A model generated the notes under the pieces. It had not been told where the DNA came from, made no database searches, and saw only the letters and a list, made by a program, of their open reading frames with translations. Of a stretch of DNA of 64,000 nucleotides, positions 1 through 64,000 are shown piece after piece. Source of the stretch: an uncultured Candidatus Poseidoniales archaeon. Lineage in GTDB: Archaea; Thermoplasmatota; Poseidoniia; Poseidoniales; Thalassarchaeaceae. Both the position numbers and the translations under genes were made by a program. The number at the start of each line of letters is the position of its first letter. The stretch's first letter is position 1. Location of the stretch: contig CACELO010000001.1 in assembly GCA_902560445.1 (NCBI GenBank), forward strand, positions 106,968 through 170,967. Reading direction: 5' to 3'.

Positions 1-1
1 T

Positions 2-1447
2 GATTCGGTAGATATCCCCACCGTTGCCCAAGGAACAGGAATCCATGATTCCTTGGTAGCCGCAGTAGTTCAAGCGGAATTGTTGACTACTCTCCAGGGA
101 GAAGGGCCCTTCACGGTCTTTGCACCTACTGATGATGCATTTACAGCCGCTGGAATCGACTTGGACGCTCTGGATACTGATGAAGGAAAGGCTACCCTAA
201 CTGACATTCTACTCTATCACGTAGTATCAGGCTCAGTCGCCTCATCCGCATTAGTTGATGGAATGATTGCAACTGCAGTGAACGGAGACGATCTGACATT
301 CATAGTCGGTGAAGGAGTAATGGTAAACGACGCAAATGTCATACAAGCAGATGTCCAAGCAAGTAACGGAATAATCCATGTCATTGACAAGGTTCTAATG
401 CCTCCAGTACCGATAACAGAGGCTGATGGTGACATATGCTACAACATGTATACTCACACGATTGAGGCTGGCGCATCCTTCGATGAGTGCATGGCGTACG
501 CCTACTACGAAAACTACGAGATGAATGGTCAGACATTCACCGGTTGTTATAATCTAGTAACTCACACCTTCACTATGGTAAGTCAAGCAGAATGTGAGGC
601 TTACATGTGGACTCCAGCAGTACATATTGTCATGACCGCCCAAGCTACAACAATCCATAATTCGTTAGTAGCCGCACTAGCTCAAGCAGAACTTGCGTCA
701 ACTCTACAGGGTGATGGCCCATTCACGGTTTTCGCACCGACAGACGATGCATTTGCCGAGGCAGGAATCAATCTAACAGCTCTCGATAACGAAGAGGGTA
801 AGGCTTTGCTAACTGATATTTTGCTGTATCACGTAGTAACTGGTGCAGTTCCATCCTCCGCAGTAACCGATGGTATGGTAGCCCCAGCAGTAAATGGCGA
901 CGACTTGACTTTCTCTGTAGGTGAAGGTGTAATGGTCAACGATGCAAATGTCATTTTGGCTGACGTTCCAGCATCAAACGGCGTTATCCACGTCATTGAC
1001 AAGGTCCTGATGCCTCCTGCTGATGTAGTTGATACATCCGAGTGTGACGAGATAATCGGAATAGACGATACAGGCTTGGCATATGATAAGCCATACGTGG
1101 AAGTCGATGTAGGAGCAACCGTATGTTGGATTTGGAACGACGAATCCATGGCCCACAATGTAGCACAGATTGCTAAGGAAGGCGATACTACTCGTTACAT
1201 GAGTGGTGTATACAGTGGTGAATCAATGACAACTGTCGATTACAGATATACCTTCGACATCGATCAAACATTCAACTACATCTGTGAGCCACACGCTACC
1301 TCAGGAATGGCTGGACAGATTGTGGTTGGCGAAGGTTCCATAGTAGAGCCAGAAGAGGAGTCAAACAACACTCCTGGATTCTCTGCTGGGATCGCTGCAT
1401 TGGCAGTCATCGGTGCATTGATGATAGCCGGCCGCAGACTACGCTGA
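2..1447 (+). CDS. Secreted protein with two fasciclin (FAS1) domains and a C-terminal plastocyanin-like blue copper domain plus C-terminal TM anchor; 5' end truncated by window edge
   Basis: Frame is open to the left edge (reads DSVDIPTVAQGTGIHDSLVAA...). Two FAS1 repeats (GPFTVFAPTDDAF...LLYHVV...VIHVIDKVLMPP) and cupredoxin-like VCWIWNDESMAHNV...YICEPHATSGMAGQIVV, then hydrophobic tail ending RRLR. Confidence 0.88.
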   Translation, partial: DSVDIPTVAQGTGIHDSLVAAVVQAELLTTLQGEGPFTVFAPTDDAFTAAGIDLDALDTDEGKATLTDILLYHVVSGSVASSALVDGMIATAVNGDDLTFIVGEGVMVNDANVIQADVQASNGIIHVIDKVLMPPVPITEADGDICYNMYTHTIEAGASFDECMAYAYYENYEMNGQTFTGCYNLVTHTFTMVSQAECEAYMWTPAVHIVMTAQATTIHNSLVAALAQAELASTLQGDGPFTVFAPTDDAFAEAGINLTALDNEEGKALLTDILLYHVVTGAVPSSAVTDGMVAPAVNGDDLTFSVGEGVMVNDANVILADVPASNGVIHVIDKVLMPPADVVDTSECDEIIGIDDTGLAYDKPYVEVDVGATVCWIWNDESMAHNVAQIAKEGDTTRYMSGVYSGESMTTVDYRYTFDIDQTFNYICEPHATSGMAGQIVVGEGSIVEPEEESNNTPGFSAGIAALAVIGALMIAGRRLR

Positions 1448-1479
1448 ATTTGATGTGAAAATATCAGGACTACGTAACC

Positions 1480-3099
1480 ATGGGATTGGGCAGTTCCGTA
1501 TTCATCTCGAAACTTCGAGATGATACGGCTGTTCAACCCAAACGATGGTTGTATCTTCTTTACGATCAATTAAATCTTGAATTAAATCCCTGGAAAAAAG
1601 AGCCTCCTAAATCAACGGGGATAATACTCATAGAATCTCTGGCAAAGGGGAAATCTAGACCCTATCATAAACAAAAACTAGGACTAATTCTAGCCAATAT
1701 GAGATCCTTTGCACTTGAGACTCAAGAAAAAGGGCACCCAGTTCGCTATATCACTACAAAATCCACTTATTCAGAGGCATTAGAAAAATTGGAAATCCCC
1801 CTGATTCATTGTGTTAATCCAGCAGAACTAAGCACGCGAAAAGAATTGGAGCCATTATTAGTTTCTGGAAGATTACAACAACATCCCCACACAGGTTGGT
1901 TAACTCCTAAAGAATGGTTCATTCAAGAACTGGGATTGAACCCCCCATTTAGGATGGATAAATTCTACAGAAAGTTTAGGAAAGAAACTGGCATACTGAT
2001 GGATGGAAAGGCCCCAATTGGTGGAAAATACAGTTTCGATTCCGAAAATAGAATGCCTTGGAAAGGAGTGCCCATAGCACCAGAAGAACAAAACTTCGAA
2101 CTTTTAGATACTGATTCAGAAGTTGAAGATTTAGTCAATGAAATATTCTATGATCACCCAGGCGAAATAGACCTAAGAAAGATTCCAACGAATCATGAAC
2201 AAGCCTCGCAATCATTGATTTTTGCATTGCAACATCTACCTAATTTCGGACCTTTCGAAGATGCTATGTCCTCCAATAGCAAGGGTCTCTTTCACAGTAG
2301 ATTAGCGGCATTAATCAACATCCACAGGATTATGCCCAAGAAATTGATGCAATCGGTGTTGTCAGCATCAGCCCCAATGAATAGTATAGAAGGATTTGTA
2401 CGACAACTGATTTGGAGAGAGTATGTCAAACATATCCATGATATCACAGATGGTTTCAGATCGATTACAGTGAATAAAACTATGACTGCAAGAAGGGATG
2501 CGATGTGGTACAAGGAATCAGACATGCAAATTTCAACTGATTCCGGGCCACATCCCAATCATCTAAATCAGGTAAACAATTTACCTATGGCTTATTGGAA
2601 TGGAGATTCGGGTTTACACTGTTTAGATACAGTAGTCAATTCGGTGCTAGAAGATGGTTGGACACATCATATTCCTAGGCTGATGGTTCTAGGTAATATT
2701 GCCTCTTTGTTGGACATTAACCCACGTCAACTAACCGATTGGTTTCATGCCGCATTCATTGATGCTTACGATTGGGTTGTTGAACCTAATGTGTTAGGAA
2801 TGGGTACTTTCGCACTAGGAGAATCAATGATGACTAAGCCCTATGTCTCCGGAGCAGCCTATATCAATAGGATGAGTGATTATTGTGAGCAGTGCCAATT
2901 CAATCCAAAAAAGGATTGCCCAATTACAAACCTATACTGGGATTTCATTTCTAGGCACTCAAACGCCTTCAGAAGTAACCACAGGATGTCGATGCCATTA
3001 CGTAACTCAGAGAGACGTGACGTCACGAAAAAAGACGAAGATGCAAAAGTGTTTCGAGATTGGTCTAGACGCTTGGGGTCCAACCAAAAGTGTCCCTAG
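1480..3099 (+). CDS. Cryptochrome/photolyase-related protein (FeS-BCP / DPRP type)
   Basis: LYDQLNLE N-terminus, QLIWREYVKHIHD, NVLGMGTFALGESMMTKPYVSGAAYINRMSDYCEQCQFNPKKDCPITNLYWDFISRH, NHRMSMPLRN are typical of the FeS-type photolyase-related family. Confidence 0.88.
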   Translation: MGLGSSVFISKLRDDTAVQPKRWLYLLYDQLNLELNPWKKEPPKSTGIILIESLAKGKSRPYHKQKLGLILANMRSFALETQEKGHPVRYITTKSTYSEALEKLEIPLIHCVNPAELSTRKELEPLLVSGRLQQHPHTGWLTPKEWFIQELGLNPPFRMDKFYRKFRKETGILMDGKAPIGGKYSFDSENRMPWKGVPIAPEEQNFELLDTDSEVEDLVNEIFYDHPGEIDLRKIPTNHEQASQSLIFALQHLPNFGPFEDAMSSNSKGLFHSRLAALINIHRIMPKKLMQSVLSASAPMNSIEGFVRQLIWREYVKHIHDITDGFRSITVNKTMTARRDAMWYKESDMQISTDSGPHPNHLNQVNNLPMAYWNGDSGLHCLDTVVNSVLEDGWTHHIPRLMVLGNIASLLDINPRQLTDWFHAAFIDAYDWVVEPNVLGMGTFALGESMMTKPYVSGAAYINRMSDYCEQCQFNPKKDCPITNLYWDFISRHSNAFRSNHRMSMPLRNSERRDVTKKDEDAKVFRDWSRRLGSNQKCP

Positions 3100-4147
3100 T
3101 CCGCCCTTCTTGAATTGCTGTTAGAGCATCATAGAGTTGCTCGGTGATGGCACCTACTTCTCCATCACAATAATTCGCGATATTACCGCCATGTTCAATT
3201 GAACCAATCGGAGAAATTACAGCAGCTGTACCAGCACAAAATGCTTCATCAGCATCCATTGCAAAATCGATGTCTACCTTAGTCTCGAGAACTTGGTAAC
3301 CTAGACTTCGAGCCAATTCGATAATCGAAAGTCGAGTAATTCCTGGAAGGATAGTTCCGGTTAACTCAGGAGTATAGAGGACTTTATCCTTGATACAAAA
3401 GAAGTTGGCTGCACCAACTTCTTCGACATAGCGATGATTGACAGCATCAAGATAGATAATCTCAGCATACCCGTCAGCTTTTGCGTTCTTTGAAGGCATC
3501 ATTCCCGGCGCATAGTTTCCAATTGCCTTTACGCCACCAGAGCCACCCGGTGCGGCTCTATGGAATTCATCTGAGACCTTGAGTGAAATCGGATTCAATC
3601 CTCCTTTGAAGTAGGGTCCAACTGGAACCACGTACACCAAGAATGTGTATTCGGGTGCAGGAGCTACTCCAAGGATTGAGCCATTTCCAAAGACTAGAGG
3701 CCTGATGTATAATTCCCCTCGGCCAGTAGGTGGTAGCCATCTTAGATTCTCCTGAACAACGAGGTGAACTGCATCGAGGAACATTTCTTCTGGCACAACT
3801 GGCATACCTAGTCGCTTACAGCCATCTTGAGCGCGCCTTGCATTCAATTCCGGACGGAATAGTAGAACTCTACCGTCTTCGGCTCTTCTAGCCTTCATTC
3901 CTTCGAATAATCCCTGTCCATAGTTGATTACTCCAGCAGCGGGTGATATCGAGAGATATTGAAAATCTTGCATAACCCCAGGCTCCCATTCCTCTCCTTG
4001 TTTGCAAGTTGCAATATACATCCTGTCGGTTTCAGTGAAACTGAAAGTGAGGCTATCCCAATCAATGGAAGGTTCGCCATCTGACTCGGTCTCCTCCATC
4101 ATTGGCGCACCATCTGATATACAGGGGGACGACTCGGCTTTCAACAA
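3065..4147 (-). CDS. ilvE: Branched-chain amino acid aminotransferase (class IV); start possibly at 4102
   Basis: GVINYGQGLFEGMKARR, GNYAPGMMPSKNAKADGYAEIIYLDA, EEVGAANFFCIK, TGTILPGITR. Confidence 0.92.
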   Translation of the reverse strand: MLKAESSPCISDGAPMMEETESDGEPSIDWDSLTFSFTETDRMYIATCKQGEEWEPGVMQDFQYLSISPAAGVINYGQGLFEGMKARRAEDGRVLLFRPELNARRAQDGCKRLGMPVVPEEMFLDAVHLVVQENLRWLPPTGRGELYIRPLVFGNGSILGVAPAPEYTFLVYVVPVGPYFKGGLNPISLKVSDEFHRAAPGGSGGVKAIGNYAPGMMPSKNAKADGYAEIIYLDAVNHRYVEEVGAANFFCIKDKVLYTPELTGTILPGITRLSIIELARSLGYQVLETKVDIDFAMDADEAFCAGTAAVISPIGSIEHGGNIANYCDGEVGAITEQLYDALTAIQEGRTRDTFGWTPSV

Positions 4148-4199
4148 TTTCTAATAAATCATCTCAAACTGCGGTTCCAGGCCCTCACACAAGGGTTGA

Positions 4200-6866
4200 T
4201 TGCTGACTCTATTTCCCTCTGAGCAGGGTATCGTAATGCGATGGGGTGGAGAGGTTTGTATCGTCTCCGGAGATAATCGCGCCTGGGGTACATCGAATAA
4301 TCCGAAAACCGTAATTGAACTATGGTGTCGTTCTCGTGAAGGACACTCAGTAGTATTACTTGTGAACGGTCTTTCGCCATATCTTGAAATTTCAGACAGT
4401 CAAACAATAGGAGATCAAGAACCAACAAAATCACTTGAAGTGGTTTCCCAAATGTCTGAAGTTACTGAACCACCAACTTCTGTGGGAAAGAAACTATCCC
4501 AAGATGGAGAGTGGAGGAATCATTACAAAGTGGTGGTTAGAGATACAAGATTTGTTAGAAACCTCAGAAATAGATTGATTGAAAATGGATGGACAGTAAC
4601 CAGCGCAGATATTTTATTCGTTCATAGATTATTGTTAGATTATGATTTAGGTCCCCATATTGCAACTAATGGCGAAGTGTTGTGGGCGGGTCCACGCGCA
4701 CCTTCTGAATTTGCAAACAAGTTTGAGGGTAAACGAGTCGAGGCAGCAGAGAATATTCGTGACATAGGTGGCTCAGGGCTCTACCCTTGTGATATGGTAA
4801 TCTCCTGTAATGTAGCAGATTTATCACCGACTAATCCATTTCCAACCCCATTCGTAACCCTTTCATTAGATCTTGAGACTAGCGTTCGTCACAATACCAT
4901 ACTCTGCGCTGCGGTAGTAGTAGCCAGAGGTGAGCAACGTACAGAGTATGAGTTCCGTGGTTCTGAAAAAGATATTCTGGAAGGAATGACCAGACTAGTT
5001 AGAGATGAAGATCCAGATTTCATTACTGGCTATAATATTGATAATTTCGATCTACCCAGAGTCATTGAACGCGCAGAGGAAAACGCAGGTCGCTCAAAAT
5101 TCGAACAGGCTGCATTGTGCGGCTGGGGCAGAGTACCTGCGATTGAGAGTGAAGCGAAGAGGCTCAGCCCAAATCGAGCTATCAATCGAGTTTGGCGGCT
5201 AACTGGTAGAATACCAATGGATGCTTGGTGGCAGGTTCGACAAACCCTCCGTCCTGAAAGAGAATCTCTTCGCTTTGTTGCAAACATGCTGTGGCCGGAG
5301 GCAGAAGATAAACAGAAACTCGATATTGATGCAAGCCAAATGGACGAAGAATGGGCTGCTAGACCCGATGAAGTCATGGAATATTGTGTCAGAGATACTC
5401 ATCTTCCTCTCGATATACTCGGTCACTTACAATCTGTAAAGCGTAAAGAAGCCCTAGCAGCGGTCGCAAAAACTACCGTTGAGACCGCCGCAGCCGGCAC
5501 GACCAGTCAATGGATAGACTCGCTTGTTATTCGCTTAGCAGACAGTAAAAATGTCGCAGTTCCAATGACTCAATCCGGTCCACGTCGCCGCGACCAAATC
5601 GCGGGAGGCTATGTCCACGAAGTCGAGCCAGGACTCAAACCATGGGTGGCTGTACTCGATTTCAAATCGATGTATCCATCAATCATGATTTCCCAGAATA
5701 TCTGCTCAACAACTCTGGTCAGAGATGGGAGCAAGGAAAAAACTCACAATGTATCTCCCGAAAAAACAGCACGATACGTTTCTTTTGACGAACGTAAAGG
5801 CCTAGTTCCTCGTTTGTTGAGCGAATTGATGGAACAGCGTGATTATCATAAATCCGAGTTGAAAAAGGCCCGTGAAACCGGTGATGAAGAAGTGGCTTTT
5901 CTTCATGACCAATTACAATATGCGGTAAAGATTCTAATGAATTCATTCTACGGAGTATTTGCGTCCTCTTTCTATCGTTTCACCCATCCACTTTTGGGAG
6001 CGAGTATTACTGAATGGGCTCGACACAATATTCGCACGATAATCGAAAATGTCGAGAGTGATGAACACGATGTTGTATATTCTGACACAGACTCAATTTT
6101 TGTCAAGGCACCAGTTGAGCCTGATTCACCAATTAATCGTCCACCAGAGAATTCCTTGGCGCTTGAACATTGGAAAAATGCTAGAAAAGAGACTCTAGAT
6201 TTTGGTAATTCACTGGCTGATAGATTTACCAAAGAAGGTGCTGAATTAGAATTTGAGACCGCCCTCTCAGCCTTCTTCTCTCATGGTGCAAAAAAGCGCT
6301 ATGTCGGTCGAGTAGTTTGGCCTCGCGAAGAGATGTTGATTCGAGGCTATGAGGTCCGTCGTACGGATTCATTCCGCCTACTAACCAGCACCATGACCGA
6401 GATGTTTGAATTGATTCTATCTAATGAAGAATCATCTGCGGTAGAGTTGTCCAAATCAGTGATCGATGACATAAGGAATAGGCGCGTAGAAGCCAGCGAC
6501 TTGGTAATTTCTCGTTCTTGCAAAGGTAATCTAAGGAAAGATGGAACCGTAGATTTTCAGAAGGTCTACAAGAATCCAGATTCTCTACCTTACGTGCGCG
6601 CGGCCAAACAAAGAATCGCCGCAGGATTGGGCTTCACACCTGGAATGAAAGTAGGTTGGATTGTTACTAATGGCAAAACCTCTCCAATGACAGTTCAAGC
6701 TTGGATGGTTGACGAATTGGAAGTAGAGCCACCAGAGTATGATCCAGAGTTCTACGCTAAGCGTTTGGCTACTGCGTTAGGCAGGGTAACAGAGGCCTTT
6801 GGTTGGAACAACAAGAAATTACTAGAACATGACCCTAAACAGCAAACTCTCGAGGGTTTCTGGTGA
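4200..6866 (+). CDS. polB: Archaeal family B DNA polymerase (start may be 4236)
   Basis: LSLDLETS (ExoI), DFKSMYPSIMISQNICSTT, KILMNSFYGVFAS, VVYSDTDSIFVK, C-terminal EHDPKQQTLEGFW (PIP-box-like). Confidence 0.95.
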   Translation: MLTLFPSEQGIVMRWGGEVCIVSGDNRAWGTSNNPKTVIELWCRSREGHSVVLLVNGLSPYLEISDSQTIGDQEPTKSLEVVSQMSEVTEPPTSVGKKLSQDGEWRNHYKVVVRDTRFVRNLRNRLIENGWTVTSADILFVHRLLLDYDLGPHIATNGEVLWAGPRAPSEFANKFEGKRVEAAENIRDIGGSGLYPCDMVISCNVADLSPTNPFPTPFVTLSLDLETSVRHNTILCAAVVVARGEQRTEYEFRGSEKDILEGMTRLVRDEDPDFITGYNIDNFDLPRVIERAEENAGRSKFEQAALCGWGRVPAIESEAKRLSPNRAINRVWRLTGRIPMDAWWQVRQTLRPERESLRFVANMLWPEAEDKQKLDIDASQMDEEWAARPDEVMEYCVRDTHLPLDILGHLQSVKRKEALAAVAKTTVETAAAGTTSQWIDSLVIRLADSKNVAVPMTQSGPRRRDQIAGGYVHEVEPGLKPWVAVLDFKSMYPSIMISQNICSTTLVRDGSKEKTHNVSPEKTARYVSFDERKGLVPRLLSELMEQRDYHKSELKKARETGDEEVAFLHDQLQYAVKILMNSFYGVFASSFYRFTHPLLGASITEWARHNIRTIIENVESDEHDVVYSDTDSIFVKAPVEPDSPINRPPENSLALEHWKNARKETLDFGNSLADRFTKEGAELEFETALSAFFSHGAKKRYVGRVVWPREEMLIRGYEVRRTDSFRLLTSTMTEMFELILSNEESSAVELSKSVIDDIRNRRVEASDLVISRSCKGNLRKDGTVDFQKVYKNPDSLPYVRAAKQRIAAGLGFTPGMKVGWIVTNGKTSPMTVQAWMVDELEVEPPEYDPEFYAKRLATALGRVTEAFGWNNKKLLEHDPKQQTLEGFW

Positions 6867-6884
6867 TTACGGGAATCCGTAGGG

Positions 6885-8093
6885 TTGATGATGACCCCCT
6901 TCACACCCTTGACCATGAGAGGAGCGGGTGGATTGGCCCCGATGGTAGTATTACTAATGCTCAGTGCTGCTTTTGCGGGTTGTTTGGAAACCTTCAGTTT
7001 GAACGGAGCCCCAAGTGCCAAAATGAGTATTGATCCAGATGGTTCTGTGCGTGCAGGTGAATCGATTACCTTTAGCGCAGTAGGCTCTTCTGACCCAGAC
7101 GCAGATGCTCTAACTTTCACTTGGGATTTCGGCGATGGAAACCTCGGTGACGGCTTGACAACAAGCCATTCCTATTCACAACCTGGAGATTATATGGTTA
7201 CTCTAACCGTAAGTGATGGAAATTACGACACTTCGGTTAGTGACACAATTTCTGTAATTGATTCCTCAGCCAGAGAGCCGAAAGCCGAGATAACTACCGC
7301 AAAGGATGATGATTGTGATAGTGAAGATGCACCTGCTGGCTCCTTTGTACTAATATGGGTGTGTGAATCTAAGGAAGAAGATGATCGAAGCATAACTGTC
7401 GAAACCACAGTCACACTAGATGGTTCTGAATCTTGGGCGGGGTGTAATCCAGATAATTCAGATTGTTACGCTGAGGAATATCTAGTGTCTTGGGAATGGG
7501 ATCTCGACTTAGATACAGACTCTGATGAAGATGGAGACCCAGAGAATGATGTTGATGCAACTGGAGAAACCGTCACTCTTGAGGATATGCCGGCCGGTTC
7601 ATGGGACATCAAGTTGATAGTTACCGACAACAATGGCCTGATAGACTCTGACGAATCTACTCTTTACATCAACTACAGAGGGACTTGGTCTGACTTCGTC
7701 ATCGATCGAAGATATCAGGATCCTGTAATCATGACTTGGGATTATCCTGTAACATACGATAAAGATGGACAGAATAAGATTCGTTACCTCAGGACCAAGC
7801 TAACCTACCCCGCTGAGGATGGGGACCAACCATTTGGTGGGGTTGATACTGAGAACAAACTCGACTTATTCATCTTCAATGAGACTGATGAAGAGGTCGC
7901 CAACACCACCGGTGTCGGTGATGATAACAGAAACGCCGGTGATTGTCAGTCGGATGACCGCTGTGTTTGGCTAGTAATTGGTGGGTCGACCGTAAGGGGA
8001 TTTGAACCGGGTACTTGGTCTGTAGATCTACAGAATGAGAAGACACATAACACAGAGATCAAGAGTTTGATGATTGAATTGCAATATCGATGA
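6885..8093 (+). CDS. PKD-domain lipoprotein-like surface protein
   Basis: Signal-peptide-like N-terminus with lipobox-like FAGCLE; PKD motif DPDADALTFTWDFGDGNLGDGLTTSHSYSQPGDYMVTLTVSDG. Confidence 0.82.
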   Translation: MMMTPFTPLTMRGAGGLAPMVVLLMLSAAFAGCLETFSLNGAPSAKMSIDPDGSVRAGESITFSAVGSSDPDADALTFTWDFGDGNLGDGLTTSHSYSQPGDYMVTLTVSDGNYDTSVSDTISVIDSSAREPKAEITTAKDDDCDSEDAPAGSFVLIWVCESKEEDDRSITVETTVTLDGSESWAGCNPDNSDCYAEEYLVSWEWDLDLDTDSDEDGDPENDVDATGETVTLEDMPAGSWDIKLIVTDNNGLIDSDESTLYINYRGTWSDFVIDRRYQDPVIMTWDYPVTYDKDGQNKIRYLRTKLTYPAEDGDQPFGGVDTENKLDLFIFNETDEEVANTTGVGDDNRNAGDCQSDDRCVWLVIGGSTVRGFEPGTWSVDLQNEKTHNTEIKSLMIELQYR

Positions 8094-8171
8094 ACTGCGC
8101 CGAAGAAGCATACCTGTTATTCGATTCAATTGATGCCTTCCCTAGGGGGAGAGATTCAAATAGGCATCATT

Positions 8172-8183
8172 GGTCGGCGGGCC
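8172..8183 (+). promoter_or_regulatory. Leader element GGTCGGCGGGCC upstream of tuf
   Basis: Same element and same spacing to ATG at 43549-43560 (GGTCGGCGGGTC, FKBP gene). Confidence 0.4.
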
Positions 8184-8202
8184 ACACTTAGAGGTGGATA
8201 TT

Positions 8203-9486
8203 ATGGGCTCACAGTGGGAAGATAAAAGCAAACCGCACCTTAACATCGTGTTTATTGGACACGTAGATCACGGAAAGTCAACAACCGTAGGACGTTTACT
8301 CCTTGACACAGGTCACATCGAAGCACACGTTATTGAAAAGAACGAACAGTTAGCATCCGATGCAGGAAAGGCCGGATTCGGTCTTGCTTACGTTATGGAT
8401 GGTTTGAAAGAAGAGCGCGAGCGTGGTATTACTATCGACGTCGCGCACAAGGAACTTTTCACTCCTAACTATTATTTCACAATCATCGATGCTCCTGGAC
8501 ACCGTGATTTCGTAAAGAACATGATTACTGGAACCAGTCAGGCCGATGCAGCTGTTCTACTCTGTGCTGCTAACGACGGAGTCAACGCTCAGACACGAGA
8601 ACACGCTTTCTTGGCTAAGGTTCTTGGAGTCAAGCAATTAATCGTCAACGTCAACAAGATGGACATCAGTGGTGTAGATTACTCAGAAGCAAAGTACAAC
8701 GAAACCGTAGCAGAAGTTGATCAACTGCTGAAGCTATCTGGATTCAATCCAGCCGATGTACCGAAGATACCATGCTCCTCATTCAACGGAGAGAACCTCT
8801 TCAACAAGTCTGACAACATGCCTTGGTACAAGGGACCTACTCTATTCGAAGCAATAGATGGAATACAAATGCCACCCAAGCCGACAGACAGGCCACTCAG
8901 GCTACCAGTCCAAGATGTCTACAAGATCAGCGGAATTGGAACAGTTCCAGTCGGTAAGGTAGAGACCGGTGTTCTCGAGAGAGGGAAGACGGTAGTCTTC
9001 AACCCAAGCCAGAAGTCTGCTGAAGTAAAGGACATCGAAATGCACCACACAAGTCACGCAAAGGCAGAGCCTGGTGATAACGTCGGATTCAACGTTCGTG
9101 GACTCGCAGCTAACGACATCCGAAGAGGAGACGTAGCTGGTTACGGTGATAGCGAGCCTATGTTTGTCAGACACGACGAGACATTCGTTGGTCAGATTGC
9201 ACTTATGGAGATTCCAAAGGCAATTGGCGCAGGATATACTCCTGTCTTCCACGCGCACACCGCTCAGGTAGCAGTTCGCTTCGTAGAACTTCTAGAGAAC
9301 ACAAAGACAAAGGAAGCTAACCCACCGTTCCTCAAGACTGGTGACCAAGCACTAGTTCGATTTGCTCCAACAAAGCCAATGGCAATTGAGCAAATGGATA
9401 CATTCCCAGAGTTGTCAAGATTCGCTATCCGTGACATGGGTAAGACCGTGGCTGCTGGCGTTTGTTTGAAGATTGACAAGAAGTGA
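8203..9486 (+). CDS. tuf: Translation elongation factor EF-1 alpha (ORF track start 8170; ATG 8203 preferred)
   Basis: [68 protein letters not shown]. Confidence 0.97.
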
Positions 9487-9522
9487 ATTGGTAACAAAGG
9501 CTGAGGACTCGGAGAGGGGACT

Positions 9523-9852
9523 ATGGCCGTTATCACCAAAATCAAGTTGACTGGTGAAAACCACCAAGATGTCGACATGGTTTGTGGACAGATTAAGGCA
9601 ATTTGTGATGAGACAGGTGTCGACCTACGTGGTCCAATCCCACTCCCAACTCGCAAATTGGTAGTTCCATGCCGTAAGAGTCCAGATGGTGAAGGCGCTG
9701 AAACATGGGATCACTGGGAAATGCGAATACACAAGCGACTTCTGGAACTTGTGACATCCGCTGCCAAGGACGAGAAGGCGCTACGACGAGTCCTTCGTCT
9801 AGACTATCCTGACTCGGTTACAATCGAGTTGTCTCTAAGGCACCTAGGTTGA
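9523..9852 (+). CDS. rpsJ: 30S ribosomal protein S10
   Basis: GPIPLPTRKLVVPCRKSPDGEGAETWDHWEMRIHKRLLEL; directly after tuf as usual in archaea. Confidence 0.95.
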   Translation: MAVITKIKLTGENHQDVDMVCGQIKAICDETGVDLRGPIPLPTRKLVVPCRKSPDGEGAETWDHWEMRIHKRLLELVTSAAKDEKALRRVLRLDYPDSVTIELSLRHLG

Positions 9853-9857
9853 TTCCA

Positions 9858-11204
9858 TCACTGGAATGCTTCGTCTTTTGCTAGACTACCCATTGGATCC
9901 CAAGCTGGAAGTACAACTGGTTCAGTCATCATACCGGCCTTCATCTCATCAGAGAGATATTTGCTTGGACATGCAATTTCGAACATGTGTTCGTCATACC
10001 ATGAGTCGTTCATCGTGTAGAATCCCTTACGGCCAGATTGTTCGGCTCCCCATGAATTTTCAACACGCCACCTTCGTGGCTTTCCATCTACTACATCGAC
10101 ACCGGTAAACAGCATAGCATGAGTCATCATTGTTTGGCTAAAACGAAGTCGATCGGCTTTATTCATACCAAACTCTGCACCGTATAATGCTCCAAAATCG
10201 AATAACTTGGCGTCCCAGAGCCCACGCTTTCTGTGCATTTGCTTTCCTACATCACACCCCATCCAAACAGGTAATCCATCCTCCAATAGGCTCTGAGTGA
10301 TGCCTTTCATCTCATCACTTGGAACATTTAGATAGACCACAGGCGGTCCTCCTGCGACATTTTGTAAATAATCGACAGTGTAGGTTTGATAGTAGTCGTT
10401 CCTTGGATCGTTGACAATGCAAACATAGTCTTCCCAATCGATTTCGACGAATTCTTCAGCGAATTCTTGAGGAGTCATCATTCCCTTGCGGTGTAACTCT
10501 CCATCTTTGTCCTCCCACTGCCAATCGAACTTTTCAGGAGGGGTTCCCAAGTGGATGCAAAGAATTCTCCAGATGTCAGCGAGACGCGAATCTTTGTGTG
10601 CGCGAGCCTCAGCAGAACTACCGCCTGAATCAAAAATCTCACGAATCTCACACGCCCCTGTTCTGAGAATATCCTTTAGATTCGCATTCATATAACGAGT
10701 GCTGGAAGAAGATTGAGACTCAGGATATGCAGATTTGGGAACTAGACCGTGCTTTCTAATCAAATTCATCGCCATATTCCATTGCCCGCCGTCGCCGATT
10801 GGGTCACCAAGTAGGAAGCCGATTGTGCGGTCGTCTACAGGACGTTCGGCGGTTTCAATAATCGCCTCATAGAAGTGATTGGCTCGCTCGAATTTGTCCC
10901 AGAAGTGAATGTGTGCCTGACTGAATTCGAAATTTTTCACATTCATTTTCTTCATGGTGCTTGGTCGAAATAGGTTTAGAGTGGCGAATAGCCAACAACG
11001 ACCGCTTCTCTTCTGATGAGTTACTTTCCACTTGTCTAACTTAATTGAGAATGAAAAATCAATTTCTTGCACTAAATCTCTATCCAAAGCAACTTCCAAT
11101 AATTCGTTATTTGATACTGCGTTTTGAGCTAATTTTGCTGTAGAATCAGCATCGAACGTTTTTCGTAATTCTTTGACTCTCTTTTGACTAATCGTCTTGC
11201 CCAT
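9858..11204 (-). CDS. pepC: Peptidase C1B, bleomycin hydrolase/aminopeptidase C-like (ORF track start 11276; M at 11204 preferred)
   Basis: HQKRSGRCWLFATLNLFRP (active-site Cys), THAMLFTGVDVVDGKPRRWRVENSWG (His/Asn), MNDSWYDEHMFEIACP. Confidence 0.92.
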   Translation of the reverse strand: MGKTISQKRVKELRKTFDADSTAKLAQNAVSNNELLEVALDRDLVQEIDFSFSIKLDKWKVTHQKRSGRCWLFATLNLFRPSTMKKMNVKNFEFSQAHIHFWDKFERANHFYEAIIETAERPVDDRTIGFLLGDPIGDGGQWNMAMNLIRKHGLVPKSAYPESQSSSSTRYMNANLKDILRTGACEIREIFDSGGSSAEARAHKDSRLADIWRILCIHLGTPPEKFDWQWEDKDGELHRKGMMTPQEFAEEFVEIDWEDYVCIVNDPRNDYYQTYTVDYLQNVAGGPPVVYLNVPSDEMKGITQSLLEDGLPVWMGCDVGKQMHRKRGLWDAKLFDFGALYGAEFGMNKADRLRFSQTMMTHAMLFTGVDVVDGKPRRWRVENSWGAEQSGRKGFYTMNDSWYDEHMFEIACPSKYLSDEMKAGMMTEPVVLPAWDPMGSLAKDEAFQ

Positions 11205-11259
11205 GGTATACACCGCAGGTACGACTTCGTTGACAGGCGCTGGATAATCATTGGCGCGT

Positions 11260-12162
11260 TCAGAGTGGTGCTGCAACGGCCAATCCAGCGGCGATTAGAG
11301 TCTCTGCAATCAGGCTTGGACAAGACTCTACATCTCCTTCAACTAGTGTAATCTCCGAACCATCTTCGGCGATAATCGGGTCGGTCAAATCCTGTAAAAT
11401 TCTGATTCTCATTAAATCCCCACCAATGGTCTCGGATACACTGATTTCTTCCGGTGGATGTGGGTCAGCACCTGTTGCCCTGTCAGGAAATTCATCCATT
11501 GCTCGAATCCTATCTTCTTCATCGAATTCTGGGTCATCCCAAGTTTCGTTAGGTCCTGCTACAGGTACCGGAGGCGATGATTGAAGTTCTGGCTCTGGAG
11601 TAGTTTCAGTGTACTCAGTTAGTGAAGCATCAGGACTTGTCATGGGTGGTGAAGAGGCGTAACTTCCTCCATTACTTCCATTGACCAATTGTTTCCAAGC
11701 GACATCGTGCTTGTATTTGTCAACCAAATGTCCTAGACTCTGATAGTAAACCCTCTCGGTGGGGTCATGCCTCTCCCAATCGATGGCGCTGAGGTGTTGC
11801 AGAGCAGCTGCGGCCTCTGCACCTCCTCCTTTCATTAGATTGACTAAAACCGCGTGTTGAGTAAACGCGTTCAAGCGAATTCGAGTTAAGTCAGTCACCA
11901 ATGTTCGCACATTCCCGAGCCTACGGGTTTGCAATTGCGCCTTTGCAGTCATACCTTCGGATTGCACAGTCTCTGAGAGTTCGGCTTCCAAACTCGCAGT
12001 CAGTTGTGCTACGGAAGCCCAAAAATCAGGTAATGGAAGTTCTACTGGGCCGGCAGATGACTTCTGCTTTCTAGCCACTTCAAAGAGTCCTTTTTCGACT
12101 GCTTGCAGTTGGTTTTTGCTTAACCTCATAGCCTCTGCCTCCGTACTCCCTAAGCGGTTCAT
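11260..12162 (-). CDS. GINS complex subunit (Gins51-like), with acidic linker and C-terminal B domain; start possibly 12129
   Basis: Helical A-like domain (LTRIRLNAFTQHAVLVNL...DWERHDPTERVYYQSLGHLVDKYKHDV), low-complexity linker, C-terminal MRIRILQDLTDPIIAEDGSEITLVEGDVESCPSLIAETLIAAGLAVAA resembling GINS B domain. Confidence 0.72.
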   Translation of the reverse strand: MNRLGSTEAEAMRLSKNQLQAVEKGLFEVARKQKSSAGPVELPLPDFWASVAQLTASLEAELSETVQSEGMTAKAQLQTRRLGNVRTLVTDLTRIRLNAFTQHAVLVNLMKGGGAEAAAALQHLSAIDWERHDPTERVYYQSLGHLVDKYKHDVAWKQLVNGSNGGSYASSPPMTSPDASLTEYTETTPEPELQSSPPVPVAGPNETWDDPEFDEEDRIRAMDEFPDRATGADPHPPEEISVSETIGGDLMRIRILQDLTDPIIAEDGSEITLVEGDVESCPSLIAETLIAAGLAVAAPL

Positions 12163-12275
12163 GTAGGAGCGTGCCGAGTCGCTAAATCAACCATTCCGTC
12201 AGTCTCGCTGCTACGGTTATGTAGAGTGGGGTTCGAGCCGCTGGAATCAAGAGGGCATTACGGCTCGGATATTGT

Positions 12276-12360
12276 GCAGGTGTACCCGAGTGGTCAAAGG
12301 GGGAGGGCTCAAGATCCTCTGCGTAGTGCTTCGCAGGTTCGAATCCTGCCGCCTGCACCA
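12276..12360 (+). tRNA. tRNA-Leu (anticodon CAA), CCA encoded
   Basis: GCAGGTG/CGCCTGC acceptor stem, GAGGG-CTCAAGA-TCCTC anticodon arm, long variable arm TGCGTAGTGCTTCGCA, GGTTCGAATCC T arm, ACCA 3' end. Confidence 0.93.
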
Positions 12361-12362
12361 AC

Positions 12363-12605
12363 TCATTCCCATTTCTCTGTAAACTCCCAGTTGTAGGCAT
12401 TTTCGTAAAGAGAGTAAGCTTCGTTTTCTATACGCCACTTCTTTTCTTCCATTTCTGCTGTCAAGCTCTTGTTGTCTTCTTCTAGCCATGTTAGCCATGC
12501 TTCAAGGCACCTAACTAGCAAGTCTAGTATGTCGTCTTGTTTTCGTTCCATAATTCGATCGGAATCAACGTAACACAGAATTTTGAGGCACTCAGGGTAT
12601 TTCAA
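12363..12605 (-). CDS. Small hypothetical protein, Trp/Glu-rich
   Basis: 80 aa ORF, start overlaps stop of the upstream HAD gene (12592); no recognised domain. Confidence 0.4.
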   Translation of the reverse strand: MKYPECLKILCYVDSDRIMERKQDDILDLLVRCLEAWLTWLEEDNKSLTAEMEEKKWRIENEAYSLYENAYNWEFTEKWE

Positions 12606-13317
12606 CCGCTTGGATAAATTGCTTGAGGAATTCTATAGTCCCTGAAGTTCCTTTTTGTTTCGTAATGACATCTGCAGCCTCTGCTACTCGTTCATGATTA
12701 TCATTAACAGCTACTGCGAATCCACACAATTCGAACATTGGAATGTCGTTAGCCGCATCCCCTACTGCGATAACTCGTGTCGGGTCGATACCTCTTTGTT
12801 TCAAGGCAAATCCAACACCCGTGCTTTTGTCTAGTCCAGGTGTGCAGAGGTGGATTGCAAAACCGGTTGGTACTACAGATAATTCACTATATTGAGAGCC
12901 TTCTATCGCATCTTGAATAGCCTCATAATTACCATCGTCTTTCAAACACCATTCGGTTTCTCGCCAGCGGTTTGACTCGATTCCAGCAGGATCTAATCCA
13001 TCTATTTGGCTAGCCAACCAATTCGCAGCATCACGTGTACGCTGACCATCTGCAAGAGAGCGAATAGGGTATCCGGCATGTGTGTCCCATACCATACCGC
13101 CATTTTCTCCGACGACAAATCCAGAGACAGCCAGGCTTTGCTGAATCGGGGTCACATTGGGTAGAGTCCTTCCACTTGCAAGTGAGATGGTAATGCCTCC
13201 TTTTTCGATTATTCTGATTAGAGGGATTAGTTCTTCTTGAAATCCATCAATATCTAGTAAAGTACCATCAATATCGAAGATAATCATCTCGAAGTTGCTT
13301 AAGTCGGGTAAATCCAT
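12592..13317 (-). CDS. HAD superfamily phosphatase (phosphoglycolate phosphatase-like, type IIB)
   Basis: IIFDIDGTLLDIDG, ISLASGRTLPNV, VIAVGDAANDIPMFELCGFAVAVND. Confidence 0.88.
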   Translation of the reverse strand: MDLPDLSNFEMIIFDIDGTLLDIDGFQEELIPLIRIIEKGGITISLASGRTLPNVTPIQQSLAVSGFVVGENGGMVWDTHAGYPIRSLADGQRTRDAANWLASQIDGLDPAGIESNRWRETEWCLKDDGNYEAIQDAIEGSQYSELSVVPTGFAIHLCTPGLDKSTGVGFALKQRGIDPTRVIAVGDAANDIPMFELCGFAVAVNDNHERVAEAADVITKQKGTSGTIEFLKQFIQAVEIP

Positions 13318-13361
13318 ATCTATTCGGTTGGCTCAACATTGATGATTCCACCGTTGAAGGT

Positions 13362-16172
13362 TTGTCTTCTTCCCCTCAGGTTGATGTATCGCCATCCCTT
13401 GCATGTGTTGTGAATGATGAGGAGTTTCTCATCTTGGACGATGACGACAAAGATTTGACTCATGCAAAGCCTGAGTCACCTAAGGCATCAGATGTCCAAT
13501 CAATCAGTGAAACCTCAGCCTCAATCGGTTCTCTAGGTGGCTTGATTTCTAAAATAAAGGGAATACTTGGTGAAGGTATTGGCAAATTTAGTTCCAGTAT
13601 TTCAGAAATGAGTGAGAAAAAAGCTGCAAATTTCGCACCGGTAGAAGAGTTGATTCTCGATGATGGTTCCCTCGAGAAAGTTATCCCAATTGCTGGGGAA
13701 AGTGCAGATTCTGCAGACTTCATGGAAGCCGAATTGGTCGTAGATGGAGTCGAGCAATTCGGGTGGAATTTACGCGGTATGGATTGTCCTGATTGTGCAA
13801 TGAAGGCCACTCGCGCAGTTAATCGGTTACCTGGAGTAGATCAAGTCATAATTTCGGCGACAGAGGGCAGTATTAGATTCAAACTTGATTTAGCTAGAGG
13901 AAGAGTTTCACGCGTCTCCTCAGTTCTAGAAAGCCTTGGTCATACTCCAGATGTTAAATGGTACTTAGTTCAGGGAAAGACTGCTGGCGAAGTTTCTAAC
14001 CTTCTAGGAATTAATCGCAAAGGTCTACGAAATGCCTTGCTTGATATTCCTGGGATTTTGAATGCCAGCCTCGATGATGGTCGAGTCGAATTACAACGAA
14101 TTCCGACAGATTCCCTAAAAGTTTCAGAAATGACAGAAGAAGGTCTACGCAGATTATTAGGAGAATATACCCTTGTAGAATCAAAAAACAAGCGACTTCG
14201 CGCCGATCAAGTGCAATTAATTGGTGCTGTTATGACGATTCCACTATTATTTGTGGTATTCGCAATAGAACTCCTAGAATTACATTGGTGGGTTGCAGCA
14301 GGAGTCACAGGTTTGGGTGTTCTATTCTCTGGAATGCCCATGTTCGAAGCCGCAATCGCCAGTATCCAAAATCGAGTATTAGGATTCCAAGTTCTAACAT
14401 CTTTAGCCGTTATTGGAGCCCTATATCTCAAGGAATGGCCAGAGGCATTGCTTGTCACGGGATTAATTGCTCTTGCAGGGCATCTAGAAGATAGCGCCCT
14501 AGTACGTGCTAGAGAAGCAATGCAAGGTGGTTTGGATAGGCTTCCAAGCAGAGCTAGATTAGTTGCAGAAGGCCAACATATCGACAATTCGAATCATGAT
14601 GAGTGGACCCCAATCACCGCCTTGGAACCAGGCGATATAGTCGAGATAAGATCTGGCGAGGTGATTCCAGTTGATGGGACCATAATCGATGGCACAGGAG
14701 CAATCGACAGAACTCCAATGACTGGAGAACCAATGCCGGTATCAGTAAGTCCCGGTTCATTTGTTGAGGCCGGTCTGACAATAACACGTGGTCCTCTGCA
14801 TGTTAAGGCGGAAGCGACCGGCCGAGATACTCGATTAGCAGACCTAATTGAAATGGTTAGAAAATATCGAGAAAAACCCACACGCACTCAAACAATCATC
14901 GAGAGATTCACAGCGATTTGGGTACCTCTTGTACTGGTTGGTTCGGCAGTTTATGGAGTAATATCTGGAGATATAGTGGGGATGCTAGTTCTCTGGGTCG
15001 TATCATGTCCATGTGCGCTTCTTCTAGCGGCTCCAGTTCCACATGCTACCGCTCTATCTAGTGCTTCAGCAATAGGATTAGTCGCGCGTGGTGGAGATGT
15101 AATTGAGGCAGCAGCTGGTATTGAATTAGCCCTACTCGACAAGACAGGAACTCTTACCAGCGGCCGACCTAGATTGGTTTCAATCGCAGTCGCAGGAGAT
15201 GAGACAGAAGAGAGTGCTCTACGAATTGCCGCTGGACTTGAACAGAGGAGTAATCATCCTTACGCGACCACCATAATTGAGGCAGCATCGGAGCGCAGTA
15301 AGGCGATTACACAGATTAAAGATATCGAAGATGGTGATGCTGGGATTCGAGGTTCTATGCGTGGATTACCCGTAATTCTTGGTCGAGCTGATTGGCTAAT
15401 GTCTGAAGGAATCACCATCCCGTACGAAATCGATTCTGCTCTTGCAGATAGTCGTCATGCTGGCTATGGAGCCAGTGTATTGGCAATTGATAGTGAAGCG
15501 GTTGCGGCCTTCACATTCGCCCACGATGACGCTCGCGAGGGGGTTCACGAAATGGTAGAGAAATTACAGCATCAGGGAATCAGCGTTGAGATACTTAGTG
15601 GGGACGAACAAGCATCGGTTGAAGCCTTTGCAGAAAGTCTCGGGATAAATCCCAAAATTTGTCGAGGCAATGTCGATCCTAAAGGTAAGGCGTCATGGGT
15701 TGCAGAGCGAGCAAAACTGAGTCGTACCCTGATGGCGGGAGATGGATTCAATGATTCTGGAGCGCTTGCTGCAGCAGATATTGGCGTAGCTGTGGGAAGT
15801 GGAGAACAGGTAAATCTGGACGCTGCAGATGTCCTTATTCCCGGACAAGACCCACGAGCACTATCTAATCTCCTTGAACTTTCGAAAAGAACTCGACGTG
15901 TAGTCAACGCCAATATTGCAATATCAGTATTGGTTACTCTAGTGCTAATCATTACTACTCTAGTCGGAATCAACAATAGTATCGCGGCAGGAATAGCGAT
16001 ACACGAAGCCAGTGTGTTTCTTATTATATTCAATGGAATGTTTGTGACCGGCTCGGGTGGCAGAAGAATTGGGGTTTTACTCGACCTAGCTAAAGATTTG
16101 CTTCGTGATATTCGCGAGGCCTTTAGGGTGCTATTTTCGGGTGCTGAAGGAAGTCCACCATCGACCGCTTGA
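13362..16172 (+). CDS. Heavy-metal translocating P1B-type ATPase with extended N-terminus and HMA domain
   Basis: LRGMDCPDCAMKATRAVNRLPGV (HMA), TGEPMPV, SCPCALLLAAP, DKTGTLTSGRP, NHPYA, AGDGFNDSGALAAADIGVAVGSG. Confidence 0.93.
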   Translation: MSSSPQVDVSPSLACVVNDEEFLILDDDDKDLTHAKPESPKASDVQSISETSASIGSLGGLISKIKGILGEGIGKFSSSISEMSEKKAANFAPVEELILDDGSLEKVIPIAGESADSADFMEAELVVDGVEQFGWNLRGMDCPDCAMKATRAVNRLPGVDQVIISATEGSIRFKLDLARGRVSRVSSVLESLGHTPDVKWYLVQGKTAGEVSNLLGINRKGLRNALLDIPGILNASLDDGRVELQRIPTDSLKVSEMTEEGLRRLLGEYTLVESKNKRLRADQVQLIGAVMTIPLLFVVFAIELLELHWWVAAGVTGLGVLFSGMPMFEAAIASIQNRVLGFQVLTSLAVIGALYLKEWPEALLVTGLIALAGHLEDSALVRAREAMQGGLDRLPSRARLVAEGQHIDNSNHDEWTPITALEPGDIVEIRSGEVIPVDGTIIDGTGAIDRTPMTGEPMPVSVSPGSFVEAGLTITRGPLHVKAEATGRDTRLADLIEMVRKYREKPTRTQTIIERFTAIWVPLVLVGSAVYGVISGDIVGMLVLWVVSCPCALLLAAPVPHATALSSASAIGLVARGGDVIEAAAGIELALLDKTGTLTSGRPRLVSIAVAGDETEESALRIAAGLEQRSNHPYATTIIEAASERSKAITQIKDIEDGDAGIRGSMRGLPVILGRADWLMSEGITIPYEIDSALADSRHAGYGASVLAIDSEAVAAFTFAHDDAREGVHEMVEKLQHQGISVEILSGDEQASVEAFAESLGINPKICRGNVDPKGKASWVAERAKLSRTLMAGDGFNDSGALAAADIGVAVGSGEQVNLDAADVLIPGQDPRALSNLLELSKRTRRVVNANIAISVLVTLVLIITTLVGINNSIAAGIAIHEASVFLIIFNGMFVTGSGGRRIGVLLDLAKDLLRDIREAFRVLFSGAEGSPPSTA

Positions 16173-16199
16173 TTAACCGAAACTTGGAGGGGTGGGATA

Positions 16200-16589
16200 A
16201 TGGACCTGGTCGAGATTGAGTCTAAACATGCTCCTCCACTCGCCGAATGCCCTCATTGTGAGCACATGTTGCCACCAGGACTAGGCGAGATTGAATGCGA
16301 GATTTGTGGCGCTGTATGCAAGGTAAGCCATCAGCCGACAACTGACGCTTTAACTGAAGAGAAGTTACCCTGTCCTCATTGTAACATAATCCTAGTCGCT
16401 GGCACTGATGAACGTCCAATCGAACTGACCTGCAGCTCCTGTTCGGGAGGTTTCATTCTGACAGAGAAAGTAGTCAAGGTGGAGATAGAATGTCCCGCAT
16501 GTGACCGAACACTTCGAATCCGGCCAAAACCAGGAAAAAGACAACTTACCTGCCCAGCCTGTGAGACTGAATTTAACGTCACTTTCTGA
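16200..16589 (+). CDS. Small protein with multiple zinc-ribbon CxxC pairs
   Basis: CPHCEHML...CEICGAVC...CPHCNIIL...CSSCSGGF...CPACDRTL...CPACETEF. Confidence 0.78.
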   Translation: MDLVEIESKHAPPLAECPHCEHMLPPGLGEIECEICGAVCKVSHQPTTDALTEEKLPCPHCNIILVAGTDERPIELTCSSCSGGFILTEKVVKVEIECPACDRTLRIRPKPGKRQLTCPACETEFNVTF

Positions 16590-16694
16590 TTTAACTGGCA
16601 ATTTCTTCAAGTCTGGTGAAATTGCAGCCTACGGCTGATTCTGACCCTGCGCTCTCAAATAGGGGTCAGATACCGTCTAAATGGGGATGGAAAG

Positions 16695-17795
16695 TTGAGC
16701 GAGAGCAAGTCTCCAGCCGATAATGACGCCGAAGGCGTAGATGAATTAGCAGCTCTTAGAGAAGCCCACGTTCGTTCCGCTGCCTCTGCAATCGATACAC
16801 TGGGCCGCGCTCGAGACCGTTTGGATGATGAAAGTAAGTTGCGCTCAGCAATGCGAAGGGAGCGTAGAAGACGAGTTGCAGAAATGGGGGAAAGGGTCGA
16901 AGGAATGCGAGGAGCTCTTCGTAAGGCCAATGATATCCTGTTTGAGGAGGAATTACATCGAATTGAAGCTGATATGAGGGCAGAACTCGAAGTCGAAATG
17001 GAACGTCTAGAAACTGAGGCTCTTGAGCGAGAAGAGCGACTTCTTAGAGAAGAAATGCTACACAGACTCCGTCGTGAAGAAAATCGACTTCGTGAACAAT
17101 TAGATTTAGAGCGTGACCGACGAATAGAGGAACACACTGGCAAACTTCGAGAACGCTTGAAGCGAGAGATGGAAACCGAATTTGAGCGACGCAAGGCATT
17201 CCTCAACGACCGGCTAGAATTAGAGGCGACTCAAGATATGGAAAGGATGGAGCGTCGGGTTGAAATGGATCTTAGAGAAGCGTCTGAATCAAAGGTTCAT
17301 CGCCAAGTGGAGTCATATCGACTGGAGCAAGAAATCGCAATGCGAGACAGATTAGCAAAGACTCGAAAGGAAAGAGAGAAAGAACTCGAAAAACAACTTG
17401 TAAGCGAAACTAAGTCTCTCGAAAAGGGTATGACTGCAGATGTTGATGTTCGCCTTAAATCGCTAGAAGAAGAGGCAGAAGCAGGTCTTCTAGCTGAATT
17501 AGACCGCTGGTTTGCCGCCGAGCGAGAGACAATGGAAGCAGCATTGTTACTCAAGCGTCAAGAGATGGCCTTAGAGAAAGAAGTCGAGATGGAACAAAAG
17601 TTGGCTGAGACCCGAAAACAGCGGGAGAAGGAATTGTTTGATAAATTGGAGAAACAATTCTCCAAGCGTGAAGAACTCTCAAAGAAAGAAATCAAGGAGA
17701 TGTTGAATGCTCTTGAATCTGAATTGAAGGTGAAGTGGGAGTCAATACTGGTCGAGGCGCGTCAAAGTGCTTTAGAAAGGTCCAATGGCAATTGA
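16695..17795 (+). CDS. Highly charged, predicted all-helical coiled-coil protein
   Basis: 366 aa dominated by E/R/K/L heptad-like runs (EREERLLREEMLHRLRREENRLREQLDLERDRR...). Confidence 0.7.
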   Translation: MSESKSPADNDAEGVDELAALREAHVRSAASAIDTLGRARDRLDDESKLRSAMRRERRRRVAEMGERVEGMRGALRKANDILFEEELHRIEADMRAELEVEMERLETEALEREERLLREEMLHRLRREENRLREQLDLERDRRIEEHTGKLRERLKREMETEFERRKAFLNDRLELEATQDMERMERRVEMDLREASESKVHRQVESYRLEQEIAMRDRLAKTRKEREKELEKQLVSETKSLEKGMTADVDVRLKSLEEEAEAGLLAELDRWFAAERETMEAALLLKRQEMALEKEVEMEQKLAETRKQREKELFDKLEKQFSKREELSKKEIKEMLNALESELKVKWESILVEARQSALERSNGN

Positions 17796-17901
17796 CCGGT
17801 ATTGATATTGAAGTCGAACAATAATCGGTAATTTAGCAGTGTATCATGTTGTTGAAGATTTTACACACAGTCACCATATAGAATGAGTCCTTGGGAAAAA
17901 T

Positions 17902-20097
17902 GTGAATGAACAAAAGCCTCCTACTAAAATCGGAACTTATACCTTGATTGGTATACTTTTAATCAGTGTTATAGGAACAGTATCGGTACAAACTTCTGCT
18001 GAGGAAAATATCTTCCAAAATAGCACATACATTACTCAATTTGGACCGGGATTTGCTGAAACTGAAATAGCCTCATCATCAGATAATTTAGACTCACCTA
18101 GGGATTTGGAATTTCATCCAAATCCTTCTAGAGAGAACGAATTATGGGTTGTTAATCGGGCTACTGATAGTGTAACGATAATTCACCATGCGGGGCATTC
18201 TAATCAGATTACTGAACACAGACAAGATTCCTATGGTAATCATTTCATGGAAGAGGTAAGCGCGATTGCATTTGGAGAATATCATGAAGAATTTGATTAT
18301 CAATTCGGGACGGCTCAAGAATCAAGAAACACCTACAATGGTCAGAGCAATCCAAATGATTTCATGGGACCTGCATTATGGCCATCCTCGCTCAGTCACT
18401 TTGCTGAAGAACACCAAGAACCCGGTGGTTTGCTTGGAAGTCATATCGATATGCTGCATGAAAGTCCTCAAGGTATGGGAATAGCACATGACTCAGAAAA
18501 TGCTTATTGGTATAATGATGGTTTTCATGGTGAACTAGTGTACTATGACTTTCAGGAAGACCATGATACAGGACAAGATGACCATTCCGATGGTATTGTA
18601 ACAAGATATATTGAAATCTCTCTCACTAGAACTCCAAACGTCCCCGGTCACTTAGACTTGAATAAAGAAAACGGGATTCTCTACATTGCAGATACCGGGG
18701 GTCAGCGGATTCTCTGGGTTAACACCACAGATCCTAACGTTACTATCAGTGACATCAGGGGAGCTGAAAGTCAAATGGAACCCCTACACGAATATAACGA
18801 GGCAACAGGAGTTGAATGGGGGGTTTTGGCTTCTGGGCTTTCATCTCCATCTGGAATAAAATATCATGAAGGAGTTTTATTCGTCTCACAAAATGGTAAT
18901 GGGAAAATAACAGGGTTTAATCTTCAAGAAGATGGCAAAAACTTTTCCAAATCAAGAACAGTAGATACAAATGCCGCTTCAATTATGGGACTAGAAATAG
19001 GTCCACAAGGAAAACTCTGGTATGTCGATTCACAAAGAAATTTAGTAATCAGATTGGACCCATATCAAGATACAGATTTCGATGAAGTTAGAGACGAAAT
19101 TGATGTATATCCAACCAACAGTCTACTTTGGTCCGATCTAGATGGTGATGGTTTTGCAGACCAAGTCGGTACTAATCTCAGTGATGATTGCCCGGAGAAT
19201 TCTGGCACTTCAACACTTGGATTGCGTGGTTGTTTAGACTCTGATACTGACAGTTGGGCGGACTTAATTGATCATTTTCCTGTCGATGGAACACAATGGC
19301 TAGATTCTGATGGAGATGGTTATGGGGACAACCCTATCGGAAACGATCCTGATAGTTGCCCATCTGAAGAGGGATATTCTTATTCGGACAGAATGGGTTG
19401 TTCTGATGCAGATGAAGATGGTTATTCTGATCCAACCTCTCAATGGACCCTTAATGATGGAGCAGATGCATTCCCGACCCAAGATACTCAGTGGAAAGAC
19501 TCTGATTTGGATGGCTATGGGGATAACCCTCAACCCGCATATAACGCCGATAGCTGCCCTACAATTTTTGGTTCAAGTACAGAAGACCAATTTGGTTGTC
19601 TAGATAGTGATAGTGATGGTTGGTCTAACTATGGTGATGCATTCCAAGATGACCCAACTCAATGGTCAGATGTCGATTCTGATGGATACGGCGATAACCC
19701 TCAGCCTGCAAAAACACCCGATGATTGTCCAAGAACGTGGGGTAATTCTACCATTACATTCCTCGGATGTCCGGATTTGGATGGTGACGGTTGGCCAGAT
19801 ATGTTAGATTCAAACCCTGACAATAATCTCCTATGGTCTGATTCTGATGGTGATAGTTTTGCAGACCAAACAGGGACTGAATTATCAGATGATTGCCCTG
19901 AAATTTACGGTATTTCGATTAATGATAAACTTGGTTGTATTGATACAGATGGGGATGGTTGGTCAGATGAAGGAGATTATTATCCAAATGATTCTAGCAG
20001 ATATAAGCAGTCTTATCTTCCATTTTTCTTAGGTCTAATAGTCATTATCTTGGCAGCTGCTGGTGTTACTTTTTACCTTGTGAAAAGAAAAGAATGA
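17902..20097 (+). CDS. Surface-anchored NHL/beta-propeller-like protein with thrombospondin type 3-like (DxDxDG) repeats and C-terminal TM
   Basis: Signal peptide; repeated DSDGDGYGDNP...DDCP; C-terminal FLGLIVIILAAAGVTFYLVKRKE. Confidence 0.85.
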   Translation: MNEQKPPTKIGTYTLIGILLISVIGTVSVQTSAEENIFQNSTYITQFGPGFAETEIASSSDNLDSPRDLEFHPNPSRENELWVVNRATDSVTIIHHAGHSNQITEHRQDSYGNHFMEEVSAIAFGEYHEEFDYQFGTAQESRNTYNGQSNPNDFMGPALWPSSLSHFAEEHQEPGGLLGSHIDMLHESPQGMGIAHDSENAYWYNDGFHGELVYYDFQEDHDTGQDDHSDGIVTRYIEISLTRTPNVPGHLDLNKENGILYIADTGGQRILWVNTTDPNVTISDIRGAESQMEPLHEYNEATGVEWGVLASGLSSPSGIKYHEGVLFVSQNGNGKITGFNLQEDGKNFSKSRTVDTNAASIMGLEIGPQGKLWYVDSQRNLVIRLDPYQDTDFDEVRDEIDVYPTNSLLWSDLDGDGFADQVGTNLSDDCPENSGTSTLGLRGCLDSDTDSWADLIDHFPVDGTQWLDSDGDGYGDNPIGNDPDSCPSEEGYSYSDRMGCSDADEDGYSDPTSQWTLNDGADAFPTQDTQWKDSDLDGYGDNPQPAYNADSCPTIFGSSTEDQFGCLDSDSDGWSNYGDAFQDDPTQWSDVDSDGYGDNPQPAKTPDDCPRTWGNSTITFLGCPDLDGDGWPDMLDSNPDNNLLWSDSDGDSFADQTGTELSDDCPEIYGISINDKLGCIDTDGDGWSDEGDYYPNDSSRYKQSYLPFFLGLIVIILAAAGVTFYLVKRKE

Positions 20098-20109
20098 TTT
20101 TTTTGAGAG

Positions 20110-21018
20110 TCAACGGGATTCGTGAATTCGATCGATACGTTTGCTTACCTCTTTGGCTAACTCCCAGTAAGCAGTACTTCCTGGGTTCGACCTGTTCGGC
20201 TTCTGACCGATAACAATGGGTGCTCCATCTAAAGGGGATTCTGCTATTGCTACAAGTCGTGGGATTTCAGTCTCAAATAATCTATCTCCGAAATGTTTGC
20301 GAGCCTGATCTGAAACAGTTCCTGACAATTTACTCCTCTGAACCATCGTCAGTGTAATTCCGAATAATCTTAGATTAGGATTCACAGCCTTTTGTACATC
20401 GCTTACAGTATTCATCAATTGACTCATATTTTCTAAAGCATAGAATTCGGCCTGCACCGGAATTAATACCCAATTTGAAGCCACTAATGCGTTTACAGTT
20501 AGCAATCCTAGTGAGGCGGGGGTGTCAATGATTACTACATCAAAATGACCTACTGCGCCCTGAATTGCTCTCTGTAAACGATTTTCTCGACCGATTCTCG
20601 TTGCTAAATCAATCTCAATTCCAGCCAAATCTAAATCCGCAGGAAGTAACCAGAGATTGTCTATTTCCAATCTCTTCGGAGGACCTCTTTTTCGTTCTGG
20701 ATTTTGTCTTACAAATGCTTCCTTCATCGACGTTGTAAGTTTCTTTGGTCCGATGATACATTCCTCTATTTTGACTTCAGGGCCGTCGATTCCTGCCTTG
20801 AATAACTCATTCATCGTCGCTCCTAGTGATTTCTTATCCACACCAAAAGTGGTGGCGATGTTGCCCTTTGGATCAAGATCAATCATCAGAATTTTGTGGG
20901 ATTTAATTCCGTATTCCTGGTTACCCATAGCTAGGGCAGCACCTAGGTTGACTGCGGTTGTAGTCTTACCACAACCTCCTTTGTGATTGATAACTGCAAT
21001 CACCACCGGCCTAGCCAT
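20110..21018 (-). CDS. parA: ParA/Soj-family ATPase
   Basis: VIAVINHKGGCGKTTTAVNLGAALA, LMIDLDPKGNIATTFG, VVIIDTPASLGLLTVNAL. Confidence 0.93.
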   Translation of the reverse strand: MARPVVIAVINHKGGCGKTTTAVNLGAALAMGNQEYGIKSHKILMIDLDPKGNIATTFGVDKKSLGATMNELFKAGIDGPEVKIEECIIGPKKLTTSMKEAFVRQNPERKRGPPKRLEIDNLWLLPADLDLAGIEIDLATRIGRENRLQRAIQGAVGHFDVVIIDTPASLGLLTVNALVASNWVLIPVQAEFYALENMSQLMNTVSDVQKAVNPNLRLFGITLTMVQRSKLSGTVSDQARKHFGDRLFETEIPRLVAIAESPLDGAPIVIGQKPNRSNPGSTAYWELAKEVSKRIDRIHESR

Positions 21019-21044
21019 AAGGCTCGGCTTGGCCCTTCGGCCTA

Positions 21045-21719
21045 TCAGTCATCGCTTGGCTTGCCGAGCCTTCCTGCCAAATTTAGACAAATTGCGACAC
21101 ACGGGCCAATAAGAATCGCGAATAAAATAGTACCAATACCGAACTTTCCTCCTAAAATCCAACCAATCGCTATAACAAAAATTTCTATGCCACTTCGGAC
21201 TCTTCCTATAGGAATACCAGTCACTTTCGTCAGCCCAGTCATTGTACCATCTCTTGGACCGGGTCCAAGATTTGCGGTTAGGTATAGACCGCTTCCAATG
21301 GCGACTAAAATTATGCCTGTAATAACTTGAAGTATTTGCATAGCAAAAATCTGTGCAGTAGGTAAAATTGGTAGCACAATCTCGATTGTAGCAGCGATTA
21401 AAATAGCATTCAATATAGTTCCAATTCCCGGTTTTTCTTTCAAAGGAATCCAAATTAACAATACTAAAAAACTAACCAAGAATGTTGCCTTTCCTATCGA
21501 CAAACCTAGATTTTTTGCAATGCCTTCTGCTAAAACAGTCCATGGAGTATTTCCTAGTCTGGCAGAGATGAGAACTGCATCCCCTACTCCAAAAATTATC
21601 AGACCAATGATTAGTAAAATAGTCGTAGAAATACGTGGCTTTAGCGTCCACGGATCCTCAGCACTCCACCAAGTAGTTGGAACATTCTTCGCAGGGCGAA
21701 GAAACTTCAACGCTCGCAT
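21045..21719 (-). CDS. YczE/YyaS-like integral membrane protein
   Basis: GDAVLISARLGNTPWTVLAEGI..., GSGLYLTANLGPGPRDGTMTGL...; about 5-6 TM segments. Confidence 0.75.
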   Translation of the reverse strand: MRALKFLRPAKNVPTTWWSAEDPWTLKPRISTTILLIIGLIIFGVGDAVLISARLGNTPWTVLAEGIAKNLGLSIGKATFLVSFLVLLIWIPLKEKPGIGTILNAILIAATIEIVLPILPTAQIFAMQILQVITGIILVAIGSGLYLTANLGPGPRDGTMTGLTKVTGIPIGRVRSGIEIFVIAIGWILGGKFGIGTILFAILIGPCVAICLNLAGRLGKPSDD

Positions 21720-21770
21720 CTAACAATGCGAAGGCTCAGGAGTTCATAATCACAGGCGGCGATTAACCGA

Positions 21771-22763
21771 TTACTGGATTACAGGAACTGGTACTTCTGA
21801 GAGAATTTTCCTCATGATGTGCTGTCCAGTTACACCACGAATCTTCGATTCGGGCTTGAGAACGATTCTGTGACTAACTACTTGCAGTGCAACAGCCTTG
21901 ATATCGTCAGGAATAACATAGTCTCGGCCGTCGATTGCAGCACTGGCGCGAGCCGTCTTGAATAGAGATTGACTAGCACGCGGTGAAGCGCCAGTAATCA
22001 CGCGGTGATCCTCACGAGTACGGTGGACCAATTCTACGATGTAGGAAAGGATTGCAGTATCGACATGAACTGTCTCAAGGGCCTTTTGCATTGCTACGAC
22101 CTTCTTTGGAGATGTGATTGGTTCAATGTCATAGTCGTCTTTTCCTCGAAGCTTCCTACGCTGGAGAATCGATTTCTCTTCTTGACGGTCTGGGTAACCC
22201 ATTGACATCTTCATCATGAATCGGTCCATTTGCGCCTCAGGTAGCGGATATGTTCCTTCTTGCTCAATTGGGTTTTGTGTAGCCATTGTAATGAAGGGTG
22301 CGGGTAATTTGTGTGTAATACCCTCGATGGTAACCTGCTTTTCTTCCATAGCCTCTAGCAGAGCAGCCTGAGTCTTTGGAGGAGCACGGTTAATTTCGTC
22401 AGCGAGTAGAACATTGGTGAATAGTGGACCGGGGCGAAGTTTGAACTCTCCAGCCTGTTGGTCATACATGTATGTCCCCATGATATCTGCGGGTAGCAAA
22501 TCTGGAGTAAACTGAACACGCTTGAACTTACATCCAAGTGATGTTGCAAACGTGTTTGCCATCAGAGTCTTTGCAAGACCCGGATAATCTTCGATTAGCA
22601 TATTTGCATTTGAAAGAATTCCAATGGCCACTCTTCGCAAATTTTCTTGCTTTCCAATGATAACTTTCGCCACTTCTCCCATCAGACCATTGGAGATCTG
22701 AGATACGGTTTGGATAAGTTCTCGGGACTTAGGATCACTTGCAGCCATTGTCATCAGAGACAC
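21771..22763 (-). CDS. MoxR-family AAA+ ATPase
   Basis: EDYPGLAKTLMANTFATSLG, RVQFTPDLLPADIMGT, LLADEINRAPPKTQAALLEAMEEKQVTIEG, ATQNPIEQEGTYPLPEAQMDRF. Confidence 0.95.
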   Translation of the reverse strand: MSLMTMAASDPKSRELIQTVSQISNGLMGEVAKVIIGKQENLRRVAIGILSNANMLIEDYPGLAKTLMANTFATSLGCKFKRVQFTPDLLPADIMGTYMYDQQAGEFKLRPGPLFTNVLLADEINRAPPKTQAALLEAMEEKQVTIEGITHKLPAPFITMATQNPIEQEGTYPLPEAQMDRFMMKMSMGYPDRQEEKSILQRRKLRGKDDYDIEPITSPKKVVAMQKALETVHVDTAILSYIVELVHRTREDHRVITGASPRASQSLFKTARASAAIDGRDYVIPDDIKAVALQVVSHRIVLKPESKIRGVTGQHIMRKILSEVPVPVIQ

Positions 22764-22836
22764 CTCAATAACTACCCTGCCGGATTTTAGATACTAAAGC
22801 GTTGGGTGTCTATGAACGCCTGGTGATTCAAAGGCT

Positions 22837-24615
22837 CTAGCGACCCCAGAAATGCGAATCCTTGCGGTGTATCGAGGTTAATTCCTCTAGCACTTCTAAT
22901 TCTACACCTGATAAGCCCATCTTTCTTAGCTTCTTTGCGTGAGATTCAGGGATATCAACCAATAGTACATCTTCCTCTTCGATTTGCCTCCCTACGGTAA
23001 CTCCATCTATAGCAACGGCGACCTCCGCACCCTGCCTTGCTTCCTTCAGAGAATCTTGACCAGAACGGATGGATTTGATTTGTCCAACTCGCTCACCATT
23101 CTTCAGTAAGCGCTGACCAACGTGGATTCTTCCAGCCAACACTCTCACTCCAACTACCGCAGGTTTTGAGACACGGAAAGTATGGTCCGGAAGTAAAAGA
23201 ATCCGGCCTGGATATACGACTTGTTCACGACTAGCCTCTTCTAGTTCGCGAGTTCGCTTTTCTACCCATTCTTCTCGCTCTTCGAGAATGTGATAAATGA
23301 TGTCCGATCCAAGAAATTTGACGTCATTTTCTGAGTTTTCGATATCTTCATCTGCATCCGGTAGAATTTCTGTTGCGAAGGCTAGGATGATTCTGTGAAG
23401 CGGGTCAGCCGAGTTCTCTGCGGTTCTAACATCTCGACGATTCACCTTACCAATGCTTGCATGTCGAATCGGAACCTCGACCGCTCGAAGTTCCTTGGCT
23501 AGAGCCTCTAATCCGCCAACGGTATCGGCCTTGATGGTCACGCCTTCCTCGTCCAATTCGACTGAAAGGTTGGCTTCTGCATCGGCAAGCGCTAGCGCTT
23601 CTTCGCGCTCATTGTCGTTTGATACGACCCTAAGGGTAGTTCCTGCGAGAACGCCATCCAAACTAGGAGCTGAGATTTTCAGACCAGAAGCAGCATGTGC
23701 TGCTTCGGTATCGTCCCAGCGATTACCTGCGTCTCGCATTTCCGACATACCACGTGGTGCAAACATTCCACGTACATGTGTAGAGATTCCACCTTCGTCG
23801 GTAACCAGAACAATCTCGTCTCCCTTTTTCACTGAGCCACGATATAGGATTACATCCAGTGTCTTTCCAAGACCTCTCTCTTCTTTCATTTCTAGAACGG
23901 TACCTTCACCAGCACCTTCGATGTCGGTTAATTTGTCTTCCAAATACCTCTCGGCAAGACCGATTACAACAGCTAATAGATCTTGGACACCTTCACCTTC
24001 ACGGGCCGAAATTGGAACAAGAGCAATTTCCTGTGTAAAATCCTGAACTTTTGAGTACATTTCTATGTTGAATCCATGTTCCGCAAACTTACCTACCAAG
24101 TCCCAGTATTTCTGCTCAAACAAGCCTTGAGCATCCTTAGTTTGGTCTCGAACTGCATCGGCCATTGAGCGTCCGTGAACCGAATTCCAGCCATGGATTC
24201 GGTCGACTTTGTTTGCTGCGATTACGAAAGGTGTCTTTGCTTGTTTTAAGATTCGTATCGATTCAATAGTTTGTGGCCGAACACCTTCCATCACATCGAC
24301 CATCAAGATTGCGATATCTGCTAGCGAACCACCACGTGAGCGGAGTGTGGAGAATGAGTGGTGGCCAGGTGTATCGATGAAAAGTAAGCCAGGGGAATCG
24401 AATGACTTACCTCCAAGAAGAGGGGCACATAATTCGTTTAGTAGGTCTGCTGGAACTTCTGTCGCACCAATATGTTGAGTGATTCCACCGGCCTCACGAT
24501 CCATCACGCTGGCTTGTCGGCCGGAACCTAATCCGCGAATGTGGTCTAGAAGCGAGGTTTTACCGTGATCTACGTGTCCTAAAACAGAGACTATTGGTTG
24601 ACGGCGTCCGGACAT
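22837..24615 (-). CDS. infB: Translation initiation factor aIF5B (IF-2-like)
   Basis: RQPIVSVLGHVDHGKTSLLDHIRG, AGGITQHIGATEVP, FIDTPGHHSFSTLRSRGGSLADIAILMVDV; ORF track start 24624, M at 24615 preferred. Confidence 0.96.
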   Translation of the reverse strand: MSGRRQPIVSVLGHVDHGKTSLLDHIRGLGSGRQASVMDREAGGITQHIGATEVPADLLNELCAPLLGGKSFDSPGLLFIDTPGHHSFSTLRSRGGSLADIAILMVDVMEGVRPQTIESIRILKQAKTPFVIAANKVDRIHGWNSVHGRSMADAVRDQTKDAQGLFEQKYWDLVGKFAEHGFNIEMYSKVQDFTQEIALVPISAREGEGVQDLLAVVIGLAERYLEDKLTDIEGAGEGTVLEMKEERGLGKTLDVILYRGSVKKGDEIVLVTDEGGISTHVRGMFAPRGMSEMRDAGNRWDDTEAAHAASGLKISAPSLDGVLAGTTLRVVSNDNEREEALALADAEANLSVELDEEGVTIKADTVGGLEALAKELRAVEVPIRHASIGKVNRRDVRTAENSADPLHRIILAFATEILPDADEDIENSENDVKFLGSDIIYHILEEREEWVEKRTRELEEASREQVVYPGRILLLPDHTFRVSKPAVVGVRVLAGRIHVGQRLLKNGERVGQIKSIRSGQDSLKEARQGAEVAVAIDGVTVGRQIEEEDVLLVDIPESHAKKLRKMGLSGVELEVLEELTSIHRKDSHFWGR

Positions 24616-24655
24616 TTCAAACACCTCATGCTCAATCCTCAGTCAAGTCGTAGTC

Positions 24656-25108
24656 TCACTCGTAAATTTGGCTCTCTGCATCTCGAGTCCACTCGATGGT
24701 ACCATCTGGGAACCATAGCCCCAATTCGAATGCAGCGGTATCTTCACCATCTGAACCGTGGATTATGTTGTGACCAATGTCCATTGCGAAATCTCCGCGA
24801 ATGGTACCTGGAGTTGCCTCGCGTCCATTAGTTGGCCCGATGATGTTTCTAGCCACCGAAATAGCGTCAACACCGGTCCAAGCCATAGCGACTACCGGAC
24901 CGGATGTGATAAATTCAATCAAACCGGAGTAAAATGGGCGCTCGGAGTGAACTGCATAATGGCTCTCAGCAAGTTCCAAAGAAGGGGTTAGTTGGCGTAG
25001 ACCAACAAGCCGCAGTCCCTTGTTTTCGAAGCGCTGGATGATATTTCCAACTAGGCCTCTTTGTACTCCATCAGGCTTTACCATTACAAACGTCGTCTGT
25101 ATTCCCAT
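24656..25108 (-). CDS. ndk: Nucleoside diphosphate kinase (ORF track start 25138; [14 protein letters not shown] at 25108 preferred)
   Basis: [51 protein letters not shown]. Confidence 0.96.
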
Positions 25109-25193
25109 GGTGCGGGCGACCCTCCTCTCCTTTTTCAATCAAACTCGTTTGGAAAATTTAGACAGTGGATAGACTAACTCAAGAGGGGTTTAC

Positions 25194-27233
25194 TTGTCGC
25201 ATGCTCAGATGGGTGAGGAATGCTGTGACCACGATCATGGCCCAGAGGGCCATGTGCACGCGGGCCAGGAGGCAGTAAAATCTCATGTTCTTGAAGCGGA
25301 ATTAGTCCTTGAAGACGACTTTCCCGATATTCCTTCTAGTGAGATTCCCCCCGTCGGAGAGATTATCGGGGAATTGCTAGATTCAGCAGGAATCGACAAG
25401 CGGGGCTTAGCACTCGCCGCTGGTGCATTGGCAGTTGTTGGGATTCTATTAGCTGTCATAGTTCAATCAGTAATTTTCGATGAAATTGTTGACGAAGTTA
25501 AGCAAGAACTAGGAATTTATGAGAGAGTACCGGTCTGGGAAAGAAGCGAGTGGCCATACATCACAGACCAACCATATTCCTTTGTCATGGAGTTTGGCCC
25601 ATACACTCTGAAGGAGACCGATAATGATTGGAACTCCAGCCATCACTTTGTTGAATTCGATCTACCTCTCTCAGAAGGAGGTGCTGCTCCGAACGGTAAA
25701 GTCAGCCTCGGACTTTGGCTTCCGGATGTTCCGGAAGGGGTCAAAGTACCTGTAATCGCAGAATTCGGTCCATATTTTGATGAGACCTCAGTTCAAACAG
25801 GACCGGTAGAACAGCCTGGAACATGGCTTGGTAGCATGATTATTGATCAGATCTTACCTCATGGATACGCTTTCGCTCAAGTTTCTGTGATGGGTACAGG
25901 CCGTTCAAATCACTGTATGGATTTGATGGGTAATGCCGAGCAATTAGGAGTTGACGCAGCGGTTACGTGGCTTGGCACTCAGGACTGGTCGAATGGTCGC
26001 GTCGCCATGATTGGAAAGTCATACGATGGCTCAACTCCTTGGCAAGCTGCAACATTCGGTAATGAGCACCTTGCTACAATTGTTCCAATCTCGGGGCTCA
26101 TTGGTGTTATGGAGTTGATGTGGAAGAATGGTTCCTCTGAAGCCCGAGCCCCAATCATGCACAATGGAGTATATGGGTCGTATGGAATCGATGGAGATAC
26201 AGAAGATATTGGTAATATGTGTCCCGATTACATCATCGGTCCGGGAACCGGTGTGGCTGCTTGGATGTGGGGTGGTGAAGCAGCGGGAACCTATTGGAAG
26301 GAACGATATTTCCTAGACCGAGTTTTAGCTAATTACGAAGGTTCAGTCTACCTAATCCAAGGGATGCATGACTGGAATGTCGACCCACATATGGCGGTTC
26401 CAGTAATCAATCAACTCAAAGATGTGGGAATCGAAGCTAAAGGCTTGTTTGGACAATGGGATCATGATTATCCCGACCGACCCGATTACCACTTCGATAG
26501 GTCGGGAGAAGGCCGAGGTCGCGAGGGATACCCTCAGATGACTCGCTTCGATTGGATGCAAGATCTACTCGAGTGGTTCGATTACTATCTTCTAGACAAG
26601 GGAGAGAAACCAGGTCTATGGATTGAAATTCAAACTAACCAGGGGCAGTGGCGTCTAGAGGACAGATATCCTCCAGAAGGAATGACAACCCTTGCCCTTG
26701 ACTTAGGCGGTGGTCTGATGAATGTAGCAGGCACCACTACAATTCTACCAAACGGTGCAACTGGCCCTGTTTATGAGACCGAACCGTTGGAAGAAGACAT
26801 CTGGATTGCTGGGCTCCCAAGACTACACATCGATGTAACTACGGCAACTGTTGGAGGGCAGATTTACGCATTACTAGAAGACTGTAACGAGAATGGCTCA
26901 TGTATCCACATTGGTCATGCAATCATGGACCTGCGCTATCACGAGGGTGGTACGGATGAGCAAACATGGTTGCCCATAATTGAGACGATTAACGCCAAGA
27001 TGGAATTCTTCACATTGGATGCTCAAGTATCTGCTGGCCACACGATTAAACTCAGTCTAGCCAGCACCGGAGAGGATTATCTTCCGGCGTCTACTAGTTC
27101 AGTTGTAACCATTCAAGAGGGAGCTGGCTCGAATCTTCTGCTAGATTTAATCGATCCTAGTGAGAAAATTCTCTTTGACCCACCAAAGTGTACACACACT
27201 GCATGTATTGATTGGACAAACCAAACAATGTGA
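25194..27233 (+). CDS. CocE/NonD (X-Pro dipeptidyl-peptidase-like) hydrolase with His/Cys-rich N-terminus and TM segment
   Basis: GKSYDGSTPWQAAT catalytic Ser motif, MGTGRSNHCMD, C-terminal jelly-roll-like domain; N-terminal CCDHDHGPEGHVHAG then TM. Confidence 0.85.
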   Translation: MSHAQMGEECCDHDHGPEGHVHAGQEAVKSHVLEAELVLEDDFPDIPSSEIPPVGEIIGELLDSAGIDKRGLALAAGALAVVGILLAVIVQSVIFDEIVDEVKQELGIYERVPVWERSEWPYITDQPYSFVMEFGPYTLKETDNDWNSSHHFVEFDLPLSEGGAAPNGKVSLGLWLPDVPEGVKVPVIAEFGPYFDETSVQTGPVEQPGTWLGSMIIDQILPHGYAFAQVSVMGTGRSNHCMDLMGNAEQLGVDAAVTWLGTQDWSNGRVAMIGKSYDGSTPWQAATFGNEHLATIVPISGLIGVMELMWKNGSSEARAPIMHNGVYGSYGIDGDTEDIGNMCPDYIIGPGTGVAAWMWGGEAAGTYWKERYFLDRVLANYEGSVYLIQGMHDWNVDPHMAVPVINQLKDVGIEAKGLFGQWDHDYPDRPDYHFDRSGEGRGREGYPQMTRFDWMQDLLEWFDYYLLDKGEKPGLWIEIQTNQGQWRLEDRYPPEGMTTLALDLGGGLMNVAGTTTILPNGATGPVYETEPLEEDIWIAGLPRLHIDVTTATVGGQIYALLEDCNENGSCIHIGHAIMDLRYHEGGTDEQTWLPIIETINAKMEFFTLDAQVSAGHTIKLSLASTGEDYLPASTSSVVTIQEGAGSNLLLDLIDPSEKILFDPPKCTHTACIDWTNQTM

Positions 27234-27236
27234 AAA

Positions 27237-27425
27237 TCAAGCGACTTTCTTCACGTTGACGGCGTTAGGTCCTTTAGGCCCTTCACCAACCTCATATTCG
27301 ACAGTATCACCGTCATTGATTTCTCCTTCCACCTGACTTTTGTGGACAAAGAGGTCCTCTCCATCTTCTTGTTCTATGAATCCATAACCCTTCATTGCGT
27401 TGAACCACTTCACTGTGCCTTCCAT
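27237..27425 (-). CDS. Cold-shock-domain protein
   Basis: MEGTVKWFNAMKGYGFIEQEDGEDLFVHKSQVEG. Confidence 0.95.
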   Translation of the reverse strand: MEGTVKWFNAMKGYGFIEQEDGEDLFVHKSQVEGEINDGDTVEYEVGEGPKGPNAVNVKKVA

Positions 27426-27490
27426 ATTCGGGGGCGGAAAATCATACTACTTGATGTAGGCGGGTAAGAATTCTACTTCAGGGTTAGTAT

Positions 27491-27691
27491 TTACTTGATT
27501 CCGCCTTTTTCGAATCTTCGAGTCCACTTTAATCGGCGCGGATTACGCTTTAGCTTCAAGTGGTTCTTGCGCGCCTTACTATCCTTGAACCAAAAGACAG
27601 TACCATCGCGCTTGATGAACATCATACCGGTACCCGGTTCGATTTCTTCATGGGTGAAATTACAGACTCTCCGCTCTGGCATTTCAATCAC
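27491..27691 (-). CDS. rpl24e: 50S ribosomal protein L24e
   Basis: RRVCNFTHEEIEPGTGMMFIKRDGTVFWFKDSKARKNHLKLKRNPRRLKWTRRF. Confidence 0.95.
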   Translation of the reverse strand: MIEMPERRVCNFTHEEIEPGTGMMFIKRDGTVFWFKDSKARKNHLKLKRNPRRLKWTRRFEKGGIK

Positions 27692-27692
27692 C

Positions 27693-27914
27693 TCATCGAG
27701 CGTTTAGGCGTCGTGCCTCACGTCCTGTATCCTTCAGCATCAGAATGTCGCCGATCCTTACTGGTCCGACTACGTTTCGAGTGATAATGCGACCAACGTC
27801 GCGTGGGTTAGGGGCATCGTTTACGCGTACCTTGACTTGCGTCGCCTCACCAGTCATACCTGTTCGACCTACGATTTCTACGACCTCTGCGGGCCATGCA
27901 TCGACTTCTGCCAT
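27693..27914 (-). CDS. rps28e: 30S ribosomal protein S28e
   Basis: [61 protein letters not shown]. Confidence 0.96.
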
Positions 27915-27946
27915 TTCACTTCCTCCGTTTTTACCGATTCAGCGCT

Positions 27947-28336
27947 TCAGGCCGACAGAGTCTCGAAGTGTCCCTTGACTTCGTTGAAGCGCTCAGCGCC
28001 ATCCTTGCTAACATCCATGACTGCGATTGCAGCAGTGCGTGTGCCTGTTGGCATTCCTGCTGCCTCCGCTAGGTATGCTTGGTCTTCTACGTAGATGAAT
28101 GGAATTTCCTTTTCTTTACAAATCATCGGGATATGTGCTAGAAGCTCACCAGGATTTACATTTTCTGCCATAACTACCATCTGCGCTGTTCCTCGCTCGG
28201 CAGCCTTGGTCACTTCGTTAGCGCCTCTCTTTAGTACGCCGCGTCCGTCCTTTCCTAGGGCCTTTACCATCTCGTAGACTTGCTCTTGAACGTCTTGTGG
28301 GGTCTCATATGCTATGTGTACACTCATTGGATTCAC
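27947..28336 (-). CDS. rpl7ae: 50S ribosomal protein L7Ae
   Basis: LKRGANEVTKAAERGTAQMVVMAENVNPGELLAHIPMICKEKEIPFIYVED. Confidence 0.95.
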   Translation of the reverse strand: MNPMSVHIAYETPQDVQEQVYEMVKALGKDGRGVLKRGANEVTKAAERGTAQMVVMAENVNPGELLAHIPMICKEKEIPFIYVEDQAYLAEAAGMPTGTRTAAIAVMDVSKDGAERFNEVKGHFETLSA

Positions 28337-28404
28337 TCCTCATGTGGGGTAGTCCGGCGCACGGCGTGACTGATATAAACGCAGCGTATTACCTACGGTA
28401 ATGG

Positions 28405-28974
28405 TTAGGTGCCCTCAATAATTGAAAGCAAACGAACAGATGACGGTTTTTTTGGCGGTTCACTAAATCCAAAACATGCATTAATCTCGAAATTTGAATA
28501 ATCGCCTAAATCCACGCCATCACACAATGCAGAGGCATGTTTTATCTTGGAAAGAGAATAGATACAGTACCATTCCTTTAATCCATTACAGGTCATTCCA
28601 TGTGTATTGGTTCCAAAGAATGCTTTTGCTACCCATTGCTCCACTGTGGAGATGAACCATCTTGGTCTTGGTATAGGCAATCCTATTCCCCTATTCCATC
28701 GCAAAGAGACATTCAAGGGTGGGGCAATGATATCGATACCTCTTGTTAGATGCTTTACTTCTACAGATACGATGTGGACTTCTTCAAAGTTATACAAAGA
28801 CGATACGTAATCAGCATGCTCCTGAGTTGGAGTGAGTAGTACCCGAGTGCCATCTGGTTTGGCCCACATCACATTTGTGAAGGAACCGAGTGGGGATTTT
28901 TTCCAATCTCCAATGACAATTCGATCGCCGCTGGCGAAACCTGAAGATGAAATTCTTCCTTCAAAGAAATCCAT
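28405..28974 (-). CDS. Conserved hypothetical protein
   Basis: 189 aa ORF immediately downstream of prs; codon-like composition; no domain I can name. Confidence 0.65.
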   Translation of the reverse strand: MDFFEGRISSSGFASGDRIVIGDWKKSPLGSFTNVMWAKPDGTRVLLTPTQEHADYVSSLYNFEEVHIVSVEVKHLTRGIDIIAPPLNVSLRWNRGIGLPIPRPRWFISTVEQWVAKAFFGTNTHGMTCNGLKEWYCIYSLSKIKHASALCDGVDLGDYSNFEINACFGFSEPPKKPSSVRLLSIIEGT

Positions 28975-28976
28975 AT

Positions 28977-29906
28977 TTATCCCATGAGGTTCTTGAGACC
29001 ACGAGCCAAAGCAGGAGCGGAACTTACCACTGCCCTTGGATTGGGCAGGGAATCTGTACTGTGAACTCCATCTACGTGATTAGAGAGACGAGAAATAGCT
29101 CCTGCAGTGAATAAACCGTGGGTGCAGGCGGCATGAACTTCTGTAGCTCCTTGTCTGTGAAGAGCATCACTAGCTCGGCAAATCGTACCACCAGTGCTAA
29201 TCATATCATCAACAATCGCGACTATCTTACCCTGCACATCAAGATCCTTTGGCGTATGTTCGATTGTATGGGCGTCAATTCTAGTCTTCTCAAGATAACT
29301 GAAATCCCATCCACCAATTGTGGCCACTTCGTTCGCTCGATCTATAGCCCCCTTGTCCGGGCTGAGAATGAAATCCGGATTGACTTCATTAGATAGTCTA
29401 GCGGCAATCTCCGGCATTGCACTAACAAATTCAACAGGCACGGATAGGTCTTCTAGAATTATAGGCGCATGAAGGTCGAGAATAGCGATTCCATCACAAC
29501 AGCGTGCTAGCATCTCTCCAATTACCCGCGCGCTTACAGGCTCACCAGGGGCGAATCTCTTATCTTGGCGGGAGTATCCAAAGTATGGTATCGCCAAAAA
29601 GACGCCAGGGCCCACATCGGGGAGACTCTGTGGTTCCTCATTCTTGTAATTTGAAAGGTCTCCAGTTCTTACAGAGGCGATAGCTTCCAACAGCAGAATA
29701 GTTTCAAGCACACCTGAGTCAGGATAGGTGTTTGATACTAATACAACAGGCTCGCTACGTACCGAATCTATGGATTTAGATGGTACTCTTACATAACCCT
29801 CTCCATCGGGAAATCTTCGACTGATTAATTCGACATGTTCCATGTCCAATAACGGAGCCAAAGCCTCTGCAATCACTCGGCCTGAGGAACCACTCACAAC
29901 CGGCAT
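28977..29906 (-). CDS. prs: Ribose-phosphate pyrophosphokinase
   Basis: RRFPDGEGYVRV, FLAIPYFGYSRQDKRFAPGEPVSARVIGEML, AIVDDMISTGGTICRASDAL. Confidence 0.95.
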   Translation of the reverse strand: MPVVSGSSGRVIAEALAPLLDMEHVELISRRFPDGEGYVRVPSKSIDSVRSEPVVLVSNTYPDSGVLETILLLEAIASVRTGDLSNYKNEEPQSLPDVGPGVFLAIPYFGYSRQDKRFAPGEPVSARVIGEMLARCCDGIAILDLHAPIILEDLSVPVEFVSAMPEIAARLSNEVNPDFILSPDKGAIDRANEVATIGGWDFSYLEKTRIDAHTIEHTPKDLDVQGKIVAIVDDMISTGGTICRASDALHRQGATEVHAACTHGLFTAGAISRLSNHVDGVHSTDSLPNPRAVVSSAPALARGLKNLMG

Positions 29907-30018
29907 GAGTGAACTGCGGGAGTAGCGAGTCCTTCATGACTTCTCCGATTGGCAATCACCAGCAATAAATCCAGATGGGCATCTTCAAAATGGGTACGCT
30001 TCTCGCAAGTTTGCTCAG

Positions 30019-30096
30019 GGGCGTGTAGCTTAGCTTGGCTGGAGCACCCGGCTGATAACCGGGAGGTCGCAGGTTCAAATCCTGCCATGCCCACCA
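30019..30096 (+). tRNA. tRNA-Ile (anticodon GAT), CCA encoded
   Basis: GGGCGTG/CATGCCC acceptor stem, CCCGG-CTGATAA-CCGGG anticodon arm, GCAGGTTCAAATCCTGC T arm, ACCA end. Confidence 0.94.
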
Positions 30097-30133
30097 ATTC
30101 AACTTCTCTGATGGAAGTGTATTGAGGTGTCTT

Positions 30134-30712
30134 TCACTCAGAATCGCCATTAAGTTGCAGATAACTGGGTAAAGTGACTAATCTTTTGACAGTACAGCGC
30201 AGAATCAACTCATCCAGGAAGGCGGTGGTTCTAGCTAATTGTTTGACAGGGATGATCAGTTGCCCTGGCAATCCGAACTTCCTTTGCAAGATAGCGTGTG
30301 TATTCACAACAACTCCACGATATGTTCGTTTAACCTTGACAAAACCTGCAACATTACCAATGTCAACTCCATCATTGTCCATTACAGCGCGGTCAAGCAA
30401 TTCATCAGGTGCCCAAAGTTCCTCGTCAATTCGTATTGTATTTCGCCACCTCCGTTGTAATTCTCTCATTGATTTCGAGAGCTTTACACCCCCGTCTGGT
30501 CTTATGCTATGTACCAACTCTTTGGATAATGGCGCATGTTCGGCGGGTTTTCTCATGTACTCGCCTGCAACGTCATCTACGACTTCAAGTCGCATTGATT
30601 TGACGAATTCATCTCGCGGATGAGACCTCTCTCCAGTAATTACGCCAACTAGTGTATCTCCGACGTAAACTTCTCTCTGCAGTAATTCTTGAATGCGGTA
30701 ATCTTCGCTCAT
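30134..30712 (-). CDS. Hypothetical protein, possibly PRC-barrel-like
   Basis: Two segments reminiscent of PRC barrels (REVYVGDTLVGVITGE..., LLDRAVMDNDGVDIGNVAGFVKVKR...). Confidence 0.55.
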   Translation of the reverse strand: MSEDYRIQELLQREVYVGDTLVGVITGERSHPRDEFVKSMRLEVVDDVAGEYMRKPAEHAPLSKELVHSIRPDGGVKLSKSMRELQRRWRNTIRIDEELWAPDELLDRAVMDNDGVDIGNVAGFVKVKRTYRGVVVNTHAILQRKFGLPGQLIIPVKQLARTTAFLDELILRCTVKRLVTLPSYLQLNGDSE

Positions 30713-30959
30713 TTTCTTTCCTCTTTTTCAGTTGGGCTAGTGCATCCCCCGTGCTTATCCCTAGGCTTCCTTTTGCGGATTAGCACTTATACTATCTGTT
30801 AATTAAGACTGATAATGTAATTCAAAATTTCACTATTATTTTAAAATTTCAATTGAAAAATCAAAGTGTGTTTGATTTTTTGTATGATTATCAGAACTTT
30901 GGAATCGCATAATTTGGAACAAAAAATTCGCCAGAACTCAAATCAAATCTAGATACGGA

Positions 30960-30977
30960 CAGAATCTATAGATTCTG
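30960..30977. promoter_or_regulatory. 18-bp perfect palindrome CAGAATCTATAGATTCTG, candidate operator upstream of class III aminotransferase
   Basis: Direct reading; within an AT-rich intergenic region. Confidence 0.45.
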
Positions 30978-31034
30978 AGTTTTCATGACGATTTTATTCA
31001 GAATATTGATGAGTATGTGCTCGTTGGCATATTG

Positions 31035-32543
31035 ATGACTGGAGCATTCGACCTACTCGCTGATATCCGAGCAAATTCCGGAAACGTCCGGACAGTGGGT
31101 TTGGATGATTCAGTAGTGCAAGAGTTTTGCAACAATGATTCCGACTTAATTAGAGCAATTTCTGAAGCTCACGACAATCATTCTGTCCTGAGGGAAGAAG
31201 TAGGTGTAGCAACGATGATGTTAGAAGAATCTGATCTCATCAACAAACTTCAAGAGGATTACGTCAACTTCTACAAGCCAGAGACAGTTAATCCTTACAT
31301 CCCAATCGCGGCTAGAGGTCCCTGGATAATCACATCCCACGGTAGGGTAATTCATGACAACGGTGGGTATGGTATGCTTGGGGCAGGACATGGCCCTGAC
31401 AAAATAATCGATGCCATGAGCAATAATTGGGTTATGGCCAATGTAATGACTGCATCATTTAGCCAGAAAAGATTGGCTGACGCACTTAGAAAGGAAGTTG
31501 GGCACACAAGAGGAAATTGTCCATTTTCCCGCTTCGTGTGTCTAAACAGTGGTTCTGAATCCGTAACGATTGGAATGAGAATCGCTGATGTTAATGCTAA
31601 TCAGATGACTGGAAAAGGCGGTCGTCATGAGGGTAAGCCAATCAAATTGGTAGCACTCAGACATGCATTTCATGGACGTACTCAGCGACCAGCAATAATT
31701 TCCGACTCCTGCAAGGACGGGTATAGGAATAATCTGGCAACATTTAGAGATGATAACGTAATTATCGTAGAGCCAAATGACGTTGCTGACCTTCAGGCCG
31801 CCTTTGCCCGTGCTGATGCAGAGGGATTCTTTATCGAAATGATGGCCATGGAGCCAATTCAAGGTGAAGGTAGCCCTGGTCAATGCATAACTCGGGAGTT
31901 CTATGATGAATCTCGAAGATTGACTAAAGAACACGGCTCACTACTGCTAGTAGACTCAATCCAAGCAGGTTTGAGAGGCCAGGGTTGTCTATCTGTAGTC
32001 GATTACGAAGGGTTCCAAGATGCAGAGGTGCCAGATTTAGAGACCTGGTCAAAAGCACTCAATGCTGGTCAATATCCTCTTTCAGTTCTAGGATTAAGTG
32101 AGCGAGCTGCTGAATTGTATGTTGTTGGAATTTATGGAAACACTATGACAACCAACCCACGTGCTCTTGAAACTGCAGTCGCAGTTTTGAACCGAATTAC
32201 CCCAGAACTGCGTCAGAACATTCGTAGCTCTGGTGAAGAGTTCCTTTCAAAATTACGAGAATTACAAGCTGATTATCCAGAATGTATCACTTTAGTCCAG
32301 GGTTCTGGTTTGTTGCTTTGTGCTGAACTAGATCCAGATAGATTCCCTGTGGTAGGTTTCGGAGGAATCGAAGAATGGTGTCGAGAACAGGGGTTGGGAG
32401 TAATCCATGGTGGTCAAAATGCTCTCCGATTCACCCCTCATTTCGGTTTATCAAGCCCGGAAATTGATATGATTGTAGCAATTGTCCGTAATTGTCTCGA
32501 TCACTTCATTGCAAAAGAGCAGGCAGTGGTCGCAACAGCTTGA
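31035..32543 (+). CDS. Class III PLP-dependent aminotransferase (ORF track start 31017)
   Basis: NGGYGMLGAGHGPDKIIDAM, LNSGSESVTIGMRIAD, HAFHGRTQRPA, DSIQAGLRGQG, WSKALNAGQYPLSVLG (PLP Lys). Confidence 0.88.
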   Translation: MTGAFDLLADIRANSGNVRTVGLDDSVVQEFCNNDSDLIRAISEAHDNHSVLREEVGVATMMLEESDLINKLQEDYVNFYKPETVNPYIPIAARGPWIITSHGRVIHDNGGYGMLGAGHGPDKIIDAMSNNWVMANVMTASFSQKRLADALRKEVGHTRGNCPFSRFVCLNSGSESVTIGMRIADVNANQMTGKGGRHEGKPIKLVALRHAFHGRTQRPAIISDSCKDGYRNNLATFRDDNVIIVEPNDVADLQAAFARADAEGFFIEMMAMEPIQGEGSPGQCITREFYDESRRLTKEHGSLLLVDSIQAGLRGQGCLSVVDYEGFQDAEVPDLETWSKALNAGQYPLSVLGLSERAAELYVVGIYGNTMTTNPRALETAVAVLNRITPELRQNIRSSGEEFLSKLRELQADYPECITLVQGSGLLLCAELDPDRFPVVGFGGIEEWCREQGLGVIHGGQNALRFTPHFGLSSPEIDMIVAIVRNCLDHFIAKEQAVVATA

Positions 32544-32581
32544 ATTTCTAGCCATCACAACCATGAGGGCAAACCTTCCCG

Positions 32582-33286
32582 TTGACTTTGATGACAAAGG
32601 TGGTCCACCTTCTCGGAGAGCAAGATGCAGTGTATCTAGCAATTGCAGACCGACTAGAACGAGCAGGTGCAACTATTTGTCAGAATATAGAAGACGCAGA
32701 CTTGATTATCGCTGTAGGAAGAATTTCTCTAACTACATCCGAAATTGATATTGCAATCATTCCAGCCAAGGAAAAGAATCCCAATGCTAAACTCATTTTT
32801 CGAGTTTATGACATCCTTGTACCCCAGCAAGTCAATGGTTGGGGTAGTAAAATTCTCTCAGATTGGGTAGATTGGGTAAAAGATGGTTCAGAGAGTAATC
32901 CTCCAGAAGATGTCGAAGCTCGCCATTGGGTACACATCCGTGACGCTACGGACGCAATCGCCCAGATTTCATTGTCTGAGGCAGATATCGCAGCCGAAGT
33001 GATTGATTTAGCAGGTCGTCGTGCTTGGAGTTCAGATGCAGTTTTGGACGAAATGAAATTGCTATGGAGGAGATATAATGACTCACTGCATCTAACTCAT
33101 ACAGTCGAATCTCTGACCAATGTCCCTAGTCCAGCCTCACAACAATTCGAGGGTGAAATTTCTCGACCAAACCTCGCTCCATTGCATGATGCAATGGTAG
33201 CCACAGGTCGAGAAGAGGGATGGAGGCCTCTAACCGCTATGCGCGTGGGTTTGATGGAATTATTCGCTCACTCGCAGGGCGAATGA
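32582..33286 (+). CDS. Hypothetical protein, possibly degenerate nucleotide-sugar epimerase-like
   Basis: HWVHIRDATDAIAQISLSE resembles epimerase substrate-domain motif; otherwise unrecognised. Confidence 0.6.
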   Translation: MTLMTKVVHLLGEQDAVYLAIADRLERAGATICQNIEDADLIIAVGRISLTTSEIDIAIIPAKEKNPNAKLIFRVYDILVPQQVNGWGSKILSDWVDWVKDGSESNPPEDVEARHWVHIRDATDAIAQISLSEADIAAEVIDLAGRRAWSSDAVLDEMKLLWRRYNDSLHLTHTVESLTNVPSPASQQFEGEISRPNLAPLHDAMVATGREEGWRPLTAMRVGLMELFAHSQGE

Positions 33287-33310
33287 AAACAATAGGTCGT
33301 AATCTAATGT

Positions 33311-33487
33311 TCAGGAGCGGTCTGCTTGGACTTGCTTCCTTACGTCTTGAGCTGCAGCCTTAACGCTCTGCATTGTCTTGCGGACTCTGGTTCCAGCTGC
33401 GTTAACGCCCTTGTCGTGCTTTGCAGCATCTTTCATAGCGTCGGTCAATTCATCAATCATGTTCTGCATCATTGCCTCTACGGACAT
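33311..33487 (-). CDS. Histone H1-like Hc1-family small protein (ORF track start 33640 is too long)
   Basis: MSVEAMMQNMIDELTDAMKDAAKHDKGVNAAGTRVRKTMQSVKAAAQDVRKQVQADRS matches the KGNxAAGTRxRKxMQxLKxxAQxIRxEVQ pattern of Hc1 proteins. Confidence 0.75.
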   Translation of the reverse strand: MSVEAMMQNMIDELTDAMKDAAKHDKGVNAAGTRVRKTMQSVKAAAQDVRKQVQADRS

Positions 33488-33584
33488 GAAGCACGGCGCA
33501 ACGCAGACACCTCTTAAGCAATATCCCCCCATATGCAACTCTAAGCCACTCGGAATGGAGAATAGAAAACGCCGAGGAAATAAA

Positions 33585-34595
33585 TCATGAGAATAAGTCT
33601 GCGCCCAGCAATGGAAGCAATAGACTAGCGTCTCCTTCAACTACGACATGTGGTGCCTCAGGTCGAACCTTTCCCCAAGAAATCGCTTCCTTTAGTCGAG
33701 CCCCTGAGAGTGATCCATCGTGTTCTGGAGCGGTAGTAATTCCAACTGCAGAATCCAGACCATCACGATACTGATTCCACCAAATTACGTGGTGCTTCGA
33801 AATTCCTCCGCCAACCATCAATGCATGAGATTCCTCCGCAGTCCAAGTCAGGTCAGAGAGTATTTGCTCGTCAGCGAGGAAATCGATGATGAAGTTTGGG
33901 TTCTTTTGTCGATGCATGAATAATTGAGCTCCTATTGATCCATCCGAAAGTCCAGGTATAACCATCGGTATACGATGCTTTGCAATCCAATGAAGAAGAG
34001 AAGTTTCGTCTTCTATTCGGTCGCCCATAGCCCAGCATAGTTCCACAGACCCAAACCCTAACCATGGATTATCCGGATTAAGTATCGACCTTTCTTCTTC
34101 GATTTCTTCTAGCCAAGGAAGTACAACTCTTTCGAGAATCTCTCCGTAGCATTCGTTGGGTACGATGACGTTACCTAGGCGGTTTAGACCCTCTTCTCCA
34201 AGAGCGACATCGTCAAGATTGAAATCTCCATGAAAGTAGTCTTGGTAGGTTCTTGCGATATCATGATCTAATGTCCCGCAAGTTGTGATAATGACATTGA
34301 ATGACTTTCTCTTTACGGCCTCAAGAAAAAATCCTCGAGTTCCTGTTGCGCAAAGGCAGGCAGGGAATGATAGCCAATTCAAAACCCCATCATCAGTGGT
34401 TTTTGCCATTGATTCTTTGAGTATATCACGCGCGTGTGCGAGTTTGGTTGCAGTGAAGCCACCAGCTCGCCCCATCTGATCGATTAGAGCGCGTGGGCTT
34501 TCGACGGAATCGAAGTCGTAATCCTCGACTGGAGCCGAGAAGTCATCGCGGGAGTAGGACGTCACAAATATCCCGACTCGCTCTTTCGTATTCAA
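33585..34595 (-). CDS. dys: Deoxyhypusine synthase
   Basis: RAGGFTATKLAHARDIL, FPACLCATGTRGFF, IITTCGTLDHDIAR, GGGISKHHVIWWNQYRDGLDSAVGITTAPEHDGSLSGARLKEAISWGKVRPEA. Confidence 0.93.
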   Translation of the reverse strand: MNTKERVGIFVTSYSRDDFSAPVEDYDFDSVESPRALIDQMGRAGGFTATKLAHARDILKESMAKTTDDGVLNWLSFPACLCATGTRGFFLEAVKRKSFNVIITTCGTLDHDIARTYQDYFHGDFNLDDVALGEEGLNRLGNVIVPNECYGEILERVVLPWLEEIEEERSILNPDNPWLGFGSVELCWAMGDRIEDETSLLHWIAKHRIPMVIPGLSDGSIGAQLFMHRQKNPNFIIDFLADEQILSDLTWTAEESHALMVGGGISKHHVIWWNQYRDGLDSAVGITTAPEHDGSLSGARLKEAISWGKVRPEAPHVVVEGDASLLLPLLGADLFS

Positions 34596-34637
34596 TTCAA
34601 CTAAGGCAATTCCAAACGATTCAGGTTAGAAATCACA

Positions 34638-36956
34638 TTATTCTGCGGTCTGAATCTGATAAATTCTATCTCGAAGTGCCGCAGCTCGTTCAAAGTCTAG
34701 CCTAGCCGCAGCCTGCTTCATTTCTTTCTCAAGACGCTCAATCAAGTTGGCTCGTTCACTATCATCAATTGATGCATCTTCGATATCATCCTCACTCAAC
34801 GCTTCGTGGGCGGCCTCAACCCAATCAGGCTGACTGATATTATCTAAAACGGAATCTGTAGAATTCCATGCGCCAGCCCCGAGTCCGTATTTCTTGACAA
34901 TTCCATCCAGTCCTTTCTTTCCTGGTTTACGAGCAACTAATCTTCGCCCACCGCCCTTTCCTTTTCCTGCGGCTCCAGCCATCAGGTCTTCAACTTCCGC
35001 ACCCATTACAGGTAGTGCCTTTCGAATGGTCTTCGGGATGATTCCATTTTCCTCATTGAATGCTTCTTGTCTACGTCTTCTAGCGTTTGTTTGTCCTATA
35101 GCCGCCTCCATCGAAGGAGATACAGAATCAGCGTACAGAATCACCTTTCCATTCTCATTTCGACTTGCTCTACCAATGGTTTGCAGTAATGAGCGCTCAT
35201 TCCTTAGAAACCCTTCACGTTCTGCATCGAAAATTGCAACAAGTGAAACCTCTGGAATATCAAGACCTTCTCGAAGAAGGTTGATTCCAACAATTACATC
35301 GATATGACCTAGTCTTAGTGCTTTGATGATTTCAGTTCTCTCCAATGTATCAATTTCTGAGTGAAGATAGTGCGCCTTTACATTCATCTTGAGTAAATAT
35401 TCTGCAACCTCTTCAGCGAATTTGATTGTCATCACAGTTACCAATACTCTCTCGTTTCTCTCGACACATTGGTTGATTTCACTGAGCAAATCGTCCACCT
35501 GACCTTTGGTAGGTCTTACTTCTATCCCTGGATCTAGCAATCCAGTAGGTCGAATCTCCATTCTGACGACCTCAGGTAAGTCAACAAGAATTTCTTCCAT
35601 AGGATACCGTGCAATTTTCTTTGGCACATCTGCTTCTCCCGCTCCACCCCCAGCCGGTGCATGTAGTAACCCCTCGTGTACGGATTTTCCAGAAATTTCT
35701 GAGAGATGGCGCAACTCCCTTTCTCCGGGGGTTGCGCTAACATAGAGCATTTGAGGAATCAACTCTTGGAATTCAGCGAGTTTCAGAGGACGGTTATCAT
35801 GAGCGCTGCGAAGTCGGAATCCGTACTCGACTAGATTTGCTTTTCTCGACCAATCTCCACCAAACATTCCACCTACTTGTGGTAGAGTAACATGACTCTC
35901 ATCCATGATTACCAGATATTTCTCTCCACCACCATGATATGACTCGGCGCAATATCGGTAGAAATCAAGCAAACAGTATGGTCGCTCTCCCGGTTGCCTA
36001 CCATCGAAGTGCATCGAGTAATTCTCGACACCCTTGCAAGAACCGGTTTCGCGTAGCATCTCTAAATCGAATTTGGTTCTCTGTTCGATTCGATGAGCCT
36101 CTAAATCTAGACCCTTTCGTTCATAGAAATTTACCCGTTCATCTAATTCATCCTCAATATCTTCAATCGCTTGAAGGAATCTTTCTTCACTAGTCATGTA
36201 GAATTCTTTGGGATGAATCCAAGCCTCTTCGAATTCGTCCAGCGGCTCCCATGAAACCGCTTCACAAACTGTGATTTTTTCTATCCCATCCCAGCCGAAT
36301 CGTATTCTAATTGGATCATCTCTACTAGGCATCCAGACATCGAGTACCTCACCTCGAAGTCTTACATCTCCTCTAGCAATATCTCCGGTTGTTCTTCGAT
36401 ATTGCATCTCAACCAAAGCGCGCATGACATCCTGTGGTTCTAGCGCTTCTCCAACCTGCAAATGCAAATAGGATTCTTGGAATGCTTCTGGAGGATTCAA
36501 ACCATAAATTGCGCTAACAGTTCCAACAGTAATTACATCAGGACGAGTGACAAGACTAGCAACAGTCGAGAATCGTTCTTGTTCGATTCTCTCATTCATT
36601 TGCAATTCTTTATCGATGTATAAGTCTCGATTAGGTAGGTAAGCCTCAGGTTGGTAGTAGTCGTAGTAACTAACGAAATACTCAACAGCATTCTCTGGAA
36701 ACAGCTCGCTCATTTCTTGCCATAACTGTCGAGCAAGGGTCTTATTGTGAGATAGAATCAGCGTAGGTAAGCCTAATCTCTGGATAATATTGGCCATGGC
36801 GAAGGTCTTCCCAGAACCGGTAACTCCCATCAAGACACAGCGCTCTTGACCAGCTTCGATTTGTTCCATCAGTCTATCAATCGCTGCCTCTTGGTCCCCC
36901 GCCGTATCATATTCTGAATGAAGGTGGAACATGCTGACATCTGACATTGGCATCAC
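34638..36956 (-). CDS. uvrB: UvrABC system protein B
   Basis: DQEAAIDRLMEQIEAGQERCVLMGVTGSGKTFAMANII, EYFVSYYDYYQPEAYLP, ETGSCKGVENYSMHFDGRQPGERPYCLLDFY, GINLLREGLDIPEVSLVAIFDAEREGFLRNERSLLQTIGRASRN. Confidence 0.98.
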   Translation of the reverse strand: MMPMSDVSMFHLHSEYDTAGDQEAAIDRLMEQIEAGQERCVLMGVTGSGKTFAMANIIQRLGLPTLILSHNKTLARQLWQEMSELFPENAVEYFVSYYDYYQPEAYLPNRDLYIDKELQMNERIEQERFSTVASLVTRPDVITVGTVSAIYGLNPPEAFQESYLHLQVGEALEPQDVMRALVEMQYRRTTGDIARGDVRLRGEVLDVWMPSRDDPIRIRFGWDGIEKITVCEAVSWEPLDEFEEAWIHPKEFYMTSEERFLQAIEDIEDELDERVNFYERKGLDLEAHRIEQRTKFDLEMLRETGSCKGVENYSMHFDGRQPGERPYCLLDFYRYCAESYHGGGEKYLVIMDESHVTLPQVGGMFGGDWSRKANLVEYGFRLRSAHDNRPLKLAEFQELIPQMLYVSATPGERELRHLSEISGKSVHEGLLHAPAGGGAGEADVPKKIARYPMEEILVDLPEVVRMEIRPTGLLDPGIEVRPTKGQVDDLLSEINQCVERNERVLVTVMTIKFAEEVAEYLLKMNVKAHYLHSEIDTLERTEIIKALRLGHIDVIVGINLLREGLDIPEVSLVAIFDAEREGFLRNERSLLQTIGRASRNENGKVILYADSVSPSMEAAIGQTNARRRRQEAFNEENGIIPKTIRKALPVMGAEVEDLMAGAAGKGKGGGRRLVARKPGKKGLDGIVKKYGLGAGAWNSTDSVLDNISQPDWVEAAHEALSEDDIEDASIDDSERANLIERLEKEMKQAAARLDFERAAALRDRIYQIQTAE

Positions 36957-37013
36957 CTGAGGGATATCGTGCTTATTTTGGGAGTTATTGAACTCTGATA
37001 TTGAATTAACCTC

Positions 37014-37922
37014 TTATTGTGTTCCAACAGTACTTGGCTCATGTATGATAATTGCTGCCAACAAGACCCAACCGGTCAGCATTGAAACTCGGAATAGAGT
37101 TGTTTGAAAATCTGCAATTCTTTCTCTTGCAATGATAACAGCGATATTTGCAATGGCCATAATTCCAGCGGCTGCTAAGAAATAGATTTCATCCATCGGG
37201 TCGGCGATTGCGAAGCAAGCAAACCAAAGTAAAGTCAGTTGCACCGATGTTCGTGTAGTTGCTTGTTCGGAAAATCTCGCTGGGAACGAATGAATTCCTT
37301 GTTTGCGATCGCTTTCAACATCCATGCGAGCATAATTGATATCAAAGGCAGTAATCCAAAGAGCTACTCCTAAACTGATGAAGAAGATGGTAGGATACCA
37401 ATGTGAATTTAGTATTGCATCCCACCGATGGACATCAGCCGAGAGTGCCAGCCAAGCGCCCGCGGGAGCCAAACCAAGGCAGAGCCCCAACCAAAGGTGA
37501 CAACCCCAAGTGTAACGCTTGGTATATGGATAAATTACGAACGCTAAGACAGGTAACCAAGCCATCATCAATGCGACTTCATTTAGTTGCCAGGCACTGA
37601 ATAGTAGCATAATCAAGAATACCAAACCTAAATTCCAAGCGGTTCGCATAGACATTGAGCCACTTACTAAATGTCGGCTTTCAGTACGCGGATTTTGAGC
37701 ATCTATGTCACGATCAATGATACGATTCAGAGTCATTGCAAGGCCCCTTGCCCCGACCGCTGCAATTAGAATCCAAACAATGTCCACAGACATCCCACTC
37801 GAGTCGCTTGGGAGTTGTTCGATGAATTGATTGTGAGCGTGAATATAACCGATTAGAACGAACGGTAATGAGAATAGAGTATGCTCAACTTTGACGAATT
37901 CTAGAATTTCTTTGGCCCCCAT
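37014..37922 (-). CDS. UbiA-family prenyltransferase (quinone biosynthesis type)
   Basis: VKVEHTLFSLPFVLIGYIHA, AMTLNRIIDRDIDAQNPRTESRHLVSG, DINYARMDVESDRKQGIHSFPARFS. Confidence 0.92.
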   Translation of the reverse strand: MGAKEILEFVKVEHTLFSLPFVLIGYIHAHNQFIEQLPSDSSGMSVDIVWILIAAVGARGLAMTLNRIIDRDIDAQNPRTESRHLVSGSMSMRTAWNLGLVFLIMLLFSAWQLNEVALMMAWLPVLAFVIYPYTKRYTWGCHLWLGLCLGLAPAGAWLALSADVHRWDAILNSHWYPTIFFISLGVALWITAFDINYARMDVESDRKQGIHSFPARFSEQATTRTSVQLTLLWFACFAIADPMDEIYFLAAAGIMAIANIAVIIARERIADFQTTLFRVSMLTGWVLLAAIIIHEPSTVGTQ

Positions 37923-37931
37923 AATCCGACC

Positions 37932-39845
37932 TCATAGGTTGTTTTCTTCCATCCAAGCCTCAACCTTAGCCTCTACTTCAGGGTCATGAAGGGTTACTCC
38001 AGGCCAACGCCTAACTGGATGGGGGCCTGTATTACTCGGAATCGGTGCGGTTGCATCCCAAGCAAGTCGAGAACGATTCTCATCGAAATGTAAGTCCCTT
38101 GCCACATCGAATCTACAGAAAAATTGCCACAGTAATTTCCTTCTCCAACCATCTGCCTCTAAGTCGGCATCATCATCTGTGATGAATAGCCAGCGCAGAT
38201 TTTCTGAGCCATTTAGCGACCAGATAGCATCTCTGATATTTACGATATGTTCTCTCTGCGCAGCAGCCCCTTCCTCATTAACGGTTTCAACTGATTCTTG
38301 TGGCCTTGGTCCACCTTCGATATGCGTAGTTACAACCATCATCGAAGGACGTAGCATTCTGACTTGAGTAACACCTTCAATTTGGCTTACAGAATCAACC
38401 AGTGATTCGCCAGGTCCATCTGGTATTGTTAGTCCAAACATCGGATCATCATGAGTTGGGCTTGAAGCATCAATCATCACTTTGTCATGGACATTTAGGT
38501 GAGGTGAGGCATGTGCAAGTGAGTCAGCAACTTGGCCTTTCAGAACTTGTACATCATCCGAGATGTCAACCCTAGAGTCCAAGGCATCAAGAAGAGCATC
38601 TAGGTCCTTTACTGGATGATCTGGGTCGCAAGCGATAATCGATTTTAGGAACATCAATTGACCAGCCCCAAGTAGCCCTAATGCTGTCTTGCGAGCCTGT
38701 CGAGGATAGCGTTGTTTACTAGCCACAATCGCTAAATTGTGAAATCCTGTTTCTAGCGGTAGGAATAGATCAACGACATCTCTGTGTTGGAATTTTAGAA
38801 CCGGACGGAACGCATCTCCCACCGATTCACCCAAATATCCATCTTCCATTGGCGGAACTCCAACTATGGTTGCAGGTAGGACGGCGTTTTTCCTGTGCGT
38901 AATGGCGGTTACGTGCATGAAAGGATATTGCTCAGCTAATGAATAGTAGCCGAAGTGATCTCCGAATGGACCTTCGAGTTTTGTCTCTCCAGGAATTGTA
39001 TATCCCTCGATTACGAAATCTGCTTCTGCTGGGACATAGAGGTCGTTAGTCAGACACTTTGTCAGTCGCAAGCGGGCACCTCCAAGTAAGCCCGCAAATT
39101 CGTATTCAGACAAATTGTCTGGAAGTGGTGCAATCGCTGAGAATATCAATTCAGGTGGCCCTCCAATACAGATCGCAACAGGCATTCTGTTGTCACCGGA
39201 ATCGGCAGCGTGGTCAGCTCCATGCTTGTGACGCTGCCAATGCAATCCAACCTCCTTAGGGCCGAAAATTTGACCTCGATACATTCCCATATTATGGACT
39301 CCAGTATTAGGATCAGCAGTTACTACCAATGGTAGCGTAATGAATGGGCCACCATCTTCTGGCCAAGTGGTTGGAATCGGTAGTTTAGTCACATCAGGTT
39401 CATCCATGCGAACTTGCTGACAGGAACCCTTCCTGATCTTCTTGGGCGCCATCGACATCCCCTGCAAAGCTAGCGGAATACCAGTCCACGGCGCTCGAAG
39501 TATTCCACCTATATCCGGCTTCATCAAACCAACCATTCTTTCGCCTATTTCTGATGGTTCTTCGACACCCAAAGCACGATTAGTTCGCTGGTATGTTCCG
39601 AAGAGATTCATCGCTAAGGGAAATTCACTAATCGAACCGTCAGCCAATCGAGGTTGTTCGAACAAAATAGCCGGCCCTTTCGACTTGACTAACTTGTCAG
39701 CAATCGTCCCAGCTTCAAGATGACAATCCACAGGTTCAGAGACTCTACGCAACTCTCCTGCCCTATCTAACGCGTCGATGTACCGCGAGAGCCTACGCCA
39801 AGTCATAACCGCGCGTGGCGATTCACCGTTGAATATGTTCGTCAT
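37932..39845 (-). CDS. UbiD-family decarboxylase
   Basis: FEQPRLADGSISEFPLAMNLFGTYQRTNRALGV, GPFGDHFGYYSLAEQYPFMHVTAITHRKNAVLPATIVGVPPMEDGYLGE. Confidence 0.93.
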   Translation of the reverse strand: MTNIFNGESPRAVMTWRRLSRYIDALDRAGELRRVSEPVDCHLEAGTIADKLVKSKGPAILFEQPRLADGSISEFPLAMNLFGTYQRTNRALGVEEPSEIGERMVGLMKPDIGGILRAPWTGIPLALQGMSMAPKKIRKGSCQQVRMDEPDVTKLPIPTTWPEDGGPFITLPLVVTADPNTGVHNMGMYRGQIFGPKEVGLHWQRHKHGADHAADSGDNRMPVAICIGGPPELIFSAIAPLPDNLSEYEFAGLLGGARLRLTKCLTNDLYVPAEADFVIEGYTIPGETKLEGPFGDHFGYYSLAEQYPFMHVTAITHRKNAVLPATIVGVPPMEDGYLGESVGDAFRPVLKFQHRDVVDLFLPLETGFHNLAIVASKQRYPRQARKTALGLLGAGQLMFLKSIIACDPDHPVKDLDALLDALDSRVDISDDVQVLKGQVADSLAHASPHLNVHDKVMIDASSPTHDDPMFGLTIPDGPGESLVDSVSQIEGVTQVRMLRPSMMVVTTHIEGGPRPQESVETVNEEGAAAQREHIVNIRDAIWSLNGSENLRWLFITDDDADLEADGWRRKLLWQFFCRFDVARDLHFDENRSRLAWDATAPIPSNTGPHPVRRWPGVTLHDPEVEAKVEAWMEENNL

Positions 39846-39851
39846 GACATT

Positions 39852-41135
39852 TTGGACAAATTAGCCGACGGATTCATGGCCTATCCCACCTCGCCAACCA
39901 TTGTGGCGGAAGACATCACGACGTGCGATGTGCTGGTCATCGGAGCCGGACCGGGTGGTGGTAACGCCGCTCTCCATAGCGCTAGAAATGGTCTCAAGAC
40001 GATTCTAATTGAGGACCATCCGGAGATTGGAACTCCTGTACACTGCGGAGAGTGTATCTCTGATATTGCCTGTGATAATCTCAAACTCGACCTACCGGCT
40101 CACGTCATCAGTAAGCGAGTACACGGCATTCGTGTGATATTCCCAGATGGAACAGCCAAGAAACTCACTGAGGAAGGCTACGTTTTGGAAAAGCACCTTT
40201 TCGAGCGCTGGATTGCAGAGGAAGCAGTATCCGAGGGAGCTCAATTACAACTATCTCACAAATTACGTAGTATGGAGAAACAATACGACGCAAATGGTAA
40301 GTTCACAGGTTGGCTTTGTGATGGGAATGGTGAGCAATTCCCAATTCAAACAAAGGTCATTATTGATGCATCCGGCGTAGCCGCAGTGGCCTCTAAAATT
40401 CTCGATTTAAACACTCGAGGTCAGGTTATTGCAGGTATGCAATACGAGATGCTTGAAGTCCCAACAGATGATTATCTTGACTTTTATATTTGGCCGGAGT
40501 ACGCCGAAAAGGGTTACCTATGGATGATTCCAAAGTGTGACGGTAGAGCCAATGTAGGCTTGGTTACAGAGGATAAGCCGCGCACCAAGAAGGCCCTTGA
40601 CGAATTCATAGAAGCAACCCACTTCAAAGATCTAGAACAAGTTCCACCTCCGTGGAAAGAAAAGGGCAATCCTGCATTCGGTGGTACCATTCCAATTTCC
40701 GGACCTTTCGAATTAACCTATGATGATGGACTTATGCTGGTAGGCGATGCCGCGGGTTTCACTTCACCTTTGTTTGAAGGCGGATCTCATCTTGCTCTGA
40801 AGTCTGCAACTTTTGCAGCAGATGTTGCTGCCGAGCAGATAGCAGCCAACGACCTCTCGGCGAGCAAGATGTCTCGATACCAGAAACTCTGGAGTAATGA
40901 ATTCCCACCTTATGATAAAATTTTGAGAGGAAAGTCGGCATTATTCGATCTTACTGACGAAGACATGTCAATCATGGCTCAGTGTTTCCCTGATGAAATG
41001 AGCAATATGGGTCCACATGGAAAGTTAGCAGTATGTTTGCGACTATTGATGCGAAGACCAAGCCTGTACGGAAAGCGGATTATATCTGCAATGCTTTCAT
41101 TCGGTTATTCAAGGGCGAAGTTTTACGGCTGGTGA
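39852..41135 (+). CDS. Geranylgeranyl reductase-family FAD-dependent oxidoreductase
   Basis: CDVLVIGAGPGGGNAALHSARNGLKTILIEDHPEIGTPVHCGECIS, LMLVGDAAGFTSPLFEGGSHLALKSA. Confidence 0.92.
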   Translation: MDKLADGFMAYPTSPTIVAEDITTCDVLVIGAGPGGGNAALHSARNGLKTILIEDHPEIGTPVHCGECISDIACDNLKLDLPAHVISKRVHGIRVIFPDGTAKKLTEEGYVLEKHLFERWIAEEAVSEGAQLQLSHKLRSMEKQYDANGKFTGWLCDGNGEQFPIQTKVIIDASGVAAVASKILDLNTRGQVIAGMQYEMLEVPTDDYLDFYIWPEYAEKGYLWMIPKCDGRANVGLVTEDKPRTKKALDEFIEATHFKDLEQVPPPWKEKGNPAFGGTIPISGPFELTYDDGLMLVGDAAGFTSPLFEGGSHLALKSATFAADVAAEQIAANDLSASKMSRYQKLWSNEFPPYDKILRGKSALFDLTDEDMSIMAQCFPDEMSNMGPHGKLAVCLRLLMRRPSLYGKRIISAMLSFGYSRAKFYGW

Positions 41136-41139
41136 TTCG

Positions 41140-43497
41140 ATACTCCCCACTGTTGGCAATCTTCTGATTTTACTGGCGATAGTTTCCAGCCTAATTTGGT
41201 GCTTCTCACGATTACCGGCAGGAGAACCTCTAGCAAGACATACCACTTTAGCGGCTCAAGTCGCACCTTGGGTATTCTTGACGACTGCATTCATATTCGA
41301 TTTCGAAGTTTTAGATTTGGTTTCAAGATATGGTGGGGAAGAATTACCACTGCTCTATCGAATATCTGCTGTTTGGGGAGGTAGAGCCGGACCACTTCTG
41401 CTTTGGGCGGCAATAATGGGTACTGTCACTTGGTTCATGTCGGGACGCAATGTCTCGAATTCAGTTGAGATCAGACTAATGCACGGTTGTACCGCTGCGA
41501 TAATTGTAATTTCTTGGATTCTCTCACCTTTTGCAGAGTCAACTGGTTGGAGAGGAACTCTCAATCCATTACTACAAACCGACCTAATGGTAATTCATCC
41601 ACCGGTTGTTTTTGCATATTACTCACTCTGTCTAGCAGTTGCTAGTATAGCTCTTGCCGGGCTTATCAAAGGTCATGAGGCGAGGCGAGTGCACGAAGCC
41701 CAACTACACTGGGCACGTGCTGGATTCCTTATCGGAACCATAGGAATTGGATTAGGTGGATTGTGGGCCTATACAGTACTCGACTGGGGTGGATATTGGG
41801 CTTGGGATCCAGTCGAAACAGGCTCTATTCTGCCTTGGTTCGCGCTATTGATGATTGTACATGCCCGTGCGCGAACCGACTCCGAAAGAGACTCTGCAAT
41901 ACTTGCTTCACCAGCCCTTGGCATGCTCGCTGGTGCGCTTGCAATCCATGCAACATTAGTCACGCGTGCGAATGGAGTATGGGCCTCAGTACACTCTTTC
42001 GTCGGTAATGAAGAAGCAAGAGAATACAACGACCCGTACATAAGAATCGTACAATTATTCAACGATGGTGCAGCTGGTTTGGAAGTAGCAGGATATTTCC
42101 TAATTATGATATCACTTTGTTTTGCAGCTTTCTTGTGGTTAGTAAAACAACAAGAGCAACTACTCGATTCATCTTCAAAGACTTCGATGATAATAGAGAA
42201 TCGTAATGTCTCCATTGCTTTGCTCGTCGCTACCCCTGCATTGGGTATTTGGATGGGTTCAACAGCGATAACTTTGGTCGGAGCAGCACTGATGTTTTTG
42301 CTAATCAAAGGAGACTCTGAGAAACCTCCTGCGGCTTGGGTCTTTGGAGGAGTTTTCCTAATGTTGTTCGCAAGTTGGTCGTGGGCCGCAAGTTTGGAAC
42401 AATCGATTATTGGGATGTTACTTTTCTTGGGCCCATGGTTGATGTCTGCGGAAGAAGAGGAATCACCACTAACAAAATTGTTCAACGATACTTCAGTTCG
42501 CATGAAGGTCGCGAGAGCAATTCCTTGGTATTCTGCTGCCGCCTTCCTTACATTGACCTGGTTATTACTAGCCGCTGAGATAGATGGGACCAGCCTAGCG
42601 GCTCACGAATTCTACGGCTCTCCAATACTAGTCTTGGTAATTCTAGCGATTACAATCTACTCTCTTGGAAAGAGCATCGATGCAAAGCGTGGAAACGCAT
42701 TCATGGCTACTACACTACTCGCCTCGTTACTATTCGCATATTACGCAGAGGAGTTCTCTCTTCCCGGCGATCCTCAACTTATGCTCACAGACAATATCTC
42801 ACGGGGTAGCCTTGCAATGTTCATGCTAACTTGGCTATTCGTGGCTCTACCTCCAACCGCGAAGGTGGTATTCACGATTGGTCGCAAGATATTGCCGAAA
42901 TTACGAGCCGATGGAATAACCGCCAAATCTAATGCAGCCCGTTTGAGATTGATTGGTTCCCATCTTGCACACTTAGGACTCATACTACTTCTCTTAGGAC
43001 ACGTACTTACCACTACCTTGGTAGATCGCGCCGACCCAAGCCATCTTGTAACGCTAGAGAAAGACAACCCTGTAAAATTCAAAGAATACGAACTAACTTT
43101 CAGCGATACTGTCTTGCTAAGTGAGGAAGATCCCGAATACGACTACAAAATAGGTGATGGATTCGCTGGATTTGTTATCGAGGTCACAAAAGACGGAGAG
43201 AAAGTCGACGAAGTGACTCCTGGAATTCTCCGCTTTAGTTGGACAACAACTCGCTCGGAAGTAGATAGAGTGGTCCGTCCAAGCGGAGATATGATATTTA
43301 TTCTCGATCAACAACAGGCAGAAATCAGCCTCACCTCAATGATGCGAGGCGAGACCGATGAAGTTGAAGAAATCCGCGTCACAGTACACGATTTGCGGGG
43401 TTCCCACCTTGTCTGGGCTGGTTGGAGCCTAATCATGTTGGGCGGCCTTGCGGCCCTACTCAGTAGTAGCCCAGTGACCTCCGAAGAAGAGGAATAA
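41140..43497 (+). CDS. ccmF: CcmF/CcsA-family cytochrome c maturation protein; start uncertain (ORF track begins at 41278)
   Basis: PLLYRISAVWGGRAGPLLLWA, YTVLDWGGYWAWDPVETGSILPWFALLM (WWD domain); N-terminal homologous sequence LPTVGNLLILLAIV extends upstream of first canonical start codon. Confidence 0.85.
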   Translation: MLPTVGNLLILLAIVSSLIWCFSRLPAGEPLARHTTLAAQVAPWVFLTTAFIFDFEVLDLVSRYGGEELPLLYRISAVWGGRAGPLLLWAAIMGTVTWFMSGRNVSNSVEIRLMHGCTAAIIVISWILSPFAESTGWRGTLNPLLQTDLMVIHPPVVFAYYSLCLAVASIALAGLIKGHEARRVHEAQLHWARAGFLIGTIGIGLGGLWAYTVLDWGGYWAWDPVETGSILPWFALLMIVHARARTDSERDSAILASPALGMLAGALAIHATLVTRANGVWASVHSFVGNEEAREYNDPYIRIVQLFNDGAAGLEVAGYFLIMISLCFAAFLWLVKQQEQLLDSSSKTSMIIENRNVSIALLVATPALGIWMGSTAITLVGAALMFLLIKGDSEKPPAAWVFGGVFLMLFASWSWAASLEQSIIGMLLFLGPWLMSAEEEESPLTKLFNDTSVRMKVARAIPWYSAAAFLTLTWLLLAAEIDGTSLAAHEFYGSPILVLVILAITIYSLGKSIDAKRGNAFMATTLLASLLFAYYAEEFSLPGDPQLMLTDNISRGSLAMFMLTWLFVALPPTAKVVFTIGRKILPKLRADGITAKSNAARLRLIGSHLAHLGLILLLLGHVLTTTLVDRADPSHLVTLEKDNPVKFKEYELTFSDTVLLSEEDPEYDYKIGDGFAGFVIEVTKDGEKVDEVTPGILRFSWTTTRSEVDRVVRPSGDMIFILDQQQAEISLTSMMRGETDEVEEIRVTVHDLRGSHLVWAGWSLIMLGGLAALLSSSPVTSEEEE

Positions 43498-43548
43498 ACC
43501 CGAAAATTCTCCCTAAGGGAGAACCGTTTGTATCAAAAAGGGGAGATA

Positions 43549-43560
43549 GGTCGGCGGGTC
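43549..43560 (+). promoter_or_regulatory. Leader element GGTCGGCGGGTC upstream of FKBP gene
   Basis: Matches 8172-8183; 19 nt gap to ATG in both cases. Confidence 0.4.
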
Positions 43561-43579
43561 GCCCTCAGGAGGCTAATCC

Positions 43580-44278
43580 ATGGACAACGGTGCAATCGTT
43601 CACGTAGAATACGACCTTTACAATGCTGAATCTGGCGATCTTATCGAGACTACCAGAGAGGAGATTGCCAAGGAGCACGATGTCTTTGATGAAGCTCGCA
43701 CTTACGAGCCGATGATTACCGTAGTCGGAGAAGGTCGCCTAATAGCTGGCTTCGAGGCTCATCTTTCCGATGCTCAGGCAGACAACGAGTACACTTTCGA
43801 TATCGAGCCTGCCGATGCTTACGGTGAGCGCGACGCGTCTCTAGTGGAGACTATCTCCCAGAATGTTCTACTTCGCAGCGTTGGTGACCCAAACATGCTT
43901 GCCATTGGTGCTCCGGTCGAAATCGGCGGTCGTAATGGAATCTTGCAAATGCTACGCGCCGGTCGCGCTCGAATCGATTACAACCATCCTCTAGCGGGTA
44001 CTACACTGCGTTACACATACACCATCGTCAAGGTGGTAGAGGACCGCGCTGAGCGGGTTGCTACACTACTTCAAATGAATACTGGCCGCTCGGACTTCGA
44101 GGTTGAATTCGATGGTGACGATGTTACTATCACACTACCTGATTCAATCGCCTATGACCAGAACTGGGCATATGCCAAGTTCTCTTTGGTCCGCGCACTG
44201 CGCGAGCACCTCGAGGTCGGAACCGTGGTATTCCGAGAAGTTCACGAACCACGCGTTGCAGCAGATGAAGAAGAGTGA
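43580..44278 (+). CDS. FKBP-type peptidyl-prolyl isomerase (SlyD-like)
   Basis: GAIVHVEYDLYNAESGDLIETT, VVGEGRLIAGFEAHLSDAQADNEYTFDIEPADAYGERDASLVE. Confidence 0.9.
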   Translation: MDNGAIVHVEYDLYNAESGDLIETTREEIAKEHDVFDEARTYEPMITVVGEGRLIAGFEAHLSDAQADNEYTFDIEPADAYGERDASLVETISQNVLLRSVGDPNMLAIGAPVEIGGRNGILQMLRAGRARIDYNHPLAGTTLRYTYTIVKVVEDRAERVATLLQMNTGRSDFEVEFDGDDVTITLPDSIAYDQNWAYAKFSLVRALREHLEVGTVVFREVHEPRVAADEEE

Positions 44279-44461
44279 TTGTGCCTCTCGGTACTCATAG
44301 GGCACGTCAACGCCTTACGGCTCAGTAGACCCTTTCGTCGTCATTGAGGCGACTTTGGGAGACAACCTTCGGTCATCAATGTAGCAGTTAATCCAAAATG
44401 TGAGAATTATTGGCTCTACTTTCCGTTCGGTTGAAGACTGAGAGACGTTCCAGAATCATAC

Positions 44462-45073
44462 ATGCGCACGCGGCTGACCGTGTTCAGTTTTCTACTCATG
44501 CTGGTATTTTCGACCATCAGTGCTGGTTGCATGGGTTTGGTTATGCAACGTGAAATTATGGAAGATATGCGCGAAGAACCGTTCGTAAACAACAAGGAAG
44601 AGTCGTTCTTTTGGGAAGTTATGTTCACTTCTGAATCTCTTGATATTGAATCCGTCCAATACACAAATGAAACCCCAATCGTGTTTGACGAGACAGTATC
44701 AAAGATGTCTATTACCTTCCGTGCTGAATTCCCTTATTCTACTCTCCTTGATCTCAACGAAAGTAATGAGCTTCGATATGTCGAAGTCAAGGTTTGGGAG
44801 CCCGGTGTAAAGGAATCTGGGGGTAATCCATATTGGGAGGTAAGGGCAACCCAGGATTACCCATTAGAGAGATTTGATTTTTCTAGTCTGGCAAATGGAA
44901 AGTGGACGGTAGAAATTGACGCTCGAGGATATGGTATCGATCCCGGTGTCACACAATTCGCTTTTCACGATTATTTCGAGATGACACTAACGATTACCAA
45001 GCCCTGTGTACAGTTTAAAGAAATACACGAAGATGGCGAGTGTACTGATTTATCTCTACTGGAAGATCTCTGA
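44462..45073 (+). CDS. Putative secreted lipoprotein of unknown function
   Basis: MRTRLTVFSFLLMLVFSTISAGCMG signal with lipobox-like C. Confidence 0.65.
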   Translation: MRTRLTVFSFLLMLVFSTISAGCMGLVMQREIMEDMREEPFVNNKEESFFWEVMFTSESLDIESVQYTNETPIVFDETVSKMSITFRAEFPYSTLLDLNESNELRYVEVKVWEPGVKESGGNPYWEVRATQDYPLERFDFSSLANGKWTVEIDARGYGIDPGVTQFAFHDYFEMTLTITKPCVQFKEIHEDGECTDLSLLEDL

Positions 45074-45153
45074 TTTCACCGTTGACGCCCCTTTGGGGCG
45101 ATGCGTAGCGCTTATGAGGGAAGGTCAGGTCGCCGCGCCACTGAGGATACATC

Positions 45154-45768
45154 ATGAGTGAGAATGAGTCGCCCCTAGTACCGTATGATGTCTATGAGAC
45201 ACACGCGGTTCACATCGGAACAAATCAGAAGTCCTCAGATATGCAACGATTCATCGATAAAGATCGAGCGGATGGGAGCGGACTGCATTTGATTGACATC
45301 AATCAAACCGACGCTCGAATCCGAACCGTCGCTAACTTTCTATCTCACTACGACCCTGAGAGAATCCTTGTCGTAAGTGCTCGTCAATACGGACAGAGGC
45401 CTGCACGTAAGTTCGCTCAGTCAATCGGCGCAAAAAGAATCGTTGGCCGTTTTATTCCTGGAACACTAACAAATCCTAAGCTTCGAACGTACACTGAACC
45501 CGAGGTATTGGTAGTAACCGACCCAGCGGCCGACTCACAGGCCCTGTCAGAGGCTGTATCGACTGGTCTTCCGATAGTTGGAATTGTAGATGCAAACAAT
45601 ACTCTTCGAAACGTTGACCTCGCCCTCCCTGCGAATAACAAAGGTCGCCGCTCTTTGGCTCTAATTTACTGGCTACTTTCCCGAGAGATGCTAACATCTC
45701 GCGGTGCTACAAACTACGCAGATTGGGAACGTGCTCAAGACGTAGAAGATTGGGAATCAACATTTTGA
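45154..45768 (+). CDS. rps2: 30S ribosomal protein S2
   Basis: GLHLIDINQTDARIRTVANFLSHYDPERILVVSARQYGQRPARKFAQSIGAKRIVGRFIPGTLTNP, VGIVDANNTLRNVDLALPANNKGRRSLALIYWLL. Confidence 0.96.
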   Translation: MSENESPLVPYDVYETHAVHIGTNQKSSDMQRFIDKDRADGSGLHLIDINQTDARIRTVANFLSHYDPERILVVSARQYGQRPARKFAQSIGAKRIVGRFIPGTLTNPKLRTYTEPEVLVVTDPAADSQALSEAVSTGLPIVGIVDANNTLRNVDLALPANNKGRRSLALIYWLLSREMLTSRGATNYADWERAQDVEDWESTF

Positions 45769-45795
45769 ATTCTAACTTTCATTTTAATCGTTGGA

Positions 45796-46800
45796 TTGAT
45801 GATGAATGGGCTTCCGCCTTGTCTCATGGTAGAGCCGGTGCCGCTATTTCTCGCGCCGATGGCCGGAGTCACGGATTTGGCCTATCGACTGTTGGCTCGT
45901 GAGACCGGTGCGGACCTTACATTCACTGAATTTACAGCGGCCTCAGGTCTCTCACGTCATGCTAAACACTCGTGGCTTAAGGTCGAATCTGACCCTAGAG
46001 AATCACCATTCATTCCACAAATCTTTGGTGGAGATATTGACGAAATGGTTCAGACTGTAAAATTGCTACAGGATCGAGCGGACATAATCGATCTTAATTT
46101 CGGCTGTCCTGCTCCTAAAGTTTGTCGCAACGATGCTGGTGCGGCCTTACTACGTAATCCCGACAAAGTCGTTGAGATGGTTCGAGCATGCATCGAAGCG
46201 GCGGACATTCCAATCACTGTGAAGATGCGATTAGGAACAGGAAATGGTCCTAATACAGCTTTGGAAATTTGCCAAAGAATAGAGGCAGAAGGCATCAAGC
46301 GAATTTGTGTACATGGTCGGACCCTTCGCCAGAGATATTCTGGAGAATCGGATTGGTCTCAAATCCGAGACATTGTCGAGGCTGTCGATATACCTGTAAT
46401 AGCCAATGGCGATGTGATTGACGCCAAATCAGCTGCGGCTTGTATCGAAGCCACCGGCGCGGCAGGATTGATGATTGGAAGGGGGGCAATAGGCCGCCCA
46501 ACAATCTTCCATGAGATTAAACGAGATTTAGGATGGTTAAATCAGACGCCTTATTGGGGTGAGGATAACCCAGCAGTAGCGCGTTCTTGGTGTTGGGAAA
46601 GATATCTTCAATTGAGTTCAGAGGTGTACCAAGAAGGTTATTGCAAGAACCTCAAGCGTCACGCTGTATCCTTCACCAAGGGACTTCCTGGTGCATCGAA
46701 TATGAGAGTAGAATTGCATTCGACCCAAAACGAACAACAATTAGGGATGCGAGTTTCCAGATACCTTGAGGAACTTACTTCAACAGGGGTAGCAGCATAA
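45796..46800 (+). CDS. dus: tRNA-dihydrouridine synthase
   Basis: LAPMAGVTDLAYRLLARETGADLTFTEF, DIIDLNFGCPAPKVCRNDAGAALLRNP, ICVHGRTLRQRYSGESDW, VIANGDV. Confidence 0.95.
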   Translation: MMMNGLPPCLMVEPVPLFLAPMAGVTDLAYRLLARETGADLTFTEFTAASGLSRHAKHSWLKVESDPRESPFIPQIFGGDIDEMVQTVKLLQDRADIIDLNFGCPAPKVCRNDAGAALLRNPDKVVEMVRACIEAADIPITVKMRLGTGNGPNTALEICQRIEAEGIKRICVHGRTLRQRYSGESDWSQIRDIVEAVDIPVIANGDVIDAKSAAACIEATGAAGLMIGRGAIGRPTIFHEIKRDLGWLNQTPYWGEDNPAVARSWCWERYLQLSSEVYQEGYCKNLKRHAVSFTKGLPGASNMRVELHSTQNEQQLGMRVSRYLEELTSTGVAA

Positions 46801-47162
46801 TGCACGATTCAATAAATGTCAAAGGTACGGAATTACAAAATTGCTCAAATGAACCACTAACCGGGTGGTTTAGGGATGGCTGTTGTAATACAGATTCACG
46901 AGATAGAGGCTCACACACAGTTTGTGCAATTCTAACAGAGGATTTTCTGAAATTTGCTCAGTCACAAGGTAATGACCTAATCACACCCGCTCCTCAATTT
47001 GGTTTTCCTGGATTAAAAGAAGGTGATAGATGGTGTGTATGTGCTGGAACTTGGCAGGATGCAGCGGAAGCAGGAGTAGCCTGCCCCGTCGTTTTAGAAG
47101 CGACTCATGAAGAATCACTTGCAGTATGTGATATCGAGATGCTGAAAAGGCATGCAGCCTAA
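46800..47162 (+). CDS. DUF2237-family protein
   Basis: NVKGTELQNCSNEPLTGWFRDGCCNTDSRDRGSHTVCAILTEDFLKF...GDRWCVCAGTWQDAAEAGVACPVVLEATHE; start overlaps dus stop (TAATG). Confidence 0.88.
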   Translation: MHDSINVKGTELQNCSNEPLTGWFRDGCCNTDSRDRGSHTVCAILTEDFLKFAQSQGNDLITPAPQFGFPGLKEGDRWCVCAGTWQDAAEAGVACPVVLEATHEESLAVCDIEMLKRHAA

Positions 47163-47164
47163 TT

Positions 47165-48250
47165 TTACACCGTCAGTGAATCATCCAATCTCTGCGCTAC
47201 GGTACGAAGTCGACGAAGAGTCCTATCGATATTTGTCATCACCCGTTCGGCAATATCTTCGCCACTTCTTCCTGCTATTCGATATCCGTAAGGCATTCTT
47301 CCACCTAGAGTGTTTAGCAATAGACGCTGAGCATCAATTGATACTGAAGCAAGAATTTCCTCAACCTTTTCAATACTCAAATTCTCTTTTTGAACCCCCT
47401 TAATTAGAGCAGATGAAATATTCTCGTCTAGTCTCCCAAGACCTCCCCTTCCCATCAACCAGTCTTCTCCTCTAGCCGTATACTGACGTACCAATCCAGT
47501 GTAGACATCCATAGCAATACGGTCACGCATTGCCACTCTCTCCACGATTCCTGCCTGTCTCAACCGCTCGACAACGCGTTGAGAACGAGAACGGGTCTCC
47601 CCTACCCTATCTGCTATCGTTTGCAAAGTCAGTGGCCTTTCACTTCCCGCCAACTCATCGAAGACCCTACGGGTAACGACATCTCCTTTCTTGATTCGAT
47701 CACCTGTAATACCAAAATCTGCAAGTAAACAATCAATCCTGTCAGAATCTTCGGGTGTAGGTCCAGGCTCGGCGATATCGATTCTGAATGATTGTGCCTC
47801 CTCCTCGCCAGCCTCTTGCATTCTTAGCTCAGAATCGGATATTACTTCGCTGAATTCAGCCAATCTCATGATTGCAATAGTTCTGGTTTGGACAGCAATC
47901 AATTCTACAGCCGAGGCCATTGAACCGCCACGAAGTACGTTGACGTGCCATCTTCCTTGTAATCTGGAACTGATTAGTCCAACTTCTCGTAATTTGTGCA
48001 TCTGATTGTGTACTCCAGTTTGGGAGAGTCCAGAGAATTCGGAAATAGCGGAGTTATCCCATCCCTTCAGTGGCTCTTCTAGGAGTGTATGTCTGACCAT
48101 ACGATGAATCGCACCTTGCTCCTCATCTACCGTTGCCCCTTCAGTTCTCGATCGTACTAAACCCATCGAATCGAGCAGCCAAGCAAGTAACACATCGGGG
48201 TCTCTAGAACCGGTAGGCATAGGCTGCTCTACCAAACGGATGCGGAACAT
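47165..48250 (-). CDS. Multi-winged-helix transcriptional regulator
   Basis: Repeated HTH-like segments (WDNSAISEFSGLSQTGVHNQMHKLREVGLISSR; LTLQTIADRVGETRSRSQRVVERLRQAGIVER). Confidence 0.72.
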   Translation of the reverse strand: MFRIRLVEQPMPTGSRDPDVLLAWLLDSMGLVRSRTEGATVDEEQGAIHRMVRHTLLEEPLKGWDNSAISEFSGLSQTGVHNQMHKLREVGLISSRLQGRWHVNVLRGGSMASAVELIAVQTRTIAIMRLAEFSEVISDSELRMQEAGEEEAQSFRIDIAEPGPTPEDSDRIDCLLADFGITGDRIKKGDVVTRRVFDELAGSERPLTLQTIADRVGETRSRSQRVVERLRQAGIVERVAMRDRIAMDVYTGLVRQYTARGEDWLMGRGGLGRLDENISSALIKGVQKENLSIEKVEEILASVSIDAQRLLLNTLGGRMPYGYRIAGRSGEDIAERVMTNIDRTLRRLRTVAQRLDDSLTV

Positions 48251-48333
48251 ACAACCACTAGGCGAAATTCAATGTGTAATAGGATTCTGTTTCAAACCGG
48301 CCCTAGAAGACTCAATATGAGGTGATTTGATGA

Positions 48334-49017
48334 TTACGAAGAATCACCATCATACCATTTTTTCTCATCTTTATCGTACCCGTCTTCTAATTCGTTATTT
48401 TCAGAATCAACCTCGACTGAAGGAGTGATTTCGATTTGTGTTTGAGTTTTAGTTCCACCTGAGGTTAGTGCCATAATTCCACCAATTACCAAGAAAAATA
48501 ACCCGCAACATAGGAAAGTTGGCCCTCCACATATTGCAAGAAGACCTCCTAAAAAGTCTCCAACCACTCCAGCAATGGCTTCCCATCCTACTAAAACAAC
48601 GTCGTGACTGGTTGTAATTGTATACTCAGCACCATCTTCAACTTCTTCAATGGTACCAAGATGCAACCATCCTTCAGGATCATCTCCATATCCACTCGGC
48701 AAGGATCTACCATCTACATCGATACACATATCTGCTTTCCACCATGCTTCACCGCCCTGTATTTCAAGGGTAAAATCATCACATCTGACTTCATCAGATA
48801 CGAATACTGCTATAGAGTTTCCATTTCCTTCTTGAATGTGAATAAAACTGACTGTTTCACCTTGGCTGTTTTCCAAATACACATCATCAGTAGGCCTCCA
48901 ATTACCAGCATCACCAATAGAACCTGCGCCCAGAACCATTACCAAAATACCGATGGCTATTCCAATTGCTCCAAGACCTAGCATTAATTTTGTACCGGTG
49001 TTCATAGTCACAGGCAA
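48334..49017 (-). CDS. Hypothetical membrane protein with two TM regions
   Basis: N-terminal TM (LMLGLGAIGIAIGILVMVLGAG) and second hydrophobic segment, acidic C-tail. Confidence 0.65.
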   Translation of the reverse strand: MPVTMNTGTKLMLGLGAIGIAIGILVMVLGAGSIGDAGNWRPTDDVYLENSQGETVSFIHIQEGNGNSIAVFVSDEVRCDDFTLEIQGGEAWWKADMCIDVDGRSLPSGYGDDPEGWLHLGTIEEVEDGAEYTITTSHDVVLVGWEAIAGVVGDFLGGLLAICGGPTFLCCGLFFLVIGGIMALTSGGTKTQTQIEITPSVEVDSENNELEDGYDKDEKKWYDGDSS

Positions 49018-49036
49018 AGAGCTTAGGCAAATATAA

Positions 49037-49690
49037 TTACGCCATTTCGGCTCGAAGATCTAACCAGTTGTACTCTAGTATTGAAGTCCTAAGACCACTC
49101 AAATGGTCCGCCAAGCGCAATTCTCGATCACTGACAATACCTCTAGTTCTCAAGACTCCAATAGCCGAATGAACAGCTGAGCGAGACCTACCAAGATCTC
49201 TGGCTAATGCAGCTTGAGAGCGAGGTACATCAGAGCGAGTTAGACGTGCTACAACCGCATGTTGTAATTCGGATAGTCCAACTGGAAGCATTGAAGCTGC
49301 ACGTGCATCATCAGTTACCCCAGTGCCGCTTAGAATCTCAACTTGAGCAGGAGCACCAGCATAGTAACAAGTTCGTCCATTGACTGACATTGTAGTAACC
49401 GATTTTTCTGTAATAAGAACGTCCAGATGATGTCGTAGAGTTCCATTAGCTGCATCTAAACGCCTTTGTAATTCACGGAAATGAATTCCCGGAGAGCGAT
49501 TTAGAGTTGACATGATCCGAGATCGAATTGGATTTTCCCAATTCTCTCGTGGTGCTGAGAGAGTACCTTGGGTTGCAGGAGGAACCATGCCTGGAATTAG
49601 CACCCCTAGGCCGAAAGCACCTCCTACCAGTGCAACTAGCCCGTCAATGACGACAGAACGCTTACTGCGCCACTGTTCTATTAACGCCAT
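49037..49690 (-). CDS. Membrane-anchored winged-helix transcriptional regulator
   Basis: N-terminal hydrophobic segment; NRSPGIHFRELQRRLDAANGTLRHHLDVL and SQAALARDLGRSRSAVHSAIGVLRTRGIV. Confidence 0.78.
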   Translation of the reverse strand: MALIEQWRSKRSVVIDGLVALVGGAFGLGVLIPGMVPPATQGTLSAPRENWENPIRSRIMSTLNRSPGIHFRELQRRLDAANGTLRHHLDVLITEKSVTTMSVNGRTCYYAGAPAQVEILSGTGVTDDARAASMLPVGLSELQHAVVARLTRSDVPRSQAALARDLGRSRSAVHSAIGVLRTRGIVSDRELRLADHLSGLRTSILEYNWLDLRAEMA

Positions 49691-49787
49691 AAGTAAAATT
49701 CATGTCATTCACCCTTTGAAGGATGCGGTTGTATGAATCAAACTTGCATCGTATTTCCAACGGTAAAGGAAATACACAGGAAAGTAA

Positions 49788-50249
49788 CTATTCTGATTCT
49801 ATCAATTCTTTGTGAGTCTTCATGTAAGCGACTAACGGGCCAAGAAGACGACCACAGGTTCTACCATGACTTGTTAATCTGTAAGTTACTCGAATAGGAG
49901 GTCCTTCATCTACAACTCTTTCTACTAGACCATGTTCTTGACAAGTAGTCAATTTGTCAGAAAGGGTGCGAGATGAAATCCCTCTCAATAGAGTTCTCAA
50001 TTCATTGAATCGACGATCCCCAGCAATATATAATGCAGCTAGAATTTCTATGGTCCAACGAGACGAGAACATCTCAAATGCATCAACAGCTGCATCGACC
50101 TCCCAGTTGATATCTACATCATCATCATAGTAATTAGCGAATATCTTTCGAATACTTCTACCGCTTCTTTGGACTTCTACAATTGACTTCTGTACGGTAT
50201 TGAAATCCTTCTCAATTAGAATCATCGGTTGGCGACTCATGTGTAACAA
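49788..50249 (-). CDS. HxlR-family transcriptional regulator
   Basis: SSRWTIEILAALYIAGDRRFNELRTLLRGISSRTLSDKLTTCQEHGLVERVV...VTYRLTSHGR. Confidence 0.87.
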   Translation of the reverse strand: MLHMSRQPMILIEKDFNTVQKSIVEVQRSGRSIRKIFANYYDDDVDINWEVDAAVDAFEMFSSRWTIEILAALYIAGDRRFNELRTLLRGISSRTLSDKLTTCQEHGLVERVVDEGPPIRVTYRLTSHGRTCGRLLGPLVAYMKTHKELIESE

Positions 50250-50279
50250 GATTACGCACTACGTATCTAGTGTATAAAA

Positions 50280-50293
50280 TGCACCTAAGTGCA
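50280..50293. promoter_or_regulatory. Inverted repeat TGCAC-ctaa-GTGCA, candidate operator between HxlR regulator and micro-ORF cassette
   Basis: Perfect 5-bp arms read directly; divergent intergenic position. Confidence 0.4.
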
Positions 50294-50356
50294 ACCACGT
50301 ACTCTATGCGATTCATATAGGACTGCTAATTCGTCAGGTGTGAAAATTGCACCGAG

Positions 50357-50452
50357 ATGCAATACTACACCGGAGATAAAGGAATGGATAAATGGCTAGA
50401 GAACTGGATTGATGAAATAATGGAAAACTGGAATGATGAGGTGATCTCTTGA
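50357..50452 (+). CDS. Micro-ORF 1 (MQYYTGDKGMDKWLENWIDEIMENWNDEVIS); alternative start 50384
   Basis: Not in ORF track (short). SD-like GGAG before ATG 50384; lies in otherwise non-coding gap. Confidence 0.4.
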   Translation: MQYYTGDKGMDKWLENWIDEIMENWNDEVIS

Positions 50453-50538
50453 GTTGGAATCAAGTTAAAGAGCACCTGATTCGTGGCATGGCGGCCGTAA
50501 AGGCTCCTTCTTGGTCACGCTATGCTTCTTTAGAATAG
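50449..50538 (+). CDS. Micro-ORF 2 (M)SWNQVKEHLIRGMAAVKAPSWSRYASLE
   Basis: TTG start preceded by GAGGTGATC (long match to the archaeal SD consensus AGGAGGTGATCC); start overlaps micro-ORF 1 stop (TTGA). Confidence 0.42.
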   Translation: MSWNQVKEHLIRGMAAVKAPSWSRYASLE

Positions 50539-50563
50539 CTAGACTATGGGGAGGCAGAGAGTA

Positions 50564-50668
50564 ATGGGTTTCAGGATGGATAAAAATACTAAGTTTCTGA
50601 TGAAAGTGTATGGTATAAGCCGTTGGTCATGGCTTTGGCGCGGTAAAGACGATGATTTTGCGGAGTGA
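50564..50668 (+). CDS. Micro-ORF 3 MGFRMDKNTKFLMKVYGISRWSWLWRGKDDDFAE (longer start at 50546 possible)
   Basis: GGGGAGG upstream of ATG at 50564. Confidence 0.42.
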   Translation: MGFRMDKNTKFLMKVYGISRWSWLWRGKDDDFAE

Positions 50669-50673
50669 AATGT

Positions 50674-50769
50674 ATGTCTGATGTGTTAGCGGTAGACCTT
50701 GAAACTAAGAATTACTCCTATGATATAGGAGGATGGGGTAATAGCCATATCTTTCAAGTGAAAAATTAG
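50674..50769 (+). pseudogene. Truncated N-terminus of a DnaQ-like/family B polymerase exonuclease (MSDVLAVDLETKNYSYDIGGWGNSHIFQVKN)
   Basis: VLAVDLETKN resembles ExoI motif; stops after 31 aa, abutting the convergent gene stop at 50766. Confidence 0.45.
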
Positions 50770-52832
50770 TTATTTGTGTAATTGGGCCTACGCCCCTGAA
50801 TCAAAGCGCTTAGTCCCTCAAGGGCGTCAATACTAGCAAAAATATCGCCAAGTCGCTCAAGTTCCAAGGCTAGTCCTTGTTGGAGATTATCTCCAGTAAG
50901 TACTGCGTCATTTAGTAAATCACTGGCCATTGAGAGAGCGATTGGTGCTGTCCTGCTTAGCGATTTTAGTTGACGTGAGACCATCTTATCTTCAGTCTCG
51001 AAACCTTCTGGACAATTGCCAGCTACTAGTACATCGATGTTCGTATCGTTGTAGAAAGCAAGGGCGAATGCAGCTACTGGGTGGGATTCATCAGCCGGTC
51101 TTGCGGGATACTTGTTGCTTGGCTTACCTAAATCAGAAATGGTACTAACGGTTTGGTCGACTTCGCTCGGATCAACTAAATGAGTGAGAAGTCCAAGTGC
51201 TGCCGCACTGTTGGCATCTAGGAAATTTCCAGCAAGAATAGCAAATCTAGCCGCCTCGATTCCACATATTCGCGGCGTACGTTGGGTACCTCCCAGCCCA
51301 GGATAAATACCGATACTGGTTTCCGGGAATCTAAATTGTGTTCGCCTCGTTCCGACTCTATAATCGCAGGCTAGGGCTAATTCCAATCCTCCTCCAAGGG
51401 CTAATCCGGTTGTTAGAGCGATTGTGGTCTTATCTGAATTTTCTAATTTATTCAGAACCTTGTGACCGTTTGCTGTGAACTCATAGATATCGTTAATTGA
51501 ATCTGCTTGAATCTTATCGACGAAGAATTTGACATCCGCTCCGGCAACGAAAGCCTTACCTGCTCCATCAATCACTATTGTTTTGATATCTTCACGAGAG
51601 TTGAGGGAATCTAGAACTTTGTCTAATTGATTGACGACAGTTTCATTGAGGGCATTCATTGCTTCGGGTCTATTGATTCTAATGGTAGCAACTTCGCCCT
51701 CAACATGAGTGTCAACGTAATTAAATTCGATAGTTTTAGTCAATTCGGCAAACCAATCGGGTAAATTGAATTCCGCCAAATTTGCGTAAGACTTAGCCAT
51801 TGAAACCGCTTCCGAAATCCCCAGCCGATTTGCTATTTCAAAAGGTCCACGAGCCCAACGAAGTCCGACTTTTGCCCCACGGTCAACATCTTCCATCGAA
51901 CAGATTTCTTCGGCGACAATCTGAGCTGAGACAGCAAATACCTGACCCATAAGACGCTGGCGAATAATCGAAGCCGCTTCATCACTACACTCGATATCTT
52001 CGCCAATATCCCACATTTCACCATCTGAGACCATTTTCCTTAGATTAGCCGCACCCTTGTAGCGGGGACAATGCAATTGTTCAGCCAAGTAATCAGTAGA
52101 ATGCAAGGCAATAGGAGGTCCTGTTAAATTCATTAGAGCAAATGGCCCCATCCCTATTCGGAATGCCTTTTCTGCAACCGCATCTATTGCAGCTGCGCTA
52201 GCGACTCCCTCCTGAAGTAACAAACAAGCCTCGTTAAGCCATGGAACAAAGAAGCGGTTTACAACGAATCCAGGCTGATCCTTACAGATAATTACAACCT
52301 TACCCATTGTTTTGCAATATTGTTCTACGGCATCTAGAGACTGCTTAGAAGTAGTTTCAGCAGGGATAATTTCGATTAGCCTATTTTTAGCTGGATGGTA
52401 AAAGAAATGTAAACCAACGAAGCGGTCTGGTCTACCTGTCGCTTGGGCAAGAGCATTGACGCTCAACGAGGAGGTATTCGATGCGAGAATTGTGTGTTCA
52501 TCACAAACTTCGTCAAGGGTCGTGAACACTGCGGTTTTGATATCAAAGTCTTCGAAAACGGCCTCAATAATTAGGTCGGTATCTTTGGCGACGTTTTCGG
52601 TTCCAACAACCCCTGTTATTCTATCTTTAATTTTCTCAGCCTCAGCCTCATGGAAGATACGCCTTTCAATTGCTTCATCAAGAAAACTAGCAATGATCGA
52701 TTGACCACGTTCAACCCATTGTTCCTCTCGGTCTACCATCTGTACATCGAATTGCTCCTGTGCTGATTTCTGTGCGATTCCGGAGCCCATGTTTCCAGCA
52801 CCGATGATTGCTACACTTCCGATTGGGCGCAT
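50766..52832 (-). CDS. Fused 3-hydroxyacyl-CoA dehydrogenase / enoyl-CoA hydratase
   Basis: VAIIGAGNMGSGIAQKSAQEQFDVQMVD, VGLHFFYHPAKNRLIEIIP, GPFALMNLTG, then crotonase AFVAGADVKFFVDKI, GLALGGGLELALACDYRVGTRRTQFRFPETSIGIYPGLGGTQRTPR. Confidence 0.95.
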   Translation of the reverse strand: MRPIGSVAIIGAGNMGSGIAQKSAQEQFDVQMVDREEQWVERGQSIIASFLDEAIERRIFHEAEAEKIKDRITGVVGTENVAKDTDLIIEAVFEDFDIKTAVFTTLDEVCDEHTILASNTSSLSVNALAQATGRPDRFVGLHFFYHPAKNRLIEIIPAETTSKQSLDAVEQYCKTMGKVVIICKDQPGFVVNRFFVPWLNEACLLLQEGVASAAAIDAVAEKAFRIGMGPFALMNLTGPPIALHSTDYLAEQLHCPRYKGAANLRKMVSDGEMWDIGEDIECSDEAASIIRQRLMGQVFAVSAQIVAEEICSMEDVDRGAKVGLRWARGPFEIANRLGISEAVSMAKSYANLAEFNLPDWFAELTKTIEFNYVDTHVEGEVATIRINRPEAMNALNETVVNQLDKVLDSLNSREDIKTIVIDGAGKAFVAGADVKFFVDKIQADSINDIYEFTANGHKVLNKLENSDKTTIALTTGLALGGGLELALACDYRVGTRRTQFRFPETSIGIYPGLGGTQRTPRICGIEAARFAILAGNFLDANSAAALGLLTHLVDPSEVDQTVSTISDLGKPSNKYPARPADESHPVAAFALAFYNDTNIDVLVAGNCPEGFETEDKMVSRQLKSLSRTAPIALSMASDLLNDAVLTGDNLQQGLALELERLGDIFASIDALEGLSALIQGRRPNYTNN

Positions 52833-52948
52833 GGTTCGGCGACCAAAGACTCACCAATGAATCCACCGATACCGGTCCTTCGGACCGATTATCGATTTAC
52901 CAACACGGCGCCGAATGTACTATCAGCGCGTTAGGTTGTAGGACACTC

Positions 52949-55606
52949 ATGCAGCGTTCACGCCGCATGGTAGCGCTTGTTGTGCTTTTTATGCTATTGT
53001 TATCAAGCCAAGTTGCAATAGCCAATAGCAATGGCAAGTTCAATTCTTCCAGTGGCTGTAATTGCCATGGGGGTTCAGGAGCTTCCCCCACTCCCTCACA
53101 TAACTTTCCTTCTTCTTATTCGCCGGGTCAAACCTATTCTCTGAGTATTGGGATGAATGGTGGAGTCTCCGGTTCAGAGGGAGGTTTCAATCTCCAAGTT
53201 TCAAGTGGGACGCTTTCAACGGGCGTAGGCATTATGAACACTCAAGTAAACTCAGCAGGAAATCAGGCAACTCACCAATTCCCTGACTATAGAAGCTGGT
53301 CTCTAGAATGGACAGCACCTTCATCTGGAAGCGGGACAGTCACCTTCTCTCTAGCAGTCTTAGCCGCAAATGGAAATGGGGCAAATTCTGGAGATGGGTG
53401 GGGTACCGTATCATTCCAATCTACTGAGAGTTCTGGTTCTACCAATACTCCTCCGGAAGCTCAATCTGTGATTTTTGTTCCCAGTGAACCAACCCGTGGT
53501 ACTGGTCTTGCGATAGATTACGCCTACTATGATGCGGATGGAGATTCGGAACAGGGTACCCAAATCCGTTGGAAGGTAAATGGCAATAATGTAGGGTCTC
53601 TGGATGACCAAACATCAGTATCTCAGACCTGGCTTGCCAAAGGGGACGAATGGACCTGTACTGTTACTGTAAAAGATGGCTTAGACCAGGGAAATCCAAT
53701 TACAGTTGGACCAGTTACAATAGACAATACACTTCCAATAGCGAGAAATCTTGAACTTACTCCTGAGAATCCAATTGATACTGATCAACTAGAGCTAGAC
53801 TATGAGTACTTTGACCTCGACAGTGAACCACAACAGGGAACTGAGATTCGCTGGTATCTGGATGGTGCCAGAATACCTGAGTTGGATAATGAGGACAGGG
53901 TCACTCCACTGATGATTCGTAGCGGAGATCAATGGGAGGCCTCAGTCAAACCTCATGATGGTGATGAGTTTGGAGAAATCGTGTATACAGGAGTTGTAGT
54001 GATTGGTTCTTCGAATAATCCACCTGTTGCCACAGTGTACGTTTCTCCGGTTGGTAATGCTCGTACTGACGACGCATTAGTGGTTAACGTAGGATGGACA
54101 GACCCAGATGGCGATACGATTCAATCTACAGAGATTCGTTGGTTTAGAGACGGTACCCAAGTATCCGCCTATAATGACCTAACTGCGGTTCTTTCTGAAT
54201 CAACCTCTAAGGGTGAAACTTGGAACGCCAGAGTAAGGGTCAGTGATGGCTTATTGTGGTCTTCTTGGGTTGAAAGTGAGGACTTGATAATTCTCAATAC
54301 TCCTCCTAAAGTCACTTCGATTGAGATGTTGCCTTCAGGGAAACTAACCACCTCAATGAATCTCAGTGTTATTTGGGAACAAAGCGACGTCGACGGAGAC
54401 TCAGAGACAAATAGCCAAATTCGTTGGTGGGTTGATGGTGAATGGATAAGAGAATACGACGGAATGACTGAGATTCCAGCCTCTGAGACTGTTAGAGATC
54501 AGAGTTGGTCTGTTCAGGTTGTTCCCGGCGACGGAGATGACTTAGGAACCTCAATGAAAACCTCCTCAAGACAGATTGAGAATGGGGCTCCCGGTAACAT
54601 GCAGGTCCTTCTTGGAAATGGCGAAAGTGGATTTACAGGAGAAGCAAGTGAAATGCCCTCTCCTCCAACATTACCTGCAGACGCTCTAAACACATTAGTG
54701 GTTCACGCTACGGCTATAGACCTAGATGGAGAACCAGTTTCATACGATATTTCTTGGTCTCGAAACGGTTTCTCCGTACCAGACTTAGAGGGCGCTTGGA
54801 TAATAACAACAGATAGATTAGAACCGGGGCAAACTTGGGCAGCGACTGTTACAGCAAGTGATCCGTGGGGATTATCGACAATATTAGTAGCAGAAATCGA
54901 AATCGCTAACGTTCCACCCACGGCAATGTTCTCGACATCTCCTGAACCTCCTATTGCTGGCGCATTTATCACACTCGATAGTTCGATGTCAATAGATCTT
55001 GATGGAGAAATTATCCATTACATGTGGGATGTAAATGGAGACAGTTTAACCGGCGAGATCGTCAATGTACAGTTGGGGACAGGATCTCATTCTGTAATGC
55101 TAACCGTCGTAGATGATATGGGAGAAACTGGTATCAGTATGTCATACATCACATTTGGAGATGTGACCACGGTAAGTGGCCTTACTGCGACACTCTCTGG
55201 TACTAAAGTGGATTTATCCTGGGAATGGACGGAGGGAGAAACTAATTTCCAGATTTATCGATCAAGTAGTCCCTTCACCTCGTCAGGGCACGATGCAAAT
55301 GGAGAAGCACTGCTAACCGACCTAGAAGCGGTTGGAGAGACAACTGAGTTATTTTGGAGTGAGACTGCTCCTGTTGCTTCTAACCTCTATTATGTAGTAA
55401 CTGCTGAGGTTGTAGGACTCGAAGTTTTGTGGCTATTTGAAATGGAAAATACCGCGAGTGTAGATGCTTCTGAGGCTCCTAAATCGATTGATATCGAACC
55501 TACAGGATCAATTTCCTCGATGTCTTTACCAATGACGATAATTATGCTACTGGTGGGTCTTGTGAGTATCGGAATAACCGTTTTTGGTAGAAGGAGGGAT
55601 GCCTGA
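52949..55606 (+). CDS. Large surface protein: CNCH-containing choice-of-anchor-like domain, multiple Ig/PKD-like repeats, C-terminal TM (ORF track start 52808)
   Basis: Signal MQRSRRMVALVVLFMLLLSSQVAIANS, GCNCHGGSG, PGQTYSLSI...WTAPSSGSGTVTFSLAVLAANGNG, repeated DxDGDxxxxTQIRWxxDG, PKD-like domain, C-terminal TM. Confidence 0.85.
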   Translation: MQRSRRMVALVVLFMLLLSSQVAIANSNGKFNSSSGCNCHGGSGASPTPSHNFPSSYSPGQTYSLSIGMNGGVSGSEGGFNLQVSSGTLSTGVGIMNTQVNSAGNQATHQFPDYRSWSLEWTAPSSGSGTVTFSLAVLAANGNGANSGDGWGTVSFQSTESSGSTNTPPEAQSVIFVPSEPTRGTGLAIDYAYYDADGDSEQGTQIRWKVNGNNVGSLDDQTSVSQTWLAKGDEWTCTVTVKDGLDQGNPITVGPVTIDNTLPIARNLELTPENPIDTDQLELDYEYFDLDSEPQQGTEIRWYLDGARIPELDNEDRVTPLMIRSGDQWEASVKPHDGDEFGEIVYTGVVVIGSSNNPPVATVYVSPVGNARTDDALVVNVGWTDPDGDTIQSTEIRWFRDGTQVSAYNDLTAVLSESTSKGETWNARVRVSDGLLWSSWVESEDLIILNTPPKVTSIEMLPSGKLTTSMNLSVIWEQSDVDGDSETNSQIRWWVDGEWIREYDGMTEIPASETVRDQSWSVQVVPGDGDDLGTSMKTSSRQIENGAPGNMQVLLGNGESGFTGEASEMPSPPTLPADALNTLVVHATAIDLDGEPVSYDISWSRNGFSVPDLEGAWIITTDRLEPGQTWAATVTASDPWGLSTILVAEIEIANVPPTAMFSTSPEPPIAGAFITLDSSMSIDLDGEIIHYMWDVNGDSLTGEIVNVQLGTGSHSVMLTVVDDMGETGISMSYITFGDVTTVSGLTATLSGTKVDLSWEWTEGETNFQIYRSSSPFTSSGHDANGEALLTDLEAVGETTELFWSETAPVASNLYYVVTAEVVGLEVLWLFEMENTASVDASEAPKSIDIEPTGSISSMSLPMTIIMLLVGLVSIGITVFGRRRDA

Positions 55607-56733
55607 TGCGCGGTAGAATTATCGCTATTGCAACAATTGCTCTAGTCCTAATTTCCACGCAAGGTACGGTGGCAAATCCTGGCGGTAACGGCGATGGAAA
55701 CAGAGACTTTGTTTGTGGTGGGTCTTGTCATGGAGACCCTACTCTGAGTGCCCCTTCCACGGCAACGATTTCGATAACATCTGGAAATACTGCATTCACA
55801 GGAACTGCCTATCAATTCGATACAACAATTGAGATTGACATGATTTCACATTCGAGAATACTGGGTGTATTCCTTCTTTCCTCGACTAATGGAAATGGAG
55901 ATAATCCTGAAGATCATGGTTGGAATATTATTCAGGATCCATCAGGAACGAATGTAAACTATGTTGAAGTCATAGTTCCAACAAATGGTGCTGTTAGCCT
56001 AAGTTGGGTTCTTACAGCACCCGAAGAAGTCGGCGATGGAGATCTAATCGTAGCTATTCATCACGGAGCTGGATACGAAAATCTTGCCTATCTGGGAGTA
56101 TCGGAATCACATTCGATTTCAATTAATCCTGTACCTGCAAACCTACCTGGTTTTGCCCTCGATTGGATTGCACCAAATTACCGAGTTACGGGCGATACAT
56201 CTCCGGTAAGTGTGCTAACTCAAAATACCACAGAAATTTCTGTTGAATGGAAATTGGAAGGAGAATCGGTTTCCCATCCTGCAACTGTTGAAGCAGGAAC
56301 CGATGATGAATGGTTAGTACACTTACCTGCCACCATGGGGGATGGAAGAATAGTCTATCAGGTAACCACTTCTAACGGAGAGTTCGATGTTATTCAGCCT
56401 TGGCTGACGATGGGGACCATTCCGCCCGAATTTGATGGTAATTTGATGGGGGCTAGAGCCCAAGGCTTTGCAGGTGCGTTCATCATAATCGCACTTCTGG
56501 TGAGTCTCCAGGGATTGTTACAACCACCCCGAAGAAAGAACGATTTGGACCAAACAAAAGAAGCGGAGGTAGCCGAGGAAACACCTCCCGAATCAGTAGT
56601 TGATAAACCAACATTCGATGAAGATGCGGCATATCGAGCACGTCTTCTGAAGTACGATGAACACCCTGGTTTACTTTGGGATCCGGTTGATGAAGAATGG
56701 GTTGACGATCCGAATTACGAAGGTGATGAGTAA
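55606..56733 (+). CDS. Membrane-anchored protein with CGGSCH motif
   Basis: Signal peptide, NRDFVCGGSCHGDPTLS, TM near residue 290, acidic cytoplasmic-like tail; start overlaps previous stop (TGATG). Confidence 0.8.
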   Translation: MRGRIIAIATIALVLISTQGTVANPGGNGDGNRDFVCGGSCHGDPTLSAPSTATISITSGNTAFTGTAYQFDTTIEIDMISHSRILGVFLLSSTNGNGDNPEDHGWNIIQDPSGTNVNYVEVIVPTNGAVSLSWVLTAPEEVGDGDLIVAIHHGAGYENLAYLGVSESHSISINPVPANLPGFALDWIAPNYRVTGDTSPVSVLTQNTTEISVEWKLEGESVSHPATVEAGTDDEWLVHLPATMGDGRIVYQVTTSNGEFDVIQPWLTMGTIPPEFDGNLMGARAQGFAGAFIIIALLVSLQGLLQPPRRKNDLDQTKEAEVAEETPPESVVDKPTFDEDAAYRARLLKYDEHPGLLWDPVDEEWVDDPNYEGDE

Positions 56734-57308
56734 TGTTCTCTCAGACCTTACATCACCTAGTAGTTGGTCTAACAACAGGCATTGCTACTCTCGCTTGTCT
56801 ATGTGCCATAGCCGCTTGGGTATCGAATTACTTTGTAGGGGCCAAGAATGCTCGCGCTCATCTCGACACTGCATCCTACATTGCCGCAATCGCAACACTC
56901 CCTTTGCTTCCTATCGCTGTACTTTCCGGTACAATGTCAATGTCCGATCCAGCTAGTGACGCAATGAGTTACAACAAATTCCTCTTTGCTGGATTAACAA
57001 CCGGATTCCTTGCTTCCATGGTAATCGGACGCTGGAGATTTGGTCCAGGAGTTTGGAATGATTCTAGGCTTGCACTATTGCAAGCAATTTCAGCAATTGG
57101 AGCACTTGCAAGCATTACTGTTCTGGGATCAATTGGGGCAAAGATGACGCTTGGAGAATCGACGATGGATATCCTACCCTTTTGGCCAGCCTTTGACGAT
57201 TCGATAGTTGTAAATGGATGGTTTTCTCTAGTTCTACTAATCATAGGGCTGGTCGCAGTGGTTGCGGCATTCATGCTTGGTCCTAAGGTAGAACGTTTAC
57301 CTGAGTGA
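56733..57308 (+). CDS. Polytopic membrane protein, about 5 TM
   Basis: MFSQTLHHLVVGLTTGIATLACLCAIAAWV...; start overlaps previous stop (TAATG). Confidence 0.8.
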   Translation: MFSQTLHHLVVGLTTGIATLACLCAIAAWVSNYFVGAKNARAHLDTASYIAAIATLPLLPIAVLSGTMSMSDPASDAMSYNKFLFAGLTTGFLASMVIGRWRFGPGVWNDSRLALLQAISAIGALASITVLGSIGAKMTLGESTMDILPFWPAFDDSIVVNGWFSLVLLIIGLVAVVAAFMLGPKVERLPE

Positions 57309-57313
57309 TAGAA

Positions 57314-58627
57314 TCAGTAACACTGCTGTCGGTCTTCAGACCATGTTCCACCGTTTGCCTCGCACTCCTCTTGAGTAGTAGCTGATTCGTTGGATTCGTC
57401 CTCTACTGGTTCCTGATCAGAATCTCCGGAATCATCACGGTCCTTGTCCTTGTTACAGTCCCTGTCGTACTCTGGCCAGACGCAGGCTGATGCATCTCCG
57501 TCGGCGACCCACTCACCACCTCTCTCCTCGCAGACCTCCTGAGGCACCTCGAGGTCGGCCATTATCCTAATCTCCATGTCGAATTCCTCGCGGTCCTCCA
57601 TCTCTGCAGGGCCACCGAACACAGCATCACTAAGCCTCTCCATGAGGCCTCTCCTGTCGTCTTTATCACGATGGCACTTCTCCCCGCCCGCGCATTTGGC
57701 ATGGCGGTGGTGCTTCTCTGTCATCTCCTCGTATACTGATGTGATGGCGGATGCTTCCGCAGTGCAGGCTTCGTTCTCCAGGCAGTATACGATGGCGGTG
57801 GACGCGGCCTCGAGCATGGATGCTTTGTCCTCTGAGTACCTCATTTTTCTCTCGTCGTCCCAGTCGTGCCAGTCCCCGTGTTCCATACGTGCGTGGCACC
57901 ACTCCTCCTTCTCTTCTGACCAGACTTCATCTGTTCTGCAGTCGAACCTTACTTCATCTTCATCTGGGCAGTCGTAGTGCACGACCCCATCCTTTTCCCA
58001 GAGACATATCCTTTCTTCGGATTCGGTTACGCAGACCTGTCTGTCCTCGTACCATTCTCCTCCGGCCGCTTCGCAGTCCTCTTGCGTCATCTCGTCATCG
58101 TCTGCTGGATTGGGGTCTGTCCTCATCCGGACCTCCTCCATTATGAGCTCGTCCTGAGACTCGGCATCGATTTTGTGCTGCATCTCAGCATGCTTATCCT
58201 CCATGTTGTCAATCATCTCTTGGAGTTGTTCTGAGTCCGCCTCGCAGGCTGTATCCTCCAAGCAGAACCTAAGAGCGATGATGAGTTCCTCGCCGGCTGC
58301 TATCCTCTGCTTGAGGTGCTCAACCCTGTCGTCCATCCTGTCGTCCATCCTGTCGCTCATCATGCTGCGGATGAAGTCCTTGGCGCCCTTCTTCATTCGA
58401 CTGTCCTCGGACTTCCTCTCGTCCCAGTCCTCGTCGTCCGTGGCGTCATCGACCACTCCGGCCATCCAGTCATCCTCTGCATACTCTGGTGCTGCAAACT
58501 CTTCGAGCCCTGCGGCCATGGACGAGCTTGCCAGTAAGGTGAATATTGCTAGGGCTAGGACGCCCCTGCTCATCGGTGATACATTCTTGTCCCGTACCTT
58601 GTTATCTTTCGATTCATCATGGATCAT
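57314..58627 (-). CDS. Secreted acidic Cys-motif protein (repeated CExxGGxWxxDxxxC)
   Basis: Signal LALAIFTLLASSSMAAG; CEAAGGEWYEDRQVC, CEERGGEWVADGDASAC, CEANGGTWSEDRQQC; region visibly GC-richer than neighbours. Confidence 0.82.
   Translation of the reverse strand: MIHDESKDNKVRDKNVSPMSRGVLALAIFTLLASSSMAAGLEEFAAPEYAEDDWMAGVVDDATDDEDWDERKSEDSRMKKGAKDFIRSMMSDRMDDRMDDRVEHLKQRIAAGEELIIALRFCLEDTACEADSEQLQEMIDNMEDKHAEMQHKIDAESQDELIMEEVRMRTDPNPADDDEMTQEDCEAAGGEWYEDRQVCVTESEERICLWEKDGVVHYDCPDEDEVRFDCRTDEVWSEEKEEWCHARMEHGDWHDWDDERKMRYSEDKASMLEAASTAIVYCLENEACTAEASAITSVYEEMTEKHHRHAKCAGGEKCHRDKDDRRGLMERLSDAVFGGPAEMEDREEFDMEIRIMADLEVPQEVCEERGGEWVADGDASACVWPEYDRDCNKDKDRDDSGDSDQEPVEDESNESATTQEECEANGGTWSEDRQQCY
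58325..58360. repeat. 12-bp tandem repeat (cctgtcgtccat x3, last copy divergent) encoding RMDD/RMDD
   Basis: Direct reading of the sequence. Confidence 0.85.
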
Positions 58628-58685
58628 AGTAGAACGGCGTTCTTACCTAAGGTATCAACAGTTCGCTTACAAGTTCGAGGTAAAT

Positions 58686-59987
58686 CTAGTTATTATTGAG
58701 TTCCTCGAAGGTCTCAAGGATACGCCTAGCATGAGCGTCAGGTGATAGATTTAATTCTGCGATTTTCTGTCTTCCAGCCTCAGCCCATTTCTTTTTCACA
58801 TCGGTGTCCAGTGCCTCGTTTAGGGCCTCTTGCCAAGCCATTATATCGTCACGGGGAAGAAGTCGTCCATTGACTCCATCTTCAACCGTATCTTGGAATC
58901 CTCCTTCATCTACAAAGAGGGCTGGAGTTCCGACAGCAAAGGCTTCGATTGGTGTAAGCCCGAAAGGTTCGCCGTGGGCCATACTGACAATCGCTACCGA
59001 GCGGCGCATTAACCCCGTTAATTGTAGGTTAGATAGACGAGGGGGTGTCCATAATTTGACACCTCTGGCATTAGCGTGATCGTGAAGGCCCTCGACTTCT
59101 TCGAAAACACCTCCACCGACTAGAACTAATCCAAAGCCACTTCCTGCCAACATGGAGATAGCTTCCCAACCCCCTTTCACCCAGCCAGCATGACCAATCG
59201 TAGTAACCCACGGTGGATCGGGCAATTCATCCAGATCAATCCATGCTTGGTTCTCTTCTTCAGTTGCTTCCGGAGTGAATTCGGAAAAATCTACACTGGG
59301 ATGAATAAAATCGGAATCATAACCGTATACGGTCCGGATTCTTTCAGCACTGTAATTTGAATTACCGTTAATTATTGATTTTGGACGCTTTAGGAAAGCA
59401 GAGATAACCCTCCTGTCATCACGTCTTGCCTTAGAAAGAGCAAATCTAGTCAGTGATAGATTGCGCCTTGGTTTTCCATCCACTCCAAGATGAAGAACAT
59501 CTTCGTATAGACCGCGGTGTGGCTCTAACATGTGTAGATGGAATGGAGTTTTCTTTGGAACAAGGCGGATTAATCCTAGGGAACCATCTCCACTAACAAG
59601 GTGAACCGCATCGGTGCTTGTTAGAACTTCTTTTAGACCAGCAATTCCCTTCCAAGCCTTCGTTGAACTTCTTAGTTCTGTATTCCATATTCTAGACCAT
59701 GTTCCGGATTTTTGTTGCCAGGAAATTTTTGGCTTAAGTAGAGGAATTGAATTCTCTCTACAGCATTGTTTGAGTTCTTTACTTGATTGCAATGTTGCCA
59801 TTGTTACATCAAAATATTCCGTCAATGCTGGTAAATTTCTGATTAAATCACGCTCAGCCCCTCTCATTGTTTCAAAGGTACCTTTGGCGACTAATAGACT
59901 CGGTTTTTCCACTTGAGTATCTATCAATTCGATTCCTCCAAGACTCTTCTGTACACGGCGAGTACGTCTTTTGTTATGACAGGCCAC
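58686..59987 (-). CDS. Glycosyltransferase family 4-like
   Basis: PPWVTTIGHAGWVKGGWEAISMLAGSGFGLVLVGGG, SMAHGEPFGLTPIEAFAVGTPALFVDEGGFQDTVEDGVNGRLL. Confidence 0.88.
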   Translation of the reverse strand: MACHNKRRTRRVQKSLGGIELIDTQVEKPSLLVAKGTFETMRGAERDLIRNLPALTEYFDVTMATLQSSKELKQCCRENSIPLLKPKISWQQKSGTWSRIWNTELRSSTKAWKGIAGLKEVLTSTDAVHLVSGDGSLGLIRLVPKKTPFHLHMLEPHRGLYEDVLHLGVDGKPRRNLSLTRFALSKARRDDRRVISAFLKRPKSIINGNSNYSAERIRTVYGYDSDFIHPSVDFSEFTPEATEEENQAWIDLDELPDPPWVTTIGHAGWVKGGWEAISMLAGSGFGLVLVGGGVFEEVEGLHDHANARGVKLWTPPRLSNLQLTGLMRRSVAIVSMAHGEPFGLTPIEAFAVGTPALFVDEGGFQDTVEDGVNGRLLPRDDIMAWQEALNEALDTDVKKKWAEAGRQKIAELNLSPDAHARRILETFEELNNN

Positions 59988-61078
59988 ATGTAGGATTTCG
60001 CGGCCTTGTGGCCCGCCTCTCCAAGATTATTCAATTTCTTTTGACTAGTGGAAATTAATCGTGTCATAGCATTGGCTAGTTCCACGGAATTTCCAGACTC
60101 TACTGAGAATCCGGCTTCTGGTTCGGTAACTAATCGGCCGAGGTCGTTTACATCTGTCATGATTACTGGAGCGTTGGCATACATCGCTTCAAGCATAACA
60201 GTTGGAAGACCCTCGAAGCGAGACGGGATTACTATACCTGTAGAGTTCTCAAGTAGCCAACGCTTTTCTCCTTCGCTAACTAGTCCCAATCGATGAATCG
60301 CTTGATTTTGGTCAGATTTTTCGATACGTTCTGTTAACCAATCACCGAGTTCCCCCTTACCAGCAATTGCCAGATCGAATCCAGGATCAGAATTTTCCAC
60401 AAGTAAGTCCCAAGCATCCATTAGAACGTCAAGGCCTTTTTGTTCGCTTAGTCTTCCGATAAAAGTCAGTAGTTTTCTGTCTCCAAGGTTAACCAAAGCG
60501 GTTGGTCTTTCTGCTTCCTCATCTATGGCTGAAAATCCATTTGGAATAACATCAATATGACCCTTAACCCCCTTACTTCTGAGAAGTTTCTCAAAGTAAT
60601 CTGTTAGTACAATTCTTGCCTTACTTGAATGCAAGGTTTTCCTGCCTTGTATAGACCATCTGATCGATTTTATCGAATTAGCTATTAATCCATGTTTGAT
60701 GTAGTCATTGTGGTAGGTAGTTACTACTGGAACTCCTACACTGCGAGCCATTTTTAGCGATTTTCTAATTAATATAGGAAGTGTGTCATGTAGGTGCACG
60801 ATATCGAATTCTTCCATAGATAATCCATCTAGAGAAACAACTGGATCAACTCCCGCAAGTATTCTGCTAGGGGATAGACGAACGACATTGATACCTCCCC
60901 TTTGGAATAGTTTTGAGTCATGTTCTGGAACATCGGCACACCAGACTGTAACCTCATGGCCCAACTTGACTAATTCTCGACCTAACATTTCCACATGTTG
61001 GTCTCCACCGCCAACATGAGGCCAGAACCATACATGGACGATTAGCACGCGCAGAGGCGTGCCCTCAGTCGAGGCCAT
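59924..61078 (-). CDS. Glycosyltransferase family 4
   Basis: VLIVHVWFWPHVGGGDQHVEMLGRELVKLGHEVTVWC, LTFIGRLSEQKGLDVLMDAW, IVIPSRFEGLPTVMLEAMYANAPVI. Confidence 0.92.
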   Translation of the reverse strand: MASTEGTPLRVLIVHVWFWPHVGGGDQHVEMLGRELVKLGHEVTVWCADVPEHDSKLFQRGGINVVRLSPSRILAGVDPVVSLDGLSMEEFDIVHLHDTLPILIRKSLKMARSVGVPVVTTYHNDYIKHGLIANSIKSIRWSIQGRKTLHSSKARIVLTDYFEKLLRSKGVKGHIDVIPNGFSAIDEEAERPTALVNLGDRKLLTFIGRLSEQKGLDVLMDAWDLLVENSDPGFDLAIAGKGELGDWLTERIEKSDQNQAIHRLGLVSEGEKRWLLENSTGIVIPSRFEGLPTVMLEAMYANAPVIMTDVNDLGRLVTEPEAGFSVESGNSVELANAMTRLISTSQKKLNNLGEAGHKAAKSYMWPVITKDVLAVYRRVLEESN

Positions 61079-61199
61079 TGTACCTCTCCCAGTTCCTGTT
61101 CTGATAAACGGCGCGGAACTCCTGACACTACAATAATCGGCTAATTCCGTTCATTCACAACCCTCTTAGGTCATATTCTCAGACTATTCCCTACAGTCC

Positions 61200-62066
61200 A
61201 TGAAGAGGCTCCTCCTAGCAACCAGTGAGCCTGAGGGAGAGGAGTCATATGGGCACCTTATGATTGCCGATGCTCTCAATCGAGCAAGGGTGCCTTTCTG
61301 GACAAAGGCTGCAACAGTAAGGAGTACTTCTGAGTTAGATGCAGCCTTAGCAATAGGCGGAATTGATTTGGTTCATTTTGTAGACCCTACGGCAGCCTCA
61401 TTTGCAAGAATAAATCGATCATATCCTGCAGTAGGATCCTTGTTTGTTGATAGCCCGACTCTATCTTCTCGAATGACTGATGACTTGGATTTACTAGATT
61501 TGGTGTTAGTGGAGTCTGAAGAATTATCATCCAGTCTTAAATCTGAAACTCTTGAAATAGGAACTTGTCTCGATGTTGACGCATTTTCTCCGGAATCAAA
61601 TCTCAAACCTAGAGAGTTCCTAAAACCGTTCGATGATGAATCAAAAATGCTGGTAAGTATTGGAACAGATTGCGATTTCCAAGAATTAGTTACTGAATTA
61701 GATCATGAGGTAATTTCTGATTGTAATTTTGTTATGATGCAGTCGAATGAAGTACAGCAATTATTTGATGAACCAGACCGGATAATCGCACTACTACAAC
61801 ATTCGGAAGTGTTGATGATAGCTGAAGGTAATCCATACCATCCTAATCTTGTCCTTCACGCTTCTGCATCTGGTTGCCCAACTCTGAACTGTAATTCTGA
61901 AGATCCACGTGAATGGATTGAACAATTTGTGCGAATACATAGGGATTGGATAAGAGCAGGGAAAGTACCAAGATTTCCTTGTGAGGAAACCATTGAAAAT
62001 GTACGAGAATCCAATGGATTGAGAGCCTACGGGCATAATTTAGCAAAAGCATACTCTCGATTCTAG
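61200..62066 (+). CDS. Putative glycosyltransferase-like protein, divergent
   Basis: SEVLMIAEGNPYHPNLVLHASASGCPTLNCNSEDPREWIEQFV resembles GT-B C-terminal acceptor region; located next to two GT4 genes. Confidence 0.55.
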   Translation: MKRLLLATSEPEGEESYGHLMIADALNRARVPFWTKAATVRSTSELDAALAIGGIDLVHFVDPTAASFARINRSYPAVGSLFVDSPTLSSRMTDDLDLLDLVLVESEELSSSLKSETLEIGTCLDVDAFSPESNLKPREFLKPFDDESKMLVSIGTDCDFQELVTELDHEVISDCNFVMMQSNEVQQLFDEPDRIIALLQHSEVLMIAEGNPYHPNLVLHASASGCPTLNCNSEDPREWIEQFVRIHRDWIRAGKVPRFPCEETIENVRESNGLRAYGHNLAKAYSRF

Positions 62067-62106
62067 GTATACAATTCATTAAAAGGCGATTACGAGACGC
62101 TCTCAT

Positions 62107-62814
62107 GTGCTTTCCATAGAGGATCTAAGAAAGGGCTTTGGCTCTGGTAGGAGACGTCTAGAAGTACTGAAAGGCATCAATCTGAAAGTCGAAAAAGGAG
62201 AGTTAGTCAGCCTGATGGGCCCTAGTGGATGTGGAAAGAGTACCCTTCTAAATATCATTGGTGGTCTACTTGAAGCAGACTCTGGAAGAATAAGTCTTGA
62301 GAATTTCGATTATGGTACAAAGTCTCCAAACAAAGTAGTCGATGTCAGACGGAATGGCGTAGGTTGGATTTTCCAAGATTTTCATTTAGTCGAGCGATTG
62401 AGTGCTCTTGACAACGTTGCATTCAGTCTGGAACTTTCTGGTATGTCAGCCAAAGAAGCAGAAGATAGGGCTTCGACAGCCTTGGAAAGAGTCGGTCTTG
62501 CAGATAGAATGGAATTCATTCCAGACCAACTATCAGGTGGCCAACAGCAAAGGGTAGCAGTTGCCAGGGCGATATCCGGTTCAAGACCACTAATTCTTGC
62601 TGATGAGCCTACAGGTAATCTTGACGTAAAGAGTGGAGAAGAGATACTAGACTTATTCCAAGATTTGTGTAAGAATGACGGAATTTCTGTACTGATGGTA
62701 ACCCATGACCCCGTATTGGCCTCAAGGGCAGACAGAATGTTGCTCCTCAAGGATGGAGTTACTGCAGCTTCGGACATACGTTCTGCATGGGGAATTGAGG
62801 AGTTGCAGTCATGA
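62107..62814 (+). CDS. ABC transporter ATP-binding protein (LolD/MacB-type)
   Basis: LVSLMGPSGCGKSTLLNIIGGL, LSGGQQQRVAVARAISGSRPLILADEPTGNLD. Confidence 0.95.
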   Translation: MLSIEDLRKGFGSGRRRLEVLKGINLKVEKGELVSLMGPSGCGKSTLLNIIGGLLEADSGRISLENFDYGTKSPNKVVDVRRNGVGWIFQDFHLVERLSALDNVAFSLELSGMSAKEAEDRASTALERVGLADRMEFIPDQLSGGQQQRVAVARAISGSRPLILADEPTGNLDVKSGEEILDLFQDLCKNDGISVLMVTHDPVLASRADRMLLLKDGVTAASDIRSAWGIEELQS

Positions 62815-64000
62815 ACCTAGAGTCTATGATTTCAGAAGTCCTACCGACCATGTTATGGGCTTGGATTTCTGTTGGACTCTTCATATTAGGTATACACACC
62901 GCTATCAAAAATTATCGGTGGTGGTACAACCTAGCAAAGAAAGCGGCTAGCCCTAATCGATCAGGAACATTAGATCAGGCAATGGATAGATTGTCTCTTT
63001 CAAATCGCATTAAAAGGTGGTTTCAAACCTTCAAAAATCGGTGGTTAGCCGCTCCAAACAACATCTCAATGGCTCTCAAGAGTGCTTGGAGGGCTCGTGA
63101 AAGAGGCCTAGCAATTTTTGCTGGCGTATTCCTTTCTTCACTCGTGATTACAACTGTCCTCGCTTATGCTGTAGGATTGAATCAGGGATTTTTCCAGTTC
63201 TCACTCGAAGGTGAAGTATTCGATGCTAAGTTAGACTTCCAACAAGACCCAGGTGGAAGTTGGGATGGAAGGACAAACAATTCTGAACTTTGGGAGTCGT
63301 TCTGTGATGATATGACCGCAATGGAAGAATTTTCTGATTGTAGCATTGTCTACGGTAGACAAGGTGTGCGAGTCAATGGTTTCTTTGACGAAAGTTTTGC
63401 TGTTCCTCAGCCTCTCAATGTGGTTTCAGCCACGGGAACTTCGGCCGATTGGGGCAATGTTAGTTGGGAATATCCCGAGGCTTTCGAAAATGGCCCTCCA
63501 ATAAATGACGGAAGAACAATCCGATTTTATGGTTCTGGAATATGGGATGGTGATCTTGCTGATAGGCATGCTAAGTCAGTGATTTTTGGTGAATGGCCAG
63601 CAAGTGTAGCCGATGCAGAAGCCAATCGTTCTGTCATTCTTCCATCAAAAATCGCTAGTGCAGCGGGAGCAGAGGTCGATGAGATAATTTCAACTCTAAC
63701 ATTCTCTTACATCAACGGGACTTACACATTTGAACAATTCCAGAAGGCATTCGATGAATGTCAAGGTACACTGGACAATAATTTGGAGGTTGGTCGAATT
63801 TATTGTTTGGAAACTTTCAATATTACGAATCTGAAAGTTGCCGCAATCTATGAGGAAGGAGATTTTGCAAATCCAACTTTGCTATTCCACCCAGTAATGG
63901 TCACAGATTCTGTTCTAAGCGAAGAACAAAAGTTGGTTCTGATGCAGAAAGACCATGCGTATCTCGGAATAGCTGTGGATAGGAATCTACTTCCAACAAC
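62811..64000 (+). CDS. ABC transporter permease (FtsX/MacB-like), truncated by window end
   Basis: ATGA overlap with upstream ATPase; frame open to window end; TM segments then extracytoplasmic domain (not in ORF track because it lacks a stop). Confidence 0.75.
   Translation, partial: MNLESMISEVLPTMLWAWISVGLFILGIHTAIKNYRWWYNLAKKAASPNRSGTLDQAMDRLSLSNRIKRWFQTFKNRWLAAPNNISMALKSAWRARERGLAIFAGVFLSSLVITTVLAYAVGLNQGFFQFSLEGEVFDAKLDFQQDPGGSWDGRTNNSELWESFCDDMTAMEEFSDCSIVYGRQGVRVNGFFDESFAVPQPLNVVSATGTSADWGNVSWEYPEAFENGPPINDGRTIRFYGSGIWDGDLADRHAKSVIFGEWPASVADAEANRSVILPSKIASAAGAEVDEIISTLTFSYINGTYTFEQFQKAFDECQGTLDNNLEVGRIYCLETFNITNLKVAAIYEEGDFANPTLLFHPVMVTDSVLSEEQKLVLMQKDHAYLGIAVDRNLLPT

Follow-up and report, generated by a model that had tools for sequence, protein, structure and literature searches.

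Reeler and choice-of-anchor V domains are extracellular modules, and the Reeler structures of F-spondin are not those of heme proteins; the name that NCBI has given to the choice-of-anchor V family (NF041895) mentions neither heme nor respiration. In caa3-type oxidases, the heme c domain is usually found on subunit II. As to the attachment of heme, the Ccm machinery of E. coli reportedly accepts CxnCH motifs with n = 2-6. According to a review, attachment by System I goes wrong at nonphysiological Cys spacing (PMC3601427), and an archaeal type of CcmE with a CxxxY motif has been described (PMC9084895). CxCH is not established as a motif for heme c, and the only trace of it as a natural heme motif that we found in the literature is a regular expression within a pipeline that searches for multiheme proteins (PMC11218250). 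The locus described here belongs to archaea that rank with the most abundant ones of surface oceans. Their respiratory chain, as reconstructed in published work, has a gap: cytochrome c1 is missing beside cytochrome b and the Rieske protein, and the oxidase has no known cytochrome c. A combination of cytochrome b and Rieske that lacks a canonical bc1 has been reported in the group studied (PMC6336850), and no cytochrome c of the PF00034 or PF01322 type was found in any Thermoplasmatota genome surveyed (PMC9287336).

We have analysed a window of 64,000 nucleotides from an uncultured Candidatus Poseidoniales archaeon, which holds a module of three genes, called P1, P2 and P3 here, as well as a gene of the Ccm machinery. 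Their features are as follows.

41278..43497, + strand: CcmF, the System I heme lyase (PF01578, 9.9e-25), with the WWD signature WGGYWAWDPVETGSILPW; about 9.5 kb upstream of P1
52949..55606, + strand: P1, an exported 885-aa protein composed of a CNCH-bearing N-domain of the choice-of-anchor V/Reeler-like type, Ig/PKD-like repeats and a transmembrane segment at the C-terminus
53057..53068, + strand: CNCH motif in P1, residues C37-N-C39-H40; a proposed heme c site of noncanonical type
53273..53275, + strand: H109 in P1, which may serve as the second axial ligand
55606..56733, + strand: P2, an exported 375-aa protein with a CGGSCH domain, a second beta domain, one transmembrane helix (about 56443-56520) and a C-terminal tail
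55714..55731, + strand: CGGSCH motif in P2, residues C37-x3-C41-H42; a proposed heme c site of the Cx3CH type
56062..56064, + strand: H153 in P2, which may serve as the second ligand; its place differs from that of H109 in P1
56733..57308, + strand: P3, a protein of 191 aa that crosses the membrane about five times and is proposed to partner P1 and P2 there

P1 and P2 appear, with a probability that we put at roughly 60%, to be membrane-anchored monoheme c-type cytochromes with noncanonical motifs, and P3 to be their membrane partner. Neither protein carries the canonical CxxCH, the motif being CxCH in P1 and Cx3CH in P2. As the initial annotation had described, the three ORFs overlap at their starts and stops, in TGATG (55604-55608) and TAATG (56731-56735), and the Cys/His motifs sit just after the signal peptide: both CNCH (P1 residues 37-40) and CGGSCH (P2 residues 37-42) directly follow a signal-peptide-like segment. 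A hydrophobic N-terminal segment immediately precedes the motif in the P1 and P2 orthologs too; the predicted export, like the C-terminal hydrophobic segment of P1, is read from the letters. P1 and P2 are adjacent in 43 of the 59 genomes searched, spanning two families of the order, and P3 lies immediately 3' of P2 in 41 of these 43 loci, while the start/stop overlap is not universal (23 of 42 P1/P2 pairs and 38 of 43 P2/P3 pairs). Such constant synteny argues for a single complex. What had been put forward as an undescribed surface redox or metal complex is thus a real and recurrent module, while its acting as a surface redox complex is still something that we infer. The neighbouring gene at 57314-58627 was considered as a further member and excluded, because it is absent from all related loci.

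Residues 10-155 of P1 match the choice-of-anchor V model NF041895 at 6.8e-28 (97.6 bits, against a curated cut-off of 42), which agrees with the anchor-type relationship first suspected; the likeness lies in the place of the Cys/Cys/His motif and in the GGF, W and WTAP blocks. The description of P1 as an Ig/PKD protein also holds, with PKD_4 and BiPBP_C matches downstream of the N-domain. CxCH is present in 37 of the 39 readable P1 orthologs and Cx4CH in the other two, and C37, C39, H40 and H109 are invariant in an alignment of 37 P1 domains. Across 78 archaeal and bacterial domains, Cys, Cys and His remain invariant, and the position of H109 is at least 90% conserved. A tblastn search of plasmids with the P1 domain gave no match. 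Since this domain holds two cysteines only, a Rieske-like iron-sulfur site, which needs CxH plus CxxH and one half-site of which CxCH resembles, was rejected. In P2, the N-domain is a diverged relative of the P1 family (hhalign 96.8%, E 2.2e-10), and the two therefore form one domain family with two Cys spacings. Cx3CH, as C[GA]G[SA]CH, was found in all 43 P2 orthologs, and C37, C41, H42 and H153 are invariant among 40 of them; NF041895 matches 17 of 40 at E <= 0.1 (best 6.4e-8) and does not match the window's own P2. The AF2 model of P2 has a pLDDT of 82.7; a fold search with the whole model returned generic tandem Ig matches only, and a PDB sequence search with P2 returned nothing significant. 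Orthologs without the Cys/His residues were sought as a refutation, yet these residues are kept in the orthologs of both P1 and P2.

The relatives of the domain in bacteria were retrieved with patterns that left out the Cys motif; the bait for this search was a consensus that served as bait only, and all sequences reported come from the collection. It had been claimed that bacterial relatives carry CxxCH at the place of the motif, and this is what 58 of 81 examined do, with Cx4CH, Cx3CH or Cx5CH in others. The bacterial members are mostly CxxCH, whereas CxCH was seen in each of the 30 copies sampled from archaea. The Cys spacing ranges from 1 to 5 across the family, while Cys, Cys and His stay invariant. 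Two near-identical planctomycete proteins (L123 and L126) differ in having a spacing of 3 and 4, respectively, and one Cx4CH protein is nested within the archaeal CxCH clade. The second His is missing in one paralog (G036:1301299-1302279). No consistent partner was seen in the Pfam content next to the bacterial homologs, with multicopper oxidases being the most frequent (5/84).

When the model of the P1 domain was compared with the PDB by Foldseek, the best matches were Reeler domains (3coo, 2zot and 2zou, 1.2e-5 to 2.2e-4), and neither cytochrome f nor c1 was among the best 50; the AF2 models are only moderately confident around the motif. PF02014 (Reeler) matches 40 of 78 family members, with no match to the window's P1 domain. 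As these best matches are heme-free and P1 bears Ig/PKD repeats, the two cysteines could form a structural disulfide in a cofactor-free anchoring or adhesion module, with P1-P2-P3 as a cell-surface structure. We consider this quite unlikely, because a CxC disulfide is strained and gives no reason for the following His to be invariant, and an adhesion module would not readily account for the fusion to COX1 and the cytochrome b/Rieske neighbourhood of other copies.

The motif was initially treated as a property of one module, which it is not: the CxCH domain is a domain of the respiratory chain throughout the clade, and these copies outside the window supply the strongest evidence. In the window's own genome, it is fused to the N-terminus of COX1, between COX2, whose CuA motif is intact, and COX3 (L104:4478-6805; COX1 2.8e-141). 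The same fusion is present in a second genome, G036, and for at least 39 of 55 COX1 frames, a listed match to the domain falls in the same open frame. As in caa3-type oxidases, a putative heme c domain is fused here to a CuA-type oxidase, but the fusion is at the N-terminus of subunit I and the domain does not have the class I cytochrome c fold. Furthermore, a short membrane-anchored copy, composed of a signal peptide, the N-terminal heme-like motif, a beta-sandwich domain and a C-terminal membrane anchor, is located 2,353-2,758 bases upstream of cytochrome b and shares its strand; a count from coordinates gave this arrangement for at least 40 of 56 genomes, and a Rieske-like gene is present in seven sampled loci of this copy. 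The short copy occupies the place where cytochrome c1 would be. It is similar to cytochromes f and c1 in layout and in its cytochrome b/Rieske neighbourhood, but it has CxCH and not CxxCH, and the similarity is convergent at most. In G036, of which 2.0 of 2.06 Mb were surveyed, the exported proteins with CxnCH near the N-terminus are five members of the CxCH family and the ortholog of P2, in addition to one thioredoxin-like protein with CSGCH; an exported cytochrome with the canonical CxxCH was not found in this 97% of one near-complete genome. The domain of the module probably represents a cytochrome c that has been overlooked and whose heme motif is unusual, since domains of this kind form part of a respiratory oxidase and take the position of cytochrome c1. 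We see an even chance that, in the order, conventional cytochromes c have given way to a monoheme CxCH cytochrome with a Reeler fold, serving as a complex III subunit, as an N-domain of COX1 and as the surface branch P1-P2-P3, which CxxCH-only surveys missed.

The CcmF-like gene noted upstream of the module is a true CcmF with the WWD signature, scoring 6.1e-38 against TIGR00353, which is below the cut-off of that model; its closeness to the module, however, is confined to one family, and it does not share an operon with the module. The genome also encodes a CcmE (G000:C9:22922) of the archaeal CxxxY type (TGCPSKY). CcmF and CcmC were found in 57 of 57 relatives and CcmE in 44 of 57, and the genes for heme attachment are thus present clade-wide. 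The WWD-bearing CcmF, the CxxxY-type CcmE and CcmC are shared with archaeal System I, but the apparent substrates here have CxCH and Cx3CH, not CxxCH. Among 118 genomes of the phylum, domain and CcmE are distributed as 33/6/6/73, the domain being present and CcmE not seen in six; outside the order, they co-occur as well (8/10 vs 6/79, Fisher p 1.7e-6).

Copper is the main rival to heme. The Cys/Cys/His(/His) set may bind copper or another metal, in which case the domain would be a copper electron carrier in the place that is taken by blue copper proteins in sister lineages. An Ig-like beta sandwich would suit such a carrier, as would invariant C, C and H with a variable Cys spacing, and Angelarchaeales, which also belong to Thermoplasmatota, have a plastocyanin-like protein upstream of Rieske and no cytochrome c (PMC9038741). 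Nevertheless, we hold it unlikely, because the domain co-occurs with CcmE across the phylum, CcmF, CcmC and CcmE are present with no other evident substrate, most bacterial relatives have the canonical CxxCH, and no Met is among the invariant residues of the P1, P2 and archaeal plus bacterial alignments. Between heme and another metal, a choice that the initial annotation had offered, atypical heme c is favoured.

Heme binding, the ligands, the electron flow and the role of P3 we infer from conservation, homology, genomic context and the Ccm genes. On the outer side of the membrane, System I (CcmC, CxxxY-type CcmE and CcmF) would link the heme to CxCH in P1 and Cx3CH in P2, on a Reeler-like beta-sandwich, with the His after the second Cys as the proximal ligand and H109 (P1) and H153 (P2) as likely distal ligands; in CxCH, a thioether bond may be formed only via the Cys next to the His. 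The domain would then be the general electron carrier of the clade, with one copy on oxidase subunit I and another in the cytochrome c1 place, and P1-P2-P3 would be a third, surface-exposed branch, in which P3 may swap electrons with the membrane pool, P2 may relay electrons from P3, and the Ig repeats of P1 may form a stalk that carries its heme domain outward. It is also conceivable, though very unlikely, that only the respiratory paralogs serve electron transfer with heme c, and that P1-P2-P3 was recruited to a non-respiratory role such as the capture of heme or metals, sensing or redox repair at the surface, any heme bound having another function. No respiratory genes adjoin P1-P2-P3, P3 has a single invariant His, and P2 differs in its spacing and second His, all of which would fit such a recruitment; P1, on the other hand, shares its motif and second His with the respiratory copies, and the three-gene synteny is constant.

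Should heme c be bound to the CxCH domain, the respiratory gap would be filled, counts of archaeal cytochromes based on CxxCH would be underestimates, and a new heme attachment motif and a new class of cytochrome fold would be added, raising the question of how a System I synthase could attach heme to CxCH. P1-P2-P3 would in addition suggest that uncultured plankton may exchange electrons at its cell surface. P3, the proposed membrane partner, has no significant family in Pfam; 2 of 28 members match DUF2231, with a best E of 0.053 that is below significance. Of the pair of N-terminal His residues ascribed to it, the first (H7) is conserved and the second is not. The invariant residues of P3 are H7, D45, N81, K82 and R100, with H7 the only His among them.

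The initial annotation described three genes of the window as an overlapping membrane module, and the three open reading frames are as it claimed, with one-base overlaps at TGATG (P1/P2) and TAATG (P2/P3):

52949-55606, forward strand: P1, 885 aa, CNCH at residues 37-40
55606-56733, forward strand: P2, 375 aa, CGGSCH at residues 37-42
56733-57308, forward strand: P3, 191 aa

The arrangement is real and conserved. P1 and P2 are neighbours in 43 of the 59 genomes searched, with two families of the order Poseidoniales represented, and a profile search placed P3 immediately 3' of P2 in 41 of these 43 loci. One family keeps the flanks on both sides of the module (a 3-hydroxyacyl-CoA dehydrogenase-type gene and a glycosyltransferase-type gene); in the second only P1, P2 and P3 remain together, and these three genes are therefore taken as the unit. 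The invariant residues of P3 are H7, D45, N81, K82 and R100. Directly downstream of P3, on the opposite strand, 57314-58627 encodes an acidic, Cys-containing, exported-looking protein, which was found at none of the 43 related loci. The C-terminal tail of P2 (56620-56715, GLLWDPVDEEWVDDP) is similar to a stretch of proteins of ~1,420-1,500 aa from the same genomes (G000:C4:71071, in the window's own genome, and others), possibly a shared cytoplasmic motif.

Neither P1 (CxCH) nor P2 (Cx3CH) carries the canonical CxxCH of c-type cytochromes. Orthologs of P1 or P2 without the Cys and His residues, which by the annotation would speak against its reading, were sought and none was found: 37 of the 39 P1 orthologs whose N-terminus can be read have CxCH and the other two CGGGYCH, and the full set of 43 P2 orthologs shares C[GA]G[SA]CH. 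The invariant residues include C37, C39, H40 and H109 in the P1 domain, whose only cysteines are the two of the motif, and C37, C41, H42 and H153 in P2, the second His being placed differently in the two proteins. A 327-aa CxCH paralog without the second conserved His (G036:1301299-1302279, in a related genome) lies close to transhydrogenase-like, TatC-like and CcmE genes.

Residues 10-155 of P1 match the Reeler-like choice-of-anchor V domain (NF041895) at 6.8e-28, above the cut-off. P2 of the window has no NF041895 match of its own; 17 of 40 P2 orthologs do have one (best 6.4e-8), and comparing their profiles links the two families (96.8%, E 2.2e-10), so that P1 and P2 start with the same kind of domain at different Cys spacings. 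For the P1 domain, the best fold match of an AlphaFold2 model (78 sequences, pLDDT 84.3) is the F-spondin Reeler domain (3coo, 1.2e-5), and Pfam Reeler is matched by 40 of the 78 family members; the N-terminal motif region is of lower confidence in both the P1 and P2 models. When bacterial and archaeal genomes were scanned with patterns built on the WSFxWTA and VTFYxAGN blocks, leaving the Cys motif unused, the 81 matches comprised 58 CxxCH, 17 Cx4CH, five Cx3CH and one Cx5CH, and archaeal copies sampled across paralogs had CxCH in 30/30. A tree sets archaeal and bacterial domains apart (support 100/99), all archaeal rows having spacing 1 save one nested Cx4CH row. Close relatives can differ in spacing, as in two near-identical planctomycete proteins with CNDGCH (L123) and CNDTGCH (L126), spacing 3 vs 4. 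The domain is also present in anammox genomes (Kuenenia, Brocadia). The C, C and H of the motif are the same in all 78 archaeal and bacterial domains compared, in which conservation of the second His is 90% or higher. Covalent attachment of heme would allow such free spacing as long as C, C and H stay fixed; on this evidence alone, a metal site with flexible spacing may fit as well.

The domain reaches beyond the module that the annotation saw, into the respiratory chain:

L104:4478-6805 (G000:C1, the window's own genome): COX1 that starts with a signal peptide and the CxCH choice-of-anchor V domain, 775 aa; COX1 match 2.8e-141 over residues 237-689
L245:3806-4651 (G036:963806-964651): short CxCH protein with a C-terminal membrane anchor, adjoining Rieske-like and cytochrome b genes
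G003:C101:1030-3114, G014:C1:34740-37461 and G032:C44:66719-69433: second, shorter fused-type COX1

The first lies beside COX2, COX3 and COX4; likewise, in G036 a 777-aa CxCH protein between COX2 and COX3 runs on into COX1. The fusion is found in most related genomes, at least 39 of 55 COX1 frames sharing a frame with a domain match among the matches listed, and the CuA motif of COX2 is intact. The second COX1 of some genomes (726-763 aa) has a separate short CxCH gene adjoining. A plain disulfide, or an adhesion role for the domain, fits poorly with the COX1 fusion.

The short CxCH protein of G036 occupies the place of cytochrome c1. The cytochrome b assignment stands at 8.6e-42; the Rieske-like gene, without a Pfam match at 0.01, was assigned from the motifs CTHLCC, CICHSSRFD and RRxFL. 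At least 40 of the 56 cytochrome b genes are preceded, on their own strand, by a short copy 2,353-2,758 bases upstream; the rest are at contig ends or have a domain match outside the matches listed. In seven sampled loci the intervening genes are the Rieske-like one and one of 148 aa. In the window's own genome, the contig starts just upstream of cytochrome b. A 942-aa protein adjoining cytochrome b in G036 (958782-961607; L244/L245) looks by eye like a fusion of the C-terminal part of a cytochrome b with an HdrD-like iron-sulfur part that has the CCG motif, with no Pfam match in the part scanned.

In near-complete G036 (2.0 of 2.06 Mb covered), the exported proteins with CxnCH near the N-terminus are five CxCH proteins, all of the choice-of-anchor V domain, the P2 ortholog (Cx3CH) and a single CSGCH protein that is thioredoxin-like; the remaining CxxCH frames, all inspected over the same 2.0 Mb, include no exported-cytochrome look-alike. 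Cytochrome c domains PF00034 and PF01322 are reported absent from every Thermoplasmatota genome (PMC9287336), cytochrome b and Rieske occur without canonical bc1 in this archaeal group (PMC6336850), and an archaeal cytochrome survey searched CxxCH as its sole motif (PMC4429474).

The nearby CcmF-like gene noted earlier (41278-43497) is indeed CcmF, with the WWD signature. CcmF and CcmC occur in 57/57 relatives and CcmE in 44/57; CcmE of the window's genome and others reads TGCPSKY or SCPSKY, the CxxxY type needed for heme attachment in Methanosarcina (PMC9084895). Among 118 sampled genomes of the phylum, 33 have domain and CcmE, six the domain only, six CcmE only and 73 neither; outside the order, CcmE is present in 8/10 genomes with the domain vs 6/79 without (Fisher p 1.7e-6, relatedness ignored). 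Six domain genomes, four of them in the order, have no CcmE match, which calls for the assumption that the gene was lost, has diverged or is missing from an incomplete genome. The main rival, a copper protein, draws on the plastocyanin-like gene upstream of Rieske in Angelarchaeales (PMC9038741); the correlation with CcmE and the CxxCH of bacterial relatives speak against it. The annotation's guess of an atypical heme c in P1 and P2 is supported, as a probable reading: the domain would be a putative c-type cytochrome, working like one outside the canonical motif.

On the simplest account, the choice-of-anchor V domain would be the clade's heme c carrier: in complex III it would accept electrons from the Rieske protein, and at the oxidase it would hand them on to CuA. 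In the module, P3 would pass electrons to or from the membrane pool, P2 would relay them, and P1 would hold out a heme domain on a stalk of Ig/PKD repeats. We infer that heme is bound and by which ligands, which way the electrons flow and what P3 does. Since CxCH is so unusual, perhaps only the Cys next to the His is bonded, a likeness to the single-bond cytochromes that occur in some protists.
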